NCBI GenBank assembly: GCA_017306415.1
Contig: JAFKIL010000002.1
Span: forward strand, 186,001 to 250,000
Length of the DNA stretch: 64,000 nucleotides
DNA from: Microbacterium sp.
GTDB taxonomy: Bacteria > Actinomycetota > Actinomycetes > Actinomycetales > Microbacteriaceae
Direction: 5' to 3'
Shown: positions 1 through 64,000 of the stretch, in pieces
How positions within the stretch are numbered: the first letter of the stretch is position 1
Layout: every line of letters starts with the position of its first letter
Made by a program: the position numbers and the translations under genes
The notes under the pieces: generated by a model
The model's input: the letters and a program-made list of their open reading frames with translations, nothing else
Database searches by the model: none
Told to the model about the DNA's origin: nothing

Positions 1-756
1 CAACACGGATCGCAGCAGCTCGCGCGTGTACGGATCCTGCGGCGAGGCGAACACCTCGTCGGTCGCGCCGCGCTCGACGACCTTGCCCGCGCGCATGACG
101 AGCACGCGATCGGTCATGCGCTGCGCGACAGCGAGATTGTGCGTGATGAAGACCATCGAGAAGGCGAGTCGCTCCCGCATCCCCTCGATGAGCGTGAGGA
201 TCTGCGCCTGGATCGAGACGTCCAGGGCCGAGGTGGGCTCGTCGCAGACGAGCAGCTCCGGACCCAGCGCGAGCGCGCGCGCGACCCCGATCCGCTGCTG
301 CTGGCCCCCGGAGAGCTGACGCGGATACAGGTTGGCGTAGCGCGCCGGCAGACCGACCAGGTCCATCAGCTCCTGCGCCTTCTCACGTCGTTCGGCGGGC
401 GTGCCGATCCGGTGGATCCGCAGCGGCTCGGCGATGTTCTTCTCCACGGTGAGGCCCGGGAGCAGCGACCCGTAGGGGTTCTGGAACACCATCTGCATGT
501 GCTCGCGCTGACGCCGGAGCATCCGCCCGCGGAGGGCGAGGAGATCCTCCCCGGCATACGTGAGGGATCCCGACGTGGGTTCGATCAGCCGCAGGATCAG
601 CCGCGCGAGGGTCGACTTGCCGCTTCCGGACTCGCCGACGATCGCGATGCTCTCGCCGCGGGCGACGTCCAGGTCGACCCCGTCGACCGCGCGCACATCG
701 CCTCCGCGGCCCGTGAACGTCTTGACGAGGTCGCGCGCGACCAGGAGCTCAGCCAC
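1..756 (-). CDS. Opp/Dpp-type ABC transporter ATPase (OppF-like), C-terminus cut by the window edge
   Basis: Cytoplasmic ATPase subunit that would power import of an oligopeptide- or oligosaccharide-type substrate with the permeases and binding protein encoded upstream. The reading frame shows a Walker A motif GESGSGKST near residue 45, the signature LSGGQQQR, and a Walker B segment [14 protein letters not shown] followed by an H-loop FITHN. It starts at a GTG that overlaps the stop of the preceding ATPase gene by 8 bp, so translation is probably coupled. About 252 codons are visible with no stop before the left edge. A usual OppF has a further C-terminal oligopeptide-binding tail, which is outside the window. 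The substrate cannot be told from the sequence. Confidence 0.9.
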   Translation of the reverse strand, partial: MAELLVARDLVKTFTGRGGDVRAVDGVDLDVARGESIAIVGESGSGKSTLARLILRLIEPTSGSLTYAGEDLLALRGRMLRRQREHMQMVFQNPYGSLLPGLTVEKNIAEPLRIHRIGTPAERREKAQELMDLVGLPARYANLYPRQLSGGQQQRIGVARALALGPELLVCDEPTSALDVSIQAQILTLIEGMRERLAFSMVFITHNLAVAQRMTDRVLVMRAGKVVERGATDEVFASPQDPYTRELLRSVL

Positions 757-1771
757 GATCCGTCGCCTTCCAGCATCGGGCCGTCCGGTCGCCCACCTGG
801 ATGAGAGGCTGGGGCTGGAGACAGCGGTCTTCGACCAGAGGACATCGCGGGGCGAACCGACAGCCTCGCGGCGCGGCGGACGGGTCCGGAGGCTGTCCGG
901 GGATGGTGTGGAGCGGAGAGTCGTCCCCGAGCTCGAGCACCGAACCGCGCAGTCCCTCGGTGTAGGGGTGCAGCGGACCGTCCAGCACCTCGTCGATCGT
1001 GCCCTGCTCGACGATCTGCCCCGAGTAGAGCACCGAGATGTCGTCGCAGAAGTAGCGCGCGACGCCCAGATCGTGGGTGATCATCACGATCGCCATGCCC
1101 TGCTTCTTCAGATCGTTCAGCAGGTCGAGGATCTGGAGCTGCACGGTCACGTCGAGGGCGGTCGTCGGCTCATCGGCGATCACGATCTCGGGCTTGACGA
1201 TCGTGGCCATCGCGATCATGACCCGCTGCCGCATCCCGCCGGAGAGCTGGAAGGGATACATCTTCACGCGCCGCTCGGGCTCGGGGATGCCGACCGCCCT
1301 GAGCGCCTCCACCGCTCGCCGAGACGCCTCCTCGCGATCGCAGAGCCCATGCCACAGCAGGGGTTCGCACAGCTGCGTCTCCACCGTGAGGGTCGGATTC
1401 ATCGCGTCCATGGCGTTCTGGAAGATCATCCCGATCCTCGCGCCGCGCACGGATCTCATCGACGACGCCGGCATGCCCACGAGTTCCGCATCGCCCACCG
1501 CGTCGCCGCGCAGCGTGGCGCTGCCCGTCACCCGCGCCTGCGGGAGGAGCCCCATGAGCGCGCGCATGGAGACGCTCTTGCCCGATCCGGACTCACCCAC
1601 GAGAGCGTGCGCACGACCGGCATGGAGATCGAGCGACAGCCCGTCGACCACCGTGATCGGGCGGCGCTTGGGCGGCAGGAAGGTCACCGTGAGGTCGCGC
1701 ACCTCAAGCACGGGCCTGTCGTCCGTCCCGCTCGCCGGGACCGGCACGCGCCGGGGCTCAGGCATGGCCAT
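749..1771 (-). CDS. Opp/Dpp-type ABC transporter ATPase (OppD-like)
   Basis: First of two separate ATPases of the importer. It has Walker A GESGSGKSV, signature LSGGMRQR, Walker B IVIADEPTTALDVT, and the C-terminal oligo_HPY-type segment with the conserved CRFAPRCP cysteines. These are hallmarks of OppD/DppD proteins, some of which bind an iron-sulfur cluster there. Three in-frame ATGs lie at 1792, 1771 and 1765. I chose 1771, which gives a short overlap with the upstream permease stop at 1758; none has a strong Shine-Dalgarno. Length, about 340 residues, is normal. It is part of the minus-strand operon binding protein, OppB, OppC, OppD, OppF. Confidence 0.92.
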   Translation of the reverse strand: MAMPEPRRVPVPASGTDDRPVLEVRDLTVTFLPPKRRPITVVDGLSLDLHAGRAHALVGESGSGKSVSMRALMGLLPQARVTGSATLRGDAVGDAELVGMPASSMRSVRGARIGMIFQNAMDAMNPTLTVETQLCEPLLWHGLCDREEASRRAVEALRAVGIPEPERRVKMYPFQLSGGMRQRVMIAMATIVKPEIVIADEPTTALDVTVQLQILDLLNDLKKQGMAIVMITHDLGVARYFCDDISVLYSGQIVEQGTIDEVLDGPLHPYTEGLRGSVLELGDDSPLHTIPGQPPDPSAAPRGCRFAPRCPLVEDRCLQPQPLIQVGDRTARCWKATDRG

Positions 1772-2669
1772 CGTTGTTGACGTCGAAGGCATCGCGGAGT
1801 CCGTCTCCCACCCAGGTGAAGGCCAGCATGGTCAGAGCGAAGAGGATCAGGGGCGCGAGGATCAGATACGGGGCGTTGAAGAGCTGCCCGTATCCTTCGA
1901 TGATCATCGTTCCCCACGACGGCGTCGGCGGCGCCACCCCGAGGCCCAGGAGCGCCAGTCCCGATTCGGCCATGATCGCGGCGGGGATCCCGAAGCTGGT
2001 CGCGACGAGCATCGGACCCCAAGCGCCGGGAAGGATGTACCGCAGCACGAGCGTCGGGCTCGACGCCCCCATCGCGCGTCCCGCCTCGACGTACTCCTGG
2101 ACCTTCATCTTGATCACCTGCGCCCGGATCAGGCGCGCCTGATTGACCCAGCTGCCCACCGCGATCGCGATGATCACGGCGCCGTCGCTGCGGCCGAGCA
2201 CGGTGACGAGGATGACGGCGAACAGATAGCTCGGGAAGGCGAACATGATGTCCGTGCCCGCCATCAGGAGCTGGTCGACGCGTCCGCCGAGATAGCCGGC
2301 GGCCAGACCGATCGCGAGCGCGAGCACGAGCGCCGCGAGCTCGGCCGCGAAGGCGATCATCAGAGCGGTCCGCAGGCTGAAGAGCAGTCGGGAGAGGACG
2401 TCGCGGCCGAGGTTGTCGGTGCCCAGCAGGTGACCGGCCGTGCCGGGCGGCGCGAAGATGTTCGAGTAGTCGACCTTGTCGTACGGGTACGGCGCTATCC
2501 ACGGTGCGAGGACGGCCGCCAGCACGAGGAGCACGCAGAAGATCGCGCCCAGGAAGGCGAACTTGTTCGCGGAGAAGCGGAGCCAGCGGCGTCGGCCCTC
2601 GCTCACGATCCTCGTCCGCGTCGCCGTGTCACTCGACAGCACGATGTCGGTGGTGCTCAGCGCCGTCAT
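1758..2669 (-). CDS. Opp/Dpp-type ABC transporter permease (OppC-like)
   Basis: Inner-membrane permease of 303 residues. After a polar N-terminus there is a first membrane segment (about residues 33-55), a periplasmic loop with the GTDNLGRDVLSR motif typical of OppC/DppC, and then five further hydrophobic segments. The EAA-type coupling loop reads EAGRAMGASSPTLVLRYILP. The start ATG at 2669 overlaps the stop of the OppB-like gene as ATGA. Other starts further upstream would run deep into the neighbouring gene in another frame and were not used. It pairs with the product of the gene just upstream to form the channel. Confidence 0.93.
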   Translation of the reverse strand: MTALSTTDIVLSSDTATRTRIVSEGRRRWLRFSANKFAFLGAIFCVLLVLAAVLAPWIAPYPYDKVDYSNIFAPPGTAGHLLGTDNLGRDVLSRLLFSLRTALMIAFAAELAALVLALAIGLAAGYLGGRVDQLLMAGTDIMFAFPSYLFAVILVTVLGRSDGAVIIAIAVGSWVNQARLIRAQVIKMKVQEYVEAGRAMGASSPTLVLRYILPGAWGPMLVATSFGIPAAIMAESGLALLGLGVAPPTPSWGTMIIEGYGQLFNAPYLILAPLILFALTMLAFTWVGDGLRDAFDVNNDGHA

Positions 2670-3661
2670 GCGACCGCCGCCTTCCTCTTGGTCTCGTGCG
2701 ACAGTCCGAGACCGGCTCTCGTGCGCGGGTCGATGGCGGCGTAGACCAGATCGACGATCACGTTCATCGCCATGAGGATCGCCGCGAAGACGACCGTGCA
2801 GCCCATCATGAGCGGCATGTCGCGGCCGATGGCCGCCTGGGTGAAGTACTGCCCGAGCCCGGGGATGCCGAAGATCTGCTCCACGAAGAGCGTGCCGGCG
2901 ATGAGGCCGGCGAACGCCGGCCCGGCCACGGTGACGAGCGGCATGATGGCGCTGCGCAGCACGTGGCGGAGGAGGACGGCGCGCGGCGTGCCCCCGCGCG
3001 CGCGAGCCGCGACGACGTACTCCTCGTCGAGGACCTCGAGCACGCTGGACCGCACGTAGCGCGCGAAGACGCCGGCCATGCCCGCCCCCAGGGCGATCAC
3101 CGGCATGATCATCGACTGCGGGCCCGTCCAGCCCCCGGTGGGGAGCGCGTGCAGCCCGACGGAGAAGACGAGCACGAGGATGATGGCCATCAGGTAGTTG
3201 GGGATGGCCACGCCCAGCGTGCTGACGAACATGAGGCTGTTGTCTATCCACGTGCCCCGGCGCACGGCCGAGATCACGCCGACCGGGATGGCGATGGCGA
3301 GCGCGAGCACCATGGCGAAGAACGCCAGCGAGGCCGTCACGGGGAGGGCCTGGGCGATGATCTCGGTGACGTCCGACTGCGGGTACTTGTAGCTCGGCCC
3401 GAAGTCGCCGACGACGGCGTGCGAGAGCCAGTTCCAGTACTGCACCGGAATGGGCACGTTCTCGCCGTACGCCTGGACCAGCGCGGAGTTGTTGCCCGAC
3501 GTCTGCTGATTCGCGAGCCCCGTCGATCCTCCTCCGACCGCCTGGATGCCGGCGAACGTGCCCGGTGCGAGCTGGAGCAGCCCGAACGCCAGCATCGAGA
3601 CGATCAGCAGCGAGATCACCAGCCGCGCGATGCGCCGGGCGAGGAAGGTCAGCAGCGCCAT
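2666..3661 (-). CDS. Opp/Dpp-type ABC transporter permease (OppB-like)
   Basis: Inner-membrane permease of 331 residues, normal length for OppB/DppB. It begins with the family-typical N-terminal hydrophobic helix preceded by the basic FLARRIARL. It carries a long periplasmic stretch rich in Gly, Asn and Gln before the second membrane segment, and the coupling loop with VVAARARGGTPRAVLLRHVLR. It ends by overlapping the OppC-like gene by 4 bp. It lies about 100 bp downstream of the binding-protein gene, and the gap contains two strong hairpins (3698-3740), which may lower permease expression relative to the binding protein. Confidence 0.93.
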   Translation of the reverse strand: MALLTFLARRIARLVISLLIVSMLAFGLLQLAPGTFAGIQAVGGGSTGLANQQTSGNNSALVQAYGENVPIPVQYWNWLSHAVVGDFGPSYKYPQSDVTEIIAQALPVTASLAFFAMVLALAIAIPVGVISAVRRGTWIDNSLMFVSTLGVAIPNYLMAIILVLVFSVGLHALPTGGWTGPQSMIMPVIALGAGMAGVFARYVRSSVLEVLDEEYVVAARARGGTPRAVLLRHVLRSAIMPLVTVAGPAFAGLIAGTLFVEQIFGIPGLGQYFTQAAIGRDMPLMMGCTVVFAAILMAMNVIVDLVYAAIDPRTRAGLGLSHETKRKAAVA

Positions 3662-3697
3662 GGCGGAGTCTCGCTCGCGCGATCGGGCCCGATCCCC

Positions 3698-3740
3698 GGC
3701 GGGAGGGGGGATCCCCCTCCCGCCCGCGGACGACGTCCGC
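3698..3740 (-). terminator. Two tandem hairpins between binding-protein and permease genes
   Basis: A perfect 12-bp GC-rich stem (3698-3709 with 3713-3724, 3-nt loop) is followed by a 6-bp stem (3726-3740, GCGGAC-GAC-GTCCGC). They sit in the 97-bp gap between the binding-protein stop and the OppB-like start and have no T-tract. Such intra-operon hairpins commonly act as partial terminators or protect the upstream mRNA from 3' exonucleases, so that binding protein is made in excess. The function here is inferred; the stems are directly visible. Confidence 0.65.
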
Positions 3741-3758
3741 GTGAGATGGAGCGTGATG

Positions 3759-5519
3759 TCACTTCGATCCCTCGATGCCCTTGACGTAGAAGCCGCTCGG
3801 CGAGTAGTTGACGTGCAGGTTCTTGACCGTGGGCTTGACCATGAGGGGGTTCGGGCCCCACATCAGCGGGATCTGGTAGCCCATCTGCTGGCGCAGACCC
3901 GCCGCCTCGTTGAATCCCTTGATGCGGGCGCTCTCGTCCGGCTCTGCGGCCGCGGCGTTCGCGAGCTTCACGAACCGCTTCGCCTCGGCGCTTCCGTAGG
4001 AGTCGATCATCGATGCGAGCCGGGCGGTCTTGGTCGCGCCGTCCAGGCTCTCGTCGGCCTGGATCGCGAGATACGCGTCGACCTGGTCGGTCGGGAGGCT
4101 GAAGAACGGCAGCGACGCCGGGCCCCAGCAGTCGATGACCCAGTTGTTCCACGTCGGAAGTCCGCCGAAGGTGTTGGCGCTGTATCCCCACAGATTCGGG
4201 TCTTCGATCGGCTTGTAGCGGATGTCCGAGTACTGGCCCACGTCGACGATGTTGTACTTCGTCTTGACGCCGAGCTCCTCCCACATCTGCAGGGTCGCCT
4301 CGATGAAGGGGTTGCTCGCGAAGTCCAGGATCTGGATCGTCGGCATGCCCTTCCCGCCCGCGTAGCCGGCCTCGTCGAGGAGCTTCTTGGCGCCAGCCAG
4401 ATCGAAGTCGATCGCGAGCGACTCGTCCCACCCCGGCACCGCCTGGGGAACCGTGGACGGCCCGGGCAGCTGACCGACGGCGATCTTGGCGAGCGCCTTG
4501 CGGTCGATGGCCTTGCCGAGAGCCTGACGCACCCGCGCATCCGCTCCGGCCGGATGCTTGGTGAACATGCTCTGGAGGAAGTAGACGAGGTAGCCCGGCG
4601 CCTCCTGGACCTGGTTCATCAGGTCCTTGTCCTTGCTGATGACGGCGAAGTTGGGCACGGTCACCTGGATCTCGTTGTTGCGGTACGCCAGCAGGGCGGC
4701 GTTGTTGTCCGTGAGCACGCGCCCCTGCACCGCATCCACGTGGATGTTGTCGGCATCCCAGTAGTGCGAGTGCTTCTTCATGGCGATGCTCGCGGTGGGG
4801 GTCCAGGCGGTGAGCGCGTACGGACCGCTGCCGACCCAGTTCTCCGGCTGCATCCAGTCCTTGGGGTGCTTCTCGATGGTCGCCTTGTGCAGCAGCAGCA
4901 TGGACACGTTGGCCATGCCCAGCAGGAACGCGGAGTTCGGTGTCGCGAGGGTGATCTCGAGCGTGTCGTCGGCGGTGGCCTTGATCCCGACCTTGGACCA
5001 GTCGGTGATCGTGCCGGCGAGGAAGTCGGTCGCGCCGACGATGCCGAGGCTCGGCTTGTAGCTGTTCGCACCGTCCGTCGCCGCCGAGCCGGCCCCCGTG
5101 GGCGCCAGCAGACGCTGGTACGTCCACTCGAAGTCCTTCGCGGTGATCGGGTCGCCGTTCGAGAACTTGGCGGTGGAGCGCAGGTGGAACGTGTACTTCA
5201 GCCCGTCGGCGGAGACATCCCACTTCTCGGCGATGGCGGGCACCACGCCGCTGCCCTTGTCGTCGGTCGCGACGAGACCTTCGAGCAGACCCCACGGGGT
5301 GACGAGGGCGCCGTTGTTCACGTAGTGCGGGTCGAGCGAGTCGATGTTCTGCGACACCGAGACGACGAGCGTCTTCAGCGCGGCACCTGACCCGGCTCCG
5401 CCGGACCCTGTGCTGTCGAAGCTGCACCCGGCCAGGACCGTCGCCCCGGCCGCGGCGATCGCTCCGAGAAAGGTCCTGCGTGCGAGCACCGGCCCGCGGT
5501 TCATGATTGCATCGGCCAC
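3759..5519 (-). CDS. Extracellular solute-binding lipoprotein, family 5 (SBP_bac_5)
   Basis: Substrate-binding protein for the adjacent Opp/Dpp importer, about 586 residues. The N-terminus has a twin-arginine-like LARRTFLG, a hydrophobic stretch and a lipobox ending TVLAGC. It is therefore probably exported, possibly by Tat, and lipid-anchored on the outer face of the membrane. The body has family-5 features: VSQNIDSLDPHYVNNG near the N-terminus and FKHPAG-type and VRQALGKAIDRKAL segments in the middle. I chose the GTG at 5519 because GGAGG lies 5 nt upstream; the ATGs at 5522 (only 2 nt from the same GGAGG) and 5504 are alternatives. It lies next to carbohydrate-active genes, so a glycan fragment is as likely a substrate as a peptide. 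Confidence 0.9.
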   Translation of the reverse strand: MADAIMNRGPVLARRTFLGAIAAAGATVLAGCSFDSTGSGGAGSGAALKTLVVSVSQNIDSLDPHYVNNGALVTPWGLLEGLVATDDKGSGVVPAIAEKWDVSADGLKYTFHLRSTAKFSNGDPITAKDFEWTYQRLLAPTGAGSAATDGANSYKPSLGIVGATDFLAGTITDWSKVGIKATADDTLEITLATPNSAFLLGMANVSMLLLHKATIEKHPKDWMQPENWVGSGPYALTAWTPTASIAMKKHSHYWDADNIHVDAVQGRVLTDNNAALLAYRNNEIQVTVPNFAVISKDKDLMNQVQEAPGYLVYFLQSMFTKHPAGADARVRQALGKAIDRKALAKIAVGQLPGPSTVPQAVPGWDESLAIDFDLAGAKKLLDEAGYAGGKGMPTIQILDFASNPFIEATLQMWEELGVKTKYNIVDVGQYSDIRYKPIEDPNLWGYSANTFGGLPTWNNWVIDCWGPASLPFFSLPTDQVDAYLAIQADESLDGATKTARLASMIDSYGSAEAKRFVKLANAAAAEPDESARIKGFNEAAGLRQQMGYQIPLMWGPNPLMVKPTVKNLHVNYSPSGFYVKGIEGSK

Positions 5520-5673
5520 CATTGCCTCCAAGGGGGGAAGGGATGCCGGGCGCGCCCAGGCGCGGGCCGGCGTCGAAGTGAGAGAACTGCTCGTGGACGT
5601 ACTGCCTTCTTCGTGCGTTATGTATGTGGGTTCACTCGGTTGCGTGTCGTTCGGGAGACGAGCCCCCGGGGGG

Positions 5674-7428
5674 TCATTCCGTCAGGCCGTGCCTCGTGAG
5701 CACGATCTGGGTGGGTCCGGCGGGAAGATCCAGGGTGATCTCGATGGCGTGACGACCGGCGCGCTGCACGTCCGCCACGGGCAGCCGGGTGCCGTCGAGC
5801 GCCGCCTGCCAGTCCTCTGCGCGTCCGGGGACGTCGACGACCAGCCCCGCCTCCGAGAGAGGGGACGACGAACGGATGCTCAGCACCACCTCGTCCGGAC
5901 GCCCCGCGACCTCGATGTCGACCCCGCGCCGCAGACGCTCGTACAAGTTGATCTCGCCGGCGGTCCACCAGGGCATGCTCCGCGCGCGTCCTGCGTCCGC
6001 CGCCCGGCGTACGGCGCGGGCGACCCGCTGATTGCCCACCATGTTCGTCCCGTGGAAGAGGAAGTGCGCGACCCCGTGGCGGGCGAGCGCCTCGTCGAGG
6101 ATCACGTCGATCACGTCCTCGTGACTCTGATAGCCGACGTCCTGCGTGTGCAGCGGCATCGACAGGACGTCGAAGCGCCGTCCGTCGGCGTCCACGGGGA
6201 ATCCGACGTGCGTGGTGCCGTACGGGAACCCCACCGTGCCGGGCTTGCTCGGACCGCGGGTCTGGTCCAGCTCGACGCCGAGGTCGTCGCACCAGCCGAA
6301 GAACTCGGTCCAGCCCTCCCACCGCGTGTAGTGGTTCTTGTTCACCACCACCGGACCGCCGACGAGCGCCTCCGCCCACGCCTTCTGCTCCGCCATCCCG
6401 CTCTCGCCCCAGGGCATCCCGTCGTCGATGTCGAGGGCGTTGTAGTGCAGCGCGTGCTCGTGCCCCGCCGCGCCGATCGCCTCGATCACGTCGGCGCTGT
6501 AGCCGCCCGGCCAGCAGTGGCACCAACTCACCCGCACGTCGGCATCGGCGAACGCGCCGAGGGCGAGTCGCGCGTGCTCGTCCTTGTTCTGGTCGGCGTC
6601 GTGCGACATGTGGCCGACGGCGTCGACACCGCTCGGCCAGTAGTGCAGCCACGCGAGCGGGACAGAGCCCGATGCCGCCGCGTCCCGCAGCAGCTGGAGC
6701 ACCAGCTCCCGCCACAGATCCGCGTGCGCGCGATGGAAGACCGGCACCGGGGTGATCGGCGGATACGACGCCGGGTACGCCCCCTCGGGGGTGCTCCCGT
6801 CGGGCAGCGCGCGATCGGCGACGTAGTCCAGCGCGAGCCCATCGTCGCAGCGCAGGATGTCGTCGGCGCCGACCGGCGCCGAGCCGTCGCCGGCGGGGTG
6901 GCCTGGCCCGGTCACGGGCCAGCCCTGCTGGATGCGGCCGACGGACTGCCAGACATCCGGCCCCAGCACGATGACGCTGCCTGCGCCGACGGCGCGTCGG
7001 GTCACGGCGGGAGATCCGTCGATCCAGCGTGCGAGCACCTCGACGTCGTCCAGCGATCGGAGGACACGACCGCCGAAGGCGTGCAGCATGACGTCGAAGC
7101 GGGCCGCCCACGGCACGTCCGGATCGATCCGGATGTGGCCGTCCGGCACGGCGTCGGCGTCCTCGACGCCCGCGAGGGGACCGAACGCCGCCGCGCCACC
7201 ACCGCAGAGCAGCGCGCCCCCGGAGCGCACCCACTCCCCGACCCGACGCACGGATGCCTCGTCGAGCGTCACGGCGGACGGGATCAGCAGCACCCCGGCG
7301 TCGTCGAGCGACGAGGCGAGGTCTCCGGCGGCGCGGGACGCGTATGCCAGCCGCAGGTGATCGAACATCTCCCGGGCGAACGTCGCCCACGGGTCGCGTG
7401 TCTCGAGGAGGACCACGGCGCGACTCAC
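5674..7428 (-). CDS. Two-domain protein: GATase-like N-terminus plus polysaccharide-deacetylase-like barrel
   Basis: A 584-residue protein that I cannot assign to a named enzyme. Residues 1-170 look like a class I glutamine-amidotransferase-like (ThuA or beta-galactosidase-associated) fold: GVLLIPSAVTLDE, WVRSGGALLCGGG and GAGSVIVLGPDVW. Residues about 250-500 resemble the NodB/polysaccharide deacetylase barrel. SHDAD (275-279) would be the metal-binding Asp motif, GHEHALHYN (322-330) the His motif, and HFLFHG (455-460) the last strand. No signal peptide is seen, so it is probably cytoplasmic. The GTG start overlaps the stop of the GH20-like gene as GTGA. Its likely role is processing an imported sugar derivative, which is inferred from the neighbours. 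A start further upstream is unlikely because it would lie inside the previous gene. Confidence 0.75.
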   Translation of the reverse strand: MSRAVVLLETRDPWATFAREMFDHLRLAYASRAAGDLASSLDDAGVLLIPSAVTLDEASVRRVGEWVRSGGALLCGGGAAAFGPLAGVEDADAVPDGHIRIDPDVPWAARFDVMLHAFGGRVLRSLDDVEVLARWIDGSPAVTRRAVGAGSVIVLGPDVWQSVGRIQQGWPVTGPGHPAGDGSAPVGADDILRCDDGLALDYVADRALPDGSTPEGAYPASYPPITPVPVFHRAHADLWRELVLQLLRDAAASGSVPLAWLHYWPSGVDAVGHMSHDADQNKDEHARLALGAFADADVRVSWCHCWPGGYSADVIEAIGAAGHEHALHYNALDIDDGMPWGESGMAEQKAWAEALVGGPVVVNKNHYTRWEGWTEFFGWCDDLGVELDQTRGPSKPGTVGFPYGTTHVGFPVDADGRRFDVLSMPLHTQDVGYQSHEDVIDVILDEALARHGVAHFLFHGTNMVGNQRVARAVRRAADAGRARSMPWWTAGEINLYERLRRGVDIEVAGRPDEVVLSIRSSSPLSEAGLVVDVPGRAEDWQAALDGTRLPVADVQRAGRHAIEITLDLPAGPTQIVLTRHGLTE

Positions 7429-8405
7429 GATGACCGCTTCCCCTCGTACGCGTCGCGCGCCTCGGCGAGCCGGTCGATCATGGCCATCTGCAGGTCTCTC
7501 GTGCTCTCCAGGGGAGGCACCCACACCGAGTTGAGCATCCCGACGACGCGATCCGGATCCAGACGGTCACGGGCGAACTCCGCGGTGCCCACCATGTTGT
7601 CGAACGGTGGGAACACGCTGCCGGTGGGCACCTGATCGAACCCGGCGTCCTGCAGGTCCAGGTACGTCATGTACGCGGTGCCGTCGTCGTGGTTCACGCG
7701 CTTCGGGCGTCCGGTCTCATCCGCGTCGAAGCCCGGGTTGTAGTACCAGTTGCTCTGCAGCACGGACGTCGGCATGCGGCGGTAGTACTCGCGCGGATGG
7801 TGCCAGGCCGCGTCCGACCAGACCCAGGCCCGGGAGCCGTTCGCCTCGACCCGACCGACCATCCGCAGCAGGTCGTTCCACCAGAGGTCGCCCTGCCGGA
7901 TGGTGACGTACTCGTTGTAGCGCTGGTTCTCGTAAGTCTCCTCATCCATCCCGAGATGGAAGAAGCGCGGACCTTCGAAGATCGCCCCGACCTCGTCGAT
8001 CAGGTCGTCGACGACCGCGTAGTACACCGGCGTCGACACCTGGCGCGAGTACTCCTTCAGCCAGATGTCGTGGCCGGCCCCGAAGTTGAGCTTGGGCAGC
8101 GGCTCGATGCCCCGCTGCCGCAGACCCGCGATCTCATCCCTCAGGCGCTCGGTCGACCACGCGTTCTCGACGGCGATCTCCGGGTGGGAGTCGTAGCGGA
8201 TGCCGTCCGCCAGGTCGAGCACCATCGCGGTGACGCCGTTGTCGGCGGCGTAGTCGACGAGGTCTCGCCACACGCGGTCATCGACCTGGAGCCGGGGGCT
8301 GTACTGGAAGTAGGGGTACGGAGAGTCGTGGAAGACAGCGGGCAGCTCGACGGATTCCTCGAGGTAGAGGTTGTATCCGATGTGGACGAGAACTCCCCAG
8401 AACAT
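7425..8405 (-). CDS. TIM-barrel glycoside hydrolase-like protein (GH20-like)
   Basis: A 326-residue soluble protein beginning MFWGVLVHIGYN. The motif FFHLGMDEE at residues 148-156 matches the catalytic H-x-G-x-D-E pattern of GH20 beta-hexosaminidases and related TIM-barrel enzymes. WVWSDAAWH and the paired aromatic residues fit a sugar-binding cleft. No export signal is visible. It is shorter than typical GH20 enzymes and lacks the usual N-terminal alpha/beta domain, so the exact family is uncertain. I chose the ATG at 8405, preceded by GAGAG 5 nt away, over an ATG at 8423. It is the first gene of the carbohydrate operon running to the left edge. Confidence 0.75.
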   Translation of the reverse strand: MFWGVLVHIGYNLYLEESVELPAVFHDSPYPYFQYSPRLQVDDRVWRDLVDYAADNGVTAMVLDLADGIRYDSHPEIAVENAWSTERLRDEIAGLRQRGIEPLPKLNFGAGHDIWLKEYSRQVSTPVYYAVVDDLIDEVGAIFEGPRFFHLGMDEETYENQRYNEYVTIRQGDLWWNDLLRMVGRVEANGSRAWVWSDAAWHHPREYYRRMPTSVLQSNWYYNPGFDADETGRPKRVNHDDGTAYMTYLDLQDAGFDQVPTGSVFPPFDNMVGTAEFARDRLDPDRVVGMLNSVWVPPLESTRDLQMAMIDRLAEARDAYEGKRSS

Positions 8406-8451
8406 CTGATCTCTCGCTCCCATTAATCTTTCATTGAGTGGATGTTCCTAT

Positions 8452-8461
8452 CACTGTAGTG
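8452..8461. promoter_or_regulatory. Short palindrome upstream of the GH20-like operon (possible operator)
   Basis: CACTGTAGTG is an inverted repeat of CACT about 50 bp upstream of the GH20-like start. A loosely repeated AGTGGA(t/c) pattern flanks it, in an AT-richer stretch that must hold the operon promoter. No regulator gene is adjacent. The palindrome is short and could be chance. Confidence 0.25.
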
Positions 8462-8511
8462 GACATGCGCGATGATCGCCACTTGCGGGGCCCGGCAGTT
8501 TCGCGGCGAAC

Positions 8512-8555
8512 GAGAGAGAGGGCGGACGCGGTGATCCGCGCCCGCCCTCTCTCTC
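8512..8555 (-). terminator. Strong hairpin terminator downstream of the beta-propeller gene
   Basis: A 19-bp stem (8512-8530 with 8537-8555) has one mismatch and a 6-nt loop. The arm begins GAGAGAGAGGGCGG. It lies about 100 bp past the stop of the minus-strand propeller gene and just before the promoter region of the GH20-like operon. It most likely separates these transcription units. No T-run is needed for hairpins this strong in high-GC actinobacteria, but that is general knowledge and not shown here. Confidence 0.75.
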
Positions 8556-8653
8556 TTGCATGGCTCCGGCGCGTACGCCTATCCGGAATGCCGATCCGCC
8601 GAGTGTTCCCTCCTTGGTGGCGCCAGGGGGCGTGGCGGCTGTCGGCTGATGCC

Positions 8654-10954
8654 TCAGCGCACGTCGAGGTCGTCGACGCTCACCACGAGAGGTCCGCCCG
8701 TCGTGCTGCCTGACACGTAGGCGTTGACGCCGACCTGACCGGCGCCCTGGAGCGCCGGGTCGCCGTCGGTCGCCGACACCGTCCATGCCGTGGGCTCCGC
8801 CGATCCGGCCGGCCACGCCTTGACGCTCAACTGAGTGGAGGAACCCGCCGTGAGGTCGACTCGAAGCTGCAGCGCGGACGCGGGTGTGTAGATGAATCCG
8901 GAGAGCGTCTTGGTGGAGAGCAGCGTCTCCGTCGTCCCCACGAGACTGGCCACCGACACGACGACCGAGCCGGCGGCGGTGACGCGCACCTTGGCCCGGT
9001 ATTCGCCGCCCGCCGTCTTCTTCGCCACGTAGTTGATCTGCGCCCCGCCTCCGTCGGGCACTCGGCTCAGGCCGACGGACAGCCGAGCCGAGTCCGAGGT
9101 GACGCTGGTGGCGCCGAGGGCGGCCGCCCGCGTCTGACCCGCGGCGACCGAGATCTGCCCGGCGCCGCCCGACACCGAGAATCCGGCGGTGGTCGTCCAC
9201 GGTCCGCCCGTGTCGGCCGTGCCCCACCCGGTCGGGATGTCGCGACCGAAGGCGTCCTTCGCGACGAACTGGTCCGCCGCCGGCGCGCGCGGATCCACGA
9301 CGGTGACCGGCGCACTGCGCGCGATGTTCCCGTCTCCGTCCCGTGCGACCACCGTGTAGGTGTGCGTCGACCCGGGCGCGATCCCGGTGGCGGCGAGCGT
9401 GACCGGCGTGCGGGTCCAGAACGGCGACGGGACGTCGGTCTGCGCCACGGGGGCTGCACCGCCCTGCTCCCACAGCTCGTAGCGCAGGTCCAGGTCGTCG
9501 CGGTCCCAGTTGTTCGGGATGCTGACGCGCGTGGTCCCGGCATCCGTCGCGGCCGTCGGGGTCCATCCCGCGGCGGACAGCCGAGGACCCTGCGTGGCAC
9601 CGCCGTCCGGATGGGTCGAGAAGCGCGCCAGGCCCTGCTGCCGACCGCCGTTGACGGTGGGGAACTCGCCCCCGATCACGACGTACTCGCCGGTGCCGGT
9701 GATCGTCCATCCGGCCTGGCCCTGGCCCGTCGCGGTCCCGGTCGCGAATGTGGGGAACCAGCTCACCAGCGCGGGAGCCGGGCTTCCGGCCCAGTTCAGC
9801 ACCGCGTAGTCCGGGTCCTTGGTGGCGTTGGCGGTGCCCTTCGCCGCGGCGGTGTAGGCCGCGACGTGCTGCTGATTTCCGGCGCCCTCCTCCACCTGCG
9901 GGAATCCGCCGATGGTCTCGCAGTCGTGCACGTGGTTCGTCGTGTAGACCGTCGTCCCGTCGGAGTAGATGCCGTAATGGTCGCCATGGCAGTCGGCCAC
10001 CCACCGAAGGGCGCCGGTCGTCGGCTCGGCCGAGAAGGCGCCTTCCAGCGTGCCCGCCGCGCCGTAGAGCCACGACGAGCCGTAGACCGCGGTACCGTCC
10101 GTCGTCAGCGACCAGATGCCCGAGCGTCCGCTGCCGTCGTCCATCACCCGCTGGGAGACGGCCCATGGGAGAAGGGCGCCCGAGCTCAGATCGAGCGCGG
10201 CCAGTCCCCGCTGCGACGCGGCGTTCACGGTGGCGAACCGGCCGCCGATGATCAAGCGCGAGCCGTCGGGCGTCAGCGTCATGGCATCCACCTGGCGGTC
10301 GGTCGTCGGCGCCCACGCGAGGAGTGCACCGGACCGCGACACGGCGGCGAGGTTCTTCCGGGCCACGCCCTTGGCCGCGCCGATCAGGCCGCCGACGTAG
10401 ACCGTCGAGTCGGTGACGGCGATCGCGTTGACGTACGACCCGCCGATCGGAGCCTTGAACGAGAGCAGCGCACCGGTCGCGACATCGAACGCCGCGAGGT
10501 TGAAGCGGGACTCCCCGTTCACCTGGGTGAAGGAGCCGCCGACGTACAGCGTGCGCTTATCGGGTGAGAGCGCGAGCGACTTGACGGCGCCGTTGATGGT
10601 CGGCGCGAAGGCGGTGGCGACGCCCGTCTTCAGGTCGTAGGCGAGGATGTTCGCCCGCGGCATCAGGCCCACCCCGGGCGCGGCGCCGGCCGGGCGTGCG
10701 TTCTGGAACGAGCCGCCGGCGAAGACGGTGCCGCCGGCGATGACCTGCGCCCACACCACGCCGGAGTCGATCTGCACCGTCGGCAGCGAGTCCGCGGTGA
10801 CCATGGAGGCCGGCCGCTGCTCGACCGGCGCGGGTCCGCCCGCGTCGGCCTGGGCCGTCGCCCCTGGCAGAGCGGCCAGCAGCGCCGCGGCGATCGCGAC
10901 CGCCACTCCCGCCGCGGTGACGCGCGCTCGGGCGCGCACGTGTGTCCTTCTCAT
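8654..10954 (-). CDS. Secreted beta-propeller protein with C-terminal jelly-roll-like domain
   Basis: A 766-residue exported protein of unknown function. It has a signal peptide (basic RRTHVRARAR, hydrophobic core, cleavage near ATAQA at about residue 36). Residues 60-450 contain repeated blade-like units such as KRTLYVGGSFTQVNG, DSTVYVGGL and GSRLIIGGRFATVN, each pairing a 'GG-F' strand with an 'LAAFD(L/V)(S/A)(T/S)G' strand, typical of WD40-like or delta-60 propellers. A fibronectin-like stretch follows (about 460-560), and then a domain starting FGRDIPTGWGTADTGG that is common at the C-terminus of actinobacterial secreted proteins and resembles concanavalin-type folds. GGGGA lies 5 nt before the ATG. 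It stands alone between two operons. Confidence 0.8.
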   Translation of the reverse strand: MRRTHVRARARVTAAGVAVAIAAALLAALPGATAQADAGGPAPVEQRPASMVTADSLPTVQIDSGVVWAQVIAGGTVFAGGSFQNARPAGAAPGVGLMPRANILAYDLKTGVATAFAPTINGAVKSLALSPDKRTLYVGGSFTQVNGESRFNLAAFDVATGALLSFKAPIGGSYVNAIAVTDSTVYVGGLIGAAKGVARKNLAAVSRSGALLAWAPTTDRQVDAMTLTPDGSRLIIGGRFATVNAASQRGLAALDLSSGALLPWAVSQRVMDDGSGRSGIWSLTTDGTAVYGSSWLYGAAGTLEGAFSAEPTTGALRWVADCHGDHYGIYSDGTTVYTTNHVHDCETIGGFPQVEEGAGNQQHVAAYTAAAKGTANATKDPDYAVLNWAGSPAPALVSWFPTFATGTATGQGQAGWTITGTGEYVVIGGEFPTVNGGRQQGLARFSTHPDGGATQGPRLSAAGWTPTAATDAGTTRVSIPNNWDRDDLDLRYELWEQGGAAPVAQTDVPSPFWTRTPVTLAATGIAPGSTHTYTVVARDGDGNIARSAPVTVVDPRAPAADQFVAKDAFGRDIPTGWGTADTGGPWTTTAGFSVSGGAGQISVAAGQTRAAALGATSVTSDSARLSVGLSRVPDGGGAQINYVAKKTAGGEYRAKVRVTAAGSVVVSVASLVGTTETLLSTKTLSGFIYTPASALQLRVDLTAGSSTQLSVKAWPAGSAEPTAWTVSATDGDPALQGAGQVGVNAYVSGSTTGGPLVVSVDDLDVR

Positions 10955-11085
10955 TCGATCCCCTATCGAGATTGCGGGCCGAACCCCCCAGAGGTCCGGT
11001 CCCGAGCGGGCGGCGCGATGCGCATGGCCCTTTCTCAAGACGGGGATCGGGAATGTCTATGACGCGAGTCGGGAGAACTGATGCG

Positions 11086-12165
11086 TCAGCCGTGCCAGCG
11101 CGCGGCCGGAGTCAGCGGCACGAGCGGCGGGACCTCCACGGTGGTGGTGAGCGGGATGCGGGCGCCCTCCGCCGCCGAATCGAGCAGCGCCGTCATGACC
11201 TCGAGCACGTGCAGCGCGACGTCTCCGGACGCGCGGCCGTCTCCCGCGACGAAGTCGAGCAGCCCGACGCCGCGTGCGGCGTCCTCGTAGCCGGCCGAGA
11301 CCGGCAGCTCCTCCTCGGCGGCGGAGCCCACGCGGCGCAGGTGGACGGACCCCGAGAAGTGGTTCGGATCCGGCAGCACGAGCATCCCGTCCACGCCGTA
11401 GACCTCGATCGGCTCGGCACGGGACGCGACCGCGTCGAAGCTGAACGTCACCGTCGACAGCGCGCCGCCGGCGTGACCGAGCACGCCGGTGACGTGCGTC
11501 TCGACCTCGACCGGGATGGACTCCCCCGCGCGCGGCCCGGTCGCGATGACGCGGGTGTCGCGTGCCCGGCTGCTCGCGCCCTGCACCCACGCGACGGGAC
11601 CGAGCAGGTGCACGAGCGACGTGAGGTAGTACGGGCCCATGTCCAGGAGCGGTCCGCCGCCCGCGCGGTAGTAGAAGTCCGGGTGCGGGTGCCAGCTCTC
11701 GTGCCCCGCGGACACCCACGTCGCGCTCGCGCCCACGGGCGCACCGATCGTGCCGGCCTCCACGGCGGCGCGAGCGGTCTGCACTCCGGTGCCGAGCACC
11801 GTGTCGGGCGCGCAGCCGAGGCGTCGCCCGGCCGCCGCGGCGGCATCGACGACCGTCCGGGCGGCGGCGAGCGTCGCGGCCAGGGGCTTCTCGCCGTAGA
11901 CGTCCTTCCCCGCGGCGAGCGCTGCGAGCGCCACCTCCTCGTGCGCGGCCGGGATGGTGAGGTTCAGCACCGTGTCCACCTCGGGGTCGGCGTACAGCGC
12001 GGCCGGCGTGAGCGCACGGCATCCCGGGATGCCTGCGGCCGCCGCCGCGGCCCGATCGGCGTCGAGGTCGGCCACGGCGACGATGCGCACGCCGGCCGCG
12101 TCGGCGAGGGTGTCGAGGTAGGCGCGCGAGATGACCCCGAGGCCGACGATCCCGACGCGGTTCAT
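11086..12165 (-). CDS. Gfo/Idh/MocA-family NAD(P)-dependent sugar oxidoreductase
   Basis: Cytoplasmic dehydrogenase or dehydratase-type enzyme of 359 residues. The N-terminal Rossmann motif is VGIVGLGVIS at residues 3-12. The family motif is GEKPLA at about residues 94-99, where the Lys-Pro pair is the usual catalytic lysine region. PHPDFYYRAGGGPLLDMGPYYL is the typical start of the C-terminal alpha/beta domain; the GGGPLLDMG part carries the G-G-x-x-x-D-x-G pattern. The ATG start overlaps the ThuA-like gene by 4 bp. It is the third gene of a three-gene sugar-catabolism operon divergent from a LacI repressor, suggesting oxidation or epimerisation of a sugar or inositol-like compound. The substrate is unknown. 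Confidence 0.9.
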   Translation of the reverse strand: MNRVGIVGLGVISRAYLDTLADAAGVRIVAVADLDADRAAAAAAGIPGCRALTPAALYADPEVDTVLNLTIPAAHEEVALAALAAGKDVYGEKPLAATLAAARTVVDAAAAAGRRLGCAPDTVLGTGVQTARAAVEAGTIGAPVGASATWVSAGHESWHPHPDFYYRAGGGPLLDMGPYYLTSLVHLLGPVAWVQGASSRARDTRVIATGPRAGESIPVEVETHVTGVLGHAGGALSTVTFSFDAVASRAEPIEVYGVDGMLVLPDPNHFSGSVHLRRVGSAAEEELPVSAGYEDAARGVGLLDFVAGDGRASGDVALHVLEVMTALLDSAAEGARIPLTTTVEVPPLVPLTPAARWHG

Positions 12166-12857
12166 GCGCGGGCCGCCCACAGCATCCCGCGCTCGATCAG
12201 GGTGCGGACGTTGTCGTCCTGCAGCACGTCGAGGCTGTGGCCCGGCGTGCACACGAAGATGCGGCCGTCTCCCCACAGCCGCGTCCACACCGCAGGCGAC
12301 ACGATCGGGCGATGCCACGGATGGTACGGCTGGACGGGATGCGTCGTGGTGGCGAGGACGTCGATGAGGTCGTCGTGCAGCACCCAGTACTGCTCCGTGG
12401 TCAGGGCGAAGTCGGCGATCCCGGCGGTGATCTCGTGCGCGCGCCCGAGGTCGGTGATCTCCACCGTGTAGGGCAGGTAGTTGTCCGTCTCGTCACCCAC
12501 CAGGCCGGACGGCTCCTTCGACGGGTGGGTCGCGAACTGCCCGCCGATCAGCTGCAGGTAGTCCGAGGAGGTGCGGTACGAGTCGGCGATGCCGCCGTGC
12601 CAGCCCGCGAGCCCCGCGCCCGCCTCCACCGCGCGGCGGAGGCCGCCGAACGCCTCCTTCGAGATCTCCGACATCGTCACCGACTGCACGATGAGGTCCA
12701 CGTCGGCCATCGCCGCGGCATCCGCATAGACGTCGTTCGACTCCTCCACCCGGACGTCGAACCCGCTGTCCCGCAGGAACGGGAGGAACAGCTCTGTCGC
12801 CTCGACGGGGTGATGGCCGTCCCATCCGCCCCGCACCACGAGCGCCTTCTTCGTCAT
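12162..12857 (-). CDS. ThuA-like family protein (GATase-like fold)
   Basis: A 231-residue cytoplasmic protein of the ThuA (trehalose utilisation) family. Signature pieces are ALVVRGGWDGHHP at the start, DLIVQSV, GAGLAGWHGGIAD (the conserved WHGG segment), GGQFATHP and WTRLWGDGRIFVCTPGHS. ThuA-domain proteins accompany Gfo/Idh/MocA enzymes in many sugar operons and are linked to 3-keto-disaccharide metabolism, but a precise reaction cannot be inferred here. Both ends overlap the neighbouring oxidoreductase genes as ATGA, so the three are one translationally coupled unit. Confidence 0.88.
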   Translation of the reverse strand: MTKKALVVRGGWDGHHPVEATELFLPFLRDSGFDVRVEESNDVYADAAAMADVDLIVQSVTMSEISKEAFGGLRRAVEAGAGLAGWHGGIADSYRTSSDYLQLIGGQFATHPSKEPSGLVGDETDNYLPYTVEITDLGRAHEITAGIADFALTTEQYWVLHDDLIDVLATTTHPVQPYHPWHRPIVSPAVWTRLWGDGRIFVCTPGHSLDVLQDDNVRTLIERGMLWAARA

Positions 12858-14032
12858 GCCGTCGCCTTTCCCACTGCTGTCCTGATCCCTCGAGAGCGGT
12901 CGCTCTCCTCCACGGCTGCGAGCACGCGCTGCACCTGGAGCGCCTGCGCGAAGTCCGGCTCGACCGGCCCCTCGCCCGCGACCGCCCGCACGAAGTCGAC
13001 GATCTCGTGCGTGAACGTGTGCTCGTAGCCGAGCCCGTGCCCGACCGGCCACCAGGCCTCGAGGTAGGGGTGCCCCGCCTCGGTCGCCTGCACGCGCCGG
13101 AAGCCCTGCACCCCGGCCTCGTCGGCGGCGTCGTACACCTCGAGCTCGTTCATCCGCTCGAAGTCGAAGGCGATGCTGCCGCGCTCGCCGTCGATCTCGA
13201 TGCGGTTGGCGTTGCGGCGTCCGGTCGCCATCCGGGAGAACTCGAACACGCCGAGCGCGCCGTCGTCGAAGCGGGCGGTGAACGCCCCGGCGTCGTCGAC
13301 CGTGACGGGCACGCGGGGGGCGTCACGGTCGCCCACGCCGCCCAGTCCCACCGCATCGGCGCGGGCGGGACGCTCCGTCACGAACGTCCGCAGCACCCCC
13401 GACACCTCGACGATGGCCGACCCGGTGAGCCACTGCGCCGTGTCGACGCTGTGCGCGCCGATGTCGCCGAGCGCGCCCGACCCTGCGCGCTCCCGGTCGA
13501 GGCGCCACGTCGCGGGCGCCTCGGCAGCCGACAGCCAGTCCTGCAGGTACTGCGCGCGCACGTGCCGCACCTCGCCGATCCGCCCGTCCGCGATGAGCCG
13601 GCGGGCGAGCGCCAGCGCCGGTGTGCGGCGGTAGCTGAAGCCGCACAGCGCGACGAGACCGGATGCCGCAGCCGCCGCATCCGCCATGCGCTCGGCGTCG
13701 TCGACGGAGTTCGCGAGCGGCTTCTCGCACAGTACGTGCTTGCCGGCGGCGAGCGCCGCCACGGCGATCTCGGCATGGGTGTCGCCGGGCGAGCAGATGT
13801 CGACGGCGTCGATGTCGTCGCGCGCGACCACCTGCCGCCAGTCGGTCGAGCCCTCCTCCCAGCCGAAGCGCTCGGCCGCGGCCGTCGTACGGGCGGCGTC
13901 CGTCCCGACGATCACCGCCATGCGCGGCTCGGCCGGCAGGTCGAAGAACCGTGGTGCCGTGCGCCACGCGTGGGAGTGGGCCTTGCCCATGAATCCCGTC
14001 CCGATCATCGCGACGCGCAGTGCGCTCGGCAT
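12854..14032 (-). CDS. Gfo/Idh/MocA-family oxidoreductase
   Basis: First gene of the operon, 392 residues. It shows the Rossmann motif VAMIGTGFMGKAHSHAW at residues 7-23, CEKPLA with the conserved EKP, and the C-terminal domain with GALGDIGAHSVD. The ATG at 14032 has AGGAGGG 6 nt upstream. The longer upstream extension would run into the LacI intergenic region and was rejected. It is a paralogue of the third gene of the operon; such pairs often act in sequence on one sugar. Expression is probably controlled by the divergent LacI protein through the palindrome at 14105-14114. Confidence 0.9.
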   Translation of the reverse strand: MPSALRVAMIGTGFMGKAHSHAWRTAPRFFDLPAEPRMAVIVGTDAARTTAAAERFGWEEGSTDWRQVVARDDIDAVDICSPGDTHAEIAVAALAAGKHVLCEKPLANSVDDAERMADAAAAASGLVALCGFSYRRTPALALARRLIADGRIGEVRHVRAQYLQDWLSAAEAPATWRLDRERAGSGALGDIGAHSVDTAQWLTGSAIVEVSGVLRTFVTERPARADAVGLGGVGDRDAPRVPVTVDDAGAFTARFDDGALGVFEFSRMATGRRNANRIEIDGERGSIAFDFERMNELEVYDAADEAGVQGFRRVQATEAGHPYLEAWWPVGHGLGYEHTFTHEIVDFVRAVAGEGPVEPDFAQALQVQRVLAAVEESDRSRGIRTAVGKATA

Positions 14033-14104
14033 CGCTGCCCTCCTGTCCCGGTCGGCGTCGACCTCTCCGCGAGGATGCCAAGGAACGGACGCCACGGCGA
14101 GCAG

Positions 14105-14114
14105 TTTGCGCAAA
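14105..14114. promoter_or_regulatory. LacI-type palindromic operator
   Basis: TTTGCGCAAA is a perfect 10-bp palindrome with the central CpG typical of LacI/GalR-family operators. It lies 9 bp before the start codon of the LacI gene and about 72 bp from the divergent oxidoreductase start. This position could repress both units. The link to this particular LacI protein is inferred from position. Confidence 0.65.
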
Positions 14115-14123
14115 AATAGGTGG

Positions 14124-15170
14124 ATGCCGCAGCCCCCGCGATCCCGCGTCACGCTCGCCGCCGTGGCCGCGGCGACCGGGCTCAGCGTCGCCAGCGTGTC
14201 GCGAGCGCTCGCCGGGCGCGGAGACCTCGCGTCCGACACCCGCGCGCGGGTGCTCGCGGCGGCCCGCCGGCTCGGCTACGCGCGATCGGGTGAGGCGCGG
14301 GGGCGGCCGCGCGCCGGCACCGCACGCCTGTTCGATCTCGTGCTCGGGCACTTCCACGACCCCTACTCCGACGAGGTCACCGCGGGGGCGCGCGGGGCTG
14401 CGGCCGCCGCCGGGTTCGACCTCGTCCTGACGGCGGAACGCGATCGCCCCGACGACGACTGGCCCGCGCGCATCCGTGCCCGCGGGTCGGCCGGTGTGGT
14501 GCTGGGCCTGGTCGTGCCGACCGCCGGCCAGCTCGCCCAGCTGGAGGCCGCCGTCATCCCCGTGGTCCTCCTCGATCCGCGCTCGGTGCACACGCCGCCT
14601 CTGCCCGTCGTGCACACGACCGACCGCGACGGCGGGGAGTCGGCGGCCGCGCACCTCATCGACGCGGGCGCAGACCGCTTCCTCGTCGTCACCGGGACGC
14701 CCGCCTACCGGTTCGGCCGGGCGCGCATCGAAGGTTTCGTCGCCGAGGTGCGCCGACGGCTGCCGGACGCGGACGTGCAGCGCGTGGACGTGGACTGGAC
14801 GGGACGCACGGCGCGACGACGCTGCGCGCCGTTCATGGCGTCGGTCCGGCCGGGCGAGCGCCTCGGCGTCTTCGCGTGCGCGGACACGCTGGCCGAGGGC
14901 GTCTACGCGGCCGCGGCGGACGCCGGCCGAGGCATCCCGCACGACGTCCTCGTGGTCGGCTTCGACGACGTGCGCACGGCGCGGGTGCTGACGCCGGCGC
15001 TCACCAGCGTCCACCAGCCGATCCGCGAGATGGCCGCCGCCGCGATCGGCCTGCTGACCCGCGCGGCCGCGGGTGAGACCCTCACGCCGACCGCGACCGT
15101 GCTGCCGACGCGCCTCGTCGTGCGCGCGTCGACCGCGCGCGGTTTCGGCATCGAAGCGCCGTCCGGGTGA
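14124..15170 (+). CDS. LacI-family transcriptional regulator
   Basis: Repressor of 348 residues. The N-terminal helix-turn-helix covers residues 8-30 (VTLAAVAAATGLSVASVSRAL), followed by the hinge region. A periplasmic-binding-protein-like effector domain follows, with VGFDDVRTARVLTPALTSVHQP near the C-terminus, which is characteristic of LacI proteins. It is divergent from the Gfo/Idh-ThuA operon and probably senses that pathway's sugar. The ATG at 14124 places the HTH at the expected distance from the N-terminus. Upstream in-frame starts would lie in the oxidoreductase coding region. Confidence 0.93.
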   Translation: MPQPPRSRVTLAAVAAATGLSVASVSRALAGRGDLASDTRARVLAAARRLGYARSGEARGRPRAGTARLFDLVLGHFHDPYSDEVTAGARGAAAAAGFDLVLTAERDRPDDDWPARIRARGSAGVVLGLVVPTAGQLAQLEAAVIPVVLLDPRSVHTPPLPVVHTTDRDGGESAAAHLIDAGADRFLVVTGTPAYRFGRARIEGFVAEVRRRLPDADVQRVDVDWTGRTARRRCAPFMASVRPGERLGVFACADTLAEGVYAAAADAGRGIPHDVLVVGFDDVRTARVLTPALTSVHQPIREMAAAAIGLLTRAAAGETLTPTATVLPTRLVVRASTARGFGIEAPSG

Positions 15171-15190
15171 GCTCGGGCCGTGTTGATTCT

Positions 15191-15267
15191 TCGGAGATGT
15201 GCAGGATGTCGGAGCATCCGCGCCGATTCGGTCCGACATCCTGCACATCTCCGACATCCTGCACATC
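15191..15267. terminator. Long perfect hairpin plus tandem 18-bp repeat between convergent genes
   Basis: Positions 15191-15213 pair perfectly with 15232-15254 (23 bp, 18-nt loop). The right arm belongs to a tandem direct repeat of the 18-mer TCCGACATCCTGCACATC at 15232-15249 and 15250-15267. It lies between the convergent LacI gene and the membrane-protein gene, so a bidirectional terminator is likely. The tandem repeat is more than a terminator needs. Confidence 0.7.
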
Positions 15268-15356
15268 CGCGCGGTCAGGAGCAGTGCCGCCGTGATCGGT
15301 TCGGAGGCGTCAGCTGACAGCGGGGCGCGTGAGCCGACGCCGCGGGCGAGACGGCG

Positions 15357-15926
15357 TCAACCGACGGCGCGGCGCGCGAGCGCGGTCCAGCCGCAGAGCA
15401 GGAGGACGACGGCGATGCCGAAGCTGAGCCACGTCAGCCCGGCCGCGAGCCAGCCCGTGACGAAGAAGCCGAGGAGGAGGGCTCCGAGCCACAGCAGTCC
15501 GACGCCGGCGAGCGTCGCGAGGAGGAGGAGGATGGCGCGCCCCGGGGTGCGCCGGAACGCCGCGAACCCGGCGGCGCCACGCCCCACCGCGACGCCTGCC
15601 AGGACGATCAGCACCACGGCGATCGCGGGGGTGACGAGCCACGACGACACCAGCCCCGCCAGAGCGACCACGATCACGGCGGCGAGCGCCACGACGCCGT
15701 CGGTCCACCGCCACGCCGGCGCACCGGCATCCGCGGCCGACCGCATCCGCGCGACGACCATGGCGAGGGAGAGGACGAGGGCGATGGCGGATGCCGCGGC
15801 GAGCAGCACGAAGACGACGCCCGGGCCGGGTGTCGCCTGCGGCAGCGACGTCAGCGCCTGGACCGCGGCATTGCCGACGACGACGGCGAAGAAGACCGGC
15901 CAGCCCCGCGCGAGCACGGCCCTCAT
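15357..15926 (-). CDS. Small integral membrane protein of unknown function
   Basis: A 189-residue, very hydrophobic protein with about five or six predicted membrane helices, for example FFAVVVGNAAVQAL, VFVLLAAASAIALVLSLAMV and ILLLLATLAGVGLLWLGALL. I do not recognise a family. The ATG at 15926 overlaps the lipoprotein gene by 4 bp, and that gene in turn overlaps the metallophosphoesterase gene. The three are co-transcribed and may act together at the membrane. Confidence 0.75.
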   Translation of the reverse strand: MRAVLARGWPVFFAVVVGNAAVQALTSLPQATPGPGVVFVLLAAASAIALVLSLAMVVARMRSAADAGAPAWRWTDGVVALAAVIVVALAGLVSSWLVTPAIAVVLIVLAGVAVGRGAAGFAAFRRTPGRAILLLLATLAGVGLLWLGALLLGFFVTGWLAAGLTWLSFGIAVVLLLCGWTALARRAVG

Positions 15927-16267
15927 CCCTTCCTCGCCGCGTCGTCGAGCACGGTCATGATCGCCCCGGAGTAGAGCGTGCGATCGCCCACGGTGACGGT
16001 GACGACCGTCTGGTCGTCGGCTGGGGATGTCGCGGCGAGGGGTGTGCCGTCCGTCGTCTTCCCGGTGCACGACACCGCGCCCGACGCCGCCTGCGTGCAG
16101 TCCGGCGCCACCAGGACGTCGATCCCTTTGTCGAGGAGGACGTCGATCGCCGCGTACCGCACCTCGGCGAGGTGGTCCCCACCCACCGGGGCGATCGCCG
16201 CGACCTGCGAGCAGCCCGCGAGGAGCGGGGCGAGGAGGAGGGCCAGGACCACGGCCCGGCGCCGCAT
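15923..16267 (-). CDS. Small lipoprotein of unknown function
   Basis: A 114-residue protein with a signal peptide and lipobox (LLAPLLAGC, lipid-modified Cys at residue 19). Two later cysteines about 11 residues apart (DCTQAASGAVSC) could form a disulfide. That spacing recalls DUF4333-type small actinobacterial lipoproteins, but I am not certain of the family. Start and stop overlap the neighbouring genes as TGATG and ATGA. Confidence 0.75.
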   Translation of the reverse strand: MRRRAVVLALLLAPLLAGCSQVAAIAPVGGDHLAEVRYAAIDVLLDKGIDVLVAPDCTQAASGAVSCTGKTTDGTPLAATSPADDQTVVTVTVGDRTLYSGAIMTVLDDAARKG

Positions 16268-18066
16268 CACAGCCCCCTCGCCGTCTCGTAGGCGACGAGT
16301 CGCGCGCGTTCGGTCATGTGCTGCGCCTCCAGCGCGGCGTCCGTGATCGCGGACAGGTCGAACGGAGCGCGCAGCAGCAGCTCCGTGTTGCGGTCGAGCG
16401 GCGACCCGCGACGCATCATCGGCGTCTCGGCCCAGTCGTTCGCGGCGAACTCCCGGCTCTGCGACGCGAGATCCCGGACGCTGCCGCTCCGTCCCGGCAC
16501 CGCCGGAGACGCGTGATCGAGCACGGTCGTGAACAGCGACATCGTGCCGTCGCGGTTGTCGACGACCTCCACGACCTGCTGCTGCTGCGGGAAGTCGATG
16601 CACGACGCCGTCGTGATCTCCCAGAAGCCGCCGCCCGACGACGTCGTGTGGGCCAGGATCTGGTTGAGGTGCGTGTGCCCGTTGAGCCATCCGATCACCA
16701 CCGGGTATCTCAGCAGCAGGTCGACGAACTCCTCGGCGCCGTGCAGCACCTCGGTGTCGCCGGGGCGCTGCGCCCGGTTCTCGAGGGTGAGGCTGTTGTG
16801 GTGGCTGAAGATCAGGACGAGCTTCTTCTCGGTCTGCGCCCTCTCCAACTCGCGCTCCAGCCAGCGGAACTGCACGTCGGGCACGGCGCCGTCCGGTCCC
16901 GCCACCTGGTTGCAGGTGTCGAGTCCGAATGCCCGGATGTGCGGCGACAGGTCCGTCTGCCACCACGTCTCACCCGAGTCGAGGTTGTGCTGCGTGAAGC
17001 CGTGGCCGACCGGACCCGGCGCGGACGCGGTCTCGAAGTGCTCCGCCATGAACTCGCGCTGCGCGAAGAGGAACCGCTCGGGGTTCGCCGTGACCGACCG
17101 GAAGCCCGGCCGCCCCAGGGCGAGCCCGAGCGCGTCGATCGCCTGCTGGAACGCGCTGCCGCTCGAGGCGTACCCGTTCAGGATGCTGCCGGCTGTGGCA
17201 TCCAGCGAGTACGACTTCTCGCCGCCGACCGCGAGCGCGTGCAGCTGCGGGCTGAGGTCGAAGGTGCCGAGGAGCAGGGTGTCGTGGTTGCCGTAGACGG
17301 CGTACCAGGGGGCGGGGAGGCCGACCGATTCCACGGGCCGCGCGATCGCCTGCGCGAGCAGATCGGGCAGCTGCGGGAACCCGTAGTCGCCGAACGGCCC
17401 TCCGGTGGGGTCGCCGGGGCGGTACGCCCACGTCGCCTCCGCCCATGCCTGCACACCCTGGAACCTCTTCCCCGCGCTGGCGGGATCGACCGACTTGCCG
17501 TCCATGAGGTCGATGTACCAGCGCAGCTCGAGGTGCGAGTGCATGTCGGCGCTGTCGCCGGTGACGATGGCCGCGCCCATCGGCGCCCCGGTGAGCGGGC
17601 TGTAGCGCGCATCCGAGAACGCCTGCACCATCGCGGCGGTGGCGTGCGGGCTGAGCGGATCGTGCGGGTGGAACGCCGAGCCCCACGCGGAGTGGTCCTG
17701 CACGATCATGGGCTCGATGCGCCCCGGCGACTGCGCGTCGATGACGTGCAGGTCGGACAGGTGGCCCAGGTACAGGAGCGAGCGACGGGATGCCGCGCGG
17801 GCGGCGTCCGGCTTCGCGAGGAGCACGTCGAGCCGCGGGATGTACGGTTCGCCGGGGCCGGTGGTGAGACCGCGGTAGCTCCCCTTCACCACCCCGCCCT
17901 GTCTGATCGTCTGCAGGAGCGTGGTCGGGATGTCTCCCGCCCCCGCGGCCGTCGCCGACGATCCCTCCAGGAAGCGCGGCGCCAGGTCCGGGAGGCTGAC
18001 GCCGGTGGCTGCCGCAAGGAGGGCGCTGCGGAGCAGGAACTGTCTGCGTGACAGCACGTGTTCCAT
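16267..18066 (-). CDS. Tat-exported metallophosphoesterase (TIGR03767/PPA1498-like)
   Basis: A 599-residue extracytoplasmic phosphoesterase. The N-terminus has a twin-arginine motif LSRRQFLLRSALLAAATG, so it is exported folded. Calcineurin-like metal-binding motifs occur in order: LSDLHVIDAQ, VTGDSADM, YGNHDT, FSHHNS and NGHTHLN. Together they supply the Asp, His and Asn ligands of a two-metal site. The length and insertions fit the large actinobacterial subfamily TIGR03767, as I recall it. The natural substrate is unknown. It is the first gene of a three-gene operon with a lipoprotein and a membrane protein. Confidence 0.88.
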   Translation of the reverse strand: MEHVLSRRQFLLRSALLAAATGVSLPDLAPRFLEGSSATAAGAGDIPTTLLQTIRQGGVVKGSYRGLTTGPGEPYIPRLDVLLAKPDAARAASRRSLLYLGHLSDLHVIDAQSPGRIEPMIVQDHSAWGSAFHPHDPLSPHATAAMVQAFSDARYSPLTGAPMGAAIVTGDSADMHSHLELRWYIDLMDGKSVDPASAGKRFQGVQAWAEATWAYRPGDPTGGPFGDYGFPQLPDLLAQAIARPVESVGLPAPWYAVYGNHDTLLLGTFDLSPQLHALAVGGEKSYSLDATAGSILNGYASSGSAFQQAIDALGLALGRPGFRSVTANPERFLFAQREFMAEHFETASAPGPVGHGFTQHNLDSGETWWQTDLSPHIRAFGLDTCNQVAGPDGAVPDVQFRWLERELERAQTEKKLVLIFSHHNSLTLENRAQRPGDTEVLHGAEEFVDLLLRYPVVIGWLNGHTHLNQILAHTTSSGGGFWEITTASCIDFPQQQQVVEVVDNRDGTMSLFTTVLDHASPAVPGRSGSVRDLASQSREFAANDWAETPMMRRGSPLDRNTELLLRAPFDLSAITDAALEAQHMTERARLVAYETARGL

Positions 18067-18184
18067 CCGTTCGGGTGATGGGTGACGAGCGCTCGGGTGC
18101 CCTCGCGGCACGAGCATATCGCCCGGCGTGCCCGCTCCCCGCGGCAGGTCGGGGGGTGTGTTCCCGCCGCGTCGCCCCGCCGCC

Positions 18185-19162
18185 TCAGAAGCGGAGCAGC
18201 ACCTTCCCGGCGCGACCGGCGGTGTCGCTCGCCTCGACCGCGGCACCGGCCTCTTCGAAGGGGAACACCGCCTCGACCGGGAGCGTGACCTCGCCGGAGC
18301 CGATGCGCTGAACCAGCTCGCCGAAGAGCGCGCCGCGGGTCGCGGCATCCATCGTCTTGCTCACCTGGCTGCCCCAGAAGCCCTTCACGACGGCCTGCTT
18401 GAAGATGAGGTCGCCCGCCGACAGCTCGAGCGTGCTCGACCCCATGGAGCCGAACGACACGAGCGTCCCGCCCTCGCCGAGCAGCGACAGCAGCTCACCG
18501 GCAGCTGCGCCGCCGACCGAGTCCACCGCCGCGCGGGGGGCCGCGTCGCCGAGGATCGCCGCCGCACGCTCACGCCAGTCCGCCCGCTCGGTCGAGACGA
18601 CGTCGTGGATGCCGGCGGCGGCGAGCTCGTCCACGCCGGCATCCCGCCGCACGAGGCCCAGCACTCGCACGCCGCGCGCCGCAGCGAACTGGGCGAGCAG
18701 CCGGCCGACGGCACCGTTGGCGGTGTTCTGCGCGATCCAGTCCCCCGGCTGCACGTCGAGCGACGCGAGGAGGCTCAGCGCACTGAACGGCATCGAGACG
18801 AGCTGGGCGGCGGTCTCGTCGTCGATCCCGTCCGGGACAGGGACGAGAGCGGATGCCGCGGCCACGAAGTACTCGCTCCAGACCCCGAACGTGCCGCCCG
18901 TGACGACCCGCTGGCCCACCTCGAATCCGGTGACGCCCTCGCCGAGCGCGTCGATCACGCCCACGGCCTCGGTCCCGGCTGCGGCGGGCAGCTCGGGCTT
19001 GTAGCCGTACGTGCCGCGGATCGTCCACAGGTCATGGTTGTGGATCGGCGACAGGAGGGTGCGGACGCGCACCTGCTTCGGGCCGGGCTCGGGCAGCGGC
19101 CGCTCCGCGACCTCGAGGACCTCGGCCGGGTCGCCGAACGTGGAGTGGATGAGTGCGCGCAT
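18185..19162 (-). CDS. MDR-family zinc-free alcohol dehydrogenase / quinone oxidoreductase
   Basis: A 325-residue NAD(P)H-dependent reductase of the medium-chain family. It has a GroES-like N-terminal domain with LLSPIHNHDLWTIRGTYG, as in enoyl-reductase (ETR-like) members, and a Rossmann domain around NTANGAVGRLLAQFAAARGVRVLGLVRR. The catalytic-zinc cysteine pattern of true alcohol dehydrogenases is absent. It probably reduces an alpha,beta-unsaturated carbonyl or a quinone. It is a single gene flanked by a terminator-like hairpin region. Confidence 0.85.
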   Translation of the reverse strand: MRALIHSTFGDPAEVLEVAERPLPEPGPKQVRVRTLLSPIHNHDLWTIRGTYGYKPELPAAAGTEAVGVIDALGEGVTGFEVGQRVVTGGTFGVWSEYFVAAASALVPVPDGIDDETAAQLVSMPFSALSLLASLDVQPGDWIAQNTANGAVGRLLAQFAAARGVRVLGLVRRDAGVDELAAAGIHDVVSTERADWRERAAAILGDAAPRAAVDSVGGAAAGELLSLLGEGGTLVSFGSMGSSTLELSAGDLIFKQAVVKGFWGSQVSKTMDAATRGALFGELVQRIGSGEVTLPVEAVFPFEEAGAAVEASDTAGRAGKVLLRF

Positions 19163-19296
19163 GGGTGGTGCTCCTTGTCTTGCGGCCGGGTGCGGCCGAT
19201 CGGCGGCGGGGGTCTCCCGGCGTCCGGTTCACGGCAACGCCGCGGAGGTGCGGCGTATGCCCGCCGTGCATCCTCGCACCCCGCGCTGGACGAAGA

Positions 19297-19337
19297 GCTC
19301 GGGGACCGGCTCACCTGACGGTGGCCGATCCCCGAGC
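19297..19337 (-). terminator. Hairpin terminator downstream of the DUF4190 gene
   Basis: Arms 19297-19310 and 19324-19337 (GCTCGGGGACCGGC and its partner) pair over 14 bp with one mismatch and a 13-nt loop. They lie about 30 bp past the stop of the minus-strand DUF4190-type gene. Confidence 0.6.
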
Positions 19338-19366
19338 GAGATGCGAGAACGTGTTCCTGTCGCGGC

Positions 19367-19732
19367 TCAGCCGCCGCAGGTCACGGTGACGCCGTTGACC
19401 TGATGGGTGCCCGGGCCGAGGTCGCCGCACATCCGGATCAGCTCCGAGGCGCCGACGACGGCCAGGATGACGATGATCACCGTGAGCACGAAGAGGACGG
19501 CGCCGACGATGATCGCGGCGACCGCCCATCCGTTCTTCGCCCCCGCCCTCCTGCTCTGCACGAGCGCCACGATCCCGAGGATCAGGCCGATGAGGGAGAA
19601 GAAGATCGACACCACGAACGCGACGATGCCCAGCGTCCGCCCGGGGACGGGCGCAGCGGGCTGGGTGTAGGCGGGCGGCGCGGGTGCGGCCGGCGGGGGT
19701 GTGGCCGGATCGATGGGACCTGGTGCGGACAT
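19367..19732 (-). CDS. DUF4190-type small membrane protein
   Basis: A 121-residue protein. A Pro/Ala-rich cytoplasmic N-terminus (about 30 residues) is followed by two membrane helices: LGIVAFVVSIFFSLIGLILGIVALVQ and WAVAAIIVGAVLFVLTVIIVILAVVG. Between them is the KNGWA turn typical of DUF4190. A short extracytoplasmic tail has two cysteines. I chose the ATG at 19732, with GGAGG 8 nt upstream. The function of the family is unknown. Confidence 0.8.
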   Translation of the reverse strand: MSAPGPIDPATPPPAAPAPPAYTQPAAPVPGRTLGIVAFVVSIFFSLIGLILGIVALVQSRRAGAKNGWAVAAIIVGAVLFVLTVIIVILAVVGASELIRMCGDLGPGTHQVNGVTVTCGG

Positions 19733-19823
19733 GTGGATCGCCTCCTGGGGTGTGGCGGATAAGTGGCCCGAACATAGCGGACGCATAGGCCACGACGGAA
19801 GGGGGTTGCTCCGCAGGATGCCG

Positions 19824-20498
19824 CTACGCAGGCGTCCGCAGCGGTTCGAGCGCGTCGAGGATCAGGTCGAGGCCGAACGCGAACTCCTGGGTCGGGTCGT
19901 AGCCCGCCGCGACGAGCGCCGTGCCGGACTCGTGGAGGTACGGGAACTCGTCGGCGGGAATCTGCGGCAGATAGACGTCCTCGGTCATCTGGGCCAGTTC
20001 GGCGGCGCTGTCGAAGGGGAGGCTGGCCTCCTGCAAGGCGTAGCCGTACACGTGGGCGTTGAGGAGCCAGTTCGCGTGGGTCGCCATGACGACCGAGAAG
20101 CCGGCCTTCCGCAGGCAGGCGGTGACCGCCTCGCGGTGACGGAAGTTCGCGGGGCCGGGCGAGGTCCGCGACTCCATCAGGGCGATCGCCCAGGGATGGC
20201 GCGCGAGGACCCCGCGCGCGGAGTGGGCCTCGCGTCGCATCGCGGTCCGCCAGTCGTCGGCGTCGGACGGCAGCTCGATCTCCGTGAACACGACGTCGAT
20301 CATGGCGTCCAGCAGCTCTTCCTTGTTCGCGACGTAGTGGTAGAGCGACATCGCGCCGGCACCGAGCGCGCCGGCGAGGCGGCGCATGCTCAGTCCCTCG
20401 ACCCCCTCGCGATCGGCCATCCGGATCGCCTCGGTGACCACGCGCGCCTTGCTCAGCCCGCTGTCGGGTCCTGAGTCACGCTGTTCTCTCGCGGCCAC
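19824..20498 (-). CDS. TetR/AcrR-family repressor (TetR_C-type C-terminal domain)
   Basis: A 224-residue regulator. The helix-turn-helix region reads GVEGLSMRRLAGALGAGAMSLYHYVANKEELL (about residues 32-64), and the C-terminal domain is of the TetR_C type (RHPWAIALMESR, FAFGLDLILDAL). I chose the GTG at 20498 because GAGGAG lies 4 nt upstream; a GTG at 20510 is also in frame. It is divergent from a quinone oxidoreductase gene. Three dyads at 20532-20577 in between are probable operators, so it likely represses the oxidoreductase unit and possibly itself. Confidence 0.92.
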   Translation of the reverse strand: MAAREQRDSGPDSGLSKARVVTEAIRMADREGVEGLSMRRLAGALGAGAMSLYHYVANKEELLDAMIDVVFTEIELPSDADDWRTAMRREAHSARGVLARHPWAIALMESRTSPGPANFRHREAVTACLRKAGFSVVMATHANWLLNAHVYGYALQEASLPFDSAAELAQMTEDVYLPQIPADEFPYLHESGTALVAAGYDPTQEFAFGLDLILDALEPLRTPA

Positions 20499-20523
20499 GG
20501 GTCTCCTCACGCACTCGAAAGAC

Positions 20524-20553
20524 TTGACAATCGTACAGCGTACGAGTCATAGT
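20524..20553 (+). promoter_or_regulatory. Predicted promoter of the quinone oxidoreductase gene
   Basis: TTGACA at 20524-20529 and CATAGT at 20548-20553 are separated by 18 bp, a plausible sigma-70-type promoter. The first TetR dyad sits between the two boxes, so bound repressor would block RNA polymerase. Confidence 0.5.
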
Positions 20554-20577
20554 ACGGTGTACGACGTACAGTGTACG
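20532..20577. promoter_or_regulatory. Three clustered GTACnnnGTAC dyads (TetR operators)
   Basis: CGTACAGCGTACG (20532-20544), GTACGGTGTAC (20552-20562) and CGTACAGTGTACG (20565-20577) share a 4-3-4 inverted-repeat design in the divergent intergenic region. Spacing of about 20 and 13 bp suggests cooperative binding. They are assigned to the adjacent TetR protein by position. Confidence 0.75.
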
Positions 20578-20616
20578 AGTCGACGCATGGGCGTGACTCG
20601 GATGACAGGAGGCACC

Positions 20617-21651
20617 GTGGGAATCGAGCATCCGTCGAAGGACGCCGGGCGCACGACGACCGTCCGCCAGGCCGCGGAGAGCATGCGGGCCGTCGTCCAG
20701 CGCCACTACGGCCCACCCTCGGCTCTCGAGCCGGCCGAGCTGGGTATCCCGACGCCCGGTCGCGGCGAGGTGCTCGTTCGGGTGGGCGCCGTCTCCCTGC
20801 ATCCCGGCGACCACTTCGTCATGATCGGCCGACCCTACGTGCTGCGGCTCGTGTTCGGGCTCCGCCGGCCACGACGAGGGATCCCCGGCACGGATCTCGC
20901 GGGCGTCGTCGCCGCGGTGGGGAAGGACGTGACAGCGCTCCGCCCCGGCGACGAGGTGTTCGGGTGGACCGGGACGGGCGCCCTCGCGGAGTACGCCGTC
21001 GTCCCGGCGGACCACCTCGTCCCGGTGCCGGACGGCCTGTCGGTCACGGAGGCCGCGGCCGTGCCGACATCCGGGATGACGGCGCTGCAGGCCCTGCGCG
21101 ACATCGCGAAGGCCGGCCTCGGTGACAGGGTGCTTGTCACGGGAGCGTCCGGCGGTGTGGGCTCGTTCGCGGTACAGATCGCGAAGTCCCTGGGCGCCGA
21201 GGTGACGGGTGTGTGCAGCACCGGGAACGTGGAGCTCGTCCGGTCGCTGGGGGCCGACCACGTCGTGGACTACACGAGCACCGATTTCACCAGCGGCGAC
21301 GGGCGGTACGACGTCATCCTCGACAACGTGGAGCGCCACCCGCTCGTGGACGTCCGCCGCGTCCTGACCCCGACCGGGACCATGATCCCGAACAGCGGGC
21401 ACGGCGGCCGCTGGATCGGTCCCCTCGGGAGGATCCTCAGAGCCCGGATGCTGTCCGGCTTCACCCGCCAGCGGCTGAAGCCGTTCACGTCGCTCGGGAA
21501 GCGCGACGACCTGCTCGTCCTGGCGGATCTGCTCGCGACAGGGCGGATCACGCCCGCGATCGACCGCGCCTATCCGCTCGACGAGGCTGCCGAGGCGCTT
21601 CGTCACGTCGCGAGCGGCCACGCGCGCGGAAAGGTCGTCGTCGTGATCTGA
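20617..21651 (+). CDS. MDR-family NADPH:quinone oxidoreductase / zinc-free alcohol dehydrogenase
   Basis: A 344-residue NAD(P)H-dependent reductase. It has a GroES-like domain followed by the nucleotide-binding motif VLVTGASGGVGSFAVQIAKSLGAEV at about residue 170. ADHVVDY is the usual segment after it. The family includes quinone reductases acting on xenobiotics, consistent with TetR control. I chose the GTG at 20617, with AGGAGG 4 nt upstream; ATGs at 20587 and 20602 lack a suitably placed site. A DUF6326-like membrane protein gene follows 52 bp later and may be co-transcribed. Confidence 0.88.
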   Translation: MGIEHPSKDAGRTTTVRQAAESMRAVVQRHYGPPSALEPAELGIPTPGRGEVLVRVGAVSLHPGDHFVMIGRPYVLRLVFGLRRPRRGIPGTDLAGVVAAVGKDVTALRPGDEVFGWTGTGALAEYAVVPADHLVPVPDGLSVTEAAAVPTSGMTALQALRDIAKAGLGDRVLVTGASGGVGSFAVQIAKSLGAEVTGVCSTGNVELVRSLGADHVVDYTSTDFTSGDGRYDVILDNVERHPLVDVRRVLTPTGTMIPNSGHGGRWIGPLGRILRARMLSGFTRQRLKPFTSLGKRDDLLVLADLLATGRITPAIDRAYPLDEAAEALRHVASGHARGKVVVVI

Positions 21652-21703
21652 GTCCGCCCGCACCCGATGTCAGCCGTATCCCACGCACAAGGAGATTCCG
21701 AAC

Positions 21704-22174
21704 GTGTCCCACACCCTGCCGATCGCGGCGCCGCTCAAGATCGCGGCCGCTTGGACGACCTTCATGTTCCTGTACATCTACGTCGACTTCTTCAACCTCT
21801 ACAAACCGGGCGTCGTCGACGGCATCCGCGACGGCCTCGTCTGGAGGTTCGAGGTCAGCGCGACGCTGCTGACCTTCATGCTCGCATCCGTCGCGATCCC
21901 GGCCCTCGTGGTCGTGCTCACGGTGACGCTCCCCGCCCGGGCGAGCCGCGTCGTGAACATCGTCGCGGCATCCCTCTACATCCCTTACTCGATCTTCAAC
22001 GCCGCCGGGGCGACGTGGGAATGGGCGTTCTTCTACGGTCTGTCGATCGGCGTCGAGGTGCTGCTCCTCGCCTTCGTGATCCGCTGGGCGTGGACGTGGC
22101 GCGCCCCCGCGGATGCTCCGGTTGGCGGCACCGAGTACTCCCTGGTCGCGGGTGAGGGCCGCGGAGAGGGCTGA
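21704..22174 (+). CDS. DUF6326-like four-helix membrane protein
   Basis: A 156-residue membrane protein with four hydrophobic segments, beginning LKIAAAWTTFMFLYIYVDFFNLYKPG. That opening, with the conserved YVDFFNLYKPG, is what I recall of DUF6326 proteins. Function unknown. The GTG start has AAGGAG 9 nt upstream. It lies downstream of the TetR-controlled oxidoreductase, suggesting the same regulon. Confidence 0.8.
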   Translation: MSHTLPIAAPLKIAAAWTTFMFLYIYVDFFNLYKPGVVDGIRDGLVWRFEVSATLLTFMLASVAIPALVVVLTVTLPARASRVVNIVAASLYIPYSIFNAAGATWEWAFFYGLSIGVEVLLLAFVIRWAWTWRAPADAPVGGTEYSLVAGEGRGEG

Positions 22175-22230
22175 GCCGAGCGGCGCGGCCGCCGTTGCGC
22201 GTCCGGCGAGTATGGACCGGCGCCGCGGTG

Positions 22231-22824
22231 TCACTCGGTCTCTTCACCGTCCGCCGCCACACGGATCGCCCGCACGAGCATGCCGACCAGCGTGTCCGCA
22301 TCCACGTGCCACTTCTCTGCGCCGAGGTGACCGCTGAGCTCCAGCCCGGCGATGCCGTGCGCGCTGGACAGCAGCAGCGCTCCGTTGCGGCGCGCATTCT
22401 CCTCGCCCACGAGATCGCCCACGATCGCCAGGAACTCGTCCTGCGAACGCCCGGCCGCGCGCACGGCAGCCTCGGGGTCGCCGTGCGGCGAGACGAACAT
22501 GAGCGAGTACAGGTGCGGGCGCGACCGAGCCACATCGATGAGGGCGAAGAGAGCGAGTTCGAGTCGGCGACCCGGCGTGAGGGAGAGGTCGGCGCGCAAC
22601 ACCGCGAGCTCGTCGGCGATGTCTTCCCACGCCTGCACACTCAGGGCCGTGAGCAGGTGCTCCTTGCTCTCGAAGTGCCCGTACGGCGCGCCTCGGGACA
22701 CACCGGCGCGCGCGCCGACCGCGCGCAGAGTGACGGCATCCGTTCCCCCCTCGTCGAGCAGCTCCGACGCGGCGCGGAGGAGGCCAGCGCGGGTTGATGC
22801 AGCGGAGTCGGCGCGGCTGATCAT
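22231..22824 (-). CDS. TetR/AcrR-family repressor
   Basis: A 197-residue regulator. The N-terminal HTH (GGTDAVTLRAVGARAGVSRGAPYGHFESKEHLL, about residues 26-58) is clear. The C-terminal half with RPHLYSLMFVSPHGDPE matches the TetR group with a WHG-type effector domain. It is divergent from a short-chain dehydrogenase gene. Two TGACnnnGTCA dyads at 22839-22884 in the shared promoter region are its likely operators. Confidence 0.92.
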   Translation of the reverse strand: MISRADSAASTRAGLLRAASELLDEGGTDAVTLRAVGARAGVSRGAPYGHFESKEHLLTALSVQAWEDIADELAVLRADLSLTPGRRLELALFALIDVARSRPHLYSLMFVSPHGDPEAAVRAAGRSQDEFLAIVGDLVGEENARRNGALLLSSAHGIAGLELSGHLGAEKWHVDADTLVGMLVRAIRVAADGEETE

Positions 22825-22838
22825 CGATCCAGTCTATT

Positions 22839-22891
22839 TGACATCGTCACATGAAACGCTATCGTGGCCCATATGACAACGTCACATGAAA
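22839..22891. promoter_or_regulatory. Two TGACnnnGTCA operators, 35 bp apart, second inside the SDR gene
   Basis: TGACATCGTCACATGAAA (22839-22856) and TGACAACGTCACATGAAA (22874-22891) differ at one base out of 18. Each holds a TGAC-N3-GTCA dyad. The first overlaps a TTGACA -35 box (22838-22843). The second covers the ATG at 22873 and the first codons of the dehydrogenase gene. The adjacent TetR protein is the obvious ligand. Confidence 0.7.
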
Positions 22892-23748
22892 GTGAACTGA
22901 TCTTGATCTCCGGTGCTTCCTCGGGCATGGGTCTCGCGACTGCGCGCGAACTGGCGGGTCGTGGTTACCACGTCCTGGCCGGCGTCCGGAGCGTGACGGA
23001 CGCCGATCGCATCCGCGCCCGCAACCTCGAACCGGTGATCCTCGACGTCACAGAACCCGAGCAGATCGAGGCTGTCGTCGCGCGAATCGCGAACGACCCG
23101 ATGGGCCCGAAGCTGACCGTCCTGATCAACAACGCGGGTATCGCCGTCAACGCGCCGGTCGAGACCCTGCCCCTGGATGCGTGGCGGCACCAGTTCGAGG
23201 TGAACCTCTTCGGCCACATCGCCGTCACGCAGGCCATGCTGCCGTTCCTCCTCGGCACGCACGGGCGAATCGTCAATGTCAGCTCGCTGGGCGGTCGGAT
23301 CGCGATGGGCACATACGGCGCGTACGCCGGTGCGAAGTTCGCCCTGGAGGCGGTCAGCGACGCGCTCCGTCGCGAGCTCGCTCCGCACGGCGTATCGGTC
23401 GTCGTGATCGAACCCGGGGGAGTGACCACCGAGATGACCGGCCACGGCATCGAGCGGGCCAGGCATTTTCTGGAGACGATGACCGACGACCAGCGCCGGC
23501 GTTACGGAGCCCTGGTCGAGGCCATCATCCGGCAGGCCGCCGCCTTCACCGCCTCGGGCGTGCCGGCCGACAGAGCCGCACTGGTCTTCGCCACCGCCGC
23601 GACAGCCGGGCGGCCGAAGACGCGCTACACGATCGGCCGGGATGCCGCGATGCTGACGCGGCTCGCCCGCATCCTGCCCGACCGCGCGCTCGACCGGGTC
23701 CTCGCAGCCAACCTCCGCCCGCACTTCTCCGCGGCGGAGGCTCACTGA
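22873..23748 (+). CDS. Short-chain dehydrogenase/reductase (SDR)
   Basis: A 291-residue NAD(P)-dependent oxidoreductase. Cofactor motif SGASSGMGLA is near residue 11, NNAG at about 80, the catalytic Ser in VNVSSLGG, and YxxxK in YAGAKFALEA. The C-terminus is longer than minimal SDRs, as in retinol-dehydrogenase-like members. With -35 TTGACA (22838) and a TATCGT-like -10 (22860), transcription would begin at or next to the ATG, so the mRNA may be leaderless; no Shine-Dalgarno is visible. A GTG at 22864 is an alternative start. It is controlled by the divergent TetR protein. Confidence 0.9.
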   Translation: MTTSHESELILISGASSGMGLATARELAGRGYHVLAGVRSVTDADRIRARNLEPVILDVTEPEQIEAVVARIANDPMGPKLTVLINNAGIAVNAPVETLPLDAWRHQFEVNLFGHIAVTQAMLPFLLGTHGRIVNVSSLGGRIAMGTYGAYAGAKFALEAVSDALRRELAPHGVSVVVIEPGGVTTEMTGHGIERARHFLETMTDDQRRRYGALVEAIIRQAAAFTASGVPADRAALVFATAATAGRPKTRYTIGRDAAMLTRLARILPDRALDRVLAANLRPHFSAAEAH

Positions 23749-23834
23749 GCGTACGCCGCCCGGAGGCGCTTCCCGTGCACCGGTCACGGCAGCGACCACC
23801 TGGTCGACACCGCGCGACGTGACCGCGGATGTCC

Positions 23835-24248
23835 TCAGACCGTGGGAGCCGAAGTCGGGTTGTCGCGCACGCCATCGAGCACGTGTTGAGCGTGCGTCAC
23901 GACGGTTCCCTGGTGGAAGCGGATCACAGGCGCGGCACCTCCGACCTCCCAGAGAGACGAGTGCCTGCTCTGACCGGATGCCGAACTGACGCGATACGTC
24001 ACGAGGACGAGCGTCGGCGACAGCTCGGTGAACTCCCATTCGTCGGTGTCGGGTGTGACGCGCGCTACCTCCGATGCCAGTGCGGCGATCGTCTCGTCCC
24101 TCGTCCAACGGCGACCGGAACGGCCGATCTCGACGAAGTCCGGATGGAGAAGCTCACGCACCCGCGCGGGATCGCTGCGGACCTCTCCGCCGAGGAGCGC
24201 GAGTTCCGCGGCCCTCACCTCCTGGAAGCGATCGTCGGCTTGCGTCAT
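23835..24248 (-). CDS. DUF4440 / SnoaL-like nuclear-transport-factor-2-fold protein
   Basis: A 137-residue small soluble protein. The pattern RAAELALLGGEVRSDPARVRELLHPDFVEIGRSGRRWTRDE, followed by beta strands ending in SSLWEV and IRFHQGT, matches the NTF2-like DUF4440 fold. Members bind small hydrophobic ligands or act as isomerase-like enzymes, but no specific function can be assigned. A single gene at the edge of a less GC-rich patch. Confidence 0.85.
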   Translation of the reverse strand: MTQADDRFQEVRAAELALLGGEVRSDPARVRELLHPDFVEIGRSGRRWTRDETIAALASEVARVTPDTDEWEFTELSPTLVLVTYRVSSASGQSRHSSLWEVGGAAPVIRFHQGTVVTHAQHVLDGVRDNPTSAPTV

Positions 24249-24635
24249 CCGGATATCGTGCCAGGGCTGGGCTGCACGCGCCCGCTATGGCTCTTCGATG
24301 TCGACCAGCCATCCGGCGAGTGAACGAGCCTCGCGATCGCTGGGTGGATGGCTGATGCTGGTGCCGACTTCGTGCGCCGGGCCATCCGGTTCCGCCAACG
24401 GCAGCCGTACGCCGCGGGCCGGCTTCAGCCTGGCAAGTCGGCGGTGGGTGCGCCGACTACGACCCGAGAGACTCAGGGACCAACGCGCCGGATCCCCCAT
24501 CGGGCGTGGCGCGCAAGGGGCTCCCTAAACGGGCGATGCACGGAAGTGGCGGGTGCGCGGCCGGTCGACGTCCGTTTCAGGGCCATGTTCACCGCGAAAT
24601 GCAGCAACCCACGCGGCACCGGCGTCGCTCGGCAG
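24249..24635. other. Gene-poor stretch between DUF4440 and OLD-family genes
   Basis: 387 bp without a convincing gene. Short open frames exist on both strands (for example minus strand 24285-24500, 71 codons), but their composition and lack of ribosome binding sites argue against coding. No tRNA, inverted repeat or attachment-site duplication could be recognised by eye. It marks the left border of the accessory patch. Confidence 0.5.
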
Positions 24636-26378
24636 CTACGCTGCGGCGAAGTCCCCCAGATGCCGAAGCAGTGTCTTCACGTCCTCGCACACTTCGTCCG
24701 GTTTGAACGCCTTCGCCACCTTCACAGCCGAAACTCCGAGTCGATCCAGGATGTACTTGGCGTGAATGTCGCAAAGTGTCGTTGGCACTACAGAGTCTCG
24801 GAAGTTCTCACCGATGGCAAGCGCGAATTCGTCCTGGAGTATTGACCGGATCTCTTCTTCGCTCTTCCCGGATGCGCGGGCCAATGCAGCAGGGTGCACG
24901 AGGTAGGACTCGATGTACCGGCGCCGCCACTTGCGCGTCTCGAACCCATGCACGCTGGGCATGCGCTTGTCTTCGAGATCCGTGTCGACGGTCGCAATCG
25001 GGTCGTCATCCCGATCGCGCAAGCTAAACGCTTCGACACCACCGAACTCATCATCGAGCGCACGCCACAGAACTTTCCGCTCCTTATGCTGCTCGTTCGT
25101 CTGCCAGTGAGCAATCGAAGTGGGCAGCGGGAAACCGCAGATTCCCCCTAGTTCTCGGAGAACCGACAAGTCCGTCTTGCCTTCGTAAAAGAACACCTTC
25201 TTGGTGTCACGCACCCTCTCGATGCGCGGAGCATAGGTTGACCCAATGCCGACCACAAGGCCGACCTTTTGCTCCTCGCCCTTCAGGTAGCGGAACTTGC
25301 CCCCTTGACGGACCTCGAGGATGTCCGTGGGATCGGTGGCACGAAGAATCTCGCTCGAGTGCGTGGCAAGCAAGACCTGCTTGCCGAAGCGCTCCGCAAG
25401 TAGTCGTAGTCGGTCCACGAGCTGTGCCTGCAGCGATGCGTGCAGGTGTGCGTCCGGCTCATCGAAAAGCAAAATGTCCACGCTCCGCGAAGTGGCAAGC
25501 GTGTAGACACTGAGCCATTGGAGAAAGCCGCTCCCCTCGACCATGAGATCGCGAGCGTTGTACCCGGGGTGGCGTGTCAGCAGATAGCCGTCCACGGTGC
25601 CCTTGACTACATTGGCCTGGATATAGGTGTGGTACTCCTCATCAAAGTCTGCGATCGCCACCTCGGCCGAGAACACCTCGCGAAGAGTCTGCTGCAGCAC
25701 CTCCCAGGGATCGGAAGCGCGAAGCGCACGCAGATCAGGATCAGCGATCTTGGTCTTCTCGCCGCGTAGTCGTTTTCGTTCTGCCGTGTTCTCGTCGCGC
25801 ATGTCGAGGAGCAGGTTTCGTAGAACTGCCCCGGCAAGGCCCTCTCCGATCCGGCGCCGCCTCACCGCCCCAAACGTGCGCTCTTCTCGCGCGGATATTC
25901 CTGCGAAAGGTGGCAGGTATGCCAGCACTGGCGCGCGGTCGCCTTCGGTGAGCGTTGTCTCGGCGACCTTTATGAACAAGCGGTCGTTGGCAAGGGCAAG
26001 GGAGAATGCCAATCGATGTGCGGTCCCACCGTCGGTCCATTCGCATGCGATGAGCAAGGTGTACCCATCGTGATCCTCGTCGGTCTTCTGCGTCTTGAGG
26101 TTGCTCCAGAGGTGCTTTAGTGATGGGACGTTGATCGGCGAGAATTCGTCGTCGCCGAGCCCGAAGCCCTGACTGCTCGTCATTCCGTCTAGAAGAGAGC
26201 TGGACCCCTTTTGTGCTACGGTCGCTATCTTGCAGAACTCCCACACCGCTAGTGCCTGGAGAAAGCTCGATTTTCCGGCGTTGTTTCCACCGGCGACGAT
26301 GGAGAGCCCAGGGTTGAGTTCTACGCTGCTCGAAGCGAACTGCTTGAAGCGTTGAAGTTGCACGCGCGTAAGTTGCAC
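24636..26378 (-). CDS. OLD-family ATP-dependent endonuclease (AAA ATPase plus TOPRIM-like domain)
   Basis: A 580-residue protein with an SMC/RecF-like ATPase. Walker A is VAGGNNAGKSS at about residues 27-37, Walker B is DILLFDEPDAHLH, and the H-loop is VLLATHSSEIL. It is followed by a TOPRIM-like nuclease domain beginning VFFYEGKTDLSVLREL (acidic EGxTD motif) with an acidic cluster SLRDRDDD. This order defines OLD (overcoming lysogenisation defect) nucleases, many of which act in anti-phage defence. No UvrD-like GajB partner is adjacent, so it would be a stand-alone class 1-type OLD. I chose the GTG at 26378, with GGAGG 8 nt upstream; a GTG at 26402 is in frame. Visibly lower GC and more AT-ending codons than neighbours suggest horizontal acquisition. 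Confidence 0.88.
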   Translation of the reverse strand: MQLTRVQLQRFKQFASSSVELNPGLSIVAGGNNAGKSSFLQALAVWEFCKIATVAQKGSSSLLDGMTSSQGFGLGDDEFSPINVPSLKHLWSNLKTQKTDEDHDGYTLLIACEWTDGGTAHRLAFSLALANDRLFIKVAETTLTEGDRAPVLAYLPPFAGISAREERTFGAVRRRRIGEGLAGAVLRNLLLDMRDENTAERKRLRGEKTKIADPDLRALRASDPWEVLQQTLREVFSAEVAIADFDEEYHTYIQANVVKGTVDGYLLTRHPGYNARDLMVEGSGFLQWLSVYTLATSRSVDILLFDEPDAHLHASLQAQLVDRLRLLAERFGKQVLLATHSSEILRATDPTDILEVRQGGKFRYLKGEEQKVGLVVGIGSTYAPRIERVRDTKKVFFYEGKTDLSVLRELGGICGFPLPTSIAHWQTNEQHKERKVLWRALDDEFGGVEAFSLRDRDDDPIATVDTDLEDKRMPSVHGFETRKWRRRYIESYLVHPAALARASGKSEEEIRSILQDEFALAIGENFRDSVVPTTLCDIHAKYILDRLGVSAVKVAKAFKPDEVCEDVKTLLRHLGDFAAA

Positions 26379-26422
26379 AGGTTCAGCCTCCGGATAGATC
26401 ACTCAACGCTCAGGCAACTTCG

Positions 26423-26527
26423 TCATGCCCGGGTGAGTTCTTCTCTACACCCCGCCGCACGAGCGCGTCGATACACCGACCGCTCGCCTGCTGTTCCCAG
26501 CCACCCCTGATTCGCGAGCAGGACCAT
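26423..26527 (-). other. Possible 34-residue small ORF upstream of the OLD gene
   Basis: An ATG at 26527 preceded by AGGA opens a 34-codon frame (MVLLANQGWLGTAGERSVYR and on) ending 44 bp before the OLD start. It could be a leader-like small gene or the surviving tail of a lost gene. No family recognised; weak evidence. Confidence 0.2.
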
Positions 26528-26607
26528 CGCGTCCTACCTCACTTGGCCCGCTTGCTCAGAAGGTGTCCGCAGGCCGGTCTCCAAACCTGCGGCGCGAGAG
26601 TACGGAA

Positions 26608-26880
26608 CTAGATCGTGGCGACTTGGTTTCGTAGCCAGGGAAGCCCCTGCTCGACGATTGCGATGACGACGTCGGCGCGGACTCGATCCATGTCTTGTTC
26701 TTCGTAGACGCGCCACCATTTGTCCTCGCGGTGCTCGAGCAGGTGCCCGATTCGAGTGCTGCGCACGGATTCGCCATAGAGAGTCGAGGCGGAGTGCTTC
26801 GCGCCGCAGTGGGGACGCTGTGCAATCAGCGACCCCCCCTCGTCCCTACGCACGGTAAGCAGGTTGACGGTGAATCGCAT
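26608..26880 (-). pseudogene. Remnant of a DUF4304-type protein lacking its N-terminus
   Basis: The frame reads MRFTVNLLTVRRDEG, a middle part with DKWWRVYEEQD and an end IVEQGLPWLRNQV. This matches the second half of DUF4304 proteins (FtvNL, WW, glPWL). The same frame stays open upstream of the ATG and still shows LTLIGFQQSWCSI, the preceding domain strand. However, it contains no ATG, GTG or TTG before a stop near 27080, and the usual N-terminal GFkkkG region is missing. It therefore looks like a 5'-truncated gene. Translation from the internal ATG at 26880 is possible but would give half a domain. Confidence 0.55.
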
Positions 26881-26971
26881 TTCCGCGCTGATGCTGCACC
26901 AGGACTGCTGGAATCCGATGAGCGTGAGCGAATGTCTGTCGACGGGAGTGCGGTTGCCGGTCGCGATGGGG

Positions 26972-27397
26972 TCAGCGAACGGAGCCTGGTGTCGGATCTC
27001 CTGCAGAGAAGAGAACCTGCCGCGCCCGGAGAATGTGTCGCTCCGCGAACTCCTTTGGATGGAGCCAGACGTCGTCGATGACTAAGCCTCCACCTGTCCC
27101 TCCTGCCACGCTGCTTCCCACTGGCAGATGCTCCACCGTGATTTCGAGCATTGAGGGGTCATCCCAGACCAACGCGTCAAGTTCGGCTGCGAGCTGCGCG
27201 AGCGGTTCGGCGCTGCAGCGAGTCAGTCGAAGCGGCACGGTCAGGTAGATGGTGCCGCCGTCGTCTCCGGAGATCACGATGGCAGCGTCGGGATCGGTGC
27301 GTGCTTCCGCCCACGACTGATAAGCGCGGGTCTGGCGCCCCTGGCTTTCGGCCATCAAGGCACGTAGCGGCGAACTTGGCAAGCCATCATCGGTCAC
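26972..27397 (-). CDS. Hypothetical soluble protein
   Basis: A 141-residue acidic protein without signal peptide or membrane segment. It has a polar N-terminus, alternating strands (AAIVISGDDGGTIYLTVPL, SMLEITVEHLPVG) and a glycine-rich turn VAGGTGGG. I do not recognise the family. Its 3' end overlaps the open, start-less frame of the DUF4304 remnant, suggesting the two became joined by a deletion. It lies in the accessory patch beside the OLD nuclease gene. The start ATG lacks a strong ribosome binding site. Confidence 0.5.
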   Translation of the reverse strand: MTDDGLPSSPLRALMAESQGRQTRAYQSWAEARTDPDAAIVISGDDGGTIYLTVPLRLTRCSAEPLAQLAAELDALVWDDPSMLEITVEHLPVGSSVAGGTGGGLVIDDVWLHPKEFAERHILRARQVLFSAGDPTPGSVR

Positions 27398-27657
27398 GGC
27401 AAGACGCTAGCGCCAACATGCAAAGCTCGATAGCCGGTCGCGGAGCGCGCGGAAGAACCTAACCGATACGCAAACGAACAACGCTGACGAGCGGTGCGCG
27501 CTTGACCCGTCCGCACCGACGCCCGCTGACTGTGCCCTGACCGAAACGCGCGCCTACGCCATTGAGCGCACAAGAACGAGCGTCAACTCCGCTGCCATCA
27601 CCGCCGGGAAGCGGTGTCCGAGATCACCCATCGCGGTCCCCTGGGTTCGAGAACGCG

Positions 27658-28023
27658 TCAAGCCACGTTCTCGATGAGGTGCAGCTGCGTCCCGTCTGGA
27701 TCGACGAGGAAGCCAGCGCGTTGTCCCCACGGTTGCGGCCGAATGGGTTGCAGGCGAGGTGCTCCGGCGGTCCGCTCCGCCACGCCGGCCTCCGTGAGCT
27801 GCCGGTACAGTCCGTCGACATCGTCGACGCGGACGCTGCACATGAACGAGCTCTCTTCGGGAACAAGACCCGGGTAGGGGAAGAACTCCAGTTGCAGCTC
27901 CCCTCGACGCAGGATCAACCAGTCGTCGTCTCGATACGCCACGTCGAACCCGACCGCTTCGTAGAAACCGATCGTCTCGTCGAAAGAGCGCGAGGGCAGA
28001 TTGGGCACCGCTCTGTCAGCCAT
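27658..28023 (-). CDS. VOC-superfamily / bleomycin-resistance-like protein
   Basis: A 121-residue protein of the vicinal-oxygen-chelate fold. It has two beta-alpha-beta modules (NLPSRSFDETIGFYEAVGF, and CSVRVDDVDGLYRQLTEAGV) and the closing strand GQRAGFLVDPDGTQLHLIE. The layout matches Ble-type proteins that sequester bleomycin. Many such genes are simply VOC proteins with unknown ligand, so resistance is not demonstrated. It lies 29 bp downstream of dnaB on the same strand. Confidence 0.88.
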   Translation of the reverse strand: MADRAVPNLPSRSFDETIGFYEAVGFDVAYRDDDWLILRRGELQLEFFPYPGLVPEESSFMCSVRVDDVDGLYRQLTEAGVAERTAGAPRLQPIRPQPWGQRAGFLVDPDGTQLHLIENVA

Positions 28024-28052
28024 GTCGAGAGCCTAGCGAGCCGGGCAATCTC

Positions 28053-29423
28053 CTACCCGAAGTCCCCCGGGGCCATGTCGGCGAAGCGCGAGAAATGGCC
28101 CTGGAAGGCGATCTCGATCGTGGCGGTGGGGCCGTTGCGGTGCTTGGCGACGATCAGGTCGGCCTCGCCGGGACGGCTGTCTTTGTCGTAGACCGACTCG
28201 CGGTGGAGCAGCATCACCATGTCGGCGTCCTGCTCGATCGAGCCCGATTCGCGCAGGTCGCTGACCTGGGGCTTCTTGTCCTGCCGCTGCTCCGACCCGC
28301 GGTTCAGCTGCGAGAGCGCGACGACCGGCACCTGGAGCTCCTTGGCGAGAAGCTTCAGCGCACGCGAGAACTCGCTGACCTCCTGCTGGCGCGACTCGAC
28401 GCGCTTGCCGCTCGTCATGAGCTGGAGGTAGTCGATGATGACCATCTTGAGACCCGCGCGCTGCTTCAGCCGGCGGCACTTCGCGCGGATCTCGACCAGC
28501 GTCATATTGGGGCTGTCGTCGATGTAGAGCGGCGCGTCGTTGATGCGGCCGCGCGTGGCGGCCACCGTCGTCCAGTCGCGCGAGTCGAGCGTGCCCTTGC
28601 GCATGTTCTGCAGCGGGATGGCGCCTTCGGCGCTGAGGAGCCGCATCGCGATCTCGCTGCGGCCCATCTCGAGCGAGAAGAAGATCGTGGGCATGTTGTG
28701 CTTGATGGCCGCCGACCGGGCGAAGTCGAGGGCGAGCGTCGACTTGCCCATCGCGGGGCGGGCGGCGACGACGATCATCTGGCCCCCGTGCAGACCGTTG
28801 GTGAGGTCGTCGAGCGGCTTGAACCCGGTCGGGATGCCGGTCATCTGCCCGTCACGCCCACGCGCGGCCTCGATCTCATCGACCGCCGCGTCGACCGCGA
28901 TCGTGAGCGGGACGTAGTCCTCCGCCGTCTCGGCGCCGGTCACGGAGTAGATCTCGGCCTGCGCGCTGTTCACCAGCTCGACGGCCTCGCCCTGCCCCGA
29001 GTACCCCATCTGCACGATGCGCGTGCCGGCCTCGACGAGCCGGCGCAGCAGCGCGCGCTCCGAGACGATTCCGGCGTAGTAGCCGGCGTTCGCCGCCGTG
29101 GGGACGATCGAGGTGAGAGTGTGCAGATAGTCGGCACCGCCGGCGCGCTGCAGCTCGCCGGTCTTGATGAGCTCGTCGGTGACGGCCACGACATCGGTCG
29201 GCTCGCCGTGCGAGTACAGGGTGAGGATCGCCTCGAAGATCAGCTCGTGCTTCGGGATGTAGAAGTCGGCCGCACGCAGCGTCTCGATCACGTCGGCGAC
29301 CGCATCCTTCGACAGCAGCATCCCGCCCAGCGCGCTCTGCTCGGCGAGGATGTCGTGCGGAGGGGTCCGGTCCGGCGTGCGGGGTCCGCCCAGGCGCTCG
29401 TCAGAGATGTCAGCGATCGACAC
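28053..29423 (-). CDS. dnaB: Replicative DNA helicase DnaB
   Basis: Hexameric 5'-3' helicase of the replisome, 456 residues, normal length. The N-terminal DnaB domain starts PPHDILAEQSALGGMLLS. The RecA-like domain has Walker A VVAARPAMGKSTLALDFAR, the FFSLEM segment after it, IDYLQLM (Walker B) and LSQLNRGSEQR with the arginine region. No intein insertion is present. I chose the GTG at 29423, with GGAGG 9 nt upstream. The neighbourhood, with rpsF-ssb-rpsR-rplI on the same strand further upstream, is the usual actinobacterial arrangement, here interrupted by two plus-strand surface genes. A cluster of DnaA-box-like sequences lies in its promoter region. Confidence 0.97.
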   Translation of the reverse strand: MSIADISDERLGGPRTPDRTPPHDILAEQSALGGMLLSKDAVADVIETLRAADFYIPKHELIFEAILTLYSHGEPTDVVAVTDELIKTGELQRAGGADYLHTLTSIVPTAANAGYYAGIVSERALLRRLVEAGTRIVQMGYSGQGEAVELVNSAQAEIYSVTGAETAEDYVPLTIAVDAAVDEIEAARGRDGQMTGIPTGFKPLDDLTNGLHGGQMIVVAARPAMGKSTLALDFARSAAIKHNMPTIFFSLEMGRSEIAMRLLSAEGAIPLQNMRKGTLDSRDWTTVAATRGRINDAPLYIDDSPNMTLVEIRAKCRRLKQRAGLKMVIIDYLQLMTSGKRVESRQQEVSEFSRALKLLAKELQVPVVALSQLNRGSEQRQDKKPQVSDLRESGSIEQDADMVMLLHRESVYDKDSRPGEADLIVAKHRNGPTATIEIAFQGHFSRFADMAPGDFG

Positions 29424-29636
29424 GTCGTGCGTCCTCCACATGGCAATTCCGGATGATGGTGCTCACGAACGGAAGGCGCGCGTGGGCATCGTGGCCGGAT
29501 GCCTCGAGCACCCCTTCCGTGACCGATAGACGATCACGGACCTCCGACATCCGTCTTCTCTGACGGATCCGCTGCCAGCCCCCCGAAGAGCCGTGCCCCC
29601 ACGCTATGAGGGTGCTTCGACACCCGCAACTCGGCC

Positions 29637-29832
29637 TGTGGATAACTGTGTGGACAGTCTGCGCGAAACGCCGCCCGACCTGTGTACAACGCCTGTGGAG
29701 AACTGTGGGTTCGGGAGTTCGCACAGAGTTTTTTCCCAGCTTTGACCTGGGCTTTATCCGAACTTCCTGTGTGGAGCGAGATGTGATTGAAGTTGGGATT
29801 GAAGGTTGTGGGCGACCGGAGAGTTATGCACA
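29637..29832. promoter_or_regulatory. Cluster of DnaA-box-like sequences upstream of dnaB
   Basis: This 623-bp intergenic region (29424-30046) is AT-richer than its surroundings. It holds a perfect DnaA box, TGTGGATAA (29637-29645), plus near matches TGTGGAGAA (29694-29702), TTATCCGAA (29754-29762) and TTATGCACA (29824-29832), each with one or two mismatches. They may let DnaA regulate dnaB or form a DnaA-titration site. Nothing else recognisable is present in the gap; the region must also hold the promoters of dnaB and of the plus-strand surface gene. Confidence 0.45.
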
Positions 29833-30046
29833 GAAACGGCCCGTGCACAAGTTTCGCGCCCCCTTCGCGATGTCGGGCGTGTCGGAACCCCGCCCGCGCG
29901 CAGGCCACGGTCGCGGATGCCCGCACCACGGATGATCTTTCGCGTCAAGGCCCCTAGACACAGCGGTGACGGAGGCGTACATTCGCGTGTTATCCAGGAC
30001 GTCGGACCCCAGCCGACGACCGTTCGCTCTCTCGGGGGAGGTGAGC

Positions 30047-30991
30047 ATGGACTTCATTCGCGTCTTCGGACGTCGTGGCGTGACGCGCCCCGTGCTCATC
30101 GGCGCGGGCCTGGCCTTCGCATGGCTGGGCGCGTCGATCATCCTCGGCATGACCAGCTCCGGCGCCCACGCCGACAGCCGTGACCCTGGGCCGCTGGACG
30201 GCCTCACCTCGAGCGTGTCGCGGGTCGCCGAAGACGTCGTCCACCCGCTCGCCTCGGCGCTCTCGCCCGTCGTGACACCCGTCGCCCACGCGGTGACGCC
30301 GGTCGTCCACGCCGCATCCGTCCCGGTCGCCCACGTGACGACGCCGGTCGCCGCCGTCGTCAAGCCGGTCGCGACCGCTGCCGCCCCTGTCGCTCAGGCG
30401 GCCGCGCCGGTCGTCGCCGCCGCAAAGGCCGCGACGACCTCCGTCACGGCACCGGTCACCGACGTGCTGGCACCCGTCATCGGCGCTCTGCGACCCGTCC
30501 TCGACCCCGTGGACAGCACCCTCGCTCCGGTCGGCGACGCGCTCGCACCGGTCCTCACGGCGCTGCAGCCGGTGCTCGACCCCGTCGCCGGCGGCCTTCC
30601 GCCTGTCCTGACACCGCCCGTCGTCTCGCCCGGAAGCGCGACGCAGACGAACGAACTCGCGGGCGGCAGCGCGACCACCGCACCGGCCGGGGCCCTCGGC
30701 GGCTTCTCCTTCGACGCCGCCCTGACGACGCTGCGGGCCGTCGTGACGACCGCGGGCGCGGCATCCGGACTGCCATTCTCACCCGGAGACTCCGGCACGC
30801 CCTTCTCTCCGCTGGCCGCGATGGCCGCGACCTCCGTCTCCTCCGGTGCCTCCGGCACGGGGCTGGGACTGCTCGCGCTCGCCGTCGTGGGCTTCGCCTT
30901 CGCTCGACCTCTGGCGGGTCTCACACGTCGACGTGCGGACGACCGCCTTCCCGTCTCGGCCACGTTCGAGACCGACTCCTCCCCCGACTGA
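30047..30991 (+). CDS. Pro/Val-repeat surface protein with N- and C-terminal membrane segments
   Basis: A 314-residue protein of unknown function. An N-terminal hydrophobic segment (about residues 15-38, probable signal peptide ending near AHADS) is followed by a long low-complexity region. This repeats units of the type P-V-(V/L/A)-x-x-(V/A), for example SPVVTPVAHAVTPVVHAASV and LAPVIGALRPVLDPVDSTLA. A Gly/Ser/Ala stretch follows, then a C-terminal membrane helix (GLGLLALAVVGFAFA) with a basic tail. The layout is that of a cell-envelope protein with an extended stalk, but I see no LPxTG-type sortase motif. GGGGGAGG lies 5 nt before the ATG. It is followed 92 bp later by the chaplin-like gene, so the two are probably one unit. 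Confidence 0.75.
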   Translation: MDFIRVFGRRGVTRPVLIGAGLAFAWLGASIILGMTSSGAHADSRDPGPLDGLTSSVSRVAEDVVHPLASALSPVVTPVAHAVTPVVHAASVPVAHVTTPVAAVVKPVATAAAPVAQAAAPVVAAAKAATTSVTAPVTDVLAPVIGALRPVLDPVDSTLAPVGDALAPVLTALQPVLDPVAGGLPPVLTPPVVSPGSATQTNELAGGSATTAPAGALGGFSFDAALTTLRAVVTTAGAASGLPFSPGDSGTPFSPLAAMAATSVSSGASGTGLGLLALAVVGFAFARPLAGLTRRRADDRLPVSATFETDSSPD

Positions 30992-31083
30992 TCGGGACCC
31001 CGCCGTGCCTGCGTGCGCGGCAGACGGGTCATTCTCGCGCCATCGGCGCACTCCGATCAGTTCGACTAAGGGGAAGCATCATC

Positions 31084-32529
31084 ATGAACACTTTCGCGAG
31101 GAATGCCCTGTGGGGCACCCTCATCGCGGGCGGCATCACGCTGCTCGGAACAGCGGCGGCCAACGCCGCTGAGACCTCGGGCGCGGACGGCGTCGGCTCC
31201 GGGAGCCAGGCACCGATCAGCGTCAGCGTCCCGATCACCCTGGGCGGCAACGCCGTCTCGGTGCTCGGCACGTCCCACTCCGCCGGTGCGCCGGCAGCGA
31301 GCACGCCCGCAGCGGCACCCACCGCCTCCACGGGCGGCGACACCACCAGCGGGAGCGGGGGAGCCGCGAGCGGCACCCAGGCGCCCGTCACCGTGTCGGT
31401 GCCGGTGAACCTGCACGGCACGGCGGTGTCCGTCGTCGGCGACTCGGCGTCGACCGGCGGGGGCAGCACCTCAGGGACCGCACCGGCCGCTCCGGCGCCC
31501 GCCGCGGCGAGCACCACCGACGGAGCGGACGGGGTCGCCTCGGGGACCCAGGCGCCCATCGCCGTGAGCGTGCCCGTGAACGTCGCGGGCAACGGGATCT
31601 CGGTGCTCGGTGACTCGTCATCGAGCGGCACGGGGAGCACCCCGGCCGCCGCACCCGCCGCGACCGCACCGGTCACGACGAGCGGCACCGACAGCATCCT
31701 CGGCGGCACCCAGCTGCCGATCGCGCTGAACGTCCCGGTCGGGCTCGGCGGGAACGCCATCTCGGTGCTCGGCGACTCCACCAGCGGCGGAACCACCGCG
31801 GGCACCGGCACGCCCGGCACCACCGGCGGCAACACCACCAGCGGCACCGACGGGATCGCCGGCGGAACCCAGGCACCCATCGACGCCGCCGTCCCGGTGA
31901 ACGTCCGCGGGAACGCCGTCTCGGTCCTCGGCGACTCCACCAGCAGCGGAACCACCGGGGGCACCGGCACCACCGGCACACCCGGCACCACCGGCGGAAA
32001 CACCACCAGCGGCACCGACGGGACCGCGAGCGGAACCCAGGCACCCATCGACGCCGCCGTCCCGGTGAACGTCGGCGGGAACGCCATCTCGGTCCTCGGC
32101 GACTCCACCAGCGGCGGAACCACCGCGGGCACCGGCACCACCACCGGCACCACCGGCGGCAACACCACCAGTGGCACCGACGGGATCCTCGGGGGCACCC
32201 AGCTCCCGATCCGGATCGCCGCTCCGGTGAACCTCGGCGGCAACGCCATCTCGGTCATCGGCGACACGACCACCGACCCCGGCACTCCCGGCACCCCCGG
32301 TGACCCCGGCACGCCTGGAGACCCCGGCACGCCCGGAGACCCCGGCACGCCCGGAACCCCGGGAACCGGCGCGCAGCCCACGGCCGTGGGCGATGTGACC
32401 GTGCTGGCCGCGGCCGACGGGACACTGGCCGAGACCGGCGGCGGGGAGTACCTGCCCGCCCTGATCGGAGCCCTGGTGTTCCTGATCGCCGGGTTCGGGA
32501 CGCTCGCCCTGCGCCACCACAAGGCCTGA
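31084..32529 (+). CDS. Chaplin-like repeat protein with LAETG cell-wall anchor
   Basis: A 481-residue secreted surface protein. The signal peptide covers residues 1-28. Seven copies of an about 33-residue unit start near residues 32, 89, 146, 200, 253, 309 and 363; the core is GTQAPI....VPVNV.GNA(I/V)SVLGDS, which closely resembles the hydrophobic chaplin domain of Streptomyces but without its cysteines. Thr/Gly/Pro-rich linkers separate them. Residues 399-427 form a collagen-like Gly-x-y run (GTPGDP repeats). The end has LAETG (448-452), a hydrophobic helix and RHHK, a class E-type sortase signal of high-GC actinobacteria. Family function suggests amyloid-like, surface-active fibrils covalently fixed to peptidoglycan; this is inference. 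AAGGGGAAG precedes the ATG. Confidence 0.85.
   Translation: MNTFARNALWGTLIAGGITLLGTAAANAAETSGADGVGSGSQAPISVSVPITLGGNAVSVLGTSHSAGAPAASTPAAAPTASTGGDTTSGSGGAASGTQAPVTVSVPVNLHGTAVSVVGDSASTGGGSTSGTAPAAPAPAAASTTDGADGVASGTQAPIAVSVPVNVAGNGISVLGDSSSSGTGSTPAAAPAATAPVTTSGTDSILGGTQLPIALNVPVGLGGNAISVLGDSTSGGTTAGTGTPGTTGGNTTSGTDGIAGGTQAPIDAAVPVNVRGNAVSVLGDSTSSGTTGGTGTTGTPGTTGGNTTSGTDGTASGTQAPIDAAVPVNVGGNAISVLGDSTSGGTTAGTGTTTGTTGGNTTSGTDGILGGTQLPIRIAAPVNLGGNAISVIGDTTTDPGTPGTPGDPGTPGDPGTPGDPGTPGTPGTGAQPTAVGDVTVLAAADGTLAETGGGEYLPALIGALVFLIAGFGTLALRHHKA
31177..32268 (+). repeat. Seven in-frame chaplin-like repeats
   Basis: Units recur every 53-57 codons (about 160-171 bp). Units 5 and 6, with their linkers (roughly 31840-32150), are nearly identical in DNA as well as in protein, showing recent duplication. 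Units 1-3 are more diverged. Copy number may vary between strains. Confidence 0.85.
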
Positions 32530-32539
32530 CCACCCGGCT

Positions 32540-32574
32540 GGGTGCGCGGGCGCGCTGCGGCGCCCCGCGCACCC
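32540..32574 (+). terminator. Hairpin terminator after the chaplin-like gene
   Basis: GGGTGCGCGGG (32540-32550) pairs with the segment 32563-32574 (CCCCGCGCACCC), 11 bp with one bulged base, beginning 10 bp after the stop codon. Confidence 0.65.
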
Positions 32575-32689
32575 ACCGGCGTGCGTCGACCCGCCTCGGC
32601 TGAGAGAGGGGCGAACGACACGCGCGTTCGTGCCGAGGCGCCTCCCGGGCGGTGGTGGCGATGATGTCGCCCTGCCGCGGGCGGAAAAG

Positions 32690-32731
32690 GCGGATGCCGC
32701 GGAATCCCTGGGGGGGGATCCGCGGCATCCG
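32690..32731 (-). terminator. Hairpin terminator after rplI
   Basis: The segment GCGGATGCCGCGGAATCC (32690-32707) pairs with 32715-32731 over about 16 bp with a single bulge. It lies 33 bp past the rplI stop on the minus strand, in the convergent gap with the chaplin-like gene. Confidence 0.65.
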
Positions 32732-32763
32732 TCTTCGCCCCGCCGTCGGCGGGTGCAGAGGAA

Positions 32764-33216
32764 CTACTTGGCGGCGACCACCTGGAGGGTGATCACGGCG
32801 GTGAGGTCGTCGCGGAGGCGGATCGTCGCCTCGTGCTCGCCCACCGACTTGATCGGAGAGGTGATGTGGATCTTGCGCTTGTCGAGGTCGCCGAGGCCGG
32901 CGGCCTTGACGGCATCCGCCACGTCGCCGGTCTTGACGGCGCCGAAGAGGCGACCCTCGGAACCGGCCTTCACCGCGAGGCGGACCGTGTTGTTCTCGAG
33001 CGCGTCCTTGAGGGCCACGGCCTCCTCGTGGTCGTGGATCGCGCGGGAGTCACGGGCCGCGCGAATCGACGCGACCTGCTTCTCGCCGCCGCGCGACCAT
33101 GCGACCGCGAAGCCCTGGGGGATGAGGTAGTTGCGGGCGTACCCGTTCTTGACCTCGACCACGTCACCGGCGCTGCCCAGCCCGGCGACCTCGTTCGTGA
33201 GAATCAGCTTTGCCAT
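32764..33216 (-). CDS. rplI: 50S ribosomal protein L9
   Basis: A 150-residue large-subunit protein, normal length. The N-terminal domain shows the L9 signature [24 protein letters not shown] (residues 15-38), then a long charged connecting helix, and a C-terminal rRNA-binding domain. AAGGAG lies 7 nt before the ATG. It is the last gene of rpsF-ssb-rpsR-rplI. Confidence 0.98.
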
Positions 33217-33227
33217 GGGGATGCTCC

Positions 33228-33482
33228 TTAACGGCCGGCGCCGGCGTAGGGCAGGAGAGCCATCTCGCGCGCGTTCTTGATGGCGCGGGCGATGAGGCGC
33301 TGCTCCTGCACGGAGACACCGGTGATACGACGGGCGCGGATCTTCCCGCGCTCCGAGATGAACTTGCGAAGCGTCGCGACGTCCTTGTAGTCGATGACGC
33401 CGACGCGGGTCGGCTTCGCGGGAGCGGCGGTCTTGCCGCCCTTCCGCGGCTTGCGGCGGTCGCCGCTTGACTTTCCAGCCAT
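33228..33482 (-). CDS. rpsR: 30S ribosomal protein S18
   Basis: An 84-residue small-subunit protein that binds S6 in the 30S platform. [26 protein letters not shown] is the S18 signature. The lysine-rich N-terminus ([14 protein letters not shown]) is normal for actinobacteria. It contains no CxxC zinc pair, so it is a zinc-independent-type sequence. It lies between ssb and rplI. Confidence 0.98.
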
Positions 33483-33538
33483 GTCTCTTCCTTAGGGTGT
33501 GTCGGATGCCTCAGCCCGAGGCGTCCGGAATCTCGTGT

Positions 33539-34042
33539 CTAGAACGGGGTGTCGTCGCCGTAGGAGCCCGGAGCGCTCCACGCGTCGGCGCCACCGGTCG
33601 TGGCGGAACCCGGCGTGGCCCACGGCTCGTCGGCGACCTGCTGCTGCGGGCGCGACTGGCCGCCCCCGCCGCCACCGCCGGCTGCACGCGTGACCTGTGC
33701 GGTCGCGTAGCGCAGCGACGGGCCGATCTCGTCGATCTCGAGCTCGATCGAGGTGCGGTTGTTGCCCTCGCGGTCCTGGTAGGAGCGCTGCTTCAGGCGA
33801 CCGGTCGCGATGACGCGGGAGCCCTTCGTCAGCGAACCCGCCACATGCTCGGCGAACTCGCGCCACACGCTCGCGCGGAGGAACAGCGCTTCGCCGTCCT
33901 TCCACTCGTTCGTCTGGCGGTCGAGGGTGCGGGGCGTCGACGCGATCGTGAAGTTCGCGACGGGCAGCCCGTTCTGCGTGTAACGCAGCTCGGGGTCGGC
34001 CGTGAGGTTGCCCACGACGGTGATGATCGTCTCACCGGCCAT
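33539..34042 (-). CDS. ssb: Single-stranded DNA-binding protein
   Basis: A 167-residue SSB. The OB-fold covers about residues 1-110 ([54 protein letters not shown], with [17 protein letters not shown]). A Gly-rich linker follows, and the acidic C-terminal tip ends DDTPF, the tail that recruits replication and repair proteins. The ATG at 34042 lies 5 bp downstream of the rpsF stop. Confidence 0.97.
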
Positions 34043-34047
34043 CGTCG

Positions 34048-34425
34048 TTACGCCTTCGGGGCCTTCGCCGGGGCGGCAGCCTTGCGGGCGGCCTTCTCGT
34101 CGGAGCGCTTCTTCTCGGACGCGATCATGGCGATGGCCTCCTCGGCCCGCAGGACCTTGGTGCGCATGATCTGCTCGCTGAGCTTCAGCTGGCGGTCGAG
34201 CTCCTGGGTGGCCTCGCTCGACGCGGTGAAGTTGACGACGGCGTAGATGCCCTCGGTCTTCTTCTGGATCTCGTAGGCGAGACGCCGGCGGCCCCAGATG
34301 TCGACGTTGTCGATCGAGCCGCCGTCGTTGGTGATGACCTTGAGGAACTTGTCGAGGTTCGGAGCGACCTGGCGCTCGTCGATCTCGGGGTTCAAGATCA
34401 CCATGAGTTCGTACTGATGCGTCAC
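34048..34425 (-). CDS. rpsF: 30S ribosomal protein S6
   Basis: A 125-residue protein with the S6 fold: [16 protein letters not shown] at the start and [25 protein letters not shown] in the middle. A long Lys/Ala-rich C-terminal tail is common in actinobacteria. It starts with GTG, 7 nt after GGAGG. It heads the operon; its promoter should lie in 34426-34560. In many bacteria S6-S18 autoregulates this mRNA, but I could not identify the motif here. Confidence 0.97.
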
Positions 34426-34596
34426 TGACCCACCTCCTTCGGACTAGAACGGCTGACGGGCATTTCCCGGCAGCAGGAGGGTGTGTGCACGTCGCCCGAC
34501 TTCTCGCGCATGAGCGCGTGCGGACAACCCTCCCACTGTACCGGATGCCGCGTCCCACGCCCAATCCCTCATCCAGACTCCGCCCTCGCCCTCACC

Positions 34597-34656
34597 GTTT
34601 ACGGACGGAACACGCCGCGTCGTGCGGCACGCGAGCGGCGTGTTCCGTCCGTAAAC
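34597..34656. terminator. Perfect 22-bp hairpin between rpsF operon and symporter gene
   Basis: Arm 34597-34618 (starting GTTTACGGACGGAACACG) is perfectly complementary to 34635-34656, with a 16-nt loop. It lies 9 bp past the stop of the minus-strand symporter gene and upstream of the rpsF promoter, fitting a terminator of the mannosidase-symporter operon. No T-tract on either side. Confidence 0.7.
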
Positions 34657-34664
34657 AGCCGGGC

Positions 34665-36014
34665 TCAGGATGTGTGGACGGGCGTCCGAAGGCGGTAGAA
34701 GAGGAACGGGACCGCAGAGACGAGGCAGCTCGCGGCGGGGACGAGGGTGAGCCCGATGAAGACGATGTTCTGCATCTGCGGCGTCACCGTCACGCCGGCC
34801 TGGTACCCGGCGATCACGATGATCGCCCCGAACACCAGCACGGCGAGCGCGCTCATGACCTTCGAGACGAAGGTGAGCGTCGAGAACGAGATCCCGTCGT
34901 TTCGGATGCCGGTCCTCCGCTCGATGTCGTCGACCGCGTCCGCGATCATCGTCGTCTGGACCACGACGAAGATGCCGAGGCTCAGCCCGGTGAGGAAGAT
35001 GAAAGCCACCACCGCCACGATGTTCTCGAAACCGGCGACGTACATCAGCACATAGAACACGGCGGCGACCAGCGAGCTCCACAGGATGAGAGACTTCCCC
35101 GTCATCACCCGGAGCACGAGGGGGCAGAGGAACGACGCGAGCACCATGCCCACGATCACGGACGCGCCGATGAGCGTGAAGTACCCCTCGCTGCCGTAGG
35201 CGATCACGACGAAGACGGCGCCGCCGGCCTGCACCATGTTCCGACCGAAGCCGAGCACCGATCCGAGGAGCACCATCAGCAGCGGTGTGTTCTTGAACAG
35301 CGTCGTGAACAGCTGTCGGAAGCCCAGCCGCTCGCGGTCGCCCCGCGCTCTCTCGCGCGTGTTGAAGAACGCGAGCACGAACAGGCCCATGCCGATGACG
35401 GATGCCGCAGCCACCGCCAGGGTCCATCCCGCCGCCGTCGTCTGCGGTGAGAAGCTCAGCGCGAGCGCCAGCCAGGGGAGCCCCAGCGTGGCGAGGCCGA
35501 GCGAGATCCCCCCGAACGCGCGCACCCGCGCGACCACCCCGGTGCGCTCCCTCGGATCGGGGAACGCCGAGCCGATGAGTCCCCAGAACGGCACATCGCA
35601 CACCGTGTAGGCGAAACCCCACAGGAAGTAGCAGACGCCGAAGAACACGAGCTTGCCCGGCTCGGGGACATCGGGGATCGCGAACAGCAGCGTCGACAGC
35701 ACCGCGACCGGCACGGTCGAGAAGAGGATGTACGGCCGCATCTTTCCCCAGCGCGTGTGCGTCATGTCCACGACGCTGCCCATCACGGGATCGCTGACGG
35801 CATCGGCGAGCTTGGCCACCGTGATGATGATCGTGACGACGGCCATCCCCTGCACGCTGATGTGCGCGTACTCGAGCAGGTACACCAGGATGAACGTCGT
35901 CACCGTGGTCAGCACGAGGTTCTGGCCGAACCCGGCGGCGATGATCGAGCTGCGCTGGAGGCGTGGCGTCAGCGCACGGCCGCGGCGCGTGAGGAGTGTT
36001 TCCGTGTCGGTCAC
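34665..36014 (-). CDS. GPH/MelB-like sugar:cation symporter (MFS fold)
   Basis: A 449-residue inner-membrane transporter with about 12 membrane helices. DPVMGSVVDMTHTRWGKMRPYIL near residues 75-97 is the glycoside-pentoside-hexuronide symporter signature, with the cation-site Asp region and the conserved R-W-G-(K/R)-x-R-P. It probably takes up mannosides or oligosaccharides for the adjacent alpha-mannosidase. The GTG start lies 1 bp after the mannosidase stop, with AGGGG 6 nt upstream, so the two genes are tightly coupled. Confidence 0.92.
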   Translation of the reverse strand: MTDTETLLTRRGRALTPRLQRSSIIAAGFGQNLVLTTVTTFILVYLLEYAHISVQGMAVVTIIITVAKLADAVSDPVMGSVVDMTHTRWGKMRPYILFSTVPVAVLSTLLFAIPDVPEPGKLVFFGVCYFLWGFAYTVCDVPFWGLIGSAFPDPRERTGVVARVRAFGGISLGLATLGLPWLALALSFSPQTTAAGWTLAVAAASVIGMGLFVLAFFNTRERARGDRERLGFRQLFTTLFKNTPLLMVLLGSVLGFGRNMVQAGGAVFVVIAYGSEGYFTLIGASVIVGMVLASFLCPLVLRVMTGKSLILWSSLVAAVFYVLMYVAGFENIVAVVAFIFLTGLSLGIFVVVQTTMIADAVDDIERRTGIRNDGISFSTLTFVSKVMSALAVLVFGAIIVIAGYQAGVTVTPQMQNIVFIGLTLVPAASCLVSAVPFLFYRLRTPVHTS

Positions 36015-36015
36015 G

Positions 36016-38934
36016 TCAGGCCCCTAGTCGGATGGTCTTGATCTCGAACGCGCCGAACGCGAGGGCACCGAGATCGACGGGACCGAGCGGAGCCTCGAGC
36101 AGATCCGTCTCCACCGCGCGCGAGTGGGGGAGCGTGGTACGCAGGGCCGTCGAGGTCGGACGCCCGAGGCTCTCGTAGAGGCGCAGGATGACGCCGTTCC
36201 CGTCTTCGGCGGGCTTCACCGTCTCGACGATGACCGCGTCTCCGTCCACCTCGACCGCGCTCGGGAACGGCGCCGCACCGCCGATCAGCAGCGGGTTGTT
36301 GAGCCGATAGCCCTCGGCGATCACCGACGGCAGGTCACCCGGTTCGAAAGGAGTGAACGCGTAGACGAACTCGTGGCTGCCACGATCGGCCGTCTTGTCG
36401 GGGAAGGTCGGCGAGCGCAGCAGGTTGAGGCTCACCACGCCGTTCTTCGCGCGGTGCCCGTACTTGCCGTCGTTGAGGAGGGCGAAGCCGCCGTCCTCGT
36501 CCTGCACGGCGAGCCACTTGTGCGCGCACACCTCGAACTGCGCCTTCTCGACCGAGTCGCGCTCGGTCGTGGGACGCGCGATGTGGCCGAACTGGATCTC
36601 GCACAGGGCCTCGGGGCCGAAGTGCGCCGGGACGAACTCGGCGCGCAGCATCCGGTGCGTCTCGTGCCAGTCGACGACCGTCTCGAAGCGGACGACAGCG
36701 CTCTCGGCCTCCAGCACGATCCGCTGGTGCACGGTGACCTTCGGCGCCCGATACACGTGATAGCGCACGACGTTCGGACCCTCGATCGCGGTGCGGACAT
36801 CGGTCGCGGTCAGCGTGACGGACGGCAGGTCGCGATAGTTCTGGGCGATGTCCCACGCGTCGAACGGGAACTGGAACGGGTCGCGGAAGACGACGAGCCG
36901 GTTCAGCCCCTCGCCGGCGTGCTCGCCGCCTGCGGCATCCGTGCACGACACGATCTCGCCCCCGGCGCCGAACCTGAGCGTCAGCACCCCGTTCGTCAGG
37001 GAGTCGGCCGTGTACGCGAGCTGCGGTGTCGCGGGGGCGGGACGAAGGGCGGATGCCGCGTACGGACCGACATCCGCGTGCATCCACTCGCCGCCCACCT
37101 TGACGAACTCGCTCCGGGCGAGGCCCGTCAGGTTCGTTGCGGTGGGCACATCCGTCGCCGGGAGCCGGGCGGTCAGGCCGGCGATGTGCACGTCGAGCGC
37201 GGCGTCGAGCGCCCGATACGCCTCGACGGCCTCGGCGTTCACCCGCGCGATCGAGGAGCCCGGGATGATGTCGTGGAACTGGTTGAGCAGCACGGCCTTC
37301 CAGTGCGCGTCCAGCGCGTGCTCGTCGCCGCCGCTGAGCACCGCGAGCGCCTCGGCGTCGTGCAGCTTCCGCTCGAGCAGACGGTTGTAGCGCTTGATCG
37401 CGCCCTGGGTCGTGTAGGTGCCCTGGTGCGTCTCGAGGTAGAGCTCGCCGACATGCGTGTGCGCGACCTCCTGCTGCTCGAGCGCACGGAAGAACGCGTC
37501 GGCCTTCGCGTACTCCACCTTCGGCAGGCCGCGCAGGTCATGCTCGCGCCGCGTCACCTCGAGGTGGACCTCGCCCGGGCCGCCGCCGCCGTCGCCGGCG
37601 CCGTACACGAGGAGCGCGGTGCCGAGGTCGCGCTCGGGGTACTGGCGGATGCCCTTGAGCAGGCCGTCCGCCGCGCCGCGGCTGTTGTAGTCGCCCTCCG
37701 GCGGCATGTGCACGAGCACCGTCGAACCGTCGATGCCCTGCCACCGGAACGTGCGGTGGGGGAAGACGTTGACCTTGTTCCATGCGAGCTTGATGGTCTG
37801 GAACCAGTCCATCCCGCTCTTGCGCAGGATCTGCGGCAGGTTGCCGTTGTAGCCGAACGTGTCGGGCAGCCAGCACAGGCGCATGTCCTCGCGCGCGATG
37901 CCGAACTCCTCCTCGAGGAAACGGCGGCCGTGCAGCGCCTGACGCACGAGCGACTCGCCGCTCGGCAGGTTGGTGTCGGGCTCGACCCAGAACGCCCCCT
38001 GCAGTTCCATGCGGCCCGTGGCGACAGCATCCTTCATGCGCTGGAAGAGCGCCGGATGCTCGTGCTTCATCCACTGCATCTGCTGCGGCTGGCTCGTGCC
38101 GTAGAGATACCCCTCGGTGCGGTCGATGTTGTTCAGCGCCCGCGTGTAGGTGCGCGCCGCCTTCCGTCGCGTCTCGCGCAGCGGCCAGAGCCACGCCATG
38201 TCGAGGTGGCCGTGACCGATCGCGCTGTACACGAACCCGCTGTCGCTCGGCGCGGCGAGCAGGGGGGCCAGGTTGCCGCGGGCTCCTGCGATATCGCCCT
38301 TCCTGAAGCGCCGGTATGCCTCGCGCAACCCGTGGTTCACCTCCCCGGCGAGCGCCGCGTCGTCGGTCGCGTCGGCCAGCACGGCGAGTGTCAGGTAGTC
38401 GTAGTAGAAGGCGAAGGCGGCCTCGTCGCGGTGGGCGAGGTGGGCGCCGTGGAACACCGGCTTGCCGACGTCGTAGAGCAGCCATCCGTTGTACGCGACG
38501 TCCGCGTAGAACTCGACGCGTCCGTCGGCATCGGGCTCGACGAGCACGCGGCGGTACTTCCCGCCCGCATGGGGGAGGTCGCCCTGGATCCACACCGTGC
38601 TGACCGCGTCGAGCACCTCGCCGTCGGCCGAGAACACCAGCCCCTCGCCCCGGATGCCGAGCATCACCATCGCGTCGCGTGAGCCGGGCGGAACACTGCC
38701 GGTGATCCGCAGCCACGCGCAGTCGAAGGTGTCGCCCCATGCTGTGCCCGGCGTGAGCGGGCGGAAGGCGCTCCGGTCGAGCTCGGCGAACGGGGTCGGT
38801 TCCGGCGAGGTCGCGATCTCGGCGGTCAGGTCGGCGACCTTCGTATGGATGCGGTCGCGGATGCGCAGGATCCGGCGGTACTCGGCCGGCCGGCGCAGGG
38901 CGTAGCCGCCGAGCTCCGCGATCAGGCCGGGCAT
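36016..38934 (-). CDS. Alpha-mannosidase, glycoside hydrolase family 38
   Basis: A large cytoplasmic hydrolase of 972 residues, normal for bacterial GH38. The N-terminal region precedes the catalytic barrel. IGHGHLDMAWLWPLRETRRK carries the zinc-binding His-x-Asp, and LCWLPDTFGYNGNLPQILRKSGM holds the catalytic Asp. QFHDIIPGSSI is another family motif with a zinc His-Asp. The C-terminal beta-sandwich domain is GH38C-like. No signal peptide is present, consistent with action on imported mannosides. I chose the ATG at 38934 with GGAGG 6 nt upstream; the ATG at 38940 sits too close to the same site. It is co-transcribed with the symporter. Confidence 0.94.
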   Translation of the reverse strand: MPGLIAELGGYALRRPAEYRRILRIRDRIHTKVADLTAEIATSPEPTPFAELDRSAFRPLTPGTAWGDTFDCAWLRITGSVPPGSRDAMVMLGIRGEGLVFSADGEVLDAVSTVWIQGDLPHAGGKYRRVLVEPDADGRVEFYADVAYNGWLLYDVGKPVFHGAHLAHRDEAAFAFYYDYLTLAVLADATDDAALAGEVNHGLREAYRRFRKGDIAGARGNLAPLLAAPSDSGFVYSAIGHGHLDMAWLWPLRETRRKAARTYTRALNNIDRTEGYLYGTSQPQQMQWMKHEHPALFQRMKDAVATGRMELQGAFWVEPDTNLPSGESLVRQALHGRRFLEEEFGIAREDMRLCWLPDTFGYNGNLPQILRKSGMDWFQTIKLAWNKVNVFPHRTFRWQGIDGSTVLVHMPPEGDYNSRGAADGLLKGIRQYPERDLGTALLVYGAGDGGGGPGEVHLEVTRREHDLRGLPKVEYAKADAFFRALEQQEVAHTHVGELYLETHQGTYTTQGAIKRYNRLLERKLHDAEALAVLSGGDEHALDAHWKAVLLNQFHDIIPGSSIARVNAEAVEAYRALDAALDVHIAGLTARLPATDVPTATNLTGLARSEFVKVGGEWMHADVGPYAASALRPAPATPQLAYTADSLTNGVLTLRFGAGGEIVSCTDAAGGEHAGEGLNRLVVFRDPFQFPFDAWDIAQNYRDLPSVTLTATDVRTAIEGPNVVRYHVYRAPKVTVHQRIVLEAESAVVRFETVVDWHETHRMLRAEFVPAHFGPEALCEIQFGHIARPTTERDSVEKAQFEVCAHKWLAVQDEDGGFALLNDGKYGHRAKNGVVSLNLLRSPTFPDKTADRGSHEFVYAFTPFEPGDLPSVIAEGYRLNNPLLIGGAAPFPSAVEVDGDAVIVETVKPAEDGNGVILRLYESLGRPTSTALRTTLPHSRAVETDLLEAPLGPVDLGALAFGAFEIKTIRLGA

Positions 38935-39028
38935 CCGCATCCTCCCTCCGGCGCCGCTGTGCGACCAGTTCGACAACCCTATCCGCGGCGAGGTCGGACG
39001 CCGGCGAACGCCCCGGTAGCGTGAACCT

Positions 39029-40018
39029 ATGGAATGGACGGCGGATGCCGCAGCCGGCGACTGGCTGCGCGAGCGCATCGACGACCCGTGGCGCGCCACG
39101 ATGCACGACGTGGTGCCGCGTGGCTTCCCGGCGTACGCGCGCATCTTCCACCCCGCCACGCGCGACCGGCCGATCGGCGACGAGTGGCCGGGGATCCCGT
39201 ACGCGAAACATCGGCGGGAGTGGGACGCGTTCCAGGCGCGGGACCCGCAGATCGAGGTCGAGCGCGTGAGCTGGGCCGACACGGCCCGGGCCATGGGCAC
39301 GACGATGCACGCGACCGCGCAGTGGAACCGGATCGTGGCGCCGGGGCGCATCGTCGAGAACGAGGACGGGCCCCGGGATGCCGCGGGCTGGCGCTACACG
39401 GACCCGGATGTCGGACAGCTGCCCGCCGACCTGTTCGCCGTGCTCGCGAGCCACCTCGTCGCCGGCCCGACGCCGGGTTACGCCGCTCTCTGGGAGGGGA
39501 ACGGGGCGCTCCTGGGCTTCATGGGGGAGTCGCCGTCGCGCGTCTTCTTCCAGTTCTCCGACGACGCGGCCGACTCGGAGGAGATCGCCCGGCACAACCG
39601 GATGCTCGGCCGCTCGACCAAGGACCGGTTCAACGACGCGTTCCGCCAGCCCACGTGGCAGGAGGGCATCCTCTCGCGCCCGATCTCCGAAGGGCCGCGG
39701 CTCGAGCTCCCCGGGCGCGCGTACGTGGTCTTCGACGGCGACCTCGCCGGGTTCGCATCGCCGGAGTGGTTCCTCGACGTCCCGTGGCGCGACCGCATCG
39801 CGGAGGAGCACGGCTTCGAGCCGTCCGCCCTGTCGCCGAGCCTGCTGTGGCCAGACGACCGCTCCTGGGTCGTGGTGAGCGAGGTCGACTACGACTCCAC
39901 CATCGTCGGGGCCGATCCGACGCTCATCCGGGCGATCTGCGCCGACCCCCGACTGGAGGCGATCCCGATCGCGGCCGACACCGACCTGACCTGGGATGCC
40001 GACGAGGTGAACCGATGA
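39029..40018 (+). CDS. Hypothetical soluble protein
   Basis: A 329-residue protein rich in Trp, Asp and Pro, with no signal peptide or membrane segment. Conserved-looking stretches are HDVVPRGFPAYARIFHPA, EWPGIPYAKHRREW and LLWPDDRSWVVVSEVDYDSTIVG. I have seen similar uncharacterised proteins in actinobacteria but cannot name a family. Its stop overlaps the start of the next gene as ATGA, so the two are probably functionally linked. Confidence 0.8.
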   Translation: MEWTADAAAGDWLRERIDDPWRATMHDVVPRGFPAYARIFHPATRDRPIGDEWPGIPYAKHRREWDAFQARDPQIEVERVSWADTARAMGTTMHATAQWNRIVAPGRIVENEDGPRDAAGWRYTDPDVGQLPADLFAVLASHLVAGPTPGYAALWEGNGALLGFMGESPSRVFFQFSDDAADSEEIARHNRMLGRSTKDRFNDAFRQPTWQEGILSRPISEGPRLELPGRAYVVFDGDLAGFASPEWFLDVPWRDRIAEEHGFEPSALSPSLLWPDDRSWVVVSEVDYDSTIVGADPTLIRAICADPRLEAIPIAADTDLTWDADEVNR

Positions 40019-41211
40019 GCTCCGCGACGCCGGCGCCCCGGGCCGCGGCATCCGTCGACGACTCCGCCCTCACCCAGCCGGTCGACCGCGCGGCGGTGCG
40101 GGCCTTCGTGCGCGAGCTCAAGGCGCAGGGCCGCTACCCCTCGCGTGCCGCCGGGTCGATCGTGTCGCTCGTCATGTTCGCCGTCATCGGCGTGGTCTTC
40201 CTCGTCGTCGGCTCGACCGTCGTCGGCTCGTTCATCAGCGCCGGGCTGTCCAGCGGGGGTGCGCTCGGAGCGGTGTTCGTGATCGTGCCGATCGTGTTCG
40301 TCGCGGCGGTGCTCGCGGTGCTCGTGACGTTCGCGGTCCGGTTCTTCGGCCTCGCCGGGGCGGCGCGGTGGTACCGGCTCGACCGCTTCGCGACCGCGAA
40401 CGGCCTGTCGTTCCAGCCCGTGGCGAGCGACCCGCCGCTGCCCGGGATGATCTTCGGCCGGGGCACGGCGCGCCGCGCATCCGATCTCGTCCACGGCGAC
40501 AGCCAGCGCTTCGTCGAGTTCGCGAACTACCAGTACACGACCGGATCAGGCAAGGAGCAGACGACGCACCGCTGGGGGTACGTCGCGATCAAGCTCGACG
40601 TGCCGCTCCCGAACATCGTGCTGGACGCGAAGAGCAACGACAGCGTCTTCGGATCGAACCTCCCCGCGACCTTCGACCGCTCGCAGCGGCTGAGCCTCGA
40701 GGGCGACTTCGACAGCTACTTCACGCTCTACTGCCCGGACGGCTACCAGCGCGACGCGCTCTACCTGTTCACGCCGGACATCATGGCGCGGTTCGTCGAC
40801 CACGCCGCGGCGCTCGACGTCGAGATCGTCGACGACTGGCTGTTCCTCTACGCAAAGCGCGACCTGTCGACCCTCGACCCGGCGACGTGGTCGTGGCTGT
40901 TCTCGGTCGTGGGGGCGCTCCTCGACAAGCTCGCCCAGTGGGGTCGCTGGCGCGACGACCGGCTGACAGCGGATGCCGCAGCCCGGCCGACTGCGGACGC
41001 GGCCGCCGCGGCGACCGGAGCCACAGCAGGGGCGGGAGCGACAGCGGGGGCCGCGGCATCCGTTCCGTTCGCCGTGCCCGCGGCGCTCCTGCGGCCGCCG
41101 CCCGGTGTGGCCGCGGGTGGGCGACGGCTGAAGCAGCGCGTCCCCGCGGCGGCGATCGTGATCTTCGTCGTGTTCGCTGCGATCTGGGTCTGGTTCTTCC
41201 TGCTGCACTGA
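40015..41211 (+). CDS. Hypothetical membrane protein with large cytoplasmic or extracytoplasmic domain
   Basis: A 398-residue protein. Two membrane helices lie near residues 48-75 and 83-108. A soluble domain of about 200 residues follows (WYRLDRFATANGLSFQPVAS, with RFVEFANYQYTTGSGKEQTTHRWGYVAIKLD), then an Ala/Thr-rich linker, and a C-terminal membrane helix (AAIVIFVVFAAIWVWFFLL). The soluble domain resembles DUF3137-type sequences in general pattern only. Start overlaps the previous gene by 4 bp. Function unknown. Confidence 0.75.
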   Translation: MSSATPAPRAAASVDDSALTQPVDRAAVRAFVRELKAQGRYPSRAAGSIVSLVMFAVIGVVFLVVGSTVVGSFISAGLSSGGALGAVFVIVPIVFVAAVLAVLVTFAVRFFGLAGAARWYRLDRFATANGLSFQPVASDPPLPGMIFGRGTARRASDLVHGDSQRFVEFANYQYTTGSGKEQTTHRWGYVAIKLDVPLPNIVLDAKSNDSVFGSNLPATFDRSQRLSLEGDFDSYFTLYCPDGYQRDALYLFTPDIMARFVDHAAALDVEIVDDWLFLYAKRDLSTLDPATWSWLFSVVGALLDKLAQWGRWRDDRLTADAAARPTADAAAAATGATAGAGATAGAAASVPFAVPAALLRPPPGVAAGGRRLKQRVPAAAIVIFVVFAAIWVWFFLLH

Positions 41212-41243
41212 CCGTGCGCGGTGCGATCCGTGCGCGGATGACC

Positions 41244-41310
41244 GGTTTGGGGCGCGTTCACGTCGTTGGGGCGCATTTTCGCCGCCCCAACGGACGAGAC
41301 GCGCCCCAAC
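41244..41310. terminator. Long imperfect hairpin between convergent genes
   Basis: Arms 41244-41273 and about 41283-41310 pair as GGGGCGCGT plus GTTGGGGCG blocks separated by a short mismatched stretch, with a loop around TTTTC. The motif TTGGGGCGC occurs twice in the left arm. It lies 33 bp after the plus-strand gene and 48 bp before the 3' end of the minus-strand TMEM175-like gene. Confidence 0.6.
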
Positions 41311-41357
41311 CCCTTCATGAGGGACCGAGGCACGGCCCGGGCGCCCGCAACTCGACG

Positions 41358-42023
41358 TCAGGCCGTGCGCTTCGGCCGGCGGGGCGCGTGCAGCGCGCGG
41401 GCGAAGAGCCCCTGCACCGGGCCCGTGAGCACCATCACGAACATCGGCCAGTAGCCGAGCTGGGGGTAGATGCGAGCGACCGTGAGCGCGACGCCGAACA
41501 GCACCGCCATGGCGAGGTCGACCGCCATCCCCCGGCGGAGCACGGCGGCGGTGAGGTGGTGGAGCTCCGGATGCCTGGCCAGGTAGATGCGCGTCACGAG
41601 GAGCAGCAGGCACGTGACGATCATGCTGCCGATGTAGAGCGTCTTGACGAGGTCGTCGGTGTCCTTCATCTGCCCGGACATCGCCGTCGCGACCGGCAGC
41701 CACACGATGGAGAGCAGCCACGCCATCGTGATCCACAGGAGCGGCACCGACACCCGGTCGACCCCGGCGAACAGGCGGTGGTGGTTCATCCAGAACATCG
41801 CGATGATCACGAAGCTCAGGACGAAGCTGAGGAGCTGGCCCTGGTGCTCGTCGATCCAGACCGCCGCGCCGTGATCTGCGGCCGCGGCCTCCCCGACGCT
41901 CTCCATGAGCGGCAGGATGAGGAGCGTCATCGCGATGGCAACGACCGCGTCGATGAACGCCTTCGCCCGGTCGGCGTCGTAGATGCGCCGTTCCTCGTCG
42001 CTCTCGGTGCCGCTCTCCGCCAT
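41358..42023 (-). CDS. TMEM175-like (DUF1211) potassium-channel family protein
   Basis: A 221-residue membrane protein with six hydrophobic segments. The first, RAKAFIDAVVAIAMTLLILPL (about residues 19-39), matches the pore-lining S1 segment of the DUF1211/TMEM175 family. The usual F-S-D reads F-I-D here. FWMNHHRLF after the third segment is also family-typical. Bacterial members are tetrameric potassium-leak channels with one such unit per subunit. The start ATG at 42023 lies 3 bp from the end of the transporter operon upstream, so it may be the last cistron of that operon. Confidence 0.85.
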   Translation of the reverse strand: MAESGTESDEERRIYDADRAKAFIDAVVAIAMTLLILPLMESVGEAAAADHGAAVWIDEHQGQLLSFVLSFVIIAMFWMNHHRLFAGVDRVSVPLLWITMAWLLSIVWLPVATAMSGQMKDTDDLVKTLYIGSMIVTCLLLLVTRIYLARHPELHHLTAAVLRRGMAVDLAMAVLFGVALTVARIYPQLGYWPMFVMVLTGPVQGLFARALHAPRRPKRTA

Positions 42024-42026
42024 GCG

Positions 42027-43721
42027 TCAGATGGTACGGGTCGCCTGCCACACCGCGCGACGCGCGGCCTGCTCGTCGGGGTCGGGAACCGGGAGCGACG
42101 CGAGGAGGCGCTTGGTGTAGTCGTCCCTCGGATCGGCCAGCACCTGCACCGTCGTGCCCTGCTCGCGGATCTCGCCGTGCCGCAGCACCACGATGCGGTC
42201 GGCGACCTCGTCGATGACCGCGAGGTCGTGGCTGATGAACAGGCACGCGAAGCCGAGTTCGCGCTGCAGCTCGTCGAAGAGCTCGAGCACGCGCGCCTGC
42301 ACCGACACGTCCAGCGCACTCGTCGGCTCGTCCGCGATGAGCAGTTTCGGGTCGAGCGCGAGGGCACGGGCGAGGGATGCGCGCTGGCGCTGACCGCCCG
42401 ACAGCTCGTGCGGATAACGGTCGCCGAAGTCGGTCGGCAGCCGCACGGCGTCGAGGAGTTCGTCGACCCGGGCCCGCGCGGCCGCCGGGTTCGCGGCGCG
42501 GCCGTGCACGACGAGCGGCTCGGCGATGCAGTCGGCGATCGTCAGCAGCGGATTGAAGCTCGTCGCCGGGTCCTGGAACACGAAGCCGATGTCGGGCCGG
42601 AGCTTCGCGAGCCGGCGCGGCTTCGCGCCGCGCATCTCGGTGCCGAGGACGTTCAGCGAGCCGTCGACCACCGCGGTCAGGCCGACGATGGCGCGGCCGA
42701 TCGTCGTCTTCCCCGATCCCGACTCCCCGACGAGGCCGAGCACCTCGCCGGGCCCGATCCAGAAGTCGACGCCCTTCACCGCGACGACGCCCGCGCTGCC
42801 GAACCGGCCGGGGTAGGCGATGTGCAGGTTCTGCGCGACGACGAGGCTGCCCGCAGGCGCCGAGGTCGGTGCGGGGGCCGCGGCATCCTGGATCGCGCTC
42901 TTGCCCCGGCCGACGTGCGGGACGGCGGCGAGCAGCTGGCGCGTGTACTCCTCGCGCGGGTGCGCGAACAGCTCGCGCACCGGCGCCTGCTCGACGATCT
43001 CGCCGCGGTACATGACGATCACCCGGTCGGCGAGGTCGGCGACGACGCCCATGTTGTGGGTGATGAGCACGATCGTCGCCCCGAACTCGTCGCGGCACGC
43101 GCGGAGCAGCTCGAGGATCTCGGCCTGGACCGTGACGTCGAGGGCGGTCGTCGGCTCGTCGGCGATGATGAGGCCCGCGTCGAGCACGAGCGCCATCGCG
43201 ATGACCACGCGCTGCTTCTGACCGCCCGAGAACTGGTGCGGGTAGTCGTCGACGCGCTTCTCCGGGTCGGGGATGCCCACCCGGCGCAGGATGTCGACCG
43301 CCTTGGCCTTCGCCTGACGCTTCGAGAGCTTCTGGTGCGCGCGCAGACCCTCGGCGATCTGCGCACCGACCGTGAACACGGGGTTCAGCGCCGTCGACGG
43401 CTCCTGGAAGACCATCGCGGCGTCGCGTCCGCGCATGGCGCGCAGCTGCGCGTGGGTCGCGTGGACGACATCGGTCTCCTCGCCCTCCCGTCCGCGGATG
43501 ACGACCGCCCCGGAGAGCGTCGCGGTCTCCGGGAGCAGGCCGAGCAGCGAGTTGGCGGTCACGGTCTTGCCGGAGCCCGACTCGCCGACGATCGCCAGCA
43601 CCTCGCCGGCGTGCGCCTCGAGCGAGATCGAGGACACCGCGACGACGGGCTCCGCGTCGGTCGCGAACGCGATCGTGAGGTCGCGGACGGATGCCACATC
43701 CTCCGTGCGGATGTCGGTCAT
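42027..43721 (-). CDS. Fused double ATPase of an Opp/Dpp-type ABC importer
   Basis: A 564-residue protein carrying both ATPases in one chain. The first domain (about 1-270) has GESGSGKTV, FSGGQKQR and LIIADEPTTALDVT. The second (about 290-560) has GESGSGKTT, LSGGQRQR and [14 protein letters not shown]. The linker is Ala/Pro-rich. The fusion guarantees a 1:1 OppD-OppF pair, in contrast to the separate genes at the left end of the window. The start overlaps the OppC-like stop as ATGA. Confidence 0.93.
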   Translation of the reverse strand: MTDIRTEDVASVRDLTIAFATDAEPVVAVSSISLEAHAGEVLAIVGESGSGKTVTANSLLGLLPETATLSGAVVIRGREGEETDVVHATHAQLRAMRGRDAAMVFQEPSTALNPVFTVGAQIAEGLRAHQKLSKRQAKAKAVDILRRVGIPDPEKRVDDYPHQFSGGQKQRVVIAMALVLDAGLIIADEPTTALDVTVQAEILELLRACRDEFGATIVLITHNMGVVADLADRVIVMYRGEIVEQAPVRELFAHPREEYTRQLLAAVPHVGRGKSAIQDAAAPAPTSAPAGSLVVAQNLHIAYPGRFGSAGVVAVKGVDFWIGPGEVLGLVGESGSGKTTIGRAIVGLTAVVDGSLNVLGTEMRGAKPRRLAKLRPDIGFVFQDPATSFNPLLTIADCIAEPLVVHGRAANPAAARARVDELLDAVRLPTDFGDRYPHELSGGQRQRASLARALALDPKLLIADEPTSALDVSVQARVLELFDELQRELGFACLFISHDLAVIDEVADRIVVLRHGEIREQGTTVQVLADPRDDYTKRLLASLPVPDPDEQAARRAVWQATRTI

Positions 43722-44755
43722 GATGACCTCTCTTCGGCGTCGGTGGAGTACGGGACAGCGACCTCGCCGCTCTCGGGCACGTCCACCACGACGGCGGCGG
43801 GGGCGGGGGCCACGCCCGCGGCGCGGCGTCGGCGGCGCAGCCGCGGATCGCTCAGGTCGTTGAGGCTCTCGCCCACGAGGGTGATTCCCAGCACCACGAG
43901 CACGATCGCGACGCCCGGCGGGATGGCGGTCCACCAGATGCCGCTCGTGACGTCGGCGACCGAGCGGGAGAGGTCGTAGCCCCATTCGGCCGCGGCCGTC
44001 GCCTCGATGCCGAAACCGAGGAAGCCGAGGCCGGCGAGGGTGAGCACGGCCTCGGAGGCGTTGAGCGTGATGATCACCGGGATCGACCGCGTCGAGTTGC
44101 GCAGGACGTGCCGGACCAGGATGCGCAGCGTGGGGACGCCGATGACCTTCGCCGACTCGACGAACGGCTCCGCCTTCACCCGCACGACCTCGGCGCGGAC
44201 CACGCGGAAGTACTGCGGCACGAACACGACGGTGATCGAGATGGCCGCCGCGAGGATGCCGCCCCACAGGGTGGACTGACCGCGACTGATGACGATCGAC
44301 ATCACGATCGCGAGGAGGAGCGACGGGAACGCGTAGATCGCATCGGCGATGACGACGAGGATGCGGTCGAGCCAGCCGCCGAAGTAGCCGCTGACCAGCC
44401 CGATGAAGATGCCGAGGAAGATCGAGAACACGATCGCGCAGATGATCACCAGCAGCGCGGTCTGGGCGCCCCAGATCACGCGCGACAGCACGTCGAAGCC
44501 GCTGACGGTGGTGCCGAGGAGGTTCGTCGCGTTCGGGGGCTGCTGCGTGCCGAAGTCGTGGCCGTTCACCGACTGCTGCGCCCAGCTGTACGGGGCCAGG
44601 AGCGGGGCGAAGATCGCCGTCAGGATGAACAGGCTCAGCAGCACGAGACCCGCGATGAGCATCCCGCGCTGGAGGCCGATGCTCTGCCGGAGTTGCGAGA
44701 CGACCGGGATGCGGTCGGCGAGCGGGCGCTTGCGCGGTGCGGATACGGTGGCCAT
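43718..44755 (-). CDS. Opp/Dpp-type ABC transporter permease (OppC-like)
   Basis: A 345-residue inner-membrane permease. The first membrane helix is near residues 31-55. A loop contains NLLGTTVSGFDVLSRVIWG, and five more helices follow. The coupling loop reads VESAKVIGVPTLRILVRHVLRN. The C-terminal 45 residues are a polar, Ala/Val-rich tail longer than usual. The start overlaps the OppB-like stop as TGATG. Confidence 0.93.
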   Translation of the reverse strand: MATVSAPRKRPLADRIPVVSQLRQSIGLQRGMLIAGLVLLSLFILTAIFAPLLAPYSWAQQSVNGHDFGTQQPPNATNLLGTTVSGFDVLSRVIWGAQTALLVIICAIVFSIFLGIFIGLVSGYFGGWLDRILVVIADAIYAFPSLLLAIVMSIVISRGQSTLWGGILAAAISITVVFVPQYFRVVRAEVVRVKAEPFVESAKVIGVPTLRILVRHVLRNSTRSIPVIITLNASEAVLTLAGLGFLGFGIEATAAAEWGYDLSRSVADVTSGIWWTAIPPGVAIVLVVLGITLVGESLNDLSDPRLRRRRRAAGVAPAPAAVVVDVPESGEVAVPYSTDAEERSS

Positions 44756-45831
44756 CAGTACCTCACTCGCGGGTCGATGAGCACGGCTATCACGTCGACG
44801 ATGAAGTTCACGACGGCCACCACCACCGCGATCATGATCACGATGCCCTGCACGGCCACGAAGTCGCGCGCCTTCAGGTAGTCGGCGAGCATGAAGCCGA
44901 GGCCCTTCCACTCGAAGGAGGTCTCGGTGAGGACCGCACCGGCGAGGAGCGCTGCGATCTGGAGGCCCATGAGGGTGACGATCGGGATGAGCGCCGGGCG
45001 GTACGCGTGCTTGGTCACGAGCCGGTACTCGCCCACGCCGCGGGACCGGGCAGACGTGACGTACTGCGCGCCGAGGGTGCCGATGACGTTCGTCCGCACC
45101 AGCCGCAGGAAGATGCCGGCGGTGAGGATGCCGAGGGCGAGCCCCGGGAGGACCGCGTGCCACAGCACATCGCCCACCGCATCCGGGTCCCCCAGCCGGA
45201 ACGCGTCGATGAGGTAGATGCCCGTGGGATTCTGCAGGGTCGTCATGGCCAGCTCGGTCCGCGTCGACGCGCGGCCCGCGACCGGCAGCCAGCCGAGGTT
45301 CACGGCGAACACGAGCTTGAGGAGGATCGCGACGAAGAAGATCGGGGTGGCATACCCGAGGATGGCGCCGATCCGGAGGATCGCATCCTGCCAGCGGTCG
45401 CGCTTGTAGGCGGCGATGAGTCCGAGCGGGATGCCGATGATGAAGGCGACGATCAGGGCGTAGAACGCGAGCTCCAGCGTGGCCGCGCCGTACTGCAGCA
45501 GGATCGTGGAGACCGGACGGTGGTCGGTCAGGGTCGTGCCGAAGTCGCCGCGGAAGACGCCGCCGAGATAGTCGAGATACTGCACGATCAGGGGCCGGTC
45601 GTAACCGGCCTCGTGGATGCGCTCCTTGAGCTGATCGGGGGGGAGGCGACCGCCGAGCGCCGCGGTGATCGGGTCGCCGGTGAGCCGCATCAGGAAGAAG
45701 ACCACCGTCACGAGGATGAACACGGTGGGGATGATCAGCAGCAGGCGGATCAGGATGAACCGCCACAGCCCGCCGCGCTGCGCGGTGAGGGGCTTGGCGG
45801 CGATATCGGCGGTGTCGACCGCAGTCGTCAT
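44755..45831 (-). CDS. Opp/Dpp-type ABC transporter permease (OppB-like)
   Basis: A 358-residue permease with the OppB N-terminal helix (FILIRLLLIIPTVFILVTVVFFL). It has the MRLTGDPITA segment and DRPLIVQYLDYLGGVFRGDFGTTL, both typical of the first extracytoplasmic loop. The coupling loop is TSARSRGVGEYRLVTKHAYRPAL. It follows the binding-protein gene after an 85-bp gap filled by a large hairpin. Confidence 0.93.
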   Translation of the reverse strand: MTTAVDTADIAAKPLTAQRGGLWRFILIRLLLIIPTVFILVTVVFFLMRLTGDPITAALGGRLPPDQLKERIHEAGYDRPLIVQYLDYLGGVFRGDFGTTLTDHRPVSTILLQYGAATLELAFYALIVAFIIGIPLGLIAAYKRDRWQDAILRIGAILGYATPIFFVAILLKLVFAVNLGWLPVAGRASTRTELAMTTLQNPTGIYLIDAFRLGDPDAVGDVLWHAVLPGLALGILTAGIFLRLVRTNVIGTLGAQYVTSARSRGVGEYRLVTKHAYRPALIPIVTLMGLQIAALLAGAVLTETSFEWKGLGFMLADYLKARDFVAVQGIVIMIAVVVAVVNFIVDVIAVLIDPRVRY

Positions 45832-45855
45832 GGGGGAACCTTACTCGCGGATGCG

Positions 45856-45907
45856 GCGCGGGCCGGGTGACCGGCAGGCGTTCGGCCTGCCGGGACCCGG
45901 CCCGCGC
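45856..45907 (-). terminator. Large hairpin between binding-protein and permease genes
   Basis: An outer perfect 13-bp stem (45856-45868 with 45895-45907, GCGCGGGCCGGGT) and an inner perfect 9-bp stem (45871-45879 with 45885-45893) are separated by a 2 x 1-nt internal loop, with a 5-nt loop GTTCG. It starts 9 bp after the binding-protein stop. It probably reduces read-through or stabilises the binding-protein mRNA. Confidence 0.7.
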
Positions 45908-45916
45908 GTGGGACTG

Positions 45917-47548
45917 CTACTTGTGCAGCGGTGCGTAGCGGAACTTGAAGGAGCCGTCGAGGGTCGTGCCCTTGACGTCCTTCCCGACGATCGCGACCTG
46001 CGTGCCCTGCAGGAGCGGCAGCGTCGAGAGGTCCTTGGCCACCAGATCCTGGATCTGACCGATCTCGTCGGCGCGGGCCGAGGCATCCGTCTCCGTCGCC
46101 TGCTTGCTGATGAGCGACTGCACATCGGCGTTGTCGTAGTGGTTCACCAGGAAGTTGTCCTTCGAGAAGAACGGCGACAGGTAGTTGTCCGCGTCCGAGT
46201 AGTCCGGGAACCAGCCGAGCTGGTACATGGGGTACGTGTCGGCGGTGCGGTCCTTGGAGTACTGCACCCACTCGGTCTGCGCCAGGTTCACCTTGAACAG
46301 GCCGCCGGCCTCCAGCTGCGACTTCACCGCGGCGTACTCGTCACCCGACGAGGGGCCGTAGTGGTCGCCGTTGTACTGGAGGTTGAGCTCGACCGGCGTC
46401 GTGATGCCGGCGTCGGCGAGCGTCTTCTTCGCCTTGTCGGCGTCGGGGCCGCCCTTGCCGTCGCCGTAGAGACCCTTGAGGGCCTCGTTGGCACCGGTCA
46501 GGCCCTTCGGTACGTACGAGTAGAGGGGCGTGTAGGTGTTCTTGTACACGTCGCTGGCGATCTTGTCGCGGTCGACGAGGTCGGCCATCGCCTGGCGGAC
46601 GGCGAGCGCCTTGGCCGGGTCGGCGTTCGCGGTCTTGGCGCCGAACGGCATCGTGTTGAAGTTGAAGACGATGTAGCGGATCTCGCCGCCGGGACCGCTG
46701 ACGACCTGCACCTTGCTGTTCTTCGACAGGTCGGCCACATCCGTCGCCGACAGGCTGCGGTACGCCACGTCGATGTCGCCGTTGCCGACGTCGAGCTTCA
46801 GGTTCGAGGCGTCGGCGTAGTACTTGACCGTGATGCCCTTGTTGTCGGCCGCGCCGAGCTCGCCCTTGTAGTCCGTGTTCGGGACGTAGTTGATGAGTTC
46901 GTTCACCTTGTACGACGTGATCTTGTACTGGCCGGCGAACGCGTCGCCCTTGACGATGTCGTCGTCGGGGGTGACCTTGTCGGCCGAGAAGACCTGCTCG
47001 TCCACGATGGGGGCGGCGGGGCTCGACAGGATCTGAGGCCAGACCTGGTCGTTCGGGTTCTTCAGCGTGAAGACCACCGTCGTGGCGTCCGGCGTGGCGA
47101 TGCTGGCGAGGTTGCCGAGCAGCGACGCGGGCCCGTTCGGGTCGTTGATCTTGATGACGCGGTCGAACGAGAACTTCACGTCGGACGACGTGAGGTCGTG
47201 GCCGTTCGCGAACTTCAGGCCCGACTTCAGCTTGACCGTGTACTCGGTCGGCGAGGTGAACTCGGCCGACGTCGCGATGTCGGGCGTCACGTCGGCGGTG
47301 CCGTACTTGCTGTTGAGCAGGAACGGATACACCTGGTTCATCACGGCGAACGAGCCGTTGTCGTACGACCCGGCCGGGTCGATGGAGGTGATCTTGTCGG
47401 TCGTGCCGACGATGAGCGGTGCGCTGGAGTTGCCTCCGGTGGCGTTGCCGCCACCGCCGCCCGCGCAGCCGGCGAGCACGACGGCGGAGGCGCCGATCGC
47501 GCCGATGGCGAGAACGAGACGTCCGCGCCGGGGGTGATGCAGTGACAT
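45917..47548 (-). CDS. Extracellular solute-binding lipoprotein, family 5
   Basis: A 543-residue substrate-binding protein. It has a signal peptide and lipobox VVLAGC (Cys at about residue 28), followed by a Gly/Asn-rich linker. SBP_bac_5 features are TDKITSIDPAGSYDNGSF, LKSGLKFANGHDLTSSDVKFSFDRV (a characteristic segment) and VRQAMADLVDRDKIA. It delivers a peptide-like substrate to the permeases encoded downstream. It starts with ATG at 47548; the upstream 160 bp should contain the operon promoter. Confidence 0.93.
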   Translation of the reverse strand: MSLHHPRRGRLVLAIGAIGASAVVLAGCAGGGGGNATGGNSSAPLIVGTTDKITSIDPAGSYDNGSFAVMNQVYPFLLNSKYGTADVTPDIATSAEFTSPTEYTVKLKSGLKFANGHDLTSSDVKFSFDRVIKINDPNGPASLLGNLASIATPDATTVVFTLKNPNDQVWPQILSSPAAPIVDEQVFSADKVTPDDDIVKGDAFAGQYKITSYKVNELINYVPNTDYKGELGAADNKGITVKYYADASNLKLDVGNGDIDVAYRSLSATDVADLSKNSKVQVVSGPGGEIRYIVFNFNTMPFGAKTANADPAKALAVRQAMADLVDRDKIASDVYKNTYTPLYSYVPKGLTGANEALKGLYGDGKGGPDADKAKKTLADAGITTPVELNLQYNGDHYGPSSGDEYAAVKSQLEAGGLFKVNLAQTEWVQYSKDRTADTYPMYQLGWFPDYSDADNYLSPFFSKDNFLVNHYDNADVQSLISKQATETDASARADEIGQIQDLVAKDLSTLPLLQGTQVAIVGKDVKGTTLDGSFKFRYAPLHK

Positions 47549-47715
47549 AGTCGAATACCTCTGCTGTGAAGGGGAACGGCCGCGCGAAGGCGCGACCTCA
47601 TGCGGCTATCCTCTCCGCGGCCTCGCCCGCGGGGCAATCCGGTGAACGTTTCGTAACAAGACTGAGACTCGCCCGACACGACACCGGATGCCGCCGCCCG
47701 GGGGTCCGCGGCGCG

Positions 47716-48504
47716 TCAGAGCACCTTGGAGAGGAAGGCCCGGGTGCGCTGATGCTGCGGGTTGCCGAGCACCTCGCGGGGGTCGCCGGTCTCGACGACG
47801 ACGCCGCCGTCCATGAACACCAGGGAGTCGCCCACCTCGCGGGCGAACCCCATCTCGTGCGTCACGACGACCATCGTCATCCCGGTGCCGGCGAGTCCGC
47901 GCATGACGTCGAGGACCTCGCCCACCAGCTCCGGATCGAGCGCGCTGGTCGGCTCGTCGAACAGCATGAGCTTCGGGTCCATCGCGAGAGCCCGCGCGAT
48001 CGCGACGCGCTGCTGCTGGCCACCGGAGAGCTGCGCGGGGTAGTGGCCGGCCTGCGCCGACAGCCCCACGCGCGCGAGCAGGTCGCGCCCGCGCTCCACC
48101 GCCTCGCGCCTCGGGACCTTCTTCACGCGGATGGGCGCCTCGACGACGTTCTCGAGCGCCGTCATGTGCGGGAACAGGTTGAAGTGCTGGAAGACCATCC
48201 CGATGTCGCGCCGCTGCCGCGCCGCCTCGGCGGGCTTGAGCTCGTAGATCCTGTCGCCCTTCTGGCGGTAGCCGACGAGCTCCCCGTCGACGAGGAGGCG
48301 CCCGGCGTCGACGTGCTCGAGGTGATTGATGCAGCGCAGGAACGTCGACTTCCCCGACCCGCTGGGCCCGATGACGCACATCACCTGGCCCCGCTCGACG
48401 CGTAGCGAGATCGACTTCAGCACCTCGTTGCTGCCGAAGCGCTTCGAGACGCCGATCGCCTCGACCATCGGCGTGCCGGTGCCCGCGCCCACGATGCCGC
48501 TCAT
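47716..48504 (-). CDS. Polar amino-acid ABC transporter ATPase (GlnQ/HisP-like)
   Basis: A 262-residue ATPase. Walker A is GPSGSGKST at about residue 43, LRCINHLE is typical of the PAAT group, the Q-loop is [13 protein letters not shown], the signature is LSGGQQQR, and Walker B is [14 protein letters not shown]. It energises uptake of an amino acid with the adjacent permease and binding protein. The ATG overlaps the permease stop as ATGA; an internal ATG 12 codons in is possible. Confidence 0.94.
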
Positions 48505-49508
48505 CCCTTGCCTCCGATGTCGATGCCGACGCCGGCCACGGGCGGCGTGCCCGCGTCGGTCCCGATCGCGGGGCGTCCGCGGCCGACGCCGCGCGAGAAC
48601 CGCTTCTCGAGGAAGTACTGGCCCACCATCAGGATCGAGGTGAAGAAGAGGTACCAGAGGGACGCGACGATCAGCAGCGGGATGGGCGCGAAGGTCTCGG
48701 CGGAGATGTCCTTCGCGCGGCCGAACAGGTCGAGGGTGAAGGGCACCGCGGCGACGAGAGTGGTCGTCTTGAGCATCGAGATGACCTCGTTGCCGGTCGG
48801 CGGGATGATGACGCGCATCGACTGCGGGATCACCACCCGCAGCATCGACTGCCCCCACGACATCCCGAGCGCCTTGGCCGCCTCCTCCTGGCCCTCGTCG
48901 ACGGAGAGGAGCCCCGCCCGCACGATCTCGGCCATGTACGCCGCCTCGTTGAGCGAGAGCCCCACGATCGAGATGAAGAAGAGCGGTGGCACCCACGTGA
49001 TGTCGATGACGGCCCACGTGTGGACGAACGGGATGCCGATGATGAACGTCTTGTAGATGAGGGTCACCAGCCCCCAGAACACGAGCTGCACGTAAACCGG
49101 CGTCCCGCGGAAGATCCACAGGTAGACCCACGCGATCGCCTTCAGCACGGGATTCGGCGAGAGGCGCATGATCGCGAGGATGAGCCCGAGCACGATGCCG
49201 ATCACCATCGAGTAGACGGTGAGCTCGAGCGTGATGAGGGCCGCCTGGCTGATCCGCTCGTCGAAGAGGTACTTCGCGACGTCCGGCCACCCGAAGGCGG
49301 TGCGCTGCGCGGCGTCGAGGACGAACAGCACCACCAGGATGATGAGCACCACCGCGATGGTCGTGCGCCACGGATGCCGGAGCCTGACCGCCTTGATGAC
49401 CTCGGAGGGCGGTGTCGGGACGTTCCCGGTGAGGGGGACGCCGCCCGTGACCGGGGCGCCGCCCGGGGGGACGCCGTCGTCCCGCCCGGGCTGCTGCATG
49501 TCGGTCAT
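48501..49508 (-). CDS. Polar amino-acid ABC transporter permease (HisM/GlnP-like)
   Basis: A 335-residue permease with a Pro/Gly-rich 40-residue cytoplasmic N-terminus. Membrane helices follow, and the PAAT coupling loop [45 protein letters not shown] is another hallmark. It is a single permease gene, so the channel would be a homodimer. It starts 8 bp after the binding-protein stop with no hairpin between, unlike the two Opp/Dpp operons. Confidence 0.94.
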
Positions 49509-49516
49509 GATCGGCC

Positions 49517-50419
49517 TTACTGCTTGGACGCGGCGTTGACGTCGGCCGCGGTGACGCCGCCGTCCTGCACGCCCCACTTCGTGAGGATCTTCGTGTAGGT
49601 GCCGTCGTCGATGAGCGCCTGCAGCGTGTTCTTGATCACGTCCGTCAGCGGCGCGCCCTTGTTCACCGCGATGCCGTACGGCGCGATGTCGAACGTCTTG
49701 CCGGCGGCCTCGATCTTGTCGGACTGCTTCGAGATCGCGTACTCCGTGATGGGGGAGTCCGCGCTCATCGCGTCGACCTGACCGAGGACGAGGGCGTTGG
49801 TGGCCTGGTCCTGGCCGTCGAACTTGAGGACCTGGATCGCCTGCTTGCCGGCATCCGTGCACGTCTTCGACTTGGCGGGCAGCTCGTCGGTGTCCTCGTA
49901 GGTGCCGGCCTCGACCGCGACCTTGAGCCCGCACGCGTTGTCGGGGTCGACGGTCTTGCCCTTCTGGGCGGCCCACAGCACGCCGGCGTTGTAGTAGTTG
50001 ACGAAGTCGACCTGCTTCTCGCGCTCGACCGTGTCGGTGAACGATGAGACGCCGAGGTCGTAGCGGCCGCCGGTGATGCTCGGGATGATGTTGTCGAACT
50101 TCGAGATCGTGTACTCCACCGTGACGCCGAGCTTGGCCCCGATCGCGTTCGCGAGGTCGACGTCCCAGCCGATCGGGTTGCCGTCGGCGTCCTTGTACTC
50201 GTTCGGGGCGTACGTCGCGTCGATGCCGACGGTGAGCTTTCCCGCCTTCGCGACGGAGTCCGGGAGCGTCTTGGCCAGGGCGGCGTCCTTCGTGACGCCG
50301 TAGGGGTTGCCCGAACCGGCGCTGCTGCTCGCGCCGCTGCCGCCGGTGTTGTTGACGCAGCCGGCGAGCAGCAGCGTCGCCGCCACCACCATGACCGGGA
50401 GTGCGATTGTCCTGCGCAT
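49517..50419 (-). CDS. Polar amino-acid-binding lipoprotein (family 3)
   Basis: A 300-residue binding protein. The lipobox is LLLAGC (Cys about residue 21), followed by a Ser/Gly linker. Family-3 segments are [59 protein letters not shown] and PYGIAVNKG. The DxxxA(x)I-type N-terminal motif suits polar amino acids such as glutamine or glutamate; the exact ligand is not readable. AAGGG lies 6 nt before the ATG. First gene of the three-gene operon. Confidence 0.94.
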
Positions 50420-50538
50420 GTGAGACCCTTCCTCGTCGTCGAGGTCCGCCGTTCGGTGCGACGGCCGGACCGACGTGGAGAAGTCTACGTATCCGCCGGT
50501 TACGATCGCGTGTCGATTCCGGGGGCACGCTCCCCGCG

Positions 50539-50554
50539 CGTGACGAATGTCACG
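50539..50554. promoter_or_regulatory. TGAC-N4-GTCA palindrome upstream of the ABC-2/two-component operon
   Basis: CGTGACGAATGTCACG is an inverted repeat with 6-bp arms, about 58 bp before the ATPase start. In this position it is the natural operator for the NarL-type response regulator encoded at the end of the same operon (autoregulation). A second GTGACG half-site follows at 50563. The binding protein is inferred. Confidence 0.6.
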
Positions 50555-50611
50555 GACAGGTCGTGACGAGCGTGTGGTGTCTCGGTGGGCGCGGCATCCC
50601 ATCATGGAGAC

Positions 50612-51568
50612 ATGGAATCGACAGCACCCGTCCCGGCGACCGCGCCGCCCGTCGCCGCGACACCGCCCGCCGTGGCCGCGACCGGCCTCGTCAAGAGCTT
50701 CGGCTCCGTCAGCGCCGTCAGGGGCGTCGACCTCACCGTCGCGCAGGGCGAGATCGTGGCGTTCCTCGGCCCGAACGGCGCCGGCAAGACGACGACGATC
50801 GACATGCTCCTCGGCCTGTCGCATCCCGACCGCGGCACCGTGGAGGTGTTCGGCGAGAGCCCGCGCGCCGCGATCGCCCACGGGCTGGTCTCGGCGGTGC
50901 TGCAGACCGGTGGCCTGCTCAAGGACATCAGCGTGCGCGAGACGCTGCAGCTCACGGCGAGCCTGTTCGCGGACACGCGCCCGATCGACGAGGTGCTCGC
51001 ACGCGCCGGCATCGCCGAGATCGCCGACCGCAAGGTGGGCGTGTGCTCGGGCGGCCAGCAGCAGCGACTGCGCTTCGCGATGGCGCTGCTCAGCGACCCG
51101 GGCCTCCTCATCCTCGACGAGCCGACCACCGGCATGGATGTGGAGGGTCGCCGGGCGTTCTGGAACGCGATCCGGGCGGATGCCGCACGCGGCCGCACGG
51201 TCCTGTTCGCGACGCACTACCTCGACGAGGCCGACGAGTACGCCGACCGCATCGTGCTGATGAGCCGCGGGCGCATCGTCGCCGACGGCACCACCGCCGA
51301 GATCAAGAACCTCGTCTCGGGCCGCGTCGTTCACGCGACCCTGCCCGGCGCCGACCAGGTCGCCCTCGCCGCGCTCCCGTCGGTCGACAGCGTCGAGGCG
51401 AAGGGCGAGCGCGTGGCGCTGCACACGCGCGACTCCGACGCCGTGGCCCGCTACCTGCTCACGCAGACCGCGGCGCGCGACGTCGAGATCACGGCGCAGA
51501 ACCTCGAGAGCGTCTTCCTCGCCCTCACCGGAAACGACAACGACGACACCGAAGGAGCACGGTCATGA
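50612..51568 (+). CDS. ABC exporter ATPase (DrrA/CcmA-like)
   Basis: A 318-residue ATPase of an ABC-2-type exporter. Walker A is GPNGAGKTTT at about residue 54, the signature is CSGGQQQR, and Walker B is LLILDEPTTGMD. The switch region is FATHYLDEADEYADR, and the C-terminal regulatory domain ends LESVFLALTG. The Ala/Pro-rich N-terminal 25 residues are variable. It is the first gene of ATPase-permease-kinase-regulator, a layout typical of antibiotic- or lipid-stress-responsive exporters. Confidence 0.92.
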   Translation: MESTAPVPATAPPVAATPPAVAATGLVKSFGSVSAVRGVDLTVAQGEIVAFLGPNGAGKTTTIDMLLGLSHPDRGTVEVFGESPRAAIAHGLVSAVLQTGGLLKDISVRETLQLTASLFADTRPIDEVLARAGIAEIADRKVGVCSGGQQQRLRFAMALLSDPGLLILDEPTTGMDVEGRRAFWNAIRADAARGRTVLFATHYLDEADEYADRIVLMSRGRIVADGTTAEIKNLVSGRVVHATLPGADQVALAALPSVDSVEAKGERVALHTRDSDAVARYLLTQTAARDVEITAQNLESVFLALTGNDNDDTEGARS

Positions 51569-52374
51569 CCACCGCGACCGATCGCGTACAGCTCGACCGC
51601 CGCGTGCCCCCGCTCGGCGGATTCAACCTGACGTATCTCGGGATCGAGCTCAAGCGCAAGCTCCGCAACCGGCGGACCCTCGTCTTCACGATCGCCTTCC
51701 CCGTCGTGATGTTCATCATCATCGGCGCGCGCCTGAACGACGAGCCGCTCACCCGGACGCCGCTCTCCGCGGGCGGACCGTCGGTCGCGGCCTACATCAT
51801 GGTGTCGATGGCCATGTACGGCGCGATGATGTCGGCCACGCAGACCGGAGCGTCGGTCGCGATCGAGCGCGCGCAGGGCTGGAGCCGGCAGCTGCGCCTG
51901 ACCCCGCTGAACCCTCTCGTCAACGTCGTCATCAAGATGATCGCCGGCATGCTCCTCGGTCTGCTCGCAGTGGTCGCCACGTACATCGTGGGAGCGATCA
52001 GCGGCGTGCAGCTGAGCGCGGTCCAGTGGATCGCGACCGGGCTGGCCGGATGGATCCTCGCCAGCGCGGTCTTCACCACCCTCGGCCTCATGGTCGGCTA
52101 CATGGTCCCCGGCGAGAACGCGGCCCAGATCACGAGCCTCGTGATCGTGCTGCTCTCCTTCCTCGGCGGCCTCTTCTACCCGCTCAGCAGCATGCCCGAC
52201 TTCATGCAGACGATCGCGAAGTTCACGCCGGTCTACGGCATCAGCCAGATCGCCCGTGCGCCGCTCACCGGCGACCCCTTCGACATCTGGTCCCTGGTCA
52301 ACGCGGTGGTGTGGCTCGCGATCTTCGTCGCCGGCACGGCCTACTTCTTCCGCCGCGACACGAAGCGGGTCTGA
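51565..52374 (+). CDS. ABC-2-type exporter permease
   Basis: A 269-residue membrane protein with six hydrophobic segments: YLGIELKRKLRNRRTLVFTIAFPVVMFII at the start, and FLGGLFYPLSSMPDFMQTIAKFTPVYGISQ near the end, the ABC2_membrane signature region. The start overlaps the ATPase stop as ATGA. It partners the ATPase in exporting an unknown compound, or in a sensing module with the downstream kinase. Confidence 0.92.
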   Translation: MTTATDRVQLDRRVPPLGGFNLTYLGIELKRKLRNRRTLVFTIAFPVVMFIIIGARLNDEPLTRTPLSAGGPSVAAYIMVSMAMYGAMMSATQTGASVAIERAQGWSRQLRLTPLNPLVNVVIKMIAGMLLGLLAVVATYIVGAISGVQLSAVQWIATGLAGWILASAVFTTLGLMVGYMVPGENAAQITSLVIVLLSFLGGLFYPLSSMPDFMQTIAKFTPVYGISQIARAPLTGDPFDIWSLVNAVVWLAIFVAGTAYFFRRDTKRV

Positions 52375-52403
52375 TCGGGGACGACCGCTCTAGGGTGATC
52401 CAC

Positions 52404-53582
52404 ATGGGCGACGTTCGAGTCGGGACGCCGGAGCCGGACTATCCGGGCCCGGCGTGGCCGGTCATGCTCCCGGACGCGTATCCGCACTACCGGGTCGCGA
52501 CGCGCAGGGCGGTGTGGTCACGCGGCGCGTTCAGCTGGTACGTCGGCGCGGGGATCTCCCTCATCTGGCTCGTCTCGGTCGGGCAGGCCGTGGTCGTCGC
52601 GTCGCCCACCGCGGCGCAGGCGGCCGTCGGGCTCGTCCTCGTCGCCCTCTTCGGCCTGGCGTTCCTCACCGCGGCCCCACTCGCGTGGTCGCTGCCCGGG
52701 CCGCGACGGCTCCTGGCCGGCGGCGGGCTGCTCGCGCTGTCGTTCACCCTCTATCCGTGGCTCGGCTGGGAGATCGTGGGCACGTGGACCTACGTCGGCG
52801 TCACCGTCGCCATGAGCGTGGTGTCGTGGGGCATCACGTGGACCCTCATCGCGGGCCTCGGCGTCGCCGCCCTGCTGGCGAAGGCGTCGGTCGAAGGCTG
52901 GTCGGAGGACATCTTCTGGCTCCCGATCATCATCGTGACGATCTCGCTCATGATGGCGGGCTTCGGCCGCACGATGGCCGCGATGAATCAGCTGCGAGCC
53001 ACGCAGCGCCAGCTGGAGGAGCTCGCCGTCGAGCGGGAGCGCGGGCGCATGGCACGTGACATCCACGACATCCTCGGCCACTCGCTCACCGTCGTCACGG
53101 TGAAGGCCGAGCTCGCGGGGCGCCTCGTCGATGTCGACCCGGCGCGGGCGAAGGCGGAGATCGCGGAGGTCGAGGAGCTCGCACGCGGAGCGCTCGCCGA
53201 CGTGCGCGCCACGGTGGCGGGATCGCGCAGCGTCAACGTCAGCGGCGAGATCGCGGCGGCGCGCGCGGCGCTCACCGCAGCCGGGATCGAGCCCCGCCTC
53301 CCCAACTCGACCGACACGATCGCACCGCACCGCCGCGAGCTCGCGGGCTGGATCGTGCGCGAGGGCGTCACGAACGTGGTGCGCCACTCCGGCGCCTCCG
53401 TGTGTCGCGTCCGCCTCGCACCGCACGAGGTCGAGGTGGCCGACGATGGCGTCGGGCCGGTGGCGGCGTCCGCCGCCTCGACGGGCCTCGGCGGCCTGCG
53501 CGAGCGGGTCGAGGCCGCGGGCGGGCGGATGACGGTCGGCCGCAGCGACCTCGGCGGTTTCAGCCTCCGGGTGGCGATGTGA
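52404..53582 (+). CDS. Sensor histidine kinase (DesK/LiaS-like, HisKA_3)
   Basis: A 392-residue membrane kinase with no large extracytoplasmic sensor. About six hydrophobic segments occupy residues 45-190. A short coiled coil (ATQRQLEELAVERERGRMA) leads to the phospho-acceptor motif RDIHDILGHSLTVV with His221. The HATPase domain has the N-box REGVTNVVRHS and G-box DDGVG. Membrane-embedded sensing is typical of DesK-like kinases that monitor the lipid phase or exporter state. It ends by overlapping the response-regulator start as GTGA. Confidence 0.92.
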   Translation: MGDVRVGTPEPDYPGPAWPVMLPDAYPHYRVATRRAVWSRGAFSWYVGAGISLIWLVSVGQAVVVASPTAAQAAVGLVLVALFGLAFLTAAPLAWSLPGPRRLLAGGGLLALSFTLYPWLGWEIVGTWTYVGVTVAMSVVSWGITWTLIAGLGVAALLAKASVEGWSEDIFWLPIIIVTISLMMAGFGRTMAAMNQLRATQRQLEELAVERERGRMARDIHDILGHSLTVVTVKAELAGRLVDVDPARAKAEIAEVEELARGALADVRATVAGSRSVNVSGEIAAARAALTAAGIEPRLPNSTDTIAPHRRELAGWIVREGVTNVVRHSGASVCRVRLAPHEVEVADDGVGPVAASAASTGLGGLRERVEAAGGRMTVGRSDLGGFSLRVAM

Positions 53583-54214
53583 ACGCCGCGGGCGAGGCGT
53601 CGGGCGGAGGCATCCGCCTGCTCATCGCCGACGATCAGGCGCTCGTGCGCGGAGCGCTGTCCGCGCTGCTCGGCCTCGAGCCCGACATCGAGGTGGTCGC
53701 CGAGGTCGGTCGCGGCGACGAGGTGCTCGACGCGGCCCGCGCCTCGCACCCGGACGTCGCCCTGCTCGACATCGAGATGCCCGGGATCGACGGCATCGCC
53801 GCGGCCGCATTGCTGAGCGCACACGTTCCCGGATGCCGCGTCCTCATGGTGACGACGTTCGGACGGCCCGGCTACCTCAAGCGCGCGATGCAGGCCGGGG
53901 CCGCCGGCTTCGTGGTGAAGGACACACCGGCCCCCCAGCTGGCCGACGCCGTTCGGCGGGTCGCCGCGGGTCTGCGGGTGGTCGATCCGGGTCTGGCCGC
54001 TGAGTCCCTCACCCAGGGCGACTCGCCGCTGACCGAGCGTGAGACCGACGTGCTCGCCACGGCGCGGACGGGCGGCTCGATCGCCGACATCGCGCGCATC
54101 CTCCATCTGTCTGAGGGCACCGTCCGCAACCACCTCTCCAGCGCGATCGGCAAGACCGGCGGCCGCAACCGGGCCGACGCCGCGCGCATCGCCGAGGAGA
54201 ACGGCTGGCTGTAG
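53579..54214 (+). CDS. NarL/DesR-family response regulator
   Basis: A 211-residue regulator. The receiver domain has IADDQ (acidic pocket), the phospho-accepting Asp64 in LLDIEMPG, the Thr in VTTFGRPGYL, and the Lys in VKD. The C-terminal LuxR-type HTH is LTERETDVLATARTGGSIADIARILHLSEGTVRNHLSSAIGKTG. The GTG start is coupled to the kinase gene. Likely binding site: the TGAC-N4-GTCA palindrome at 50539-50554. The dyad at 54230 just after this gene is another candidate. Confidence 0.94.
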   Translation: MNAAGEASGGGIRLLIADDQALVRGALSALLGLEPDIEVVAEVGRGDEVLDAARASHPDVALLDIEMPGIDGIAAAALLSAHVPGCRVLMVTTFGRPGYLKRAMQAGAAGFVVKDTPAPQLADAVRRVAAGLRVVDPGLAAESLTQGDSPLTERETDVLATARTGGSIADIARILHLSEGTVRNHLSSAIGKTGGRNRADAARIAEENGWL

Positions 54215-54229
54215 TTGCCGTTCACAACA

Positions 54230-54247
54230 AAACCCCCAGAACTAGGG
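54230..54247. promoter_or_regulatory. Dyad ACCCCCAGAACTAGGGGT upstream of the HdeD cassette
   Basis: An 18-bp near-perfect inverted repeat in the 106-bp gap between the response regulator and the HdeD-like gene, about 73 bp before the start codon. It shares its core with the sites at 55621, 61581 and 61637. It could be a terminator, but its modest stem, its place in a promoter region and the sequence-conserved core favour a protein-binding site. Confidence 0.55.
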
Positions 54248-54320
54248 GTCGAAAACGATCGAAACCGGGGCTTCACAGCCCTAGGCTCCAAGTGATCCCC
54301 CCTCGATCGGAAGGCTCCCC

Positions 54321-54866
54321 ATGCCCGAAACCACCATTGCGCCTGCCCGCGGCGCTCGCCTCGCCCTGCTGGTCGGAGGCGTCGTCGCCGCCCTGTTCGG
54401 CATCGCCATCCTCGTCTGGCCCACCAAGGCCGCCGTCGCCGTCACCGCCCTGATCGCGGTATATGCGGTGATCGGCGGGATCGTCTACGTCTTCATGGGA
54501 CTGACGTCGCGGACCCTCGGCGCCGGCGGCCGCATCGGCCACGTGCTCCTCGGGCTCCTCTACGTCGTAGCGGGCGTCTTCGCGTTCACCGAGCTGCAGC
54601 GCTCGGCCGCGTTCCTCGCGCTGTTCCTCACGATCATGGTGGGCGCGCTGTGGATCATGGAGGGCTTCGTATCGCTGTTCACCGTCGGCGCCGCGGGGTC
54701 GAAGGTCCTCACCGTCGTCTTCGCAGTGATCTCGATCATCGCCGGCTTCACCCTGATCAGCAGCCCCCTGTGGGGCGCCGTGTTCCTGTGGTGGTTCCTC
54801 GCGATCGCGCTGATCGTCCTCGGTGTACTCAACGTGCTCCGCGCGATCACCGGACGGAAGGGCTGA
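54321..54866 (+). CDS. HdeD-family (DUF308) membrane protein
   Basis: A 181-residue protein with six membrane helices in three similar pairs. The pattern LLVGGVVAALFGIAILVWP plus LWGAVFLWWFLAIALIVLGVLNVLRA matches HdeD/DUF308, a family linked to acid and envelope stress in enterobacteria. It is the first gene of a three-gene cassette with DUF6325 and SHOCT proteins. The ATG has GGAAGG about 7 nt upstream. Confidence 0.88.
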   Translation: MPETTIAPARGARLALLVGGVVAALFGIAILVWPTKAAVAVTALIAVYAVIGGIVYVFMGLTSRTLGAGGRIGHVLLGLLYVVAGVFAFTELQRSAAFLALFLTIMVGALWIMEGFVSLFTVGAAGSKVLTVVFAVISIIAGFTLISSPLWGAVFLWWFLAIALIVLGVLNVLRAITGRKG

Positions 54867-54871
54867 TCGCC

Positions 54872-55309
54872 ATGGCCGACGAAGCGTTCGCCGGACCGGT
54901 CGACTACCTCGTCTTCGCATTCCCGGAGGGCGCGGCGATCTCCACCGGACTGCACGCGGTACTGGAACGGGTCGATGCGGGCGTGCTCGAGATCCTGGAC
55001 CTTGAGCTCATCGGGCGCGACGCGGAGGGCGCTCCCGTGCGTCTGTCGCTCGCGGACCTCGACGACATCGATGCGAGCGACCTCGCGGTGTTCGACGGGG
55101 TGACCAGCGGCATCCTCGACGCCGACGACCGCGCGGCGATCGCCGACGGCCTCGAAGACGGCCAGTTCGCGGTCGCCCTCGTGTACGAGGACCGATCGCT
55201 CGCGTCCGCGGCCGCCGCGTGGACGAGCGCCGGCGGCAGCGAGCTGTTCTCCGGCGGCGTCGCCATCGACGACCTCGAAGACGCACTCTCGGAAGGGACC
55301 GAACGATGA
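54872..55309 (+). CDS. DUF6325/DUF1269-like protein
   Basis: A 145-residue acidic soluble protein. GPVDYLVFAFP at the start, GVLEILDLELIGRD, SDLAVFDGVTSGILDADD and ALVYEDRSLASAAAAW fit the actinobacterial DUF6325 family as I recall it, which usually accompanies SHOCT and HdeD-type membrane proteins. Biochemical role unknown. It lies 5 bp after the HdeD-like gene and overlaps the next gene as ATGA. Confidence 0.82.
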   Translation: MADEAFAGPVDYLVFAFPEGAAISTGLHAVLERVDAGVLEILDLELIGRDAEGAPVRLSLADLDDIDASDLAVFDGVTSGILDADDRAAIADGLEDGQFAVALVYEDRSLASAAAAWTSAGGSELFSGGVAIDDLEDALSEGTER

Positions 55310-55593
55310 GCCTGCTGCGCACCGCCGCCCGCGCCTCCGTCGCCACCCGCGTGATCGGCAACACCCACCGACGCCAGCAGCAGCGCTGGGCGGCGCAGGA
55401 TGCCGCGCAGGCCGCAGCATCCGCGCCCACCGCGTCCGCACCGACGGAGCAGCCGGCCGCCCCGGCACCGCAGGCCACAGCGGGCCCGTCGATGCTGGAC
55501 CAGCTCGCACAGCTCGGACAGCTGCGCGATGGCGGCGTGCTCACCGATCAGGAGTTCGAGGCGCAGAAGCAGCGGATCCTCGCCGCCGGCTGA
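55306..55593 (+). CDS. SHOCT-domain small protein
   Basis: A 95-residue protein. The N-terminus is basic and amphipathic (LLRTAARASVATRVIG), the centre is an Ala/Pro-rich linker, and the C-terminal SHOCT domain reads LDQLAQLGQLRDGGVLTDQEFEAQKQRILA. SHOCT modules mediate oligomerisation or membrane association of larger assemblies. Last gene of the stress-type cassette. Confidence 0.88.
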   Translation: MSLLRTAARASVATRVIGNTHRRQQQRWAAQDAAQAAASAPTASAPTEQPAAPAPQATAGPSMLDQLAQLGQLRDGGVLTDQEFEAQKQRILAAG

Positions 55594-55620
55594 GATCTCC
55601 CCGGCGGGCCCGGGCGGAAT

Positions 55621-55636
55621 CCCCCAGTTCTGGGGG
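55621..55636. promoter_or_regulatory. Perfect palindrome CCCCCAGTTCTGGGGG
   Basis: A perfect 7-bp inverted repeat around TT, 28 bp after the SHOCT gene and 35 bp before the 3' end of the convergent glycosyltransferase gene. It could act as a terminator for both, but the core matches the dyads at 54231 and 61581. Confidence 0.5.
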
Positions 55637-55670
55637 TTGCGCATGGCGGGACTCACGTGCGGGGAGACGC

Positions 55671-56987
55671 TCAGCGGCGGATCGAGTCCTGGAACGGTGC
55701 GGGAGCCAGGGTGATGTCGCTCGCATCGTCCGTCCACGTCCCGGCGCCGTGGCGACCGCGGCGCCGGCGGGCCCACAGGAACGAGCGGACGACGGGAGTC
55801 CCCACCGCGAGCGCTACCGTCCCCGAGACCGACCGGTCGTGCGCGCCGAGCACGCTCTTGCGGTGCCATGCCGCGTGCAGCGCACCGCCGCGCGGAGCGG
55901 GCACCGTGCGCGCGGGCAGGTCGCCGCGCCGACGGCGCTCGACGAGTTCCTCGACCTGCGCCCACCACGTGGCTTCGGCCTCGTCGTGGAAGTAGTTGTC
56001 GTCCCGCCATTCGGGGGTCGGATGCCGGAACCGGCGCGCGACGACATCCGCGGCATCGCCGAGCACACCGCTGTCGGCGAAGACGGTGTTCAGGTGCGTC
56101 TTGCGCACACCGAACGTGTCGACCGCGATCACGGGGACGCCCTGGGCCATCGCCTCGACCGCGGCCGTGGAGCTCACCGTCACCAGCCCCTGGGCGTGCG
56201 AGAGCGCGGCGCTCATCGGCTCGTGCGACACCACGAGGTTGTCCGGCACGGCGCCGAGCAGGTCAGGATATGCCGCCCGTTCGAGGTGCGTCTCCTCCTC
56301 ACCGCGCTCGCGACGGGAGCGGAGCTTGACCACCACGCGCCGGTCCGGGTCGGCGAGGGCCGCGTCGCGCAGGATCTCCGCCATCCGACGACGCTCGGCG
56401 AGGTCGCGCGGCACGAGCGCCTGCGCGGCGAACACGAGGTCGGTTCCTCCGCGCGGGCGAGCCGTGGTGCGCGCGTAGGGCAGCGTCGCGAGACCCAGGC
56501 GCATCCCGAGCCCAAGGCGATCCGACAACTCGCCGAACGCGCGCTGCTCCCGGCGCGAGTGGACGACGAGCAGGTCGGCCTCGCGGCGGTACTGGGCCGC
56601 GCCCCGCTGCGCGGGGATCGCCATCCCGGGCAGTCCCATCACCGTGACCGGACGCGGATGCACCGTGTCGACGATCCGCATCACAAGACGGGCGAACGGG
56701 CCGCGCCCGGCGACGACGAGGACGTCCGGCGGATCGGCGCGCAACCAGCGCTGGAGGCCGGCGAACCGCATCCGCGTCACCGCATGCCCCGGGAAGCCGC
56801 TTCCGGCGAGCGCTGCCCGCTGCTGATCCGGGCTCACCGTCAGCGGCGTCTCGACGAGCGCCAGGCGCACGCCGGCCGAGGGGACCGACGTGATCAGCGC
56901 GGCCGCCCACTTCACGAAGGAGTCCGCGTCGGCGACGGCCGCGACCCGCAGCGCGCCGGTCGCGGCATCTGCCGACGGAACGGTCAT
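55671..56987 (-). CDS. DUF6716-type putative glycosyltransferase
   Basis: A 438-residue cytoplasmic protein without membrane segments. VAAVADADSFVKWAAALI opens the sequence. Later, LVFAAQALVPRDLAERRRMAEIL, VVVKLRSRRERGEEETH and LVTVSSTAAVEAMAQGVPVIAVDTFG form a GT-B-like C-terminal domain resembling CDP-glycerol or sialyl-polymer transferases. The 'VSSTAAVEA' stretch is the usual nucleotide-sugar-binding signature. I recognise it as the DUF6716 group found beside NeuB genes in actinobacteria. Last gene of the nonulosonic-acid cluster, coupled to neuB by ATGA. Confidence 0.82.
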   Translation of the reverse strand: MTVPSADAATGALRVAAVADADSFVKWAAALITSVPSAGVRLALVETPLTVSPDQQRAALAGSGFPGHAVTRMRFAGLQRWLRADPPDVLVVAGRGPFARLVMRIVDTVHPRPVTVMGLPGMAIPAQRGAAQYRREADLLVVHSRREQRAFGELSDRLGLGMRLGLATLPYARTTARPRGGTDLVFAAQALVPRDLAERRRMAEILRDAALADPDRRVVVKLRSRRERGEEETHLERAAYPDLLGAVPDNLVVSHEPMSAALSHAQGLVTVSSTAAVEAMAQGVPVIAVDTFGVRKTHLNTVFADSGVLGDAADVVARRFRHPTPEWRDDNYFHDEAEATWWAQVEELVERRRRGDLPARTVPAPRGGALHAAWHRKSVLGAHDRSVSGTVALAVGTPVVRSFLWARRRRGRHGAGTWTDDASDITLAPAPFQDSIRR

Positions 56988-57856
56988 GCCGGGACGCGAC
57001 GCAGCTTCGCCATCGGGGCGAGCTCGCCGGGGAAGACGCGCTTGACGCCGTCGCCGAGCGCCGTCTCGATCACGCGGATGTCGCGCACGAGGTGCTCGAG
57101 GCCGGTCGGTTCGAGCGAGGCGGCGTGGTCCGACCCCCACATGGTGCGGTCGAGTGTGATGTGCCGCTCGACCGCGACGGCGCCGAGCGCGACCGCAGCG
57201 AGCGAGATCTGCAGGCCGCGCTCGTGCCCCGAGTAGCCGACGGAGACGCCCGGGTAACGATCGCGCAGGGAGTGGATGACGCGAAGGTTCGCCTCCTCGG
57301 GCTCCATCGGGTAGGTCGACGTCGCGTGCATGAGCACGACGCGGTCCGTCCCGAGGACGCCGAGGGCGCGGTCGATCTGATCGATCGTCGACATGCCGGT
57401 GGACAGGATGACGGGCTTGCCGGTGTCGCGCAGGGCGGCGAGCAGCTCGAGGTCGGTGAGGCTCGCGGAGGCCACCTTGTGCGCGACGACGTTGAGGTCT
57501 TCGAGGAAGTGGACGCTCGGCACGTCCCACGGCGACGCGAACCAGTCCAGGCCGCACATCGTCGCGTGGTCGCCGACGGCGATGTACTCGTCCCGCCCGA
57601 ACTCGACGCGGTGCCGGTACTGGAGGTAGGTCATCGTTCCCCACGGCGTCTCGCGGAGCGTGTCGCGCATGTGCTCGGGCGTCGCGATCTCGGGTGTGCG
57701 CTTCTGGAACTTCACCGCGTTCGCCCCGGCCGCCGCGGCGACGTCGATGAGCCGCTTGGCGAGCTCGACATCGCCGTTGTGGTTGAGGCCGATCTCGGCG
57801 ATGACGTACACCGGGTGACCGCCGCCGAGGACGTGCGAACCTATCGTGACCGTCAT
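56984..57856 (-). CDS. neuB: NeuB-family sialic acid / nonulosonate synthase, short form
   Basis: A 290-residue enzyme condensing phosphoenolpyruvate with a hexose derivative (ManNAc, or mannose-6-phosphate for Kdn) to make a nine-carbon sugar acid. NeuB hallmarks are VYVIAEIGLNHNGD (residues 16-29), KFQKRTP, FASPWDVPSVHFLEDL, KVASASLTDLELL, ILSTGMST and VGYSGHERGL. It ends soon after the barrel; the C-terminal SAF (antifreeze-like) domain present in typical 340-350-residue NeuB proteins is absent. No epimerase gene (NeuC) is nearby, so the sugar made may be Kdn rather than Neu5Ac. Confidence 0.92.
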   Translation of the reverse strand: MTVTIGSHVLGGGHPVYVIAEIGLNHNGDVELAKRLIDVAAAAGANAVKFQKRTPEIATPEHMRDTLRETPWGTMTYLQYRHRVEFGRDEYIAVGDHATMCGLDWFASPWDVPSVHFLEDLNVVAHKVASASLTDLELLAALRDTGKPVILSTGMSTIDQIDRALGVLGTDRVVLMHATSTYPMEPEEANLRVIHSLRDRYPGVSVGYSGHERGLQISLAAVALGAVAVERHITLDRTMWGSDHAASLEPTGLEHLVRDIRVIETALGDGVKRVFPGELAPMAKLRRVPA

Positions 57857-57950
57857 GTCGTCTCCCGTCGTCGTGCTCCGGGTTCCAGGACTACGCGCGC
57901 GGGGTGAACGACGGCGGAACCCCGGGTGGACCGGGATCGACCGGCGGCTG

Positions 57951-59126
57951 TCAGTCCGTGGCGTCAGCGACGCGCGCCGCGAGAACCCGGTCGGCGAGCT
58001 CTCGCACGGCGCCGGCGCCGCCGCCGCGCTGCAGCACCACCCGCGCGGCGGACCGCACCGCCGGCTCCGCGTCGGCCACGGCGACCGGCCATCCCACGAC
58101 CGCCATCGGCGGCAGGTCGTTGACGTCGTTGCCGAGGTAGGCGATGCGATCGAGGGGGATGCCGAGGCCCGCCGCCCATTCGCGCAGCGCGGTGACCTTG
58201 TCGGCCAGGCCGTGCACGACGGGGACGCCCAGCTTCTCCGCGCGAGCGCGCACGACCGGGTGCACCTCGGAGGAGAGGATGAGGAGCGGGATGTCGGCGC
58301 GGCGGAGCAGCGCGACGCCCATCCCGTCGGACCTGCTGACGCGCACGGACTCGTGTCCCTCGGCATCGACGCTCGCGGTGTCGTCGGTATGGACGCCGTC
58401 GAAGTCGGTCACGATCGCGTCCACGTCGATCGGCTCGGGCGGCGCCACGAGCGGGGCGATCGCGACGGCGATCGCGAGCTGATCGGCGTCGTCGATCTCG
58501 ATGGCGCTCGACTCGGGCACCTCGACGATCGCGATCCGGCCGAAGAAGCGGTGCCGGGCTGCACGGAAGCCGTCGGCATCGAAGACGTAGAAGGCGCCGG
58601 TCTCGAGGTGGTGCGGCTCGCGATCCTGTCGCCGTGGCCGGCGGGATGCGTCGTGGTTGATCGCGCGCGCCGTGCCGTCGTCCGCCCGCGCCCACAGGAA
58701 CCCGTAGGTCGCGACGGCGGAGAACGCGCAGTCGAACCCCTCGTCGCGGACAGCGGCGATGCCCCGCGAGATGCCGGCGGACGGGATGAACGGCGACGTC
58801 GCCTGCAGGAAGACCACGATGCCGGCATCCGTCCCCTCGGCCTCGAGCACCTCGAGCGCGTGGAGCACCGCGCTCTCCGAGCTCGCGGTGTCGCCCGCGA
58901 TCTCGGCCGGGCGCATGACGACCCGCGCCCCCGCCGCGCGACTCACGGCGGCGATCTCGGCGTCGTCGGTGGACACGACGACGAGGTCGACGCCGTCGGC
59001 CGCCAGGGCCGCGCAGATGGCGCGCTCGACCAGCGGCACCCCGCCCACCCGCCGGACGTTCTTGCGGGGCACGCCCTTGGACCCCCCGCGCGCGGGGATG
59101 ACCGCGACCACGCGTCTCTCGCTCAT
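57951..59126 (-). CDS. neuA: CMP-nonulosonate cytidylyltransferase fused to a KdsC-like HAD phosphatase
   Basis: A 391-residue bifunctional protein. Residues 1-225 are a NeuA-type cytidylyltransferase (VIPARGGSKGVPRKN at 9-23, LQATSPF at 107-113, HHLETGAFYVF at 172-182). Residues 235-391 are a KdsC/HAD phosphatase (DAIVTDFDGVHTDD at 236-249 with the nucleophile Asp, LLILSSE, and YLGNDVNDLPPM). The phosphatase would remove the 9-phosphate that NeuB-type synthases leave when using a phosphorylated hexose, and the transferase would then activate the sugar as its CMP derivative. The ATG overlaps the preceding gene as ATGA. Animal CMP-sialate synthetases have the same two-domain order. Confidence 0.9.
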   Translation of the reverse strand: MSERRVVAVIPARGGSKGVPRKNVRRVGGVPLVERAICAALAADGVDLVVVSTDDAEIAAVSRAAGARVVMRPAEIAGDTASSESAVLHALEVLEAEGTDAGIVVFLQATSPFIPSAGISRGIAAVRDEGFDCAFSAVATYGFLWARADDGTARAINHDASRRPRRQDREPHHLETGAFYVFDADGFRAARHRFFGRIAIVEVPESSAIEIDDADQLAIAVAIAPLVAPPEPIDVDAIVTDFDGVHTDDTASVDAEGHESVRVSRSDGMGVALLRRADIPLLILSSEVHPVVRARAEKLGVPVVHGLADKVTALREWAAGLGIPLDRIAYLGNDVNDLPPMAVVGWPVAVADAEPAVRSAARVVLQRGGGAGAVRELADRVLAARVADATD

Positions 59127-60484
59127 CGTCCCTGCAGCGCCTTCCATGCGCGCCCGAGGCGTCGCCGAGCACCTCCGATCACGAGCCGGACCTGCTCCCC
59201 GCGTCCCACCCCGCCGGTCGACGCCATCGCGCGTCGCAGGATGCCGCGGCGAGCGCCGCCGGGAAGCTGCAGCTCCGTCAGCCGTCGTGCGGCGAAGTAC
59301 CGCGCCCGCTCTTCGTCACCCAGGTCGCGCAGCACCTCGATCGCACGCGGGCGCAGATGCGACATGATCTCGGGCTGCATGCAGTAGCCGACGGCATCCA
59401 CGAGACGCTGGAGCGCGTCGGGGTGGGCGTACCGCGCGTCATCCCGCGTGAGCGCGTCGACGATCGTCACCGGCACGCGGTTCCCGTTCTCGTAGGGAGT
59501 GAGCCGCCCGAGCAGGATCTCGTTCCCGACGGCGGCGACGGGGGTGCCGAACAGGGCGCCGACGGTCGGCAGCGCGGACGAGAAGCCCGCCACCACGACC
59601 ACCGGATCCAGCCGGGCGACCAGGACCTCCGCCGGGGCGTCCCCCTCGTAGATCTCGCAGTCGATCCCGTGCTCGGCCGCGCGGCGGCGCACCGCGTCCG
59701 ACGCCGTCGGCGGTGCGGACGGATGCGGCTTGAACACGATCCGCCGTGCGCCGTGATCGCGCGCGCGGTCGACCATCTCGACCTGCATCCGCTGTTCCTC
59801 GTCCACGGAGACGAGCCCCAGGGCGGCGAGGTACTGCCCGAGCACGACCGCCGTGGGCTCCGCCGCGGTCGCGAGCCACGTCAGGCACGCGTCCCCCTCT
59901 TCCTGCGCAAGGCGCTCGATCACCGCGCGCATCGCGGCGGGCGGCACCGGCACGCGGGGCGCACCCGTCTCGGTGAACACGAGGGGCATCACGCCCGGCA
60001 CGACGTCTGCGTACACGACGCGGCGCACGCGCTCGACGACCGTCCGCGGGAGCCGGTCGCGGATCGGCGAGTACGTCATCAGCCCGTCGCCCACCACCGT
60101 GATCGACGCGCCGGGGAAGACAGCGGCGATGGTCCGTGACGGTGCCACCTGGGGGCTCTGCAGGAAGAGCTCGACCGGCTCGTCCGGGAGGTCCCACGCC
60201 CGACGCAGCAGGCGCTCGAGCAGGGGTCCGTCCTCGGCGGCGGGACTCCACGCCGTCGGCAGGAGCGGCGCGATCAGCTCGTTGAGGCTCTCGACCCGGT
60301 CGAACCGCGTGAGCAGCGGGCGCAGCGTCGGGAGCTCGCCAGGACTCGCGGCCGTCTCCGGCAGCGGTGCGGCGTTGACCGACACGAGCACGCGCAATCC
60401 CCCGGGACGGATGAGGCCGGCGTCCATCGCAGCGACCACCGTGGTGAGGGCGTACCCGGAGTTGAGCACGAACAGCTGCACCAT
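59123..60484 (-). CDS. Polysialyltransferase-family protein (alpha-2,8-polysialyltransferase-like)
   Basis: A 453-residue GT-B-type enzyme. It carries the three bacterial sialyltransferase motifs: a D/E-D-G-like VVGDGLM (131-136), the HP motif FKPHPS (251-256) and the Ser-Ser motif GFSSALP (300-306). It would use CMP-nonulosonate made by the downstream genes to build a surface polymer. No membrane helix is seen, so it is cytoplasmic or peripheral. The start overlaps the glycosyltransferase 2 stop as TGATG. Confidence 0.85.
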   Translation of the reverse strand: MVQLFVLNSGYALTTVVAAMDAGLIRPGGLRVLVSVNAAPLPETAASPGELPTLRPLLTRFDRVESLNELIAPLLPTAWSPAAEDGPLLERLLRRAWDLPDEPVELFLQSPQVAPSRTIAAVFPGASITVVGDGLMTYSPIRDRLPRTVVERVRRVVYADVVPGVMPLVFTETGAPRVPVPPAAMRAVIERLAQEEGDACLTWLATAAEPTAVVLGQYLAALGLVSVDEEQRMQVEMVDRARDHGARRIVFKPHPSAPPTASDAVRRRAAEHGIDCEIYEGDAPAEVLVARLDPVVVVAGFSSALPTVGALFGTPVAAVGNEILLGRLTPYENGNRVPVTIVDALTRDDARYAHPDALQRLVDAVGYCMQPEIMSHLRPRAIEVLRDLGDEERARYFAARRLTELQLPGGARRGILRRAMASTGGVGRGEQVRLVIGGARRRLGRAWKALQGR

Positions 60485-61452
60485 CACCGCACCCCGCGGA
60501 GGATGCCGGCCAGCCGGTGCCGGCGGCGATCGGGCATCGCGCGCAGCGCGGCATCCACCTCCGGTGCGGGCATGGCGGCCACCAGCTCGCCGACGCCCGT
60601 GCGCAGCCGGCGTCGCACGGGAGCGCTCATCCGGCCGGACCGGTGGAGGTGGTGGGCGCACACGGCCAGGGTGGTCGCGACGATCTTGGGCAGGAAGCGC
60701 GCGCTCTCGGCATCCCCCTCGACGACGGCGACGGCCTCCGCGAACGCCGGGAGGAAGTCGAGCTGCCGTTCGTCCGCGATCTGCGTGAGCGAGGTCGGCA
60801 CGCCGCGGCGGTAGAGGATGGCGGGAGCATCGACGACGGCGAAGGACTTCGCCCGCAGATGCAGCCGCCAGATCCACGGTCGATCCTCCGCCGTGAACAG
60901 CCCCTCCGGGAAGCCGAGCAGTCCCTTGTCGACGAGCTTGCGGTGGAACATGCCCGCCCAGGCATACGGATAGTCGACCATCGTCGTGTCGTCGTCGGGG
61001 AGGATGGCGTCGCGCGGCGACGCGACCACGCCGCGCCACGGATACGGTGCGCGCACGAGCTGTCGTCGGCCCTCGGTCGACGTGACGTGGTCGGTCCGGA
61101 CGAAGTCGCAGCCCAGGTGCCGCATCGACGACACCAGGGCGGCGATGCGCCCCGGCTGCATCCAGTCGTCGCCGTCGACGAAGCAGAAGTAGTCGCCCTC
61201 GATGTGGGGGAGCGCCTGGTTTCGTGCGCTCGCGAGGCCCACCGGTCGGGCGTTCGTGAGCAGTTCGAAGCGGTCGAACCGCGAGGCGAAGTGCCGGACG
61301 ACGGCCGCGGTGTCATCGGTCGATCCGTCGTCGATGACGACGACCTTGAGCGCAGAGGGCTCATCGAACTGACGGGCGAGCGTGGCGAGCGTCGTCCCGA
61401 TGTAGTCGGCGGCATCCTTCGCGGGAAGGATCACCGTAGCCTGCGGCCCCAC
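60484..61452 (-). CDS. Family 2 glycosyltransferase
   Basis: A 322-residue GT-A transferase. TVILPAKDAADYIGTTLATL opens the domain, VVVIDDGSTDDT carries the nucleotide-binding Asp residues, FCFVDGDDWMQPG holds the DxD, and TAEDRPWIWRLHLR the later E-D-x-x-(W/F). C-terminal residues 230-322 are helical and basic. I chose the GTG at 61452 with GGGAG 4 nt upstream; upstream in-frame ATGs would add an Arg-rich stretch unlike the family. First gene of the cluster, probably adding a sugar to the acceptor of the nonulosonate polymer. Confidence 0.88.
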   Translation of the reverse strand: MGPQATVILPAKDAADYIGTTLATLARQFDEPSALKVVVIDDGSTDDTAAVVRHFASRFDRFELLTNARPVGLASARNQALPHIEGDYFCFVDGDDWMQPGRIAALVSSMRHLGCDFVRTDHVTSTEGRRQLVRAPYPWRGVVASPRDAILPDDDTTMVDYPYAWAGMFHRKLVDKGLLGFPEGLFTAEDRPWIWRLHLRAKSFAVVDAPAILYRRGVPTSLTQIADERQLDFLPAFAEAVAVVEGDAESARFLPKIVATTLAVCAHHLHRSGRMSAPVRRRLRTGVGELVAAMPAPEVDAALRAMPDRRRHRLAGILRGVR

Positions 61453-61580
61453 AGCACTCCCGTGTCGCTCGTCGCGACCGCGTCCGCGATCGAACGGCCA
61501 CGCTCTCAGGGCACCGTGACGGACGGGGGGCCGGGAGGTGAACGGACGGTGGCGGGAATCGATGCGTTCGCCGGGCACAG

Positions 61581-61651
61581 CCACCAGAACTGGTGGCCTC
61601 GGATGCGGGAGCCGCGTGAGTCTGCGGGCACGCGTTCCCCACTTCTGGGGG
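61581..61651. promoter_or_regulatory. Two dyads in the divergent promoter of the nonulosonate cluster
   Basis: CCACCAGAACTGGTGG (61581-61596, perfect 7-bp arms) and CCCCACTTCTGGGGG (61637-61651) lie in the 329-bp gap (61453-61781) between the glycosyltransferase cluster and the plus-strand membrane-protein gene. Both share the CCA-s-ww-CT-GG core of the sites at 54231 and 55621. The rest of the gap holds no ORF I would trust. Confidence 0.5.
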
Positions 61652-61781
61652 ATTCCGGTCTAAGTGGCTGTCCTGCTTCTGCGCGGATGCTGAGGTTGCG
61701 CCATCACGCTTCCGGTCTTCGCGCGCCGCCCCATCTAGGCGGATCGCAGGCTTCGGACTGGCGGAATTGAAAGGAACGAGC

Positions 61782-62183
61782 ATGAATCTGGCAAGCAGGG
61801 GAGCTGCCCGAGACGCGCATGAAGAACTTCGTCTTGTGGGGTTGAATCCAGCTGTGGACATGAGCCGTGAAGACCGACACCTGCCGTGGCTCACGCCCAT
61901 CCTGTGGGCAGCAGCGGTGATCACGTACGGCGGAGCGTTCTTCTTCCTCCTCGACTTCGCGTTCTCCCACATCGCGAACGCACGCAACCCCGGGGCCGCG
62001 ATGGACCGAGCGATCGCCATCCTCTTCTACCCCGGTCTCGCCATTCTCGTGGTGTCGGTCATCACGGCGAGCGTCGTCCGGATCTGGGAGATCCGCTCGC
62101 GGTGGATCGCGGCTGCGGCGTTCGTCATCATCGCCGCCCTCGCCTCGGTGAGCATCTCGATCGCGGTGGGTTCGGTCGCGTGA
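61782..62183 (+). CDS. Small membrane protein of unknown function
   Basis: A 133-residue protein. A polar 50-residue N-terminus is followed by three membrane helices (TPILWAAAVITYGGAFFFLLDFAF, AIAILFYPGLAILVVSVITASVV and WIAAAAFVIIAALASVSISIAV). No family recognised. The ATG at 61782 has AAAGGA 6 nt upstream; a shorter form from 61860 is possible. The dyad at 61637 lies about 130 bp upstream, hinting at co-regulation with the nonulosonate cluster or the stress cassette. Confidence 0.7.
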   Translation: MNLASRGAARDAHEELRLVGLNPAVDMSREDRHLPWLTPILWAAAVITYGGAFFFLLDFAFSHIANARNPGAAMDRAIAILFYPGLAILVVSVITASVVRIWEIRSRWIAAAAFVIIAALASVSISIAVGSVA

Positions 62184-62220
62184 TGCCTGAACGGGCCCGA
62201 AGCGCTCGGCGCCGTGCGGC

Positions 62221-64000
62221 TCACCGCATTCGCGGCCGCCGCCATCGCCGCGCGAGAGCCGTCCCGGCAGCCAGCATCCCGCCCGCGCCGAGAAGGACGC
62301 CGCCGAGGATCCGGATCCAGGCCGTACCGCTCCCGCCCGCCTGAGGCAGGACCAGAGCGGGCACGTCCTGCACGCGAATTGTCGGCACACCCGACACGGT
62401 GACGAGTGACACGTTCGAGGGCGACCCGGCCGTGAGCTGAATCGTCCCGGTGGCCGAGATCGTGAACCCGACTCGCCCGGCCAGGAGGGCGAAGCCGGGG
62501 GACGCCCGCGTCTCCTCCAGCCAGTATGTGCCCGGCAGCAGCGTGGTGTCGCGGAACAGTCCCGTGATCGTCGCGCCACCGGCATCCGTGGCGGGCGCGA
62601 CTGAGCCGACGATCGCCGACCCGCCGGTCGCGGCCCCGTACACCGCCCACGCCGAACCGTCCATCGGGACGACGACGGCGTCGGAATCCTCGCCCACCTT
62701 CTGCACCTGCAGGACCGCCGGCGTGACCTGGGTGGTGCTGCATGTCGACGCGCACGGGTCCGGCGCGACGGCGGAGCCGGAGCCCGACACCGTGTTGTGC
62801 AGCGTCGCCGACCACGCATCGGCGCCGACCGTGACGCGGTACACGACCACGGCGGCCGCGCCGGCCGGCAGGGTGAACGGGCCGACGGTCAGCACCCCGC
62901 CGACCGGATCGGCCACCGCCACCGAGGCCCCCGCGCCGACCGTCAGCGTCGCGGAGCCCGCGACGAACGTCGCCGACCCGAGGACTCCGGACAGGTCATC
63001 GCGGAGCACCGTGCCCGGCAGATCGATCGTCGCCGCGCTGGTCGCCGTCACCCGGTAGGTGATCGTGTCGCCCGGCTGCACCACGGCGCCTTCGGTCAGC
63101 GCCGCCGCGCCGAGCGAGGCGCTCTTGGCGAGGGACCACCGGGTGATCGGGACGACCTGCACGGTCGCCTCCGCGGTGTTCGAGAGCACGGTGAGACCGC
63201 TCGCGGTGCGCCCGGCGGCGGACGCGGTGTCGTCGATCCTGCCGTGGTCGACGTCCGCCTGCGTGGAGACGTAGCTCCCCGTGCACACCATGCTGGTGTG
63301 CGCCGCCAAGGCGGTCAGCGGGCACGACGGGCCGGCCGTCAACGGTCCGGCGGGCTGCCGCTGCACGTCCGTGAGGACGATGCCCTGCACCGCGACATCC
63401 GAGATGTTCGACACGGTGAAGCTGTATGTGACGGTCTGCCCGACACCCGTGATGGTCGTCGGCGTCGGCGTCTTCGTGACCTGGAGCCCGACGCAGGCAC
63501 TCGCATCCTGCACGGAGGAGGCCCCGTAGTACGCGGGCCCACCGCTGCGCACCACCGTGACGGGGAAGGCTCCGACGTTCGTGGTCGGGATGTCTGCGAC
63601 GGCGACCCGGCTCAGGTCCCCGGTCGGCGTGACCATGTACACGTAGCCGCCCGACTGCGCACCTCCGTGCATCCGCGGCAGCGTGCCGACGAAGGTCAGG
63701 CTGCCGTCCGGGTGGATCCGGTACGCGAGCGACGTCGTGATGTCGCCGCTCCCCTGGACGCCGAAGGCCAGGACGTCGCCGTCGGGTAGCTGGAAGAAGT
63801 CTCCGGCCGAAGATATCGTCGCGGGGAACTGCGTCCACAGCGTCGTCTGACCGGTCGCGATGTCGAGACGGTAGATGTCACGCGACGAGTAGCTGCCGAC
63901 GAGCAGGGTGCTCGCGTCGAGCGCCGTCAGAGCGTTCGCGCTGTAGGCGGTCTGTCCCGGCATCGTCGTCTGGGTGAGCATCGGCCCGGTGAGGGGGCGG
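62221..64000 (-). CDS. Large sortase-type surface protein, N-terminus beyond the window
   Basis: At least 593 residues are visible, and the frame remains open to the right edge. The first part has propeller-like units (LDIATGQTTLWTQFP, DGDVLAFGVQGSGD). Two DUF11-type beta-sandwich repeats follow (ITGVGQTVTYSFTVSNISDV, VVQPGDTITYRVTATSAAT), then a SpaA/prealbumin-like module (GLFRDTTLLPGTYWLEETRASPGF). The C-terminus has an LPQAG sorting-like motif, a hydrophobic helix (GGVLLGAGGMLAAGTALA) and RRWRRPR. It is probably covalently linked to the cell wall. LPQAG deviates from canonical LPxTG by Thr to Ala, which some sortases accept. Function may be adhesion or scaffold. Confidence 0.88.
   Translation of the reverse strand, partial: RPLTGPMLTQTTMPGQTAYSANALTALDASTLLVGSYSSRDIYRLDIATGQTTLWTQFPATISSAGDFFQLPDGDVLAFGVQGSGDITTSLAYRIHPDGSLTFVGTLPRMHGGAQSGGYVYMVTPTGDLSRVAVADIPTTNVGAFPVTVVRSGGPAYYGASSVQDASACVGLQVTKTPTPTTITGVGQTVTYSFTVSNISDVAVQGIVLTDVQRQPAGPLTAGPSCPLTALAAHTSMVCTGSYVSTQADVDHGRIDDTASAAGRTASGLTVLSNTAEATVQVVPITRWSLAKSASLGAAALTEGAVVQPGDTITYRVTATSAATIDLPGTVLRDDLSGVLGSATFVAGSATLTVGAGASVAVADPVGGVLTVGPFTLPAGAAAVVVYRVTVGADAWSATLHNTVSGSGSAVAPDPCASTCSTTQVTPAVLQVQKVGEDSDAVVVPMDGSAWAVYGAATGGSAIVGSVAPATDAGGATITGLFRDTTLLPGTYWLEETRASPGFALLAGRVGFTISATGTIQLTAGSPSNVSLVTVSGVPTIRVQDVPALVLPQAGGSGTAWIRILGGVLLGAGGMLAAGTALARRWRRPRMR

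Follow-up and report, generated by a model that had tools for sequence, protein, structure and literature searches.

Does a surface protein built of many chaplin-like repeats, encoded by a member of the rod-shaped, non-mycelial genus Microbacterium, belong to the chaplins, and how might such a protein be made and displayed? The question is raised by one open reading frame in a stretch of 64,000 nucleotides from a Microbacterium sp. genome (3.76 Mb in 13 contigs). This whole stretch is called the window here, and the features given by position within it all lie on its forward strand. A sequence-only reading had described the product as a secreted, cysteine-free chain of seven chaplin-type units with a collagen-like segment and a class E sortase signal. 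We have compared the units with classical chaplins, searched the genome for sortases, surveyed relatives in the genus, family and class, and analyzed the DNA immediately upstream. That DNA encodes a secreted partner protein and an RNA element, neither of which the sequence-only reading mentioned and which are the more novel parts of the locus.

The units compared with classical chaplins

The reading frame had been placed at 31084-32529, which is correct to the base; it starts with ATG and encodes 481 amino acids, none of them cysteine, and relatives of the product are found in 51 further loci. A signal peptide is recognized by eye at about residues 1-28 (31084-31167), with a putative cleavage site, and AlphaFold models residues 2-27 as a helix. 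Seven units of 39 amino acids, which align without gaps, do lie in a single secreted chain, as had been proposed. They occupy 31165-31281 (residues 28-66), 31336-31452 (85-123), 31507-31623 (142-180), 31669-31785 (196-234), 31828-31944 (249-287), 31996-32112 (305-343) and 32158-32274 (359-397), with spacings of 14-18 residues; linkers across the relatives measure about 14-47 residues. The units are followed by a Pro-rich stalk (32275-32370), which in the window protein takes the form of ten Gly-x-y triplets, and by a sorting signal of the class E type, LAETG (32425-32439), after which a membrane helix and a basic tail, RHHKA, extend to 32526. Mean GRAVY is 0.80 for the hydrophobic unit cores compared with -0.29 for the linkers. 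AlphaFold modelled the cores as short hydrophobic beta-strands at low confidence; mean pLDDT was 45.7 for the whole protein and 60.3 for a two-unit fragment, low in both cases, and therefore no fold can be claimed for this protein. Sequence searches for solved structures returned none for the units and none for classical chaplin domains.

The whole protein matches the chaplin model PF03777 with an E-value of 5.1e-19 (68.3 bits), and 4 stretches pass individually. A separate comparison of each unit with this model had been suggested as a check. In the genome search all seven units were matched singly, the third with the top score (26.1 bits) and the others with 21.3, 21.3, 19.8, 12.8, 9.8 and 8.5 bits. 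Three of the seven exceed the cut-off of 21 bits alone; none spans the full domain, the matches stopping at profile position 45-51 of 57. No match at E <= 0.001 was found in any of 14 control genomes; at E <= 10 there were matches in five of them, none above the cut-off. A profile of 39 units, hand-picked from the 383 of the window and its relatives, was aligned by hhalign with 24 classical two-cysteine chaplin domains, giving 95.8% probability and E 6.6e-9 over 28 columns with 43% identity. This alignment stops at the Gly after GN-(I/V)xV(I/L). Together with the PF03777 match it upholds the earlier assignment of a chaplin-type core to the units. The classical domains were 24 of 45 stretches, their source genus being taken as Streptomyces, and cysteines are present in all of them because the search pattern demanded two. 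In NCBIfam, the chaplin-like protein had solely a sub-threshold match to an LAVTG anchor (14.9 bits, cut-off 27).

The two consensus sequences, SPGVxSGNxVQVPVDVPVNxCGNTVxVxGLLNPAxGNxC for the 24 classical domains and DGILSGTQxxxxVxxPVTxGGNAISVxGDS for the 39 units, show where the two groups differ. None of the 383 units, from 53 open reading frames including that of the window, contains a cysteine, so that the cysteine-free character noticed in the window protein holds throughout the sample; Gly occupies the position of the first cysteine in 48% of them. Nothing in the units corresponds to the C-terminal LLNPAFGNxC, which holds the second cysteine, and they thus fall short of the full domain length. 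The classical domain carries three GN motifs spaced 12-13 residues apart (PMC13251363). Of these the units keep the middle one, with N in 86% of them at position 29. They have GT in place of the first in 80% and GN itself in 9%, and the 39-residue unit has no equivalent of the third, which leaves fewer than the three of the classical domain. The hydrophobic strand core is strongly conserved across all 383 units. By profile comparison the units are homologous to chaplins, yet three defining features of the classical domain are missing from them. Long chaplins act together with short chaplins; judged by gene presence only, no gene for a short chaplin was found in this genome, and its sole other PF03777 match (E 0.6, 12.3 bits) is not a credible chaplin. 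ChpE, which lacks both cysteines, makes fibrils in vitro (PMC3079736), and chaplin-like genes have been reported in the non-sporulating Arthrobacter chlorophenolicus (PMC4255298); chaplins that are cysteine-free or come from outside Streptomyces are therefore not unprecedented.

Anchor, stalk and distribution

The genome encodes two sortases, one of class C and one of class E. The class E enzyme, for which a search had been proposed, scores 233.3 bits against NF033747 (cut-off 160). The class C enzyme scores 257.5 bits (cut-off 160); the gene for this pilin-type sortase lies in the same genome at L061:5446-6375 (G000:C11). Enzymes of class E accept LAxTG signals, and in S. coelicolor they anchor ChpC (PMC5148588). 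As expected of a long chaplin, an LAxTG signal is thus accompanied by a class E sortase gene in the genome, and we infer that this sortase may act on the chaplin-like protein. The C-terminal LAxTG signal is found in 51 of the 53 open reading frames, the exceptions being L063 (LAQAG) and the first of the two reading frames into which the gene of L049 (G125) is broken. In this last locus a frame break inside the repeats separates 6 units from 5.

The collagen-like stalk of the earlier description fared less well. Ten Gly-x-y triplets are indeed present in the window protein, but they score below the Pfam collagen cut-off (PF01391, 21.5 against 27.2 bits) and such a run is not conserved. By a crude rule, the stalks of the 53 reading frames are Gly-x-y in 12, have Gly at every fourth position in 19, have Pro at every third position and no Gly run in 19, and are of other kinds in 3. 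A collagen stalk is thus ruled out as a conserved part of these proteins; the conserved feature is a Pro-rich spacer and not a collagen helix.

Matches to PF03777 were found in 86 of 149 sampled genomes of the genus, in 54 of 249 genomes of the family (25 of 85 genera) and in 97 of 394 genomes of the class, and the unit profile matched 93 of the 149 genomes of the genus. The 53 reading frames come from 52 loci, of which 51 are distinct (L066 and L082 coincide, and L049 contributes two reading frames), and have 5-10 units each. The 13 loci of named relatives belong to Microbacterium, Labedella, Schumannella, Agromyces, Okibacterium, Compostimonas and Frigoribacterium. Within the genus the gene is flanked by dnaB in 40 and by rplI in 38 of 42 stretches, and by both in 36; neither gene is nearby in the nine stretches from other genera. 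Among the 56 members of the genus with no match to the unit profile, 16 genomes were examined. In nine of these the gap between dnaB and rplI measures 372-658 nt, too short for either the partner or the chaplin-like gene. One has a swapped payload, two have a partner with no intact chaplin-like gene, and four are unclear or different. The module is therefore dispensable, since 9 of the 16 chaplin-negative genomes checked appear to have neither gene.

The secreted partner and the RNA element

Directly upstream of the chaplin-like gene lies the gene of a secreted, Val/Pro-rich partner, P0002 (30047-30991). Its open reading frame opens with GTG at 29966, and by eye the ATG at 30047 is the likelier start. 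The signal peptide was also judged by eye; the body of the protein is divergent, and the gene is present as a single copy in the genome. A partner of this kind directly precedes the chaplin-like gene in all 52 chaplin-positive loci examined (51 distinct), and is also upstream in the nine loci of other genera that have no dnaB or rplI nearby. In each locus the partner was chosen as the upstream reading frame richest in Pro-Val, with no use of its C-terminus; tblastn detected it in just 12 of the 51 stretches with a chaplin-like gene because of its low complexity. As first called, the partners are 312-546 amino acids long and conserved in composition. P0002 and the partners from two relatives had no match in Pfam, and NCBIfam gave no match of weight.

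Conservation of the partner is concentrated in its C-terminal 17 residues (DDRLPVSATFETDSSPD), encoded together with the stop codon at 30938-30991. This tail ends with [S/T/A]-P-D-stop, and identity drops to background upstream of it. Counts over the 51 distinct loci are 47 for Asp -17, 49 for Pro -13, 42 each for Pro -10 and Thr -6, 46 for Asp -5 and 48 for Ser -3; the terminal Pro-Asp is present in every one. The codons of Pro -13 and -10 vary and therefore selection there is on the amino acids. Near the stop, Ser is encoded by TCT in 30 of 52 loci and Pro by CCT in 28 of 52, compared with 7% of Ser codons and 9% of Pro codons over the whole partner gene; these codons are complementary to the Shine-Dalgarno region of the gene that follows.

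The two genes are joined by a predicted RNA three-way junction (30962-31095), in whose closing helix the 3' end of the partner gene and its stop pair with the Shine-Dalgarno sequence AAGGGGA of the chaplin-like gene. In the fold of 30965-31100, UCCCC of the partner and the stop region pair with this site (z -2.74, 1 of 200 shuffles being as good). Two of the 51 loci, L063 and L087, have no recognisable Shine-Dalgarno site and were dropped from the recoding test. In the remaining 49 the site pairs with the last 21 nt of the partner gene at a mean probability of 0.81, compared with 0.43 for synonymous recodings, and 47 of the 49 lie above their recodings (Wilcoxon p 2.5e-14, without correction for relatedness). 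The exceptions are L057, which is below its recodings, and L083, which has no such pairing. For the window taken alone the test is not significant (0.67 against 0.57, with 23% of recodings as good). Permutation of arm-Shine-Dalgarno complementarity gave 7.06 observed against 6.19 +/- 0.18 (0/2000, likewise not corrected for relatedness).

Covariation was assessed in an alignment of 35 of the 51 distinct loci, with the remaining 16 held out for tests. RNAalifold proposed two inner helices with compensatory changes and not the closing helix, which was added by hand because the spacing of the Shine-Dalgarno site varies. Double-sided changes occur in 57 cells of the structure completed in this way; shuffled alignments gave 18.1 +/- 3.4 (0/500) and slid controls 5-29. 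The first inner helix accounts for most of the changes, with 5 of 5 pairs affected; in the closing helix 2 of 12 pairs are affected, the clearest case being the pair between the Ser codon and the Shine-Dalgarno site (U-A 18, C-G 9, U-G 6). Pairing cells amount to 74.6% in the closing helix and to 94.1% and 92.1% in the inner helices. Two of five covariation measures are less clear against shuffles, namely double-sided pairs (5/500) and further pair types (23/500). Sequence analysis establishes a conserved, covarying RNA that would be able to hide the Shine-Dalgarno site of the chaplin gene. Rfam had no match to it in the window at 27000-35000.

Of 23 held-out loci with a retained partner, a covariance model built from the 35 loci recovered 22 at E <= 0.01, the other, Okibacterium L088, reaching just 0.24. 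It matched none of five loci that have no module; the model includes coding and start-codon sequence, so that its score reflects more than structure. Among 58 relatives, 28 matched at E <= 0.1, a count that includes weak false matches such as L194, which was rejected as an RNA element since its match lies inside a coding gene. Across the family, 19 of 150 genomes and 14 of 85 genera matched at E <= 1e-4. A side observation concerns L158 (G022), where at about 5696-6053 the partner is retained and the start of the chaplin-like gene is apparently present as an inverted remnant beside it; the model matches the plus strand at 5696-5828 (56.2 bits) and, weakly, the minus strand at 5919-6053 (18.3 bits, E 0.06).

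The protein encoded downstream is not always chaplin-like. In L151 (G028) and L167-L170, together 5 of the 149 genomes of the genus, an unrelated second repeat type (the VGDGIVDPLLGDDG type) takes the place of the chaplin units, and there is no overlap between these five genomes and the 93 that carry chaplin units. Each of the five loci has the RNA element. L151, the sole second-repeat locus examined in full, has a like signal peptide and stalk, ends in LAATG and keeps the partner. Outside the genus 17 RNA elements were found, and seven were examined, chosen for lying in genomes outside the listed PF03777 positives of the family. Each of the seven is preceded by a partner with an [S/T]PD end and followed by an LAxTG protein; judged by eye, the repeats are chaplin-type units in six of these proteins and of another kind in the seventh (L196). 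L190 has a further type of payload, and L192 has chaplin units behind a partner ending in RPD. In L191 the partner ends in SPA and no downstream reading frame was detected; in L189 no LAxTG reading frame was detected downstream. In L193 (G014), an open frame of 1,176 residues downstream of 3437 encodes chaplin-like units that are divergent and contain Trp, together with a long stalk of the PGLPGLP type; this locus also has an STPD-ending partner and an RNA element of its own. Judged by these gene arrangements, the partner and the RNA, lying upstream of LAxTG proteins with unrelated repeats, are a display module with an exchangeable payload.

Function and relation to known systems

The explanation that we consider probable is that the window protein is a divergent long chaplin, translationally coupled to its partner and forming a hydrophobic, beta-rich coat or an adhesin. 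It builds on homology, architecture, the sortase gene, the constant partner and the conserved covarying RNA, all established by sequence analysis. The partner would be translated first, as the leading gene of the module; ribosomes at its last codons and stop would open the three-way junction and free the Shine-Dalgarno site of the chaplin gene, so that the two proteins would be made together in vivo and both exported. The class E sortase would then anchor the chaplin-like protein to peptidoglycan at LAETG, the variable Pro-rich stalk holding the seven cysteine-free cores outward on flexible linkers. Neighbouring units may associate through beta-strands into a wall-tethered hydrophobic layer or an adhesive surface. 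Amyloid formation, a hydrophobin-like coat and adhesion, which the sequence-only reading had raised, are candidate properties, on which the low-confidence AlphaFold models could not decide. Chaplins have been linked to attachment (PMC4255298, PMC7766987). No short chaplin was found in the genome, and therefore the chain most likely acts alone or with its co-made partner.

It is possible, and in our view rather unlikely, that the protein is a passive stalk or rod adhesin, in which the beta core is kept as a spacer or a ligand-binding repeat with no self-assembly or hydrophobic coat. According to a review, one of the two amyloid regions of ChpH lies near its C-terminal end and is tied to rodlet formation (PMC7766987). 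The units stop before the C-terminal part of the domain and seem to have lost this region, which counts against an amyloid role and suits a passive stalk, as do the lack of cysteines in all 383 units, the low-confidence models, the linkers of about 14-47 residues and the occupation of the same scaffold by unrelated repeats elsewhere. Against it, all 383 units show strong conservation of the hydrophobic strand core, and cysteine-free ChpE does form fibrils in vitro (PMC3079736).

A second alternative concerns the partner and is compatible with a coupled long chaplin, so that both may hold. Here the module, found in Microbacteriaceae and some other families of the order, would have in the 17-residue tail of its partner a nascent-chain sensor of the SecM kind: slowed export would stall the ribosome at the C-terminus, at the stop, hold the RNA open and yield more surface protein, and coat synthesis would respond to export. 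We regard this as doubtful. The partner has a signal peptide by eye, a divergent body and conservation that is limited to the 17 residues before its stop, and it precedes an RNA that covaries and would hide the Shine-Dalgarno site of a secreted product. The same anatomy is described for secM-secA, in which an upstream gene with an export signal and a conserved C-terminal segment is followed by an intergenic RNA that hides the downstream Shine-Dalgarno site (PMC7897499); in our case the hiding rests on prediction and covariation, and arrest is a candidate only. Unlike secM-secA, the genes downstream of the partner encode LAxTG surface proteins and not Sec or YidC parts, and the tail is unrelated, with no RAPP- or RAGP-type motif; the likeness to SecM is therefore a lead and not a membership. 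The partner body is moreover long (312-546 amino acids as first called) and compositionally kept, which would be unexpected for a mere sensor, and a plain coupling device with a C-terminal binding tag would account for the same facts. As for the idea that low-complexity V/P/G/S/T repeats match PF03777 by chance or by composition, which the scores of single units near or below the cut-off might suggest, it is extremely improbable and is ruled out by the profile-profile alignment (28 columns, 43% identity to classical chaplins) and the control genomes (0/14 at E <= 0.001), with conservation in 52 loci.

A divergent long chaplin invites comparison with ChpA-C of Streptomyces coelicolor, which are likewise secreted and hydrophobic, with chaplin cores and an LAxTG class E signal. 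ChpA-C have two cores, whereas the proteins described here have 5-10, lack both cysteines, the third GN and the LLNPAFGNxC end, occur with no short chaplin found in the genome, and follow a partner and an RNA element. Loss of both cysteines is shared with known chaplin domains, which in the descriptions available (PMC3079736, PMC13251363) are not tandems of many shortened cores. The chaplin-like genes of Arthrobacter chlorophenolicus also lie outside the aerial-growth lineage, and the available description of them mentions neither a partner nor an RNA element (PMC4255298). CwpA and CwpB of Actinoplanes missouriensis are hydrophobic wall proteins that also depend on a class E sortase; unlike in the units studied here, no chaplin domain is seen in them by their authors (PMC13251363). 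Among open-licence papers on chaplins in these taxa, arrest peptides and coupling, the display module was not found described, its partner being nameless. We class the window protein as a long-chaplin variant encoded within this coupled module.

The occurrence of these proteins in Microbacterium, and also in related genera, suggests that surface proteins of the chaplin type do not depend on aerial hyphae. It makes testable whether a chaplin core, with neither disulfides nor short chaplins to assist it, can suffice to form a hydrophobic or adhesive layer on the wall. If the tail of the partner is an arrest peptide, export would be linked to coat synthesis, and the module would be a monitoring system that controls a surface coat rather than the Sec machinery.
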